Assembly: GCA_002084585.1 (NCBI GenBank)
Contig: NBLM01000004.1
Span: 1-36,479 of the forward strand
From: Planctomycetales bacterium 4572_13
GTDB taxonomy: Bacteria; Planctomycetota; Phycisphaerae; Sedimentisphaerales; Anaerohalosphaeraceae
Direction: 5' to 3'
DNA: 36,479 nucleotides
Each line of letters begins with the position of its first letter. The first letter of the stretch is position 1. The notes below the pieces were generated by a model, which saw only the letters and a list, made by a program, of their open reading frames with translations, ran no database searches and was not told where the DNA came from. The translations under genes were made by a program, and so were the position numbers. Shown in pieces: positions 1 to 36,479 of the stretch.

Positions 1-755
1 TCGGCGACAACGACCACGGCATGGTGCTTGTTATCCAGCCGCTGCTCCAGTTTTCGCAAAAAGCCATCCTCACCATCCAGTGTCAGCGGCACTTCGGGAA
101 TAAAGCAGAAATTGACATCGCTGTTGGACAGCGTCGCCGCCGCGGCGATAAACCCCGAATCCCGGCCCATCAATTTAACCATCCCCACACCGTTCCACGC
201 CCCTTTGGCCTCCTCATGGGCGCCCATAATCGCTGCCCGTGCCTCCTCGACCGCCGTCGAAAAGCCAAACGACTGCTCGATGCCGGAAATGTCATTATCA
301 ATCGTCTTAGGGATTCCGACAACGCCAATACTCAGGCCTCTCGCCTTGATGCCGGCGGCCAATGCCCCGGCCCCGCGAAGCGTACCATCGCCACCGATGA
401 CAAACAGTAAATTGATATCGTATTTGATGAGGTGATCGATCATATCATCCACCTCCTGCGGCCCGCGCGAATCGTTCAGTCCCGGACACAGCCCGCCGCA
501 GGTAACGATGCCGCAGTTGAGCTTGGCCGGATCGAAAAACAATTTCTCCCTCGGCCCGGCCAGTTCAAAGGTCGGGACATTGCCCAGCGTTTCTATGCAC
601 CGCTGGACCAGTTTATTATGTGAATAAATATGGACTGCTTCGCTGTCATCGACGAATTGCCGCCCACTGTCTTTGAGCGGCGAGTCGAAACCCGCCTCAC
701 CAAGCGTATCAATGGTTAAATCGGGCAACTCTTCCGGTGCCAAATTATGCTGCAT
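1..755 (-). CDS. pfkA: 6-phosphofructokinase, 3' end outside the window (plant-type ATP-PFK-like)
   Basis: Reverse-complement translation starts MQHNLAPEELPDLTIDTLGEAGFDSPLKDSG and contains CGGLCPGLN, VIGGDGTLRGAG, GIPKTIDNDI and GVGMVKLMGRDSGFIA. It is open to the window edge, so it is absent from the ORF track. Confidence 0.93.
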   Translation of the reverse strand, partial: MQHNLAPEELPDLTIDTLGEAGFDSPLKDSGRQFVDDSEAVHIYSHNKLVQRCIETLGNVPTFELAGPREKLFFDPAKLNCGIVTCGGLCPGLNDSRGPQEVDDMIDHLIKYDINLLFVIGGDGTLRGAGALAAGIKARGLSIGVVGIPKTIDNDISGIEQSFGFSTAVEEARAAIMGAHEEAKGAWNGVGMVKLMGRDSGFIAAAATLSNSDVNFCFIPEVPLTLDGEDGFLRKLEQRLDNKHHAVVVVA

Positions 756-794
756 GATTAAAACTCCCTTTTCGCTGTGGTCTCTGTGGCAAAA

Positions 795-1790
795 TTATTC
801 CGCTTTCAGTTCGCGGGTCATCAAATCCGCGATCGCTTCTTTGACGGTTTTTTGTTTTTGGATGATGCTGTAAACCGATTCGGTGATGGGCATTTCGACG
901 GCGTGCTTTTTGGCCAGTTCCACAATCCCGCCACAGGTGGGCACGCCCTCGACGACGCTTTGGGTTGCGCCAATGGCCTCATCGACGCTCATCCCTTTTC
1001 CGATTCGTTCGCCGAAGCCGCGGTTACGACCTTTTGGCGATACGCATGTCGTAAACAGATCGCCCAGCCCACTCAGGCCGGTGAATGTTTTCTCTCTGGC
1101 CCCCAGCGCCACGCCCAGCCGCTGTATCTCGGCCAGTCCGCGCGTGATCAGGGCGGCCTTGGCATTATCACCAGCACCGATACCGTCGATGATCCCGGCG
1201 GCAATAGCGATGACATTTTTCATCGCTCCGGCCAACTCCACGCCCACACAATCATCATTGGTATAGACACGAAACGACGGCGTATTAAACACCTGCTGAA
1301 TCTGTTTCGCCAAATCCGCATCTTTGCAAGCAACGGTTGCGCTCGCCGGAAGTCCACCGGCGATCTCATCGGCGATATTCGGGCCTGATAATGTTGCCAA
1401 CGGGTGTGTATCACCGAGAATTTCGGCCACTATCTGCGTAGGCCGCAGGAGCGTACTATTTTCGATACCTTTAGTAATACTGACGATGGGAACCCCAGCG
1501 GGTACATAGGGCTTGAGCCGTTCCCATACACCCCGCATAAACTGACACGGCACCGCCGAAACCAGCAACTCCGCAGCGGCCATCGCTTTCGCGTCGTCCG
1601 TTTCATACCCCAGCGACTCCGGCAGGGGATACCCGGGCAGAAAGAGGACATTCTCCCCCGCCGCGGCGATTTTGCCCAGTTCCGCCGCTTCATGGCCCCA
1701 CATTGTCGTGCCGATGCCATTTTCGCACAGCAGCATCGCACAAACACTGCCCATCCCGCCGTTACCGATAATCGTCGCGTTCCTAATCAT
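795..1790 (-). CDS. gpsA: NAD(P)-dependent glycerol-3-phosphate dehydrogenase
   Basis: MIRNATIIGNGGMGSVCAMLLCENG Rossmann start; KNVIAIAAGIIDGIGAGDNAKAALITRGLAE and GLSGLGDLFTTCVSPKGRNRGFG motifs. The ORF extends to 1850, but the internal Met fits the family start. Confidence 0.95.
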   Translation of the reverse strand: MIRNATIIGNGGMGSVCAMLLCENGIGTTMWGHEAAELGKIAAAGENVLFLPGYPLPESLGYETDDAKAMAAAELLVSAVPCQFMRGVWERLKPYVPAGVPIVSITKGIENSTLLRPTQIVAEILGDTHPLATLSGPNIADEIAGGLPASATVACKDADLAKQIQQVFNTPSFRVYTNDDCVGVELAGAMKNVIAIAAGIIDGIGAGDNAKAALITRGLAEIQRLGVALGAREKTFTGLSGLGDLFTTCVSPKGRNRGFGERIGKGMSVDEAIGATQSVVEGVPTCGGIVELAKKHAVEMPITESVYSIIQKQKTVKEAIADLMTRELKAE

Positions 1791-2092
1791 GCCGCCATTA
1801 AACCACTCCGGCCCGTCGATTTCAAGCGGCGAGTTATCGGCTTTTTCCACTGGGTTCGTTTTTTTACAGTCAGCCGTTAGCTGTTATCAGTAACCACTTT
1901 CAAATGAGTCGCTTACAGCGGCTTTTTGTTTTTAAGAATTGGGTTCGTTTGCTCAAGAAATATCCCGAAAACTAATGAGGAAATCTTGAAATTGTGGAGT
2001 CCGCCTCAATTGTTTCGACTCTGAGGTCGCCAGTAGGTAACTCGAAATAAATAAAAGGTCCGAAAAAAACTTGCTTTTTTCCAATTTTCTTG

Positions 2093-2121
2093 TTGACTTA
2101 TTTTTTCATTTCGGGTATATT
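2093..2121 (+). promoter_or_regulatory. sigma70-type promoter for the PEP-CTERM gene
   Basis: TTGACT (2093-2098), 17-nt spacer, TATATT (2116-2121). Confidence 0.6.
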
Positions 2122-2441
2122 CAACAACTCATCTTGGAGCATCGAGGAGAAAAGATCACATTTCAATTAGCGGAGGTATTTTGTCCGCTGTGAGGATCCG
2201 GAAAGTAAGAACAGTGGGCCGGATGTCTGCGCAGTGAATGAAAGAGACCGGTCATTTCAGAGGATATCGAGGAATAAAGAGCTTTGTTGGGAGCGAGTTG
2301 GAAAGAAGCTCTTTGGGCCTTACGCGTCGCGTAAATCGTTTTTCGAAAACCCAAAGATCGTATGCCGTGCGAGCGGCGGCGGCATCACAGAGGGTGATGA
2401 TCGTCACGACAGGTTTAGAGGTTTTGAAAAAGGAGATCGTA

Positions 2442-3077
2442 ATGGGAACTCGATCCGAAATGAAGTTGTTTCGCGCACTGGCAGTCTGTGTTTTGGGCAT
2501 TTGTCTGCTGGGTGTGTCGGCTCACGCCGAATTGTACATTTTTGGCCAAATTACCGGTGATTCGATGGACTTGTGTCCGGACGCATTCACCATGGAAGTG
2601 GTCGAGCAGGGAGATCAGGCCCTGTTTACCTTTACCAACAACTGTTCGACGGACGGTGTGCTGGGGCGGATATTTTTCATGGAAAATGATCTGATGGCGT
2701 TTCACAGCATCTATGACCAGTCTGAGGGAGTGTCTTTTTCGCCCCCAAGCGGAAAAAATGCGATGCTGCCCGGTGGTCATCCAATAGGATTTACGCCGCA
2801 TAATGCTTTTTCGATTGACGCAGACCCGGCCAAACCCAAAAACGGCCTGCACTACGAAGATTATGTATCCATCCTGTTTGACCTTTCCGACGGAACTTCT
2901 TTCGATGGCATTATTGACGCTATCGACGGCCAGTCACTGGGTGTTGGGATTCATGCACAGGCATTGCCCGGCGGCGGCAGCGCATCATTTTCCACGATTC
3001 CCGAACCATCGACAATGTTGTTGATTAGCTTAGGTGCATTACTGTTCAAACCCAAAAGACGCGGCACTGCCCAGTAG
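2442..3077 (+). CDS. PEP-CTERM sorting-domain exported protein
   Basis: Signal peptide MKLFRALAVCVLGICLLGVSAHA and C-terminal IPEPSTMLLISLGALLFKPKRR (PEP, hydrophobic helix, basic tail). AGGAGA precedes the ATG at 2442. Confidence 0.85.
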   Translation: MGTRSEMKLFRALAVCVLGICLLGVSAHAELYIFGQITGDSMDLCPDAFTMEVVEQGDQALFTFTNNCSTDGVLGRIFFMENDLMAFHSIYDQSEGVSFSPPSGKNAMLPGGHPIGFTPHNAFSIDADPAKPKNGLHYEDYVSILFDLSDGTSFDGIIDAIDGQSLGVGIHAQALPGGGSASFSTIPEPSTMLLISLGALLFKPKRRGTAQ

Positions 3078-3129
3078 GTTTCAGGCATTCGACTGCTTAA
3101 AACCTATCCGATCGCGTCTTTTGATATGG

Positions 3130-3160
3130 TAAAGGGGGCAGAAATGCCCCCTTTACTTTT
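3130..3160 (+). terminator. intrinsic terminator after the PEP-CTERM gene
   Basis: TAAAGGGGGCA-GAAA-TGCCCCCTTTA perfect 11-bp stem, followed by CTTTTC. Confidence 0.85.
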
Positions 3161-3184
3161 CTCCTCACTTTTTCCAAAATCCCC

Positions 3185-3231
3185 TTGCTTTATTTATACA
3201 ACATTTCTATAATATGAATAAATGTTCACAT
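3185..3231 (+). promoter_or_regulatory. ars operon promoter with overlapping ArsR/SmtB-type operator
   Basis: TTGCTT-N17-TATAAT (3185-3190/3208-3213). ATATGAA-N6-TTCACAT imperfect dyad (3212-3231) and AACATTT-N13-AAATGTT perfect dyad (3200-3226) cover the -10 and start site. Confidence 0.65.
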
Positions 3232-3255
3232 AGTTACACAGAGACGATTTTTGAT

Positions 3256-3576
3256 ATGGAAATGCTGTTATATAAAAAACAGGCGGCGATGGCCAAGGCG
3301 ATTGGGCATCCGATACGGATTGCGGCGCTGGAATTTGTCGCCGGCGGCGAGCAGTGCGTTTGTGATATCGCCGAAGCGGTCGGAACCGAACGTAGCAATC
3401 TTTCCAAGCACCTGTCGGTGATGGTTAATGCCGGGGTGCTGGCCTCGCGCAAGGATGGACTGAAGGTGATGTACAGGGTGAAAACGCCCTGTGTCGTGCG
3501 ATTTCTCGATTGCCTGAAGGATTGTCTGAAAGAGCAGGCCGCCGAACAACGGAAAATACTGGACGCGATGGGATAA
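3256..3576 (+). CDS. arsR: ArsR/SmtB-family metalloregulator
   Basis: MEMLLYKKQAAMAKAIGHPIRIAALEFVAGGEQCVCDIAEAVGTERSNLSKHLSVMVNAGVL: winged HTH with CVCDIAE metal-site motif. The upstream start at 3214 would lie inside the promoter, so 3256 is preferred. Confidence 0.88.
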   Translation: MEMLLYKKQAAMAKAIGHPIRIAALEFVAGGEQCVCDIAEAVGTERSNLSKHLSVMVNAGVLASRKDGLKVMYRVKTPCVVRFLDCLKDCLKEQAAEQRKILDAMG

Positions 3577-3594
3577 CAGAAAAAGGGGTTTTAT

Positions 3595-4575
3595 TTGTTA
3601 TCGATTTTTACACGATTGGCAGATTGGATTGTTTATTCGGTGTTCGGGATGTCGCCGGAGTCGCGATTGGCGGACGGGTTGCATTTTTTTGTTGAAGATA
3701 CCACGAAGATTTTTGCGCTGCTGATTGTGATGATCTACCTCATCGCCTGGGTTCGTGCCGCCGTGAATATCGAGCGCGTGCGGGACTACCTCAGCGGCAG
3801 GCATCGTGTGTTCGGCTATGTCGCCGCGGCAAGCTTTGGTGCGGTTACACCGTTTTGTTCCTGTTCGAGTATTCCGTTGTTTTTGGGCTTCACACAAGCC
3901 CGCATCCCGATTGGAACAACAATGTCATTTTTAATTACCTCGCCGATTATTAACGAAGTGGCGATTGTGTTGCTGGGCAGTTTGTTGGGTGTGAAGTTTA
4001 CCGTTTGTTATGTGGCGGTGGGAATTGGCGCCGGTGTGCTGGGCGGGGCCTTTATTGACCTGATCAAAGCAGAGAAATATCTGACGGCCTTAGCTGCAAC
4101 GGCTCACGGTTCGACTGTCGCAACAGGCCATGCGAATCCGGATCCGGTCAAGATGTCCTTTCGGGACCGCCACGAATTTGCACGCGACGAGCTGAAAACG
4201 ATTTTCAGACGGGTCTGGAAATGGGTTCTGATCGGCGTTGGCTTAGGTGCGTTGCTGCACGGGTTTGTGCCGGAGGAGTTTGTGGTTGAACACCTTGGCG
4301 CCGGGCAGTGGTGGTCCGTTCCGGCAGCGACATTGTTGGGTATTCCACTCTATTCCAATGCCAGCGGTGTGATTCCCGTCGCCGAGTCCCTGCTGAATAA
4401 GGGCCTGCCCGTCGGGACGACGCTGGCGTTTATGATGAGTACCGTCGCGGCCAGTTTCCCGGAGTTTATGATACTCAAGCAGGTGATGAAACCGAAATTG
4501 TTGCTGATTTTCTTTTTGCTGCTATTGACAATGTTCACAGCGGTCGGCTGGATTTTTAACCTGATTAATTTTTAA
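3595..4575 (+). CDS. permease of the ArsP / DUF318 (UPF0718) family
   Basis: Multi-TM protein with AAASFGAVTPFCSCSSIPLFLGFTQARIPIGTTMSFLITSPIINEVAI and GIPLYSNASGVIPVAESLLNKGLPVGTTLAFMMSTVAASFPE. TTG start. Confidence 0.88.
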   Translation: MLSIFTRLADWIVYSVFGMSPESRLADGLHFFVEDTTKIFALLIVMIYLIAWVRAAVNIERVRDYLSGRHRVFGYVAAASFGAVTPFCSCSSIPLFLGFTQARIPIGTTMSFLITSPIINEVAIVLLGSLLGVKFTVCYVAVGIGAGVLGGAFIDLIKAEKYLTALAATAHGSTVATGHANPDPVKMSFRDRHEFARDELKTIFRRVWKWVLIGVGLGALLHGFVPEEFVVEHLGAGQWWSVPAATLLGIPLYSNASGVIPVAESLLNKGLPVGTTLAFMMSTVAASFPEFMILKQVMKPKLLLIFFLLLLTMFTAVGWIFNLINF

Positions 4576-4592
4576 CAGGAGAAGTTGTTTCA

Positions 4593-5087
4593 ATGGAAAA
4601 TATAAAAATAGAACTGAAGCCCATCGGGACTATTCATACACCGTTTCAGCAGGCGAAAGGAACCCCCATCCAGCCAGTTAAGGGAAAAGGCACAAAGGGC
4701 TGGGTTGAGGTCGATTCGGTCTATATGGACGGACTGAAAGATTTAAACGGCTTCGATCGCATCTGGCTGCTGTTTTGGTGCCATCGGGCCAGCGAATATA
4801 AGCTGCATGTCAAACCGTATATGGATACGCAAACGCGAGGGCTGTTTTCGACACGCGCTCCGAGCCGACCCAATGCTATCGGCATATCGTGTGTGAAGCT
4901 GATTTCTATTGATGGCAATCGACTGGAAATCGAGGATGTGGACATGCTGGACGGAACGCCCCTGCTGGATATTAAGCCGTATGCCGCGAAATTCGATCAT
5001 TTTCCGGTAACCCGCTGCGGTTGGATTGACGCGGTTAGCAAAGAGGCACAAACAAAAGCTGATGACCGATTTTTCAAAAAGGAATAA
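4593..5087 (+). CDS. trmO: tRNA (N6-threonylcarbamoyladenosine37-N6)-methyltransferase TrmO-like (TsaA/VirR family)
   Basis: IELKPIGTIHTPF, FDRIWLLFWCHRA, RGLFSTRAPSRPNAIGISCVKLISIDGNRLEIEDVDMLDGTPLLDIKPYAAKFD. Confidence 0.88.
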   Translation: MENIKIELKPIGTIHTPFQQAKGTPIQPVKGKGTKGWVEVDSVYMDGLKDLNGFDRIWLLFWCHRASEYKLHVKPYMDTQTRGLFSTRAPSRPNAIGISCVKLISIDGNRLEIEDVDMLDGTPLLDIKPYAAKFDHFPVTRCGWIDAVSKEAQTKADDRFFKKE

Positions 5088-5089
5088 TC

Positions 5090-5320
5090 ATGAAGATTCA
5101 GATTTTGGGGACGGGCTGTCCCAAATGCAACCAACTGTATCAAAACGCACAGCAGGCGGTGGCTGAACTGGCGGTTGATGCGGAGTTGGAAAAAGTAACC
5201 GACCTGAATGCGATTATGGCGTTTGGTGTGATGGTTACGCCGGCGTTGGTGATTGATGGTCAGGTCAAAACCAGCGGCAAGATACCATCCGCCGAAGCGA
5301 TTAAAGAAATGATTCAATAA
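5090..5320 (+). CDS. small redox-active-disulfide thioredoxin-fold protein (TM0996/MTH895 type)
   Basis: MKIQILGTGCPKCNQLYQNAQQAV...GVMVTPALVIDGQVKTSGKIPS: CPKC active site, cis-Pro TPALVI. Confidence 0.9.
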   Translation: MKIQILGTGCPKCNQLYQNAQQAVAELAVDAELEKVTDLNAIMAFGVMVTPALVIDGQVKTSGKIPSAEAIKEMIQ

Positions 5321-5332
5321 AGAAAGTCAATT

Positions 5333-5746
5333 ATGAAAGAAAATACAAAAAAATATTTGATTTCAGGTGTGCTGATCGTTGCGGTTTGCGGTGTGATTGC
5401 AATGAAAAATCTGCAGACGCATCAGATAGCCGCCGGGATGGCCGATGACAGCGTGATTGGAAAAGGCAGGCCGGTCCTGTTGGAACTGGGATCGCATTCG
5501 TGTACACCCTGTAAAAAGATGATGCCGATCTTGGCAGAACTCAGCAATGAACAGACAGCGTTTACCGTCAGCTTTGTGGATGTGTGGGCGGCGAAAGACA
5601 AAGGCCAACAGTACGGCGTGGAAATGATCCCAACACAGATATTCTTTGACAGCGATGGCGCCGAACTTTTCCGCCATGTTGGTTTTTATCCCAGAGAAGA
5701 TATTCTGGCCAAGTGGAAAGAGCTTGGTGTGAGTCTGCAGGAGTAA
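5333..5746 (+). CDS. exported or membrane-anchored thioredoxin-family protein
   Basis: N-terminal TM, then GRPVLLELGSHSCTPCKKMMPILAEL (CTPC) and GVEMIPTQIFFDSDG. Confidence 0.88.
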   Translation: MKENTKKYLISGVLIVAVCGVIAMKNLQTHQIAAGMADDSVIGKGRPVLLELGSHSCTPCKKMMPILAELSNEQTAFTVSFVDVWAAKDKGQQYGVEMIPTQIFFDSDGAELFRHVGFYPREDILAKWKELGVSLQE

Positions 5747-5756
5747 GGATACCCAT

Positions 5757-6452
5757 ATGCAGGAATTGTTTACACAACTGACTCGGGCGGTGGAAAGTAC
5801 ATGGTTTATTGCTATGGCGGCCTCTTTTGTATGGGGTGTGTTGAGTATTCTGCTCAGCCCCTGCCATCTGGCCAGCATCCCGTTGATTGTCGGGTTCATT
5901 GATGAGCAGGGAAGGATATCCGCCAAACGGGCCTTCTGGATATCAACCTTATTTGCCGTTGGCATCCTGATTACCATCGGAGTTATTGGCGCAATCACCG
6001 CCGCTGCGGGAAGGATGATGGGCGATGTCGGAAACTACGGAAATTATTTTGTCGCATTGATTTTCTTTGTCGTTGGGCTGCATCTTTTGGGTGTCATACC
6101 AATGCCATGGAGTGGGCCGGGGCAGGTTGGCATGAAACGCAAAGAACCACTGGCGGCATTTATCTTAGGACTGGTTTTTGGCATTGCCCTTGGCCCCTGC
6201 ACCTTTGCCTATATGGCCCCTATGCTCGGGGTTACATTCAAAGTGGCTTCGACAAATCTTGTTTACGGGGTTGTATTATTGCTGGTCTATGGGCTCGGTC
6301 ATTGCTCGGTAATCGTCTTTGCCGGCACATTCACGGAGATTGTCCAGCGGTATATGAACTGGAACGAAAGGTCCAAAGGTTCGGTCGTCCTCAAAAAGAT
6401 ATGCGGACTTGGCGTTCTGTTGGGCGGCCTGTATCTGCTCTGGAAGGCATAA
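5757..6452 (+). CDS. ccdA: CcdA/DsbD-type transmembrane electron carrier
   Basis: SILLSPCHLASIPLIVGFI and GLVFGIALGPCTFAYMAPML conserved Cys-Pro TM motifs. Confidence 0.85.
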   Translation: MQELFTQLTRAVESTWFIAMAASFVWGVLSILLSPCHLASIPLIVGFIDEQGRISAKRAFWISTLFAVGILITIGVIGAITAAAGRMMGDVGNYGNYFVALIFFVVGLHLLGVIPMPWSGPGQVGMKRKEPLAAFILGLVFGIALGPCTFAYMAPMLGVTFKVASTNLVYGVVLLLVYGLGHCSVIVFAGTFTEIVQRYMNWNERSKGSVVLKKICGLGVLLGGLYLLWKA

Positions 6453-6469
6453 GATGTAGATTGGGAACT

Positions 6470-6910
6470 GTGATAAACAAAAAAAGAAAATTGAAAATTC
6501 TTTTTCTGTGTACCGGAAATTCCTGCCGGAGCCAGATGGCCGAGGGTTGGTGTCGACATTTGAAAGGCGATTGCATCGAGGCGTATTCGGCGGGGATTGA
6601 AACACACGGACTTAATCCCAATGCAGTTCGGGTGATGGCCGAGTTTGGTGTGGATATTTCCGGGCAGAAGTCAAAGCATATCGACGAATTACGGGATGTC
6701 AATTTCGACTTTGTGATAACTGTTTGTGACAATGCCCACGAAAGCTGCCCAATATTCGGCGGCAAGACCACAGTGATCCATATCGGCTTTGACGACCCGC
6801 CGAAACTGACCAAAGAAGCAAAAAATGAACAAGAGGTGCTGGATTGTTACCGCCGCGTACGGGACGAAATTAAGGCGTTTATCGAGACCCTGTCGGGGTC
6901 GATTAACTAA
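6470..6910 (+). CDS. arsC: low-molecular-weight-phosphatase-type arsenate reductase
   Basis: KILFLCTGNSCRSQMAEGWCRHL P-loop (CTGNSCRS), CDNAHESCPIFGGKT. GTG start; the longer track ORF (6107) overlaps ccdA and is not supported. Confidence 0.88.
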   Translation: MINKKRKLKILFLCTGNSCRSQMAEGWCRHLKGDCIEAYSAGIETHGLNPNAVRVMAEFGVDISGQKSKHIDELRDVNFDFVITVCDNAHESCPIFGGKTTVIHIGFDDPPKLTKEAKNEQEVLDCYRRVRDEIKAFIETLSGSIN

Positions 6911-6952
6911 TTTCGGTCGGAATGAAAATTTGCAGAAGTTTACACTTCAGCG

Positions 6953-6983
6953 TGTGAGCGAACAAGCTAAAGCTTGAACTCCT
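6953..6983. terminator. small palindrome between convergent arsC and the META-domain gene
   Basis: CAAGC-TAAA-GCTTG hairpin in gaacaagctaaagcttgaactcc between convergent stops. Confidence 0.4.
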
Positions 6984-6988
6984 ACTTG

Positions 6989-7453
6989 TTATTCTACCGG
7001 GACGAAAAAGACCAGTTCAGTTTGTCCGTCGGCACTGGCGGCGTATAGATTGATTCCGGCTTTGCTGAGGCGGTTGGTTTGCGGCAGGGCTTTGAGGAAC
7101 GCGGCTTCCTGTTTCATCTGCTCCGGTGGGCCGGCCATGCGTGTTGATCCAAACGGGCCGGGCCACTGAACATGGCCTTCGCCGTCAATTTCTACCGAGC
7201 CGAAAAATCGGTTGACCGATGCGAAACCGGCTACCTTATTCTCGTCGGCGTTGAATTGAATAAACGGTTTCTCCCCAACCAACTCAAACGCTTCACCTTC
7301 AACGGTCATTTCCCGCAAGATCCACTGCATTCCGGCGATGGCCTTAAAATTGGCCGAGGTGATCGGAGTTTGGGCCAGAGCTTTTTCAGATTCCTGGCAA
7401 CCAACTGTTATCAGTAGGGCCAAGATCACAAAAATTTGAACGGTTGTTTTCAT
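6989..7453 (-). CDS. META/HslJ-like domain lipoprotein
   Basis: MKTTVQIFVILALLITVGCQES lipobox; QWILREMTV...FIQFNADENKVAGFASVNRFFGSVEIDGEG...MRXAGPPEQMKQEAAFLKALPQTNRL pattern typical of META domains. Confidence 0.75.
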   Translation of the reverse strand: MKTTVQIFVILALLITVGCQESEKALAQTPITSANFKAIAGMQWILREMTVEGEAFELVGEKPFIQFNADENKVAGFASVNRFFGSVEIDGEGHVQWPGPFGSTRMAGPPEQMKQEAAFLKALPQTNRLSKAGINLYAASADGQTELVFFVPVE

Positions 7454-7512
7454 TGCAGTTCCCTTTCTGTTTTGTAATATTTTTGTTGTATGTCGCAAGA
7501 GTTCACGCAAAA

Positions 7513-7599
7513 GTGCGAGGGCGCAAGCCCCCCGATTGCGTTTTAGGAATACGCAGACATCTCTCGTAACCCTATCGGGCGGCTCGCGCCGCTCCGCGC
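7513..7599 (-). repeat. dispersed palindromic repeat, copy A
   Basis: GTGCGAGGGCGCAAGCCCCCCGATTGCG ... TATCGGGCGGCTCGCGCCGCTCCGCGC; the arms are imperfect inverted repeats, each with its own GCAA/GCGA-capped hairpin. Confidence 0.75.
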
Positions 7600-7609
7600 C
7601 TACATTTCG

Positions 7610-8002
7610 TCATTGTTCTAATTGAACCACTGCGGTACCGTTGTCCTGTATTATAACCACTGCGGCGGCGGGTGAACTGATGTCCAGCATATCAGGAATC
7701 TCGGCATACATCTCCTCTGTCGTAAAGGTCCGGCTGTTCTGCTGCCAGGTTACCCATACCGAATTATGCCGGTAGCGTCTCAGGGGAAATTCCGTCGAAA
7801 AGTTTCCTCCGGCGGGGATGAAATTGCAGGTAACGACCGTTCCGGTTCGCTCGACTTTAAGCTTGATATCATACAGCGGCCCGGCCGTCTGGTTACGAAT
7901 CAGCAGTCCGCCGATCTCAATCGACCGGCTTTGCAGAACCTCGCCGCAACCGCTGATGGCTGGTAGTACAACCGCTATTAACATCAAAGAAAGTTTTCGC
8001 AT
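7610..8002 (-). CDS. small lipoprotein of unknown function
   Basis: MRKLSLMLIAVVLPAISGCGEVL lipobox; no family recognised. Confidence 0.65.
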   Translation of the reverse strand: MRKLSLMLIAVVLPAISGCGEVLQSRSIEIGGLLIRNQTAGPLYDIKLKVERTGTVVTCNFIPAGGNFSTEFPLRRYRHNSVWVTWQQNSRTFTTEEMYAEIPDMLDISSPAAAVVIIQDNGTAVVQLEQ

Positions 8003-8075
8003 CGAAAACAACAATACCGCATCGAAGCATAAAAACAAGTCAAAATCGAAATGGGGTTTCTTGGATGTTACAAAA

Positions 8076-8151
8076 TCGCAAGGGTTTAAGCTCTCCGATG
8101 GGGTTTCGAGAAATGTGGGCGTTGCAATCGGGCGGTTCGCGCCGCCGCGCT
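8076..8151 (+). repeat. dispersed palindromic repeat, copy B
   Basis: TCGCAAGGGTTTAAGCTCTCCGATGGGGTTTCGAGAAATGTGGGCGTTGCAATCGGGCGGTTCGCGCCGCCGCGC, same layout as copies A, C and D. Confidence 0.65.
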
Positions 8152-8295
8152 GTTGCTACTGCCAGCATGGCAGGGCGGGGGCGAACCGATATGCCGTTTC
8201 GGGCATATTGGGTTGTGATAAAACGGGGTGTATATTTTGTTAACTTCATTATATAAAAAGGGATAGGAGTTTATTGCTAAGAGCAGAAGTGGCTT

Positions 8296-8311
8296 TTGGC
8301 ACAGTATTTGC
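8296..8311 (+). promoter_or_regulatory. candidate sigma-54 (-24/-12) promoter of groESL
   Basis: TTGGCAC-AGTAT-TTGC; GG (8298-8299) and GC (8310-8311) separated by 10 nt as in RpoN promoters. Confidence 0.6.
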
Positions 8312-8379
8312 GAAATGGTGTTTATTCGTTATAGTCATTAAAGTTTAGAAACCCATTTGATAACAGGAGAGTAGCAAAA

Positions 8380-8667
8380 ATGAAGATCAGACCATTAGGG
8401 GACAAAGTCATCGTGCAGCGGTTGGAAGCGGATGCTATCACTGCCGGCGGGATCGTTCTGCCGGAATCGGCCAAGGAAAAACCGCAACGCGGCAAAATTG
8501 TCTCAGTCGGCGACGGCAAGCAGCTTGACGACGGCAGCCGGGCCAAAATGAGCGTTAAGAAGGGTCAGCAAGTCCTGTTTACCAGCTATGCCGGTACAGA
8601 AGTGAAGGTGGGCGATAAGGAACTGCTGATTATGGACGAGTCGGACATTCTGGCAATCGTTGAGTAA
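8380..8667 (+). CDS. groES: co-chaperonin GroES
   Basis: MKIRPLGDKVIVQRLEADAITAGGIVLPESAKEKPQRGKIVSVGDG...VLFTSYAGTEVKVGDKELLIMDESDILAIVE. Confidence 0.98.
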   Translation: MKIRPLGDKVIVQRLEADAITAGGIVLPESAKEKPQRGKIVSVGDGKQLDDGSRAKMSVKKGQQVLFTSYAGTEVKVGDKELLIMDESDILAIVE

Positions 8668-8672
8668 TAAGA

Positions 8673-8704
8673 AACCACGAATTTCGCGGATTTACGCGGA
8701 TTAA
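8673..8704. repeat. short repeat of the ACCACGAATTTCGCGGATT type
   Basis: AACCACGAATTTCGCGGATTTACGCGGATTAA in the groES-groEL gap; related copies at 10843, 28174 and 31182. Confidence 0.55.
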
Positions 8705-8724
8705 AGATTTAGGAGATTATCGAT

Positions 8725-10356
8725 ATGGCAGCAAAAAAGATTGCATTTAATACAGAGGCCCGTGCGGCGATTCGCGAGGGCATTAAGAAACTCACCGCGG
8801 CGGTCAAGGTAACACTCGGCCCGTGTGGCCGGAATGTTATTTTGGAAAAATCCTTCGGCAGCCCGACCGTCACCAAAGACGGCGTCTCGGTCGCCAAGGA
8901 GATCGAACTGGAAGATTCGTATGAGAATATGGGCGCTCAGATGGTCAAGGAAGTCGCTTCCAAGACCTCTAATGTCGCTGGTGACGGTACGACGACGGCG
9001 ACGATTTTGGCTGAAGCGATTTTTGAAGAGGGTCTTAAGAACATCACCGCCGGAGCCAATGCGATGCAGGTCAAACGCGGCATCGACAAAGCCGTTGCGG
9101 CGATGGTTGAGGCGCTGGGCAAGATGAGTACCCCCGTTGATTCCAGCAAGCAGGTCCAGCAGGTTGCGACCTGTTCGGCCAATCAGGATGCCGAGATCGG
9201 CAAGACGCTGGCTCAGGCGATGGATAAGGTCGGCAAAGACGGCGTGATTACCGTTGAAGAGGGCCAGTCGCTGGAGACCACCGTTGATCTGCTCGAAGGG
9301 ATGCAGTTTGACAAGGGCTACCTCAGTCCGCATTTCGTCAACAAGCCCGAGAACCGTGAGGTCGTTCTGGAAAAACCCTATGTCCTGATCCATGAAAAGA
9401 AGATCAGCGCGATCAAGTCACTGGTGCCGGTTCTGGAAAAGGCCGCCAAGCAGGGTCGTCCGCTGTTGATTATCGCCGAAGACATCGAAGGCGAAGCATT
9501 GACCACGCTGGTTGTCAATAAACTCCGTGGTGTATTGCAGGTTTGTGCGGTTAAGGCCCCGGGTTTTGGCGACCGCCGCAAGGCCATGCTCGGCGACATC
9601 GCGACATTGACCGGCGGACAGGCACTGTTCGAGGATCTTGGTTTGCAGCTCGAAAATGTGGAATTGAGCCAGCTGGGTTCGGCCAAACGGATCACCATCG
9701 ACAAGGACAACACCACCATCGTCGAAGGTGGTGGCAAGAGCAGCGACATCACCGGCCGCATCGAACAGATCAAACGCGAGATCGAGGCATCCACCAGTGA
9801 TTATGATATTGAGAAACTGCAGGAACGCTTGGCCAAACTGGCCGGCGGAGTGGCACAGATCAATGTGGGTGCTGCGACCGAAGCAGAAATGAAAGAAAAG
9901 AAAGCCCGCGTCGAAGATGCTCTGCACGCCTGCCGTGCGGCGGTCGAAGAGGGCATTCTGCCCGGTGGCGGTATTGCGATGATCAAGTGCCTCAAGGTGC
10001 TGGACAAGGTCAAGGGCAAAGGCGACGAAAAGGTCGGCGCTGATATTGTGCGTCGCGCACTCGTGGCTCCGATCAAGCAGATCGCGACCAACGCCGGTTT
10101 GGATGGTTCGATTGTCGCCCAGAAGGTTCTGGAGTCCGACGAAGCCAACTTCGGCTATGACGCAGTCAGAAAACAGTACGGCGACATGGTCAAGTTTGGC
10201 GTGATCGTGCCGACCAAGGTCGAGCGAACGGCCTTGCAGAACGGCGCTTCAATCGCGTCGCTGCTGCTGACGACCGACGCGATTGTCAGCGAGATTCCCG
10301 AAGAAAAATCAGCCCCCGCCATGCCTCCAGGCGGCATGGGTGGAATGGGAATGTAA
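8725..10356 (+). CDS. groEL: chaperonin GroEL
   Basis: [99 protein letters not shown]...GGMGGMGM tail. Confidence 0.99.
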
Positions 10357-10370
10357 TCGGATTGAACCAA

Positions 10371-10404
10371 AAGGCTGGCCTCAAAGTGAGGCCCGCCCTT
10401 TTTC
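10371..10404 (+). terminator. intrinsic terminator after groEL
   Basis: GGCTGGCCTCA-AAG-TGAGGCCCGCC followed by CTTTTTC. Confidence 0.85.
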
Positions 10405-10407
10405 TTG

Positions 10408-10546
10408 AAATCCTAAGCACTAAATCCGAAATACGAAACAAATTCAAAGCACTAAACTGAGAATGATTAAAACGCCATTGTTTGCTTTTTTGGAATTTTG
10501 AAATTTCGAGTTTGTTTAGAATTTAGTGCTTAGAATTTAGAATTTC
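10408..10546. repeat. AT-rich palindromic MITE-like element
   Basis: Left arm CCTAAGCACTAAATCCGAAATACGAAACAAATTC; right arm reverse complement CTAAGCACTAAATTCTAAACAAACTCGAAATTTC. Confidence 0.6.
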
Positions 10547-10565
10547 CCAATGAAGGGAGCTTGCG

Positions 10566-10844
10566 ATGTTTAGAATGTTCGTAAACGGCAATCCGTTCCG
10601 GCAGGCCACACAGGGCCTGGCCAAGGGGTCGCTCATTACAGGGCTGTTTCTGATTGGCTTTGGGATGCTGGTCTTCATCCTGCGGGACCTGTTCGCGTTT
10701 ATCGCCGCAGCCATCTTCTTCATGGCCGGCTTTTCCGCGATTGCTTACGCGATCCGTTTATTCATTCTGCAATGGAAAATGCAAAAAGACAAATCCGCCT
10801 ACCGCGAAGGCGTCGAGGTCCATTTTGAAAACAATGATCATTAA
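10566..10844 (+). CDS. small predicted membrane protein, unknown function
   Basis: Two hydrophobic segments (LITGLFLIGFGMLVFILRDLFAFIAAAIFFMAGFSAIAYAIRLFIL); RBS AAGGGAG upstream. Confidence 0.65.
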   Translation: MFRMFVNGNPFRQATQGLAKGSLITGLFLIGFGMLVFILRDLFAFIAAAIFFMAGFSAIAYAIRLFILQWKMQKDKSAYREGVEVHFENNDH

Positions 10845-10874
10845 CCACGAATTGTGCAGATTAACACACAGATT
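10843..10874. repeat. short repeat of the ACCACGAATT type
   Basis: AACCACGAATTGTGCAGATTAACACACAGATT starting within the preceding TAA stop codon. Confidence 0.45.
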
Positions 10875-10985
10875 TTCATTTTGTCATTGAAATTTTGGTG
10901 GTTTCGTGTATGCTGTGTTAGGAGTTACTGAGGGGCTAAATACGGATTTACTGACGCTATTATATCATTTATATAGGAGTTTGTC

Positions 10986-11441
10986 ATGTTTGAGCGGTAC
11001 ACGGACAATGCACGGCGGGTTCTGTCGCGGGCGAGGCAGGAGGCACAAAAGTTTCATCATGACCATATCGGCACCGAGCATATTCTGCTGGGTCTGATCA
11101 AGATCAAAGACGGCGTTGCGGCCGATATTCTCACCCATCGCAACATCGATCTTAAACACGCCAAGGCCGAAGTCAAAAAGCTGGTAACTCCCGGCACGCC
11201 GGACAACGAGGATTCGTTTGTCGCCTTGCCGCGAACCACACATGCCCATGATCTGATCGATGACGCGGTCGAAGAAGCCCGGGCACTCAAGCACAACTAT
11301 ATCGGCACCGAACACCTCTTGCTGGCACTGCTGAAAGAAAAGGACGGTTGCGGTGCGAAAGTCCTTGGCAATCTTGATATGAAGCTGGACGATGTCCGTC
11401 AGGATGTTTTGAGCTTTGTCGGTCGTGCCGCAAAAGCGTGA
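10986..11441 (+). CDS. stand-alone double Clp N (Clp_R) domain protein, ClpC/ClpA N-domain-like
   Basis: MFERYTDNARRVLSRARQEAQKFHHDHIGTEHILLGLIK...DDAVEEARALKHNYIGTEHLLLALLKE; two GTEH(I/L)LL repeats and no AAA+ module. Confidence 0.88.
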   Translation: MFERYTDNARRVLSRARQEAQKFHHDHIGTEHILLGLIKIKDGVAADILTHRNIDLKHAKAEVKKLVTPGTPDNEDSFVALPRTTHAHDLIDDAVEEARALKHNYIGTEHLLLALLKEKDGCGAKVLGNLDMKLDDVRQDVLSFVGRAAKA

Positions 11442-11515
11442 GGGCGCAAGCCCATTGATATAACGCTGGCGTATTTCGTAACCCCATCGGGGAGTTTGCA
11501 CTCCTGGCGCTTTTG
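11431..11515 (-). repeat. dispersed palindromic repeat, copy C (between convergent genes)
   Basis: CAAAAGCGTGAGGGCGCAAGCCCATTGATATAACGC...CCCCATCGGGGAGTTTGCACTCCTGGCGCTTTTG; begins inside the 3' end of the Clp-N gene and ends 2 nt before the kinase stop. Confidence 0.75.
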
Positions 11516-11516
11516 T

Positions 11517-13751
11517 TCAGATCTTTGGCAATGTGATTGTAACGGTCGTTCCGGCGGCGGGCTCGGTGGTTAGCTTTAGATCCCCACCGTTGAGGTCGAG
11601 CAGCCGCTGCGCATGGGCCATCCCCATCCCGCGACGACGACCGGCCGCACAGGATGAAAAGAACGGGTCTGTCGCTTTAGCCGCCGTTTCGGCATTCATC
11701 CCGCAGCCGGCATCACGAATCGCGACCGAAACCGCCTTGCCATCCGGCGACACACAACCATCGGCCCACACCGGACCCTTTTCGCCTTGATACGATTGCA
11801 GCGCGTTGGTTAAAACAGACGAGATGCTCTGTACGATCTGGTGTACATCCACGAAAACGCTGTCGCTGGTTCCATCTCCGGTGATCTCGATCTCCATCGA
11901 GCCAATCCCGCACGCCCGGCAGGTCTTTTCGACGGCCTTATCCAGCAGTTCCCGAATCGAAACGGACTGTTTTCTGGGTTGCGGCGGGTTTGCAAAAGCC
12001 AACAGGTCGCTGACAATTTTCGACATTTCATCCGTTCGGCTCTGAATCTGGCTGAGCATTTGTTTTTTATTCTCATCCGTTTCGGCCTCCAGCAACAATT
12101 GTGACCGGCCGGAGATAATCGACAGCGGATTGTTCAATTCGTGCGCCGCACCCGCCGCCATTTCGGCCAGGCCCGCCAACGATTGCCGTTTGGCAAGTTC
12201 CGCACGCATCTGTCTAAATGAACCCATCACCTGCACAAACCGCTCGGCGAGTAATTCGTGTTTATGGGCGGCCAGTGCCATCGCAATCGTCGCGGCCGCG
12301 ACTTTGCAACTCAACAATAGCCCCTTGTTGTCGGCGTCATCTGCGCTTTCGGTGAAGCTCTCAAATATCACCACGCCGACCGCTTCGTCACCCATCTTCA
12401 AAGGCGCCATCTTCAGCAGAGTCGGGTTGAAATCTGCGTCAAGCTGCTCGCTCAACCACTTGGCCGCATCCGCCACAGGCAATACCGTCGTCTGCCGGCG
12501 AAACGCTTCCGGAATCGGCGGCATCGCAGGCGGGACTTGCAATGTCTTTACTTCACACCGGCCCCGCCGATCCACCGTCGCCATCTCCACGAACGGCTCC
12601 GTCGAGTCCGGAACCACAAAGACACAAGTCAGGCCGCTTTGGCAATGCTTCTGCCAGCATCCGGCCAATGCCTGCGCGATCTCCATCGCCGAGGTGTTTT
12701 CATCCACCTCGTTCAGCAGATCGTCAATCAAATCCGCCTGTCCGCTCAATCGTGTATAATCACGGGATGCGGTATTGATCCTGCGGTTATCCTGAGCCAG
12801 GTCCGTCGCCGTTTTGCGAACCATCGCATAGTAATGCGATGGGTCATCGGCCGCCTCAAGACCCAGCAGCGCGCCTCTGGCATCGACCGTCTGAACCAGA
12901 TTATCCGTAATCCGGGCCAATTGCTGCGGGGTGATTGATAAAAGTTTCGATAATGGCTCGATGTCCTCCGTCCGGTCATAGCTGCCGCTGTGTCCCAGGC
13001 CCATCTGACGAACGATGCGATCCGCCAATGCCACGATCCGAACAATTTGAACATTGTCCAAATCAGCACTGAGCGTTTGCCCGTCGCAATGATGCAGCCA
13101 GATCGCCGAAATGACGGCAGGCGGCAAAGACCATTTTTGGCCGAGTCGCTTGCCCAAAACCGCATGGTCCAGCCCAAGGTGCGATTGCTCAACCTCCGCA
13201 AGCCCCGACTGACTGCTGCGGGCCTGATCGACCATTTTCGCAAAACTCCTCGGCATCACCTCGTCTAAGGCACACTTTCCGATGTCGTGAAGCAACCCCG
13301 CCAAATAGGCCGTCGGTCGCTGCTCCGGGGCAAGCACCTTTTCGGCGATCTGCCCGGCACAACAGCCGGTCGCCAGCGAATGCAGCGCCATTTGTTTTCG
13401 GGGAAACAGCTGCTTAGCGTCCGCGGCTTCGTTGCCGCTGAGAACCTCAAAGACCTTGACTGAAATGACCGCTTCGCGCAATAACGCACCCGACAGCTTC
13501 GAAACCGCTTCGGCAATGGTCGGCTCACCAGAAAACGCGATTCGTTCCTGATGGGCCAACGCCAGCACCCGCACCGTCAGGGCCGGATCCGATTCAATCC
13601 GTTCGGCCAGCAGCGCCGGGTCGGCGGCGCTGTCATTGAGTTTGCTCAAAAGATCGGCGGCCACCGCCGGAAGTGTCGATAGGGAGGTCAACTGCCGAAC
13701 AATGCGTTCGACCTGTCGGGCAACCATTTTTTGATTATTCTGTTCGGGCAT
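11517..13751 (-). CDS. HDOD domain - GAF-like - histidine kinase (HisKA/HATPase) fusion
   Basis: N-terminal HDOD (LSTLPAVAADLLSKLNDSAADPALLAERIESDPALTVRVLALA; LLHDIGKCALDEV), then GLAEMAAGAAHELNNPLSIISGRSQLLL (H box) and VLTNALQSY/RDAGCGM/GMGMAHAQRLLDLNGG ATPase motifs. Confidence 0.9.
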   Translation of the reverse strand: MPEQNNQKMVARQVERIVRQLTSLSTLPAVAADLLSKLNDSAADPALLAERIESDPALTVRVLALAHQERIAFSGEPTIAEAVSKLSGALLREAVISVKVFEVLSGNEAADAKQLFPRKQMALHSLATGCCAGQIAEKVLAPEQRPTAYLAGLLHDIGKCALDEVMPRSFAKMVDQARSSQSGLAEVEQSHLGLDHAVLGKRLGQKWSLPPAVISAIWLHHCDGQTLSADLDNVQIVRIVALADRIVRQMGLGHSGSYDRTEDIEPLSKLLSITPQQLARITDNLVQTVDARGALLGLEAADDPSHYYAMVRKTATDLAQDNRRINTASRDYTRLSGQADLIDDLLNEVDENTSAMEIAQALAGCWQKHCQSGLTCVFVVPDSTEPFVEMATVDRRGRCEVKTLQVPPAMPPIPEAFRRQTTVLPVADAAKWLSEQLDADFNPTLLKMAPLKMGDEAVGVVIFESFTESADDADNKGLLLSCKVAAATIAMALAAHKHELLAERFVQVMGSFRQMRAELAKRQSLAGLAEMAAGAAHELNNPLSIISGRSQLLLEAETDENKKQMLSQIQSRTDEMSKIVSDLLAFANPPQPRKQSVSIRELLDKAVEKTCRACGIGSMEIEITGDGTSDSVFVDVHQIVQSISSVLTNALQSYQGEKGPVWADGCVSPDGKAVSVAIRDAGCGMNAETAAKATDPFFSSCAAGRRRGMGMAHAQRLLDLNGGDLKLTTEPAAGTTVTITLPKI

Positions 13752-13782
13752 GCAAGAGTCCTCTGGTCAAAGTGGCATCCGA

Positions 13783-14385
13783 TCAACGCGCCACAGCGAC
13801 GAATTCGGTGTCAACGACCTGCAGGATCCTGCCCACCAGATCGGCGATATTGAACGGTTTTTTAATAAATTCGGTTGCCCCGGCGTCGAGTAAATCCTGC
13901 ACCTCTTCCGGATTAGCAACCCCGCTGACAATAATGATCCGAATACTCTCGAAAGCCGGATTGCTCTTAATGGTCGCACAGACGATATTGCCGTTCACAT
14001 CCGGCAGCATATAATCCAGAATAATCACATCCGGCCGGAACTGTTCGGTTTTAAGCCCGGCCTCATAGCCGCTGCCCGCCGTCTGGAGGTCGAAACGACC
14101 GTCCCGGCTCAACACATCGACCATCAATTCGACGATTTCAACATCATCATCTACGATCAGCACCTTAATCTTGCCGTTCTTTTCAGTGTTGAAATTGTCC
14201 AGCGGGATACCGTTGTCTTTCATAAACTTGATCAGCTTTTCTCGTGGAATCCGCCGAAACCGCGACCCCGGTATCCGAAAACCGTCCAACCGACCGGAAT
14301 CGAAACATCGAATGATAGTTTGCTGGCTAATATTGCAGATTTGGGCCGCCTCACCCGTCGTAAAAAGATTTTTCATCTTATCCAT
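13783..14385 (-). CDS. response regulator with N-terminal excisionase/MerR-like HTH and C-terminal REC domain
   Basis: LFTTGEAAQICNISQQTIIRCFDSGRLDGFRIPGSRFRRIPREKLIKFM HTH, then KVLIVDDDVEIVELMVDVL...DVIILDYMLPDVNG...IIIVSG...KPF receiver. Confidence 0.9.
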   Translation of the reverse strand: MDKMKNLFTTGEAAQICNISQQTIIRCFDSGRLDGFRIPGSRFRRIPREKLIKFMKDNGIPLDNFNTEKNGKIKVLIVDDDVEIVELMVDVLSRDGRFDLQTAGSGYEAGLKTEQFRPDVIILDYMLPDVNGNIVCATIKSNPAFESIRIIIVSGVANPEEVQDLLDAGATEFIKKPFNIADLVGRILQVVDTEFVAVAR

Positions 14386-14509
14386 CTTATGCCCCTTGCA
14401 TATAAACCTATTCGCTCCGTCAACGCAGATTACGCTCCTTGTCTAATTTAACCATCGGACGCAAGATATGTCAAGCATTAATAATTTCGGGGTTTTCAGT
14501 GATGAAAAA

Positions 14510-14608
14510 CAGCGCGAAGGCGCAAGTCCTCCGATGGGATTACGGGGGATGCCGACGATGGAAAGAGTGCCGGCATTATATCGGGCTTACTTGCCCCGCT
14601 CCGCTTTT
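14510..14608 (+). repeat. dispersed palindromic repeat, copy D
   Basis: AGCGCGAAGGCGCAAGTCCTCCGATGGGATTACGGGGGATGCC...GCCGGCATTATATCGGGCTTACTTGCCCCGCTCCGC; ends 2 nt from the GH130 stop. Confidence 0.7.
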
Positions 14609-14610
14609 GC

Positions 14611-15570
14611 TTACTGTTCCACTTCCGGACACTTCATGATGTACTCGCGGATCTTGTCCATATCGGCTATTGCGACGGCGACTTTGTCGTCTGCCGCTCC
14701 ATAGTACAGATAAAGCTGGTTTGTTTCGGGCATGACCACGCCGCCGGTAACGAAGGTTACATCGCTGACATCGCCGATGCGTTCATAGTCCTCGCGCGGG
14801 CCAAGGACCCACTCCTCGCTCCGGCGAAGCACACGCCACGGTTCGTTCTTGTCCAGCAGGGCCAGTCCGGTGCGGTAGATTTGGCTGGCGGTGGTGTGCC
14901 GCACGCCGTGATAGACGATCAGCCAACCCTCGGGAATCTCGATCGGCTGGCAGCCCAGCCCGATGCGGGCTCCGTCCCAGTGGGCATAGCGCGTACTCAA
15001 CAGGACGCGGTGATCGCCCCAGTGTTTCAGGTCCGGCGACATACTCATCCAGATATGCGCCTCGCCGCGAACGACGGGCCGATGGATCAGTGCGAATCGC
15101 CCGTTAAACCGGCGGGGAAACAGGCAGGCGTCCTTGTCTTCCGGCGGAATCATTCCGCCCAAGCGGGCGAAGGTCTGGAAGTTGCGTGTGATAGCTAATG
15201 ACACAACCGGACCGCCCAGCCCAAATGATACATAGGTAATGCCGTACTGCTTTTGCTCTTCGAGCCAGACGATGCGCGGGTCTTCCAGCCCCCACCGTTC
15301 TTCGTGGCTGTTCTGATCGGCTTCCATCGTCGGTTCCGAATCAATCCGCCAATCCGTCAGGCCGTTGGTGCTGCGGGCCACACAAAAATGGCTAAACCCA
15401 CGCATATCTTCGACACGGTTCAGCAACAGCACATCGCCATTAACATGAACCGCACCGGGATTGAACACCGAATTGATTGGGTACGGCCAATCTTTGGCAG
15501 TTAAAATGGGATTGCCCTCAAAGCGGGTAAACAGCTCCGAGGCCAGCTTTGCTCGTTTCAGCGGGGCCAT
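14611..15570 (-). CDS. glycoside hydrolase family 130 protein (beta-mannooligosaccharide phosphorylase-like)
   Basis: NPILTAKDWPYPINSVFNPGAVHVNGDVLLLNRVEDMRGFSHFCVARSTNGLTDW, GLEDPRI, GCQPIEIPEGWLIVYHGVR, LYLYYGAADDKVAVA. Confidence 0.9.
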   Translation of the reverse strand: MAPLKRAKLASELFTRFEGNPILTAKDWPYPINSVFNPGAVHVNGDVLLLNRVEDMRGFSHFCVARSTNGLTDWRIDSEPTMEADQNSHEERWGLEDPRIVWLEEQKQYGITYVSFGLGGPVVSLAITRNFQTFARLGGMIPPEDKDACLFPRRFNGRFALIHRPVVRGEAHIWMSMSPDLKHWGDHRVLLSTRYAHWDGARIGLGCQPIEIPEGWLIVYHGVRHTTASQIYRTGLALLDKNEPWRVLRRSEEWVLGPREDYERIGDVSDVTFVTGGVVMPETNQLYLYYGAADDKVAVAIADMDKIREYIMKCPEVEQ

Positions 15571-15980
15571 TATCGTCTCTCTCGCGTTATTGTCTTACTT
15601 ACTTTCACACTGTCTAATTCGGCAATAAATGTTTTGAGATTTAACAAGTAATTGCTCTTTTGCCGAAAAACAACCCTAAAAAAATCGTTTTGCAAAAGAT
15701 TTCTCGTTCAAACTCCCTGTTTCAGAGCAATTTTCTCTTTTCAAACCCCCCTCGATTGGGTTTACTTGGAAACAATCGCGGCGTGTCCGCGTATCAGTAT
15801 AGAAAATGGCTCGGTAACACCGGCAAGATGGCGGCGCTACCGTATCGCCGGCGAATCGTTCCGGTAGTGCCGACTTCGGAGCCGCAACTTTTAGCAAGAC
15901 GATCATTGTTGGCATTTACACGATACCCGGTTGCCGCCTGGACGGCGGCACTACACGAACAAGATCTCAGGAGAGCAGTC

Positions 15981-17846
15981 ATGAAGAAAATAGCTCGTTT
16001 AGCAGGATTGTTATCGGTCGCTCTGTTGGTGTTCAGCGCATCCGCCGGAACGGTTATTACCGAGTACGAGGACCAGTCCTCCAGCGTCTCACTGCAACCG
16101 GCCCGCATGAATGGCCAACCGGGTATCGCGGTGGTCTTTACCGGCACCGATGACCTGCATTACTATGCCACCGCGACGGCGGCCCCGGTGCCGCATTTGA
16201 AACTGAAGGTCTCTGCCCAAGCGGATGGATTAACCTTTGGCCCGGCAGTGTATCCCGAATACCAATACTTCAATGACCCGGCCAAAGGAAAGATTGAAGT
16301 CTATGTCGGCAATTTCAAAGTGTTCCTGCCAATAATCATAACATCTGTTGTAGATGCTCATAAGGCAAAAGATGTTGCTGTAACCATCAAGGGTATCGCC
16401 TGCACCAGTGAACTATGCCTGACCCCGTTTACGAAAGAAATCACAGCTGAAATCGATCTGTTGCAAATGGTTAGCTGGCCAGAAATCGATTTTAAGGCGG
16501 CTCCCGCGCAGGAAACGGTTGAGAAGTCTCAACACGGCCAAGCGGAGCTTGACCGTGCCACTCGTACCGAAGCCGTCAAAGCAGATGCGGGGCTTGCAGG
16601 TCTGCTGTCGAGCTGGGGCGAAACCGGCGATTCGCAGGCATCGGCCAACAGGAGCGTGCTGTGGTTTTTTCTGCTGGCGCTTTTGGCTGGGTTATCGATT
16701 AACATTATGCCGTGTGTGCTGCCAGTGATCCCGCTGATCATTATGCGGTTGGTGGGCCAGGCCAAGGAGTCCGGCCCGCGGCGCATTGCACTCGGCTTTT
16801 CGTTCTGCGGTGGCATTGTTCTGTTCTTCGCGGTGTTCGCGGCGATATCCGCGATTGTGAAACTGTCCACCGGCACGGGGCTGGATATCAACAGCTTGTA
16901 CCGCAATCCGATCGCCGTCATTACACTGTTTTTGTTTATCCTGTTTTTCGCACTGGTGCTGATGGATGTGCTGGTGCTGTCGTTGCCGTCATCAATCACC
17001 AACAAGCACCGCGGCGGATCGGGTTTTACCGGGTCGATCGGCATGGGTTTCTTCGCCGGCATCCTGAGTACGCCGTGCAGCGGGGCGATCATCGGGGCGG
17101 TGCTGGTCTGGGCGCAGACCCAACCGTTGACGGTCAGCAGTACCGCGCTGGTGCTGATGGGCATCGGCATGGCGGTACCATACGCGCTGCTGATCTCGAT
17201 TCCGAAACTGCTGGACTTTGTACCCAAACCCGGAACCTGGATGGAGATCTTCAAAAAGACCGGCGGGTTCCTGCTGATCCTGATTGCGGTGAAGTTTACC
17301 CTGACGGCACTGGCCAAGGACCATCTGATCAATATTTTGCTCTATGGTGTGATCTTCAGTTTCTGCATTTGGATGCTGGGTGCGTGGATCACATTCTCCA
17401 CACCGAAAGGCAAGAAGTGGACCATCCGTCTCATCGCGGCGATCATCGCTATGATGACTGGTTTCTGGCTGCTGCCTGCGCCGCAGCAATCGAAGATCGA
17501 CTGGCAAAAATACAACCCGACGATTGTGCAAAGCGCACTGGAAAACGACCGGCCCGTACTGCTGAAGTTTACCGCCGACTGGTGTACCAATTGCAAGATT
17601 GTTGATAAGAATGTCTTTCATGATTCCGAGATAGCGATGCTGCTCAAACAAAAGGGATTTGTTGCCATCAAGGCCGATACGACCCAGCAGAGTTTTCAGG
17701 CCACCGTCGATTACAAAGCCGTCTTCAAAGAACCGGGCAATGTTCCGAACACCATCCTGCTGAACCCGGACAAACAAACCATCACCAAAATCCGAGGCAT
17801 GTTCACACCGGAGGAATTGAAACAAACCATCAATGAACAATTTTAG
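15981..17846 (+). CDS. dsbD: thiol:disulfide interchange protein DsbD family
   Basis: Signal peptide at 15981 (MKKIARLAGLLSVALLVFSASAGTV), DsbD N-domain, SINIMPCVLPVIPLIIMRL and GILSTPCSGAIIG TM motifs, C-terminal LLKFTADWCTNCKIVDKNVF thioredoxin domain. Confidence 0.92.
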   Translation: MKKIARLAGLLSVALLVFSASAGTVITEYEDQSSSVSLQPARMNGQPGIAVVFTGTDDLHYYATATAAPVPHLKLKVSAQADGLTFGPAVYPEYQYFNDPAKGKIEVYVGNFKVFLPIIITSVVDAHKAKDVAVTIKGIACTSELCLTPFTKEITAEIDLLQMVSWPEIDFKAAPAQETVEKSQHGQAELDRATRTEAVKADAGLAGLLSSWGETGDSQASANRSVLWFFLLALLAGLSINIMPCVLPVIPLIIMRLVGQAKESGPRRIALGFSFCGGIVLFFAVFAAISAIVKLSTGTGLDINSLYRNPIAVITLFLFILFFALVLMDVLVLSLPSSITNKHRGGSGFTGSIGMGFFAGILSTPCSGAIIGAVLVWAQTQPLTVSSTALVLMGIGMAVPYALLISIPKLLDFVPKPGTWMEIFKKTGGFLLILIAVKFTLTALAKDHLINILLYGVIFSFCIWMLGAWITFSTPKGKKWTIRLIAAIIAMMTGFWLLPAPQQSKIDWQKYNPTIVQSALENDRPVLLKFTADWCTNCKIVDKNVFHDSEIAMLLKQKGFVAIKADTTQQSFQATVDYKAVFKEPGNVPNTILLNPDKQTITKIRGMFTPEELKQTINEQF

Positions 17847-17973
17847 GTTTTGAGAAAAAAAGTTATTGCTTGTTTAGAATAATTTTATAGAATTACTGTA
17901 TAGAATGTGGCGAGCGTGTGCTCGTTTAGGTGTTTAAACAAGAAACATCAATTTATTCGGAAAGGGAAGAACC

Positions 17974-18639
17974 ATGTCGAAATCAGAAAATCACTCCAAC
18001 CTGTGGAAACGCTGCATCTCCATCACGATGTGTTTGTCGATGATGGTCATGCTCGGATGCTCATCCGGTGTTAAGCGTTCGGACAAGGCGGCGTCCAGCG
18101 CTAAAACATTGCAGCGAGAGTGTACCAGCCTGCAGGGGCAAATCGACAAAACAATCCAGAGCTTGGACGCTGTTGTTGCGGCTAAAAAGGCAGGCCTGCG
18201 CGGTGCCTACAACAACTATGTATCCGAACTGAAAACCCTGAAATCCCAGACCAAAAAAGTCGCGTCCCGAGCGCAAAAACTCAAAAAATCGAGCCAGGGA
18301 TATCTTGACGCGTGGGAGAAGAACATGCAGGAAGTCAGCAATCCCGAACTTCGCGAGCAGGCGGCACAGCGACGGGCTACGGTGTCGGCGAAATTTGAGG
18401 ACAGCAGAGATGAATTTGACCGAATTCAATCCGATTATGATCAGTTTGCAAAAAATCTCAGGGAAATCAAGGTGGCTCTGGACAATGACTTGAATCCGGC
18501 CGGCGTCGCATCGGTCGAGAAAGTCATTAAGCGGGCGAAGAAAAGTTCGGAACCACTGAAAAAAGATATTGCAACGATTATCAAGGCCCTCGATGAGATT
18601 ACCATGGCCCTGTCCGGCCCGCCGCCTGTGGATAAATAA
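17974..18639 (+). CDS. DUF2959-type lipoprotein (coiled coil)
   Basis: CLSMMVMLGCSSGVKRSDKAASSAKTLQ lipobox and long helical region (NNYVSELKTLKSQTKKVASRAQKLKKSSQGYLDAWEKNMQEVSNPELREQAAQRR). Confidence 0.8.
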   Translation: MSKSENHSNLWKRCISITMCLSMMVMLGCSSGVKRSDKAASSAKTLQRECTSLQGQIDKTIQSLDAVVAAKKAGLRGAYNNYVSELKTLKSQTKKVASRAQKLKKSSQGYLDAWEKNMQEVSNPELREQAAQRRATVSAKFEDSRDEFDRIQSDYDQFAKNLREIKVALDNDLNPAGVASVEKVIKRAKKSSEPLKKDIATIIKALDEITMALSGPPPVDK

Positions 18640-18649
18640 AATATAACGA

Positions 18650-18931
18650 AGGCAAAAAAGAAGATCAAGGTAGCCCAAGCCGAGGCGAAGGTGCGGGTGC
18701 TGAAGATTCTGCCGCTACTGAAAAAGACCTATCCCGACGCGAAGATTGCGCCGCACTGGGACAACCTGTGGAACCTGCTGGTGGCGGCAATTCTCTCGGC
18801 CCAGCGGGTTTTTTCGCAACAAAGCCAAAAAAATCCGAGGCATTTTCGTGCGGGAGGAACTGAAACAGGTTGTTACAGAACAATTTCAGGGGATTGGCTC
18901 CCGCAATTATAACAAGCAAAAAAAACCTTGA
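18650..18931 (+). pseudogene. nth: decayed endonuclease III (nth) with internal deletion and frameshift
   Basis: VRVLKILPLLKKTYPDAKIAPHWDNLWNLLVAAILSAQ in one frame, then GFFRNKAKKIRGIFV in the next frame; the ~40 residues between them in intact Nth and the whole HhH/FeS half are missing. Confidence 0.8.
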
Positions 18932-18981
18932 AAGCATTTACTATTTCCACTATAAGCACCTTTTAGCATTGGTGAAGGATC

Positions 18982-19269
18982 ATGAAAACCAATAATACCT
19001 GCTCTCAATGCAGCCATAAAGACGGCTGTCGGCTGTCGTATGAAAAGCTCGGCAAGGCCAACGGCCCTAATGTGGCGACCAAGGCGGTTGTCGCGTTTTT
19101 GATACCGATTGGTATGTTTATTGGCGTCCTTGCCGCCAGTGAGCGGTTGCTGCAGGGCCGACTGGAAGGACGCAGTTTAACACTGATCAGTTTTTTTTTG
19201 GCGGTATGTGTTTCGTTGTTGGTTGTATTTATCGTTCGGGTCATTCGCGGCCCGAAAAAAACACTATAA
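18982..19269 (+). CDS. small RseC/MucC-like Cys-rich membrane protein
   Basis: CSQCSHKDGCRLSYEKLGKANGPN followed by two TM segments; immediately precedes rnfC. Confidence 0.6.
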   Translation: MKTNNTCSQCSHKDGCRLSYEKLGKANGPNVATKAVVAFLIPIGMFIGVLAASERLLQGRLEGRSLTLISFFLAVCVSLLVVFIVRVIRGPKKTL

Positions 19270-19284
19270 AAAAGGTTCGGTTTT

Positions 19285-20658
19285 ATGGCTGAAATTCGCG
19301 GCAAATGCACTTTCCCGGGCGGCGCGCATCCGCCTGAAAATAAACAGTTTGGTGAAAATTGTCCCGTAGAGGTCGTACCCGTCCCCAAACAGGTGTCGAT
19401 TCTGCTGAGCCAGCACATTGGCGCTCCGTGTGAGCCGCTGGTGGCCAAGCGGGAAGCGGTAACAGCCGGGCAGGTCATCGGCAAATCGGATGCGTTTGTT
19501 TCGGCTCCGATCCATTCACCGATCAATGGAACCGTCAAGGATATTGCTTTGCTGCCGCACCCGGTCATTGGACGGACGATGGGCATTATCATTGATGCCG
19601 ATGCTGAAAACAACACACCCAAACAGCCCGTCAATGCCCGGTTTGACAAAGATTTCAACCCCGCTGATTTTAGACCGGAACAGATTTGCACGGCGGTACG
19701 CGAGGCGGGGCTGGTCGGAATGGGCGGGGCCGGTTTCCCCACACAGGTTAAAATTGAACCCAATCCGCGACTGGAAAAAAAAATCCTGATCATCAACGGC
19801 TGTGAGTGTGAACCGTTTATCACCTGCGACTATCGGGTGATGCTGGAGTGGGTCTGGCAGGTCATCGCAGGCATTCGTCTGGCGGCTCATGCGGCCGGCG
19901 TTAATAAAATTCGGATTGGTATCGAGGACAACAAGCCCGAAGCAATCAAGATTGTCAGCGACACGATTGAGCAGCTGGGCAACATTGGCGATATACAGGT
20001 CGTTCCGCTCAAGACCAAGTATCCACAGGGCGGCGAGCGGCAACTCATTAAATCCATCCTTGGCAAAACCGTTCCCACCGGCAGTATTCCACCAACCATC
20101 GGGGTTTGTGTGCTGAATGTGGCAACTTGTGCGGCGATTGCCGAGGCGGTCATGATGGGTAATCCATTAACGCATCGGGTTGTAACGGTTTCCGGATGTG
20201 CCATATCAAAGCCCGGGAACTACTATGTTCCGATTGGGATGCGAGTGGAAGATCTTATTGCCCATTGCGGCGGGTTAACCGAAACCGCTGCCAAAGTGGT
20301 TATGGGCGGTCCAATGATGGGATTCGCGATTGCCGATCTTTCCACGCCCCTGACAAAGACAAGCGGGGCCTTAACCTTTCTGACCAAGGCCGCCGTAACG
20401 CGAGCCAAATACGAAAAACAGGTAACCGCCTGCATTCGCTGCGGGCGATGCCTGACGGTGTGTCCGGAACATCTCAACCCGACGAAGATCGCCCATGCGG
20501 TCAAATATAACAAGCTCGATCTGGCGAAGGATTATTACCTGTCAGCGTGTATGGAGTGCGGCTGCTGCAGCTTCGTCTGTCCGGCCAATATCGAGATTAC
20601 CGGCTACATCAAAACCGGCAAGATATTAGACGCACGGGCTAAGAAGCAGCTCGGCTAA
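19285..20658 (+). CDS. rnfC: Rnf electron transport complex subunit C
   Basis: GGAHPPENK start, GMGGAGFPTQVK, INGCECEPFITCDYRVM, CIRCGRCLTVCPEHLNP and CMECGCCSFVCPANIE. Confidence 0.97.
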   Translation: MAEIRGKCTFPGGAHPPENKQFGENCPVEVVPVPKQVSILLSQHIGAPCEPLVAKREAVTAGQVIGKSDAFVSAPIHSPINGTVKDIALLPHPVIGRTMGIIIDADAENNTPKQPVNARFDKDFNPADFRPEQICTAVREAGLVGMGGAGFPTQVKIEPNPRLEKKILIINGCECEPFITCDYRVMLEWVWQVIAGIRLAAHAAGVNKIRIGIEDNKPEAIKIVSDTIEQLGNIGDIQVVPLKTKYPQGGERQLIKSILGKTVPTGSIPPTIGVCVLNVATCAAIAEAVMMGNPLTHRVVTVSGCAISKPGNYYVPIGMRVEDLIAHCGGLTETAAKVVMGGPMMGFAIADLSTPLTKTSGALTFLTKAAVTRAKYEKQVTACIRCGRCLTVCPEHLNPTKIAHAVKYNKLDLAKDYYLSACMECGCCSFVCPANIEITGYIKTGKILDARAKKQLG

Positions 20659-20721
20659 TCGTAGGGTGGGCACTATGCCCATGCGGATCTAACAAGTCAA
20701 TAAACAAAGGAATAATATTCA

Positions 20722-21780
20722 ATGTTGAGCAAGATCACAGTTTCACCGGCGCCACATATCAGCCAGAATCTGTCCACGCGCGGCGTGATGGGCGATGTGA
20801 TTATCGGATTGGCTCCGGCTGTGGCCGCGGCGGTCTGGTTTTTCCGCTTTCAGGCGGTGTGGGTGATAGCGACTTGTGTCGTTTCGTGTATGGTCAGCGA
20901 ATGGATATGCAATGTTATTCGCAAAAAGCCGAATTCGCTGGGCGATTTAAGTGCGATTTTGACAGGGCTTATCCTGGCATTCTCGCTACCACCGATGATC
21001 CCGTTGTGGGCCGCGACGATCGGCAGCGCTTTCGCGATTGTCATTACCAAGATGCTGTTCGGTGGACTGGGCTGCAATGTGTTTAATCCGGCGATGGCGG
21101 CGAGGGCATTTATGGCGGCCTCTCTGGGGGCGTTGATGACGACCTGGACGGTGCCGGCGACGATGGGTGAAGTTCATTACAAAGGGCAGGATGCCAATGT
21201 GCTGGCAACAGTCCATGCTGAGAATCTTTATGGCGGTTCCGCCGAGCAGGCTGCCCTGACACAGGCGACCCCGCTGGCCTGGTCAAAATCCGCTCAAAAA
21301 GGAAAGGCGGATATCCAGCCGATTAATCAGATGGTCAAGCCGATGTTCTACGGCGGTGTGGGCGGATGCCTGGGCGAGACCAGTGTACTGGCGCTGCTGA
21401 TCGGCGGGGTGTATTTGCTGATCCGTCGAACCATTTCATTTCATATCCCCGCGGCGGTACTGATCGCGGCGGCGGTGTTTGCGAGCATTTTTCATCTCAT
21501 CAGTCCGGACAAATACGCCACCCCCGCTTTCCATCTGTTTAGCGGTGGAATGCTGATCTGTGCATTCTTTATTGCAACCGACCCGGTAACCGCTCCGTTG
21601 AGTGTCAAGGGCATGTGGATATTCGGCGCCGGTGTGGGTGCGCTGGTGATGCTCATTCGCTTAGTCGGCGAGTTGCCGGAGGGTGTGATGTACGCGGTGT
21701 TGATTATGAATGCCCTGACACCTTTAATCGATCGTGCCTGTAAACTGGTGCCTGCGGGAGGAAAACCCAATGTCAGCTAA
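20722..21780 (+). CDS. rnfD: Rnf complex subunit D
   Basis: VSPAPHISQNLSTRGVMGDVIIGLAPAVAAAVWFF, FGGLGCNVFNPAMAARAF, multi-TM. Confidence 0.95.
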   Translation: MLSKITVSPAPHISQNLSTRGVMGDVIIGLAPAVAAAVWFFRFQAVWVIATCVVSCMVSEWICNVIRKKPNSLGDLSAILTGLILAFSLPPMIPLWAATIGSAFAIVITKMLFGGLGCNVFNPAMAARAFMAASLGALMTTWTVPATMGEVHYKGQDANVLATVHAENLYGGSAEQAALTQATPLAWSKSAQKGKADIQPINQMVKPMFYGGVGGCLGETSVLALLIGGVYLLIRRTISFHIPAAVLIAAAVFASIFHLISPDKYATPAFHLFSGGMLICAFFIATDPVTAPLSVKGMWIFGAGVGALVMLIRLVGELPEGVMYAVLIMNALTPLIDRACKLVPAGGKPNVS

Positions 21781-22405
21781 TGAAAAGAAAAATCCTTTAC
21801 TCTATTTTTTGCGGGAAAGCTGGTTGCTGATGGCCGCGGCGATTGTTTTTGGCTCGTTACTGTCATCGCTGAATGCAGCGTGGCAGCCAAAGATCGCGCA
21901 GAATGAAATCGACAAGTTCAATACGCTGGCTGGCGGATTGTTAGGTAGTGCAGAAAGTTTCGAGACTGTCCCGAAGGCCGTGCCGGTTGATATCGGAAAA
22001 GGCAAAACCTACAGCGTCGAGGTCAAAAAGGGCACCGATGCTGACGGAAACCCTGTCGGTTGGGCGTTCGTGTGCGAGGGGGCCGGTTTTGCTGACAAGA
22101 TCAAACTGGTCGTGGCAACGGACATAGCGTTTGAAACCGTGGCCGGATTCGGTGTTCTCAGCAGTTTTGAAACGCCGGGCTTTGGCGATAAGATCAATAT
22201 CAAAGATGGGTTTTACCAGAGCCAGTTCAACGGAACACCGGTAACCAAGTTGGAGCTAACGAAGATCGGCGATCCTGAAAAGGTAGATGACCAGATCGTT
22301 TCGATTACTGGGGCAACCGTAACCAGCGAGGCAGTCGTCAGTATCTTCAATACATTCCTGCTGCCGATCAAAGAAGCCCTGCAAGAACAAAATCTTTTAC
22401 AATAG
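21770..22405 (+). CDS. rnfG: Rnf complex subunit G (FMN-binding)
   Basis: Single N-terminal TM; GFGVLSSFETPGFGDKI and SITGATVTSEAVV (FMN-attachment SGATxT-type). Overlaps the rnfD end by 11 nt. Confidence 0.93.
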   Translation: MSANEKKNPLLYFLRESWLLMAAAIVFGSLLSSLNAAWQPKIAQNEIDKFNTLAGGLLGSAESFETVPKAVPVDIGKGKTYSVEVKKGTDADGNPVGWAFVCEGAGFADKIKLVVATDIAFETVAGFGVLSSFETPGFGDKINIKDGFYQSQFNGTPVTKLELTKIGDPEKVDDQIVSITGATVTSEAVVSIFNTFLLPIKEALQEQNLLQ

Positions 22406-22414
22406 GATACAGAT

Positions 22415-23032
22415 ATGTCGGATAATAAAATTTCACTCGGCAAAACATTTTTCGGCGGTATCTGGGATAATAACCCGGTGCTGCGGCTGCTATTGGGGAT
22501 GTGCCCGATGCTGGCGGTCACCGCCGCAGTCAAACCGGCGCTGACCATGGGCGTCAGCGTGATCTTCGTGCTGCTGTTTTCCAACATCGTCGTCAGTTCC
22601 TTGCGGCATCAGCTCAAGCCGCATGTGCGGATTCTGATGTTTACGCTGACCATCGCCACGGCGGTAACGATTGCCGATTTGTACCTGAAAGCATTTATGC
22701 CGGAGATGAGTGCCAGCTTGGGGCCGTTTATTCCGCTGATTATCGTTAACTGTATCATCATCGGCCGGGCCGAGGCGTGTGCGAGCAAGAATGGTTTGGT
22801 CGTCAGCATTATCGATGCTTTGGGAATGGGTGCCGGATTTACGATTACGCTGTGCGTTTTGGCGGCAATTCGTGAAGTACTGGCCACGGGGATGATATTC
22901 GAACAACCGATCCCTGCATTTACTGATTTCTATGTACCATGGGCCGGAATGGGAATGCCGGTCGGTGCCTTTATTACGCTGGGGCTGATGCTGGGTGCTG
23001 TAAACCTGATTACAAAAAAGACACAAGCATAA
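22415..23032 (+). CDS. rnfE: Rnf complex subunit E
   Basis: NPVLRLLLGMCPMLAVTAAVKPALTMG, FIPLIIVNCIIIGRAEACASKNG. Confidence 0.95.
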   Translation: MSDNKISLGKTFFGGIWDNNPVLRLLLGMCPMLAVTAAVKPALTMGVSVIFVLLFSNIVVSSLRHQLKPHVRILMFTLTIATAVTIADLYLKAFMPEMSASLGPFIPLIIVNCIIIGRAEACASKNGLVVSIIDALGMGAGFTITLCVLAAIREVLATGMIFEQPIPAFTDFYVPWAGMGMPVGAFITLGLMLGAVNLITKKTQA

Positions 23033-23046
23033 TACGGATTTAACAA

Positions 23047-23637
23047 ATGGATACACTACAAACATTGCTGTTGGGATTCATCGGGATTGTCGTTGTCAAC
23101 AACCTGGTGTTCACAAAGTTTCTGGGCATCTGCCCGTATCTCGGCGTGTCAGGACGAATTGATATGGCGTTCGGGATGGGCTGCGCCGTAACTTTCGTGG
23201 TAACGCTGGCCGGAACGCTGACATGGATGATCGACCACTGCTTTTTGATGCCCTATTCGTTGGAAGTGATGCGGTATTTGTGCTTTATCCTCGTCATCGC
23301 TGGGGCGGTACAGCTGGTGGAGATGTATGTGCGAAAGTTTTTTCCGGCGTTATATGAGAGCTTCGGCGTGTTCCTGCCGCTGATCACGACCAACTGCGCG
23401 ATCTTGGGGCTGTGTTTGTTCCTGAACCTGTGGGGCATTGACAGCTTGCTGGAGGCGGTTGTGCTGAGTGTGGGTGCGGGTATCGGGTTTACAATGGCCA
23501 TTTGTATTATGGCCGGCATCCGTGAGAATCTGGAACTGGCCGATGTGCCGGAATGTTTGCAGGGGGCGCCGATTACGCTGATTACCGCGGGATTGCTGAC
23601 ACTGGCGTTTATGGGCTTTGCGGGAATGATCCGATAA
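23047..23637 (+). CDS. rnfA: Rnf complex subunit A
   Basis: NNLVFTKFLGICPYLGVSGRIDMAFGMG, FLPLITTNCAILGLCLF. Confidence 0.95.
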   Translation: MDTLQTLLLGFIGIVVVNNLVFTKFLGICPYLGVSGRIDMAFGMGCAVTFVVTLAGTLTWMIDHCFLMPYSLEVMRYLCFILVIAGAVQLVEMYVRKFFPALYESFGVFLPLITTNCAILGLCLFLNLWGIDSLLEAVVLSVGAGIGFTMAICIMAGIRENLELADVPECLQGAPITLITAGLLTLAFMGFAGMIR

Positions 23638-23700
23638 GAATATAAGAATCACCTTCAGCGATGATTGATTTAATTTGAAAATAGAAAATTGGAAATAGAA

Positions 23701-24585
23701 ATGATAATCGCTTCTATAACGGAACTGTTTAACAATGCGTGGCCGGCGGCGGTGCTGGCGTTAGGGCTGGCGGCGGTGTTTGCACTGATTTTATTGGTCG
23801 CCAGCATCAAGCTGAAAGTCGTTGTCGATCCGAAGATCGAAGATGTCCACGCGGCCCTGCCGAGTATCGACTGCGGCGCCTGCGGATTCGCCGGATGCGG
23901 CTCGTATGCCAAGGCGGTCGTAGCCGATCCGGAACTGCTGGGCAACTGCGCCCCCGGCGGAAGCGACACCTCCAACGCCATCGCAGAGATTTTGAACCTG
24001 CAAATGTCCGGCGGTGCGGCTCCGCTGCGGCCGATTATCCATTGCCGCGCCCACGACGAAGACCGCAAGTTCTTCGCTACCTATGACGGCATCCCAAACT
24101 GCACGACGGTGGATGCAGTGCCGAATGTGCAGGCCTGTGCCTATGGCTGCCTGGGCTATGGCGACTGTGTGCAGTCGTGCAAGTTCGGCGCCCTGCATAT
24201 CATCGATGGGCTGGCGACGGTGGACTATGAAAAATGCACCGGTTGCGGCGCATGCGTCAAGGCCTGTCCGCGCGAGCTGATCGAGATGGTCCCGTTCACA
24301 CAGGACATTATGATGACGGTGGCCTGCAACAGCAAAGAAAATGGCAAGAATACACGCTCGTTTTGCACGGTCGGCTGCATCGGCTGCGGGATGTGCAGCC
24401 GCAACAGCGACCTGTTCACGACGGAAAATTTCCTGGCCCGGCTGGATTTTGAAAACTACGCCCCGTCCGAAGAAGCCCAAACCGCGATGGACAAATGCCC
24501 CACCGGCAACATCGTCTTCCGCGGCAAAAACGCCCCCGCCCCAAGACCCGCCGGACAAAAACCCGCCGCAGCGAAGAAAGCATAA
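23701..24585 (+). CDS. rnfB: Rnf complex subunit B (ferredoxin)
   Basis: IDCGACGFAGCGSYAKAVVADPELLGNCAPGG plus CTGCGACVKACPRELIEM and CIGCGMCSRNSDLF clusters. Confidence 0.95.
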   Translation: MIIASITELFNNAWPAAVLALGLAAVFALILLVASIKLKVVVDPKIEDVHAALPSIDCGACGFAGCGSYAKAVVADPELLGNCAPGGSDTSNAIAEILNLQMSGGAAPLRPIIHCRAHDEDRKFFATYDGIPNCTTVDAVPNVQACAYGCLGYGDCVQSCKFGALHIIDGLATVDYEKCTGCGACVKACPRELIEMVPFTQDIMMTVACNSKENGKNTRSFCTVGCIGCGMCSRNSDLFTTENFLARLDFENYAPSEEAQTAMDKCPTGNIVFRGKNAPAPRPAGQKPAAAKKA

Positions 24586-24587
24586 CA

Positions 24588-24620
24588 GCAGCCGAGCGGC
24601 GCAAGCCGCCGGATAAGGCA
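24588..24620 (+). repeat. dispersed palindromic repeat, partial copy E
   Basis: GCAGCCGAGCGGCGCAAGCCGCCGGATAAGGCA; GCGGC-GCAA-GCCGC hairpin 2 nt after the rnfB stop. Confidence 0.55.
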
Positions 24621-24754
24621 TTTTTGTATAATTGCCCGGTTTTCATCCAGAAACACAACATTCCAAAGAAATCCGGCTAATCTGTTGACAGACAGCCCGA
24701 CAGGCGGTAGAATCCGCCGTCTTGTCGTGCGACGATTTTCGCCACGGCGTGATG

Positions 24755-24828
24755 GTGGATGTAGCTCAGTTGGTTAGAGCACTAGATTGTGGATCTAGGG
24801 GTCGGGGGTTCGAATCCCCTCATCCACC
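24755..24828 (+). tRNA. tRNA-His (GTG)
   Basis: GTGGATG/CATCCAC acceptor, CTAGA-TTGTGGA-TCTAG anticodon arm, GGGGG-TTCGAAT-CCCCT T arm (near-complete pairing); genome-encoded G(-1) at 24754 opposite C73. Confidence 0.96.
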
Positions 24829-24910
24829 CTTTTTTTAGCAAAAAAACAATTCTTTTGGTTTTGCCCGCTGTTTCCTCAATGCCATAAACATTTTAATGGC
24901 CTAATCGGTG

Positions 24911-25321
24911 TTATCGAATAATTGTGATGTGTTGTTCCGGAATGGGCTGAGCTTGTGTTTTTGGACCGCCGATAGCTGTCCAGCCGATGGCCTGAAGTTT
25001 CCCATCATGGAAAACATAAGGAGTAAACTCGTCATCGGTCAGGATTTTGTCGTAGTTGGCATGAGAGCGGAAAAAGTAAATCTCCACATGAACTCCATCC
25101 TGCGTATATTGTTCCGACCCGCGTGCCTGGCGTAATGATAATCTCTCCTGCGTTGGTTCAAGAATTCTCAGAACATCACCCTTATCCATACCAAGCTGAA
25201 CCTGTGGGCGGGCGGCATGAAATTGACTGATTGCCTTGCCAACAGCATTCGAACAACCACACAAAAAGCTAAACACCATTAACACCATACCACACATTAC
25301 AGTTATCTTCAAGTTCTTCAT
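24911..25321 (-). CDS. small lipoprotein, SmpA/OmlA-like fold possible
   Basis: MVLMVFSFLCGCSNAVGKAISQF lipobox; VQLGMDKGDVLRILEPTQ resembles the SmpA/BamE G-MxxxxVxxxLG pattern. Confidence 0.65.
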   Translation of the reverse strand: MKNLKITVMCGMVLMVFSFLCGCSNAVGKAISQFHAARPQVQLGMDKGDVLRILEPTQERLSLRQARGSEQYTQDGVHVEIYFFRSHANYDKILTDDEFTPYVFHDGKLQAIGWTAIGGPKTQAQPIPEQHITIIR

Positions 25322-25341
25322 GGTTAAATCTTTCTTCCGGA

Positions 25342-26328
25342 CTATCCAAAGTGCAATTCGATAATTTCCTTATCACTGAGAATGTGCTCTCGCGGCACAC
25401 TCTGACCGTCGTGGATGTTGGGCGAGTTCCAGGCACGGGCGGTTTTGAGTTTGTCGGCCAGTTCCCGATGGATATGGTAGGCCATATCGTGTACATCGCT
25501 GCCGCGTTTGAGCGTGAATGGGTCGATCATGTCTGCGGGCTTATGCGGCTTTTTAGCGTAAATACGGATGACATCCAGCATCTCAAAGATCCGCCGCCGT
25601 AATTCATCCAGCCCCTGCCCGGTTTCCGACGAAATCTCGATATACTCAAACGGCCGTTCGGTCAGTTCCTTCAGCGTCTCCAGCGTTCCCGCCGGAGCAA
25701 TGTCCGCTTTAGTCGCAATCACAAATGTCTTTCTCGCCAGCCGTTGGCTTGCTTCGTCTGTATCATCCAGAATCAGTTTATGTGAATCCAGATACGCTGT
25801 GCAGACTTCCATCTGCTCCAGCACCTCGCCCGCCAGGTCAATGACAATACCCAGCATATCCGCGCTGCGACAGGTGTTGACCAACCCCGGCGGTGCATAG
25901 TCAGCTGTGATCGGCGGAGCGTCCACAAGCTGTATATGAACATCTTCATACTGAGCCATACCGGGGGCGGGTTTGTCGGTGGTAAAAGGATAATCGGCGA
26001 CGAGAACATGGGCATGGGTCAGTGCCGCAAGGATAGCGCTTTTTCCCGCGTTCGGCATTCCCACCAGCGCGACTTGTCCGGCTCCGCTTTTGGGGATATG
26101 AAAGACATCGACATGGCCGCCCCCGCCGGACTTTTTACCGCCGCCTTCAATCGCCGCCTTGAGCTTGCTGCGGCGTTTCTTCAGGTCGGCCTGCAGGTGC
26201 TCGGTCCCCTTGTGCTTGGGGATTTCACGCAGCATTTCTTCCAATGCATCAAGCCGTTCGGCATCTGTCCCGGCGGCCTTATACCGCTGCTCGGCCTTTT
26301 TATACTGCTGTGTCAGATTCGCTGGCAT
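25342..26328 (-). CDS. DRG/Obg-like GTPase with C-terminal TGS domain
   Basis: QVALVGMPNAGKSAILAALTHAHVLVADYPFTTDKPAPGM (G1), QLVDAPPI (G3), ATKAD (G4), C-terminal IRIYAKKPHKPADMIDPFTLKRGSDVHDMAYHIHRELADKLKTARAWN (TGS). Confidence 0.88.
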   Translation of the reverse strand: MPANLTQQYKKAEQRYKAAGTDAERLDALEEMLREIPKHKGTEHLQADLKKRRSKLKAAIEGGGKKSGGGGHVDVFHIPKSGAGQVALVGMPNAGKSAILAALTHAHVLVADYPFTTDKPAPGMAQYEDVHIQLVDAPPITADYAPPGLVNTCRSADMLGIVIDLAGEVLEQMEVCTAYLDSHKLILDDTDEASQRLARKTFVIATKADIAPAGTLETLKELTERPFEYIEISSETGQGLDELRRRIFEMLDVIRIYAKKPHKPADMIDPFTLKRGSDVHDMAYHIHRELADKLKTARAWNSPNIHDGQSVPREHILSDKEIIELHFG

Positions 26329-26449
26329 TTTTAATTGTCGATTGATGATTGACGATTGACGATTTAATTGGACTATCCTTATTCTATAAAAAAACGCCAC
26401 CGATGTAAACCGGCAGCGTTTTTAAACTTTTCAAAGATATGTATGTGCT

Positions 26450-27535
26450 TTAGTTTGCGACCAGTTCGGCAACCATGTCGCCGACTTCGCTGGTGGTGTA
26501 GCCCATTTGCTTGGCGGCCAGCGATTTGATTTTATTGGCCGTAACAAAACGGACTGCTTCATCGATCTTGGCGGCGGCTTTCTCTTCGCCCAGCGTTTCG
26601 AGCATCATCTGCATCGCGCAGATTGCGGCCAGCGGATTGATCACACCCATGTCGGTGTACTTCGGTGCGGAACCACCGATGGGCTCGAACATACTGACGC
26701 CTTCGGGGTTGATGTTGCCGCCGGCAGCGATGCCCATGCCGCCCTGCGTCATAGCACCTAAGTCCGTAATGATATCACCGAATAGGTTGCCGGTTACCAG
26801 AACATCAAACCATTCGGGACTCTTGACCATCCACATACAGGTTGCGTCCACATGGTAATAGTCCCGGCGGATATCCGGATAGTCCTTTTCGCCCATCTCG
26901 TGAAACGCCCGTTCCCACAGGTCGTAGATATAAGTCAGCACATTGGTTTTGCCGACCAGTCCGACCGTGTTCTCTTCGCCGACGCCGCGGGCCTTTTTGC
27001 CGTGCTTCTTGGCATATTCAAAGGCATACTTCAATGCACGATCCACCTGAAAACGAGTGTAAACAGCGGTCTGCGTGGCGACTTCGTGCGGCGTTCCCTC
27101 CATCATCAGCCCGCCGGAACCGGTGTAGATGTCGCCGGAGTTTTCACGGACGACGACATAGTCGATCTCTTTAGGCCCTTTGTCTTTGATCGGCGTTTCC
27201 ACGCCGGGGAACAGCCGAACCGGACGCAAATTAATGTATTGATCCAACTTAAACCGCATTTCCAGCAGCAGGCCTTTTTCAAGGATGCCCGGCGCCACAT
27301 CAGGATGTCCGATCGCACCCAGCAGAATCGCATCTTGTTTCTTCAGTTCGTTAACAGCGCCCTCCGGCAGAATTTCGCCGGTCTTCATATACCGCTCGCC
27401 GCCGAAATCATACGGAGTCTGCTCGACCTTAAACCCAAACTTCGCCGCGGCCGCCTCCATGACTTTAACTGCTTCAACAGTCACTTCCGGGCCGGTTCCG
27501 TCGCCGCCCATCACACCAATCTTATAACTCTTCAT
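26450..27535 (-). CDS. leuB: 3-isopropylmalate dehydrogenase
   Basis: KIGVMGGDGTGPEVTVEAVKVMEAA, LLEMRFKLDQYINLRPVRLFPGVETP, NLFGDIITDLGAMTQGGMGIAAGGNINPEG, EPIGGSAPKY. Confidence 0.93.
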   Translation of the reverse strand: MKSYKIGVMGGDGTGPEVTVEAVKVMEAAAAKFGFKVEQTPYDFGGERYMKTGEILPEGAVNELKKQDAILLGAIGHPDVAPGILEKGLLLEMRFKLDQYINLRPVRLFPGVETPIKDKGPKEIDYVVVRENSGDIYTGSGGLMMEGTPHEVATQTAVYTRFQVDRALKYAFEYAKKHGKKARGVGEENTVGLVGKTNVLTYIYDLWERAFHEMGEKDYPDIRRDYYHVDATCMWMVKSPEWFDVLVTGNLFGDIITDLGAMTQGGMGIAAGGNINPEGVSMFEPIGGSAPKYTDMGVINPLAAICAMQMMLETLGEEKAAAKIDEAVRFVTANKIKSLAAKQMGYTTSEVGDMVAELVAN

Positions 27536-27592
27536 TTCGATACTACCTTTCTATTATCCATACCATTTATTTTTGTCGCTTCAACCTTAAAT

Positions 27593-27656
27593 TACCATGA
27601 AGGGCATGAAGTTTTTAATTATTTTCTCTTCATGTCCCTCATGAACTTCATGGTTA
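27593..27656. repeat. palindromic intercistronic element (leuB/leuD gap)
   Basis: TACCATGAAGGGCATGAAG ... CTTCATGTCCCTCATGAACTTCATGGTTA. Confidence 0.65.
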
Positions 27657-27672
27657 AAAACACCCTATCATT

Positions 27673-28161
27673 TCATTTTTTGTTTTTAATGTGGTCTAAC
27701 AGGCCGCCGTCGTTGACGATTTCCAGAGCGAAGTCCGGTAGCGGCGTAAATTCGATTTTTGTTCCCTGCGTCTTATTGTCAATCGTGCCCGCTTTGTAGT
27801 CAATTTCCAGCTCGTCGCCGTCATTGATTTTATCCAATGCACCGTGCAGTTCGATCGGATAGAATCCGCAGTTGATACAGTTGCGATAAAAGATCCGCGC
27901 GAACGAATGCGCGATCACCACACCGATGTTGGCGCCTTGGATTGCCCATACCGCGTGTTCCCGCGACGAACCGCAGCCAAAGTCATCGCCGCAGACGATC
28001 ACATCGCCCGCCTGATGTTTAGCCATAAACTCTGTATCCAAATCTTCCATACAATGCAATGCCAACTCGGCCACATCGTCGGTGTTCAAATACCGAGCCG
28101 GAATAATCTCATCCGTATTAACATGATCCCGTTTATAAACATGTGCTTTTGCCATCTTCAT
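27673..28161 (-). CDS. leuD: 3-isopropylmalate dehydratase small subunit
   Basis: DHVNTDEIIPARYL, GDDFGCGSSREHAVWAIQGANIGVVIAHSFARIFYRNCINCG. Confidence 0.96.
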   Translation of the reverse strand: MKMAKAHVYKRDHVNTDEIIPARYLNTDDVAELALHCMEDLDTEFMAKHQAGDVIVCGDDFGCGSSREHAVWAIQGANIGVVIAHSFARIFYRNCINCGFYPIELHGALDKINDGDELEIDYKAGTIDNKTQGTKIEFTPLPDFALEIVNDGGLLDHIKNKK

Positions 28162-28173
28162 TTCCCTTTTTTA

Positions 28174-28206
28174 AACCACGGTTTTCACGGATTTTCACAG
28201 ATTCAA
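28174..28206. repeat. short repeat of the ACCACGG(A/T)TTTCACGGATTTTCACAG type
   Basis: AACCACGGTTTTCACGGATTTTCACAGATTCAA upstream of leuD. Confidence 0.5.
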
Positions 28207-28208
28207 TT

Positions 28209-28284
28209 TAACCATGAAGATCATGAAGACCAGGAAGATTAAATAAAGATCAGTTCTTTATTTCTTTCATGTACTTCATGGTTA
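28209..28284. repeat. palindromic intercistronic element (leuD/leuC gap)
   Basis: TAACCATGAAGATCATGAAGACC...AATAAAGATCAGTTCTTTATTTCTTTCATGTACTTCATGGTTA; supplies the leuC stop codon. Confidence 0.65.
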
Positions 28285-29544
28285 TAAATATTTTCTTGGG
28301 TCAGTCAATTGGCCTTCAACGGCACTTGCCGCCGCCGTTGCCGGGCTGGCGAGATAGACCCCGCTCTTTGGGCTTCCCATTCGACCCACAAAGTTGCGGT
28401 TGGTGGTGCTGACGCATTTTTCACCTTCGGCCAGAATGCCCATAAATCCGCCGAGGCACGCTCCGCAGGTTGGTGCACTGACCACACAGCCGGCATCATA
28501 GAAAATCTCCGCCAGGCCCTCATCAATCGCCTGCTTCCAGATTCGAGGCGTTGTCGGCACAATGATCGTCCGAATCGCAACCTCTTTGCCCTTAATAATC
28601 CCGGCGGCAATACGAAAATCCTCAATGCGGCCGTTCGTGCAGCTTCCGATATAGCACTGGTCCATCGCTTCGCCCGCACACTCACTGATCGGCTTGCCGT
28701 TACTCGGCAAATTCGGAAACGCCACCATCGGCTCTAGGCTCGAGCAGTCAATCGTATCTTCGTGCGAATAGACCGCATCCACATCCGATTCAAACACGGT
28801 ATAATCGGTCTTGCCCTTGAGCCGACCGTCCAGATAACGCTTGGTCGTTTCATCGAAGCCGATGATTCCGTTCTTACCACCGGCCTCAATCGCCATATTC
28901 GTAATCGTCATGCGTGCCGCCATTGACATCTCTTTCAGTGCCGGGCCGACAAACTCCATCGCCTTATACAATGCCCCATCAGTACCGATGCGACGAATCA
29001 CTTCAAGGACAACATCCTTGCTGTACACACCTTTACTAAGCGAGCCGGTCAATACAAACTTCATTGATTCGGGAACCTTAAACCAAAGTATCCCGGTCGC
29101 GATAGCCGCTGCGAGATCGGTCGAGCCGATCCCTGTCGAAAACGCACCGAACGCACCGTAAGTACAGGTGTGCGAATCACCACCGACAATCACCTCGCCG
29201 GGACGAATATGTCCCTGCTCCGGCAACAAAGCATGGCAGACACCCGCACGGCCGATTTTATAATAATACGGCAGCTTTTTCTCTTTCGCCCAAGTGTCCA
29301 GCCGTTTATGCAGTTCGGCACTTTTGATATCCTTGGCCGGCTGAAAGTGGTCGGGCGTAACTACAATCTTTTCCGGGTCGAAGACTTTGTCGATCCCCTT
29401 TTCTTTCAGCATCGAAATCGCCGGTGGCGTCGTAACATCATGGCACATAATCATATCCACCTGCGCATTAATCAACTCACCAGCGGCAACACGCTCTTTG
29501 CCTGCCGCCCGCGCCAAAATCTTTTCCGTTATCGTCATTGACAT
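28282..29544 (-). CDS. leuC: 3-isopropylmalate dehydratase large subunit
   Basis: [99 protein letters not shown]. Confidence 0.96.
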
Positions 29545-29565
29545 TTGCTAATACTCCGTATTAAA

Positions 29566-29605
29566 AAACTCTAAATTCTAAGTATTTACAATTTAGGATT
29601 TTCCA
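29566..29605. repeat. AT-rich repeat related to the 10408 element
   Basis: CTCTAAATTCTAAGTATTTACAATTTAGGATTTTCC; encodes the last residues and the stop of leuA. Confidence 0.4.
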
Positions 29606-31163
29606 AGGGGGCATTATCCCCTTGGACCGCTACCATTCGGTTAATCGCGTCAACGAATGCCTTGGCGCTGGCTTCGATGATGTCGGTTGACACACCGCGG
29701 CCAATAAACACCCGACCCGCTTCGTTCTCGATTCGCACTGTGGCTTCACCCATCGCCTCAGTGCCGCCGGTGATCGAGCGAATACTGTAATGGTCCAGCT
29801 TAGGCGTCTGGCCCGTTGCCTGACGGATGGCTTCATACGCCGCATCCACCGGCCCGTCTCCACAGGCCGCCGCTTGCAATTCTTTGCCGTCAGCGCTGCG
29901 AATCTTCACAGCCCCCGTCGGCAGTGTTCCCGTACCGCTGGTAACGCTTAGGTAGTCCAGATGGTACGCTTCGTTGACCATGCGAACCTCATCGCCGATC
30001 AGTGCCGCTAAGTCCTCATCGAACACTTCTTTCTTTTTGTCGGCGATGATGAGAAAATGCTCATACACATGTTCCATTTCCTCATCGGACAGTGTATAGC
30101 CCATCTCTTCGAGCCGATGCCGCAACCCGTGCCGGCCCGTCCGTGCGGTCAATACCACCTTAGTCTTTTTTGCGCCCACATCTTCGGGCTTCATAATCTC
30201 GTAGGTCTCTCGCTTTTTCAGCACACCATCGACATGAATCCCCGAACTGTGCGCAAATGCGTTGCTACCAACAACCGCTTTATTTGCCGGCACCATAAAC
30301 CCAAGCAGGTCCGCCACCATCCGGCTGGTTCGGCAAAACTCCGTGGCGTTGATACCGGTATCGACATCAAAAAAGTCTTGCCGCGTCCGCATTGCCATCA
30401 CCACTTCTTCCATCGCCGCATTGCCCGCTCGCTCACCGATGCCGTTAATGGTGCATTCCACCTGCCGGGCACCATTTTGCACGGCCGCCAGTGAATTCGC
30501 CACCGCCATCCCAAGGTCATCATGACAGTGCGCACTGATAGTCGCCTTATCGATAGTCGGAACCTTCTCGCCAATCTGCTTAATCAGCTTCCCAAACTCA
30601 TACGGAATCGCATACCCGGTCGTGTCCGGTATATTCAGCACCGTCGCTCCAGCATCAATCACCGCTTCGAGTATCTCATACAGATACCCCGGCTCGGCTC
30701 GACCCGAATCTTCGGTATAAAACTCCACATCATCGGTATATTCCCGGGCGCGTTTCACCGCCGCGACAGCCATCTCAATGGCTTTGGCCTTTTTCTCGGC
30801 CAGCGTCGTGCCGTATTTATCGGCGGCGAACTTTCCGGCGATGTGAATATCCGACACGCCCAGCCCCGTATGGATCCGACTGCGTTTGGCTTTGGCCAAT
30901 GCCTTGCCGCAAGCGTCGATATCCGCCATCACCGCCCGCGACAGCCCGCAAATAATCGGTCCCTGGATTTCCTTAGAAATCAGCTCCACCGCCTCAAAAT
31001 CCTTCGGCGATGAGATTGGAAACCCCGCTTCGAGGATGTCCACGCCAAGCCGGGCCAATTGCCGGGCCACTTCGAGCTTTTCACGCACACCCAGCCGACT
31101 GCCCGCGGCCTGTTCGCCATCCCGCAGCGTTGTATCAAAAATCATCACTTTTTCTGAAGACAT
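29586..31163 (-). CDS. leuA: 2-isopropylmalate synthase
   Basis: MIFDTTLRDGEQAAGSRLGVREKLEVARQLARLGVDILEAGFP, HCHDDLGMAVANSLAAVQNGARQVECTINGIGERAGNAAMEE, HSSGIHVDGVLK, C-terminal regulatory domain. Confidence 0.96.
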   Translation of the reverse strand: MSSEKVMIFDTTLRDGEQAAGSRLGVREKLEVARQLARLGVDILEAGFPISSPKDFEAVELISKEIQGPIICGLSRAVMADIDACGKALAKAKRSRIHTGLGVSDIHIAGKFAADKYGTTLAEKKAKAIEMAVAAVKRAREYTDDVEFYTEDSGRAEPGYLYEILEAVIDAGATVLNIPDTTGYAIPYEFGKLIKQIGEKVPTIDKATISAHCHDDLGMAVANSLAAVQNGARQVECTINGIGERAGNAAMEEVVMAMRTRQDFFDVDTGINATEFCRTSRMVADLLGFMVPANKAVVGSNAFAHSSGIHVDGVLKKRETYEIMKPEDVGAKKTKVVLTARTGRHGLRHRLEEMGYTLSDEEMEHVYEHFLIIADKKKEVFDEDLAALIGDEVRMVNEAYHLDYLSVTSGTGTLPTGAVKIRSADGKELQAAACGDGPVDAAYEAIRQATGQTPKLDHYSIRSITGGTEAMGEATVRIENEAGRVFIGRGVSTDIIEASAKAFVDAINRMVAVQGDNAPLENPKL

Positions 31164-31181
31164 AGAATACCTCCCGTTTTT

Positions 31182-31211
31182 AACTGCGGATTTCACGGAT
31201 TTCCGCAGATT
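31182..31211. repeat. short palindromic repeat in the leuA leader
   Basis: AACTGCGGATTTCACGGATTTCCGCAGATT; CTGCGGA/TCCGCAG stem, related to the ACCACGG repeat. Confidence 0.5.
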
Positions 31212-31528
31212 TTTTCTCAATTAGAACCGAAAGTTCGCTATACAATAGCCGGGGGGTCCACCCTCGGTAAAGAATTTTTTCCGTTTTTAAGCCCCGGCAG
31301 GAGCGATACATAGTGAACATCTCTAATAGAGCCGTTTGAAACAAGCGGACTATTATGCCTAAAATAGCGAAAAAATCCACTCTAAATTGGGAAATTGGTT
31401 CGTTTAGGGATTGATAGGATAGTTTATGCGCCGCAGAGGCACAGAGTGAGCAGATCGCTACTACCAATACTAAAAATGCCGTCATCATATGACTCACAAA
31501 CAAGGGCATTTCAAACCGCGCTCACAGG

Positions 31529-31537
31529 TTATCCACA
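31529..31537 (+). promoter_or_regulatory. DnaA box (perfect R1-type) upstream of dnaA1
   Basis: TTATCCACA; second near-match TGTGGAAAA (TGTGGATAA) at 31619-31627. Confidence 0.65.
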
Positions 31538-31750
31538 AACGGTGTTTGTCCTGTTAGAACTCTGTTAAGAATAAAAATTTTTCGCGTCTAAGTTGCGTAT
31601 TTACGAAGACCTCTCCGGTGTGGAAAAGTATTTCCAAAAAAGCCGGTTGCAACCGCTTTTCAAAGCCCCTAACATTGGGCCAACTTGGCATTAGACGATT
31701 TGACAAAATAAGATTTGCAACTTCCTAATTGGAAACGGGAGAGGTTAGCT

Positions 31751-33154
31751 ATGCAGGCGGTTTTCACGGATGAAATGAGTGCGGTTGGCGAACGAATCGC
31801 TGATAAGGTTGGAAGCACACAATATCAGGTCTGGTTCAAACAGGCCACGCGGCTGGTGATGAAAGACGATCATGTGGAAGTCGCCGCCGCGAATCCCTTT
31901 ATCTGCAACTGGATTCAGGGACATTTTGCCTCGATGATCGAAGAGGCCGTACACGAGGTGTTCGGTGTACCATCGCCGTTGCGGTTCCAGGTGGACGGAA
32001 AACTCGCAAAACGCCCCGACAAACCCATCATGGAGCACCAGAAAACCGAACGGGTACTCAATTCATTGCGGCGGACGCCGGTCCAACCGAAACGCGGCAT
32101 CGGTGAAAAACCCCTCAAACTGACACTGGACACATTCGTGGTCGGCCCGAAAAATCAATTGGCCTTTAATGCCGCTCAGACGCTTGCCCGTGAGGAAACC
32201 AGCCCCTTTAATCCCCTGTTTCTCCACGGCGGCTATGGCATTGGAAAGACCCACCTGTTGCAAGGGGTCTGTAACGCAATTTATGCCAGCCGGCCCGACT
32301 GCCGATGGGCGTATTTGTCCGCCGAAGAGTTTGCCAACCAGTATGTCGTCGCACTCAAGACCCGTAAGCTGGATGCGTTCAGGCGGCGGCTGCGAAACCT
32401 CGATGTGCTGGCCATCGATGATATTCATTTTCTCGCCAACAAAAACGCCATGCAGGAGGAGTTCCTCCATACCTTTAATACCATCGATCTCGCGGGAAAA
32501 CAGGTCATTCTCGCATCGGACGCCCATCCCAAAGAGATCGGAAAACTTTGCGAAAAACTTGTCAATCGGTTTGTTTCAGGGATGGTGGTGCGGGTCGATG
32601 CGCCGGATTTTGAAACACGACGCCGAATTTGCTCCCAGCGAGCGGCAGGGATGAAGCTAAATATATCACAGGATGTGATCGACTATATCGCGGGCAGCAT
32701 CAGTGCCAGTGTGCGCGAACTGGAAGGGGCCTTGGTCAAATTGGCGGCCTTTGGCTCGCTCAGCGGCCAGCGGATATCCCTGACCGTCGCACAGCAGGTA
32801 CTCGCCGACCAGATCGCCCGGACGGACCCGGTTGTGCATCATTCCGAGATTGTCTCGGTTACAGCGGAATTCTTCGGAGTCAGTGTTTCAGATGTTTATT
32901 CGGCGAAAAAAGACCGCACCACCTCTTTGGCTCGCGCGTTCGGGATGTATCTGCACCGACGGTTCACCAAGTCGTCCTACCCGGAGATCGGACGGGCCAT
33001 GGGCGGCAAAAACCACGCCACCGTCATCCTGGCCTGCCGCAAGATCGAAAGCCATCTCAAGACAAACAACGACCTGAAATGGCGAACCCCAACCGGCTGG
33101 CGCAATGTCCCGGCCAAAGACGCCCTCGACGCCCTTCTCGAAAAAGTTTCGTAA
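31751..33154 (+). CDS. dnaA: chromosomal replication initiator DnaA paralogue 1 (divergent)
   Basis: Domain I (MSAVGERIADKVGSTQYQVWFKQATRL), FVVGPKNQLAFNAA, Walker A GGYGIGKTHLLQ, Walker B LAIDDIHFLANK, EEFLHTFN, domain IV SYPEIGRAMGGKNHATVILACRKIE. ATG at 31751 preceded by GGGAGAGG. Confidence 0.93.
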   Translation: MQAVFTDEMSAVGERIADKVGSTQYQVWFKQATRLVMKDDHVEVAAANPFICNWIQGHFASMIEEAVHEVFGVPSPLRFQVDGKLAKRPDKPIMEHQKTERVLNSLRRTPVQPKRGIGEKPLKLTLDTFVVGPKNQLAFNAAQTLAREETSPFNPLFLHGGYGIGKTHLLQGVCNAIYASRPDCRWAYLSAEEFANQYVVALKTRKLDAFRRRLRNLDVLAIDDIHFLANKNAMQEEFLHTFNTIDLAGKQVILASDAHPKEIGKLCEKLVNRFVSGMVVRVDAPDFETRRRICSQRAAGMKLNISQDVIDYIAGSISASVRELEGALVKLAAFGSLSGQRISLTVAQQVLADQIARTDPVVHHSEIVSVTAEFFGVSVSDVYSAKKDRTTSLARAFGMYLHRRFTKSSYPEIGRAMGGKNHATVILACRKIESHLKTNNDLKWRTPTGWRNVPAKDALDALLEKVS

Positions 33155-33198
33155 AACCCACTTTTTACCCTTGTCCACCGGTGTTTAGGCAAAATCCT

Positions 33199-33227
33199 TT
33201 GACAAGCGGGCGGCGGATATGTAGAGT
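33199..33227 (+). promoter_or_regulatory. sigma70-type promoter for dnaA2
   Basis: TTGACA (33199-33204), 17-nt spacer, TAGAGT (33222-33227). Confidence 0.55.
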
Positions 33228-33278
33228 CTGGTATCACAATTCACCCAAGGTGTCCAAACGACTAAATAAAGGAACGAT

Positions 33279-34583
33279 GTGATCAAACAAAGTACGGCTG
33301 AAATTCTGAACGATGTTCTCGAGCGGGTTAAAGCCATCGACCCGGTGAATGTGCGTAAGTGGTTTGACGACCTGCACATCACCGCGTTTGACCACGGCTT
33401 GATGCAGATCGCCTGCCCGGATCAATCCTGTGCGGAGTACTTACAGGACAACTGTGCGGCAACCTTTACACAAGCGGCTCAGAATATCACCGGCCACTTG
33501 GTATCAGTCAATTTCTTCGATGTCAGCACCCGGCCCGACCCTCGGCAGATCGATACCCCTAAATATGTCCGTTTGCACCCGGATTATACCTTTGAGAATT
33601 TTGTGGTCGGTCCGTGCAACCGGCTGGCTCACGCAAGCTGCATCGCCACCAGCCAGAATCCCGGGGTGATCTATAATCCGCTGTTTCTCTATGGCAAGGT
33701 CGGCTTGGGCAAGACCCACCTGCTTCACGCGATCTGTCACGATGCCCGCAAGCAACAACAAAATGTGTCCATCCAGTTCCTAAGCTGTGAGGAATTCGTC
33801 AACGGCTTTATCAGTGCCATCGAAAAAGGAACCGTGCAAAACTTTCAGAATCAGTATCGCACAGTGGATATCCTGATTATCGACGATGTCCAGTTCCTGC
33901 GGGAACGCGAGCAGAGCCAGGAAGAGTTCTTTCACACCTTTAACGCCCTGTACAATAACCGCCGCCAGATTATTCTGACCGCCGACAGCGCCCCGCAGGA
34001 CTTAGCGGCGTTGGAGGAACGGCTTATCAGCCGCTTTAAGTGGGGCTTGGTGGCCCGGCTGGACGCGCCCGGCTATGAAACCCGTATCGCCATCGTCAAA
34101 AAGAAGGCCCATCTGCGCGGCCTGAACCTGCCCGACGGCATCGCCGAACTGGTCGCCGAGCATACTAAAACGAATATCCGTGAGCTGGAGGGGGCGCTGA
34201 CGATTATCTATGCTACAGCCCAGACGAGCGATGAGCCGATTACCATCGAACTGGCCCGGCGGGCACTGGGTGTGCAGGAGGCCGCCGCGTCCAGAGCCGT
34301 AACAATGAGCGATATTATTCATACCGTCAGCGGGCATTTTGATGTGCGGATTACCGACATTCAAAGCAAAAAACGAAGCCAGAGCATTGCCCTGCCCCGA
34401 CAGGTGTGTATGTATCTGGCACGAAACCTCACGCGGCACAGCTTGGAGGAGATCGGCGGCCATCTCGGCGGACGGGATCATTCAACAGTCCTCCACGCTT
34501 TCGCCAAGATCGAGCAGATGTATAAGGAAGAACCCAACTTCCGCGACAACATCGACCACCTCACCAATACCATCAAAAAATAG
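33279..34583 (+). CDS. dnaA: chromosomal replication initiator DnaA paralogue 2
   Basis: GTG start; FENFVVGPCNRLAHASC, GKVGLGKTHLLHAIC, LIIDDVQFLREREQSQEEFFHTFNALYNNRRQIILTAD, LISRFKWGLVARLDAPGYETR, domain IV SLEEIGGHLGGRDHSTVLHAFAKIEQM. Confidence 0.95.
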   Translation: MIKQSTAEILNDVLERVKAIDPVNVRKWFDDLHITAFDHGLMQIACPDQSCAEYLQDNCAATFTQAAQNITGHLVSVNFFDVSTRPDPRQIDTPKYVRLHPDYTFENFVVGPCNRLAHASCIATSQNPGVIYNPLFLYGKVGLGKTHLLHAICHDARKQQQNVSIQFLSCEEFVNGFISAIEKGTVQNFQNQYRTVDILIIDDVQFLREREQSQEEFFHTFNALYNNRRQIILTADSAPQDLAALEERLISRFKWGLVARLDAPGYETRIAIVKKKAHLRGLNLPDGIAELVAEHTKTNIRELEGALTIIYATAQTSDEPITIELARRALGVQEAAASRAVTMSDIIHTVSGHFDVRITDIQSKKRSQSIALPRQVCMYLARNLTRHSLEEIGGHLGGRDHSTVLHAFAKIEQMYKEEPNFRDNIDHLTNTIKK

Positions 34584-34680
34584 CCCCCGCTTCGCAAATA
34601 ACTGTGGAGCGGCGCAAGCCACCCGATTGCTGTAAACGGCGGAGCAAAATTGTCCCACCTGGTGGGCGGTTGAAAAGCGT
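34583..34680 (+). repeat. dispersed palindromic repeat, degenerate copy F
   Basis: GTGGAGCGGCGCAAGCCACCCGATTGCTGTAAACGG...CCACCTGGTGGGCGGTTGAAAAGCG right after the dnaA2 stop. Confidence 0.5.
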
Positions 34681-34765
34681 ACCCCTAAAGAGATTTCCAC
34701 AGACAACCATAGACACAAAAAAGGCCAAGACATGCTGATAAACACAATCTTGGCCCAAAAACAAG

Positions 34766-34807
34766 CTCCCCGAGTAGGACTCGAACCTACGACATAGCGG
34801 TTAACAG
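34766..34807 (-). other. tRNA-Asn 3' fragment (anticodon loop to discriminator), att-site-like
   Basis: Minus strand CTGTTAACCGCTATGTCGTAGGTTCGAGTCCTACTCGGGGAG: GTT anticodon, intact T arm GTAGG-TTCGAGT-CCTAC and 3' acceptor strand; no matching 5' half (TCCCCGA or a normal D arm) beside it. Confidence 0.75.
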
Positions 34808-35123
34808 GCGCGAAGATTTGCAATCCAGAATTACCCTTTCCGTCTCTTAAAACGAGCTAATTTCTCATAACCGCATTAGTTACAAGCAATAACAATCACA
34901 TCCTTTTCCCGTTTAGTCCCGGCTATTTCCGTCATATTCCGTGTTTACCCCATTTTTTCCTTGCATTCTGCATAGATTCTGCATCACTACTGTCCGGTTA
35001 TAAGTCGAATAATGGCAAGTTGTTAGCAAAACTACCTTCTGGGCTATCGAAGTCAAATGCTGTAAACAGTTCCGAAATAGGCTTTTTCTCAAATTGCAGG
35101 ATACTCAAAACCTGTAGAATTTC

Positions 35124-36445
35124 GGGTTCATCCGGTTAATGCATAGGTGCTGGTGTGAATGTTGTAGATTCTGAGTTTCAGATATTCCTCATCTCGATAG
35201 CCACAGGCATTTCTTTGCAGTGTTCCGATCTTCCGATTTGTGGCCTCTAGTTTACTGGTACTGATACGATGACTGTACCAATTCAGGATAAACGGCTTCC
35301 ATTGCTGAAGCTTTCCAGCAGCGTCGGTGAGTATCTTGATCCCGCTGGATCGTGCCTCATCAATCCAGGCGGTCAGTTCCCTGTCGGCCTTGTCTTTATC
35401 AAGGCAGCGAAACAACAGCCGAAGCCGTTCTTTCATATAATAGGCCGTCGCCAACGGCTGATTGACTTCTAACGCTGCTTGTAAGCGGAGCCGCTCATCT
35501 TTGGCTGGATTTGAATGGGCTTTCAGATTCTCAGGCGCTTTCAACAATAACCATCGACTCCCCTTGAGGACGGCTTTTTCTGTTTGCAGGGCCTGATGAT
35601 ATAATTGTCGTCGAAGCACAGATAGCTTCTCATTGAACCATTTGACCAGATGAAAGTGATCCAAGACTAAATCCGCTTCAGGAAGGTGTTCCAGAACAGC
35701 GGCCATATAGCCGCTTGCCATGTCCGTAGCCGCTGCTTCAATCTTCGCTTTGGACCGCTTTAAGCGTACCCAGAAGCCCTTAAGGGCTTCTTTTCCTTTA
35801 CCCTGGCCAATATGGAGAACCCGTCCAGTTCGCAGATCAAGAACCAGTGTAATAAACTTGCGTTTCTTGCCAAGATACACTTCGTCGATCGCAATATGGC
35901 GAACCTTTTTGAGGTTGAATGACTTGTATTTGCGTCGCAGATGCTTCTTATGAATCTCTTTGACCGTATCCCAGCTCAAGCCGGTTAATGCGGCGACATC
36001 CTGAATCGTGGTAACCTGACACAAGTCAACAACGAAGCGTTCCAGAGAGCGGGTGTAATGCTTTTTGGGGTCGGCAAATCCAAGGTGAGGTTGCTTAATA
36101 GCCCCACAGTTTTTGCACTGAATACGAGGGACTTCAACGACCAATTCCGTCTTTTTATTTCCGACAGGAATCATCTTGAACGAGCGAGATAGGCAACCAA
36201 ACCGGATGACATCGCGGGATTTACAGTCCGGACACTTCAGATTGTTGGGGCCGAGAGAACCGTGAAGGACGGTCTTGCCGTCAAAAAAACAGTTTTTGTG
36301 TGTTGCACGGATCGAACACCAAAGGTATGATACAACAGACTTGTGGACATGGCTTTATCTCCTGTGTGGTTTTATTTTTTTCCACATAATATAAGGTCAT
36401 GTTCCTTTTTGTACAGCGTTACCTACGCATTGTTCGGAAGACCCG
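35124..36445 (-). mobile_element. ISL3-family insertion sequence with terminal inverted repeats
   Basis: Left end GGGTTCATCCGGTTAATGC (35124-35142) and right end reverse complement CGGGTCTTCCGAACAATGC (36427-36445) are imperfect TIRs flanking the transposase. Confidence 0.75.
35128..36350 (-). CDS. ISL3-family transposase, two frames joined by a putative -1 frameshift
   Basis: Frame 1 MSTSLLYHTFGVRSVQHTKTVF (ATG 36350); after a T7 run, frame -1 FDGKTVLHGSLGPNNLKCPDCKSRDVIRFGCLSRSFKMIPVGNKKTELVVEVPRIQCKNCGAIK...HIAIDEVYLGKKRKFITLVLDLRTGRVL. The ORF track shows only 35128-36174. Confidence 0.85.
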
Positions 36446-36479
36446 TAAAAGTAATAGTGAAGGCATCTGCCAGGGACCG

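Follow-up and report, generated by a model that had tools for sequence, protein, structure and literature searches.

A predicted sigma-54 promoter before groESL, as a member of a putative sigma-54-dependent chaperone regulon in Planctomycetota

In bacteria, the expression of chaperone genes is as a rule controlled either by a heat-shock sigma factor or through a repressor that is released. The groESL3 operon of Bradyrhizobium japonicum, controlled by NifA and sigma-54, carries a sigma-54 -24/-12 box before groESL, as does the locus described here; groESL3 is however a specialised copy among several and depends on NifA, whereas the present case concerns the primary groESL and, with it, dnaK. 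In Chlamydia, which belongs to the same superphylum, the hrcA-grpE-dnaK operon has tandem sigma66/sigma54 promoters (PMC8762339, citing Soules 2020). This is likewise a sigma-54 promoter on a heat-shock operon, but Chlamydia still has HrcA as well as a housekeeping promoter, with AtoC as activator, while HrcA is absent here. In Myxococcus xanthus, the orphan response regulator MXAN_4468, encoded upstream of groEL2, exerts negative control jointly with HrcA (PMC9040617). A stand-alone response-regulator gene also lies directly upstream of the chaperonin gene in relatives of the organism studied here, but not in the window, and HrcA is absent.

In Planctomycetota (mainly Planctomycetia) and in Bacteroidota, predicted sigma-54 promoters were reported to be enriched before chaperone COGs (PMC12316311, PLoS One 2025). 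The basic link between sigma-54 and chaperones in Planctomycetota is thus not new; that paper describes a PSSM/COG enrichment, and a text search of it found no upstream activating elements. Beyond it, we describe here conservation within one order, two upstream elements (e1 and e2), an RR-groES-groEL arrangement (RR, response regulator), the absence of HrcA and a protein that could be the activator. The e1/e2 architecture and the candidate activator appear to be new: in the literature searched, no description was found of e1/e2, of the RR-groES-groEL arrangement or of the activator before planctomycete chaperone genes.

The window, i.e., the whole stretch of DNA analysed (36.5 kb), comes from a genome of 1.81 Mb that is 83% complete; judged by GroEL, the named genomes closest to it are metagenome-derived ones of Sedimentisphaerales/Phycisphaerae. 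The features around groESL are as follows.

8160-8172, plus strand: e1, dyad TGCCA-N3-TGGCA (TGCCAGCATGGCA), starting 137 nt before the -24 box; candidate enhancer
8186-8211, no strand assigned: second dyad, CCGATATGCC-N6-GGCATATTGG, from a repeat search
8240-8266, plus strand: e2, TTAACTTCATTATATAAAAAGGGATAG, dyad-like, A/T-rich and 26 bp long, 57 nt before the box; may serve a second regulator or as a DNA-bending site
8297-8311, plus strand: predicted sigma-54 (RpoN) -24/-12 promoter, TGGCAC-AGTAT-TTGC (TGGCACAGTATTTGC)
8308-8335, plus strand: sigma-70-like TTGCGA-N16-TATAGT, overlapping the sigma-54 box
8380-8667, plus strand: groES, 95 aa (Pfam Cpn10, 7.5e-34; NCBIfam GroES)
8725-10356, plus strand: groEL, 543 aa (TIGR02348, 7.7e-246), the only groEL match in the source genome, 83% complete

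The sigma-54 box, which the original prediction had placed about 70 nt before the groES ATG with GG and GC 10 nt apart, was indeed found there. It matches the consensus TGGCAC-N5-TTGC at 10/10 positions, with GG at 8298-8299 and GC at 8310-8311, exactly 10 nt between them; it starts 83 nt upstream of the ATG (8380), and the -12 GC ends 69 nt upstream. Transcription from this promoter would be expected to start at about 8322-8323, in agreement with the start proposed earlier. The box is the single zero-mismatch match in the window. When two mismatches were allowed, 44 matches turned up where 45 were expected, and information is thus carried by perfect matches only. Even a perfect box is no proof by itself, since the whole genome contains four, compared with six for the reversed pattern; the significance of the groES box thus comes from its position and its conservation. 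Downstream of groEL, on the minus strand (11517-14385), an HDOD/HD-histidine kinase gene adjoins a receiver gene whose product carries HTH_17 at its N terminus, a pair that was not found in the relatives' groES loci examined.

Two of the other perfect boxes in the source genome lie before recognisable genes.

C46:25042-25056 (L179:1501-1515): perfect sigma-54 box, 85 nt upstream of dnaK
C95:3354-3368 (L181): perfect sigma-54 box, between the gene of a NifA-like GAF-AAA+-Fis bacterial enhancer-binding protein (bEBP; L002) and an amtB-like ammonium transporter gene

The amtB-like gene is a classic sigma-54 target, and the box before dnaK had been missed by the original prediction. The remaining perfect match (C92:783, L180) was rejected as a promoter, as it has no evident promoter context: it is contained in a repeat-like stretch with CGCTTGC motifs (L180, 400-900), and the match is probably due to chance.

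Conservation before the groES of relatives, on which the original prediction had been staked beforehand, was clearly observed. The groES genes of 59 relatives were sorted into a primary type (type A, which includes that of the window) and a second type (type B). In the same genus, a 10/10 box precedes type-A groES at 7/7 loci, though spacer and distance to the ATG differ. Across the order, a 9-10/10 box lies within 700 nt of type-A groES at 42/42 loci with enough upstream sequence, compared with a mean of 0.35 and a maximum of 2 in shuffles. Type-B groES lies within a groEL-groES-groEL operon (L373, L374, L375, L376) and has such a box at 5/45 loci; in this operon, a 9/10 box was found 71-131 nt upstream of the first groEL in three of the four loci read. 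At dnaK, in seven families of the order, a 9-10/10 box is present at all 50 loci, 61-197 nt upstream of the start codon. The original prediction held that sigma-54 would be unusual for a main groESL, on the model of Bradyrhizobium groESL3. Sigma-54 boxes are instead the norm in this order, since none of the assessable primary groES genes and none of the dnaK genes examined lacks one upstream.

An early reading that the groES loci of some relatives lacked a box proved wrong, as in these the box precedes a response-regulator gene. It lies there 450-640 nt upstream of groES, before an RR gene that is co-oriented with groES and encodes a stand-alone receiver-domain protein of 130-180 residues. In the window, the box is followed by groES with no RR gene in between. 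The RR genes of many relatives (L097, L104, L106, L115-L128, L008-L011) share the conserved motifs WAWPEA...IFxPRG and VDxD.

It could be argued that the box is a chance match combined with shared ancestry, in line with the four perfect boxes for six reversed ones in the genome. We consider this practically negligible, because it is already contradicted by differing spacers and flanks, by occurrence before two unlinked genes at 42/42 and 50/50 loci and by reversed-pattern controls of zero. A housekeeping sigma-70-type promoter driving groESL, with an incidental sigma-54 box, is very improbable too. The overlapping, weaker sigma-70-like site that had been pointed out earlier does exist, with a 9/12 match by scan, and chaperone genes often have dual promoters; among relatives, however, only the nearest (L089) shares it at that position, while the sigma-54 box occurs in every groES and dnaK locus assessed, and such a promoter would leave e1, e2 and the dnaK boxes unexplained. 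The sigma-70-like site is probably incidental. From its sequence context, 8297-8311 is very probably the groESL sigma-54 promoter, a member of a shared sigma-54-dependent chaperone regulon.

Upstream dyads, a mark of sigma-54 promoters which the original prediction had proposed to look for, were indeed found: e1 and e2, both overlooked at that time, are conserved and constitute putative activator sites. They were obtained by a motif search anchored on the sigma-54 box; a first search of the groES set, within 120 nt, gave only a weak e1 because e1 lies farther upstream there. The TGYCA-N3-TGRCA pattern has e1 as its sole match in the 36.5 kb of the window, where its extended form is CTGCCAGCATGGCAG at 8159-8173, and it differs from the NifA site TGT-N10-ACA. 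At a match of at least 9/10, e1 accompanies 38 of 43 groES boxes and 49 of 50 dnaK boxes, compared with 0.1 in shuffles. It lies mostly 77-85 nt upstream of the dnaK box; relative to the groES box, most copies fall at -121 to -127 or at -134 to -140. These groES clusters, near -124 and -137, suggested a helical periodicity that we do not claim, as the period test was weak (R 0.63, several periods equal). The e2 element, of the form TAA...TTA, was found by motif search at -53 to -57 in 25/25 of the groES set; in the dnaK set it lies at -41 to -44 in most families and at -54/-55 in family f7. The second dyad (8186-8211) was dropped as an enhancer in favour of e1, since only a degraded form exists in the closest relative (L089) and conservation beyond L089 found no support.

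One may ask whether e1 is rather the operator of a repressor or of an unrelated factor. Dimeric repressors typically bind small palindromes whose arms are 5 nt long, the bEBP is a candidate, and e1 occurs at several distances. We nevertheless judge this reading improbable, as e1 mostly lies 77-140 nt upstream of the boxes, farther than the polymerase would cover and at a distance usual for enhancers, and accompanies the box from gene to gene.

The same arrangement was sought blindly in 294 Planctomycetota genomes, using a composite pattern made of e1, 50-80 nt and the box. This strict-spacing scan reached 32 of the 294 genomes, with 35 sites that are not all independent, some coming from one family (f34), and the module is not claimed to be universal across the phylum; the reversed-pattern control gave 0. 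Among 30 composite loci read, 28 precede chaperone genes (dnaK 9, groEL or groES-groEL 14, clpB 3, hsp20 2); of the other two, one lies before a receiver-domain gene and the second is unclear. The e2 element, which was outside the search pattern, recurs at -41 to -44 in 14/23 composite spacers outside the order (combined p 1.6e-9, an optimistic value since several loci are related). Taken with the box before all assessable type-A groES and all dnaK read in the order, this recurrence before chaperones points to a general chaperone regulon and not to a NifA-type nitrogen-fixation circuit. Heat shock in Rhodopirellula baltica induces ClpB, GroEL, DnaK, DnaJ, GrpE and Hsp20 (PMC2754498).

As stated in the original prediction, no CIRCE element was found within 400 nt of groES. 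In line with this, HrcA gave no match in the source genome (83% complete) and, in the 294 Planctomycetota genomes, a single weak match inside a 1197-residue frame; HrcA is effectively absent from the phylum.

The source genome does contain the components that such a promoter needs and that the original prediction advised to check, namely rpoN (L001, PF04552, 1.5e-57) and four full PF00158 bEBPs (L002-L005). Among these, L003 (family c9) combines a receiver domain, a sigma-54 AAA+ domain and a Fis HTH (PF00072, PF00158, PF02954), an NtrC-type layout. The bEBPs were clustered with those of twelve other genomes of the order, nine of them (nearly) fully read and three (G037, G038, G002) in part. 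Family c9 is the only one present in all ten (nearly) fully read genomes, i.e., the source and these nine, including G042, which has four bEBPs. Outside the order, a c9-like protein with the recognition helix IGERTLYRK occurs in the composite-bearing genomes G304 (three bEBPs), G295, G113, G207 and G106; no c9 member was recognised among the bEBPs read from composite-bearing G064, G066 and G069. The 15 c9 proteins form an exclusive clade, with weak support at the deep node (0.595) and 0.996 for the order clade. It should also be noted that the sigma-54 activator domains encoded by G069 number 56, many of them lying within frames 900-1900 residues long.

This link between c9 and the regulon rests on presence and absence, and makes L003 the best candidate for the activator, a role that we rate as just short of an even chance. 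In an alignment by eye, the phospho-acceptor Asp of the c9 receiver is present in several orthologues and apparently replaced in the source genome and in G021; because of this apparent loss, the input signal of c9 may not be phosphorylation. Alternatively, the box may be active under another bEBP. This could be the NifA-like GAF protein L002, as for the NifA-dependent Bradyrhizobium groESL3, or belong to the c10 family (L004), whose AAA+-Fis proteins have no receiver. L002 adjoins the perfect box before amtB, and short c10-type bEBPs occur in many genomes. We hold this unlikely, as c10 was not found in G042 and the L002 family was not found among the bEBPs read from G021 and G010, three genomes that keep the dnaK box, and as the regulon consists of chaperones and not of nitrogen genes.

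From a mechanistic point of view, sigma-54 polymerase at a -24/-12 box forms a closed complex whose opening needs a bEBP, and bending sites are common between enhancer and promoter. By analogy, sigma-54 RNA polymerase would sit on the groESL box in a closed state, unable to open it alone, and a bEBP hexamer would bind upstream, most likely at e1 given its enhancer distance, while e2, lying between enhancer and promoter, would help as a second site or a bend. ATP hydrolysis by the bEBP would then open the promoter upon protein-folding stress, heat or unfolded protein being the signal suggested by the target genes. One activator could switch on dnaK, groEL, clpB and hsp20 together, as the module stands before dnaK as well and, elsewhere in the phylum, before groEL, clpB and hsp20, and this sigma-54 module would replace HrcA/CIRCE, effectively missing from the phylum.

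In a variant of this scheme, the sigma-54 promoter would superimpose induction by stress or growth phase on basal transcription that starts elsewhere, either by upstream read-through or from an unrecognised planctomycete sigma/ECF promoter. GroEL is normally essential and requires a basal supply, the Chlamydia operon cited above has tandem promoters (PMC8762339), and weak sigma-70-like sites lie between box and ATG in many relatives. Such dual control is plausible, yet we find it somewhat doubtful, because a scan for the sigma-70-like consensus found no conserved second promoter before groES. As judged from the genomic evidence, the best explanation overall is, with high confidence, an activator-dependent sigma-54 chaperone (heat-shock) regulon that includes groESL. 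More tentatively, and at somewhat less than an even chance, this could be an ancestral heat-shock system of Planctomycetota, in which a dedicated c9 bEBP would read e1-e2 and drive dnaK, groESL, clpB and hsp20 via sigma-54, without HrcA or a heat-shock sigma factor for these genes, most of the order co-expressing the RR with groESL as feedback.

Activation of a sigma-54 system has to be driven by ATP, and such a system should be silent when its activator is missing; for a stress response that is essential, this represents a different kind of control. That one conserved module recurs upstream of several chaperone genes, while the phylum lacks HrcA, suggests in concrete terms how heat shock could be coordinated in planctomycetes, and both the cis-signature and the candidate regulator are open to testing in cultured species. 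In view of the sigma-54 design shared by many heat-shock genes and of the essentially complete lack of HrcA, planctomycetes may thus rely on an activator, and not on a heat-shock sigma factor or a repressor, to turn these genes on.
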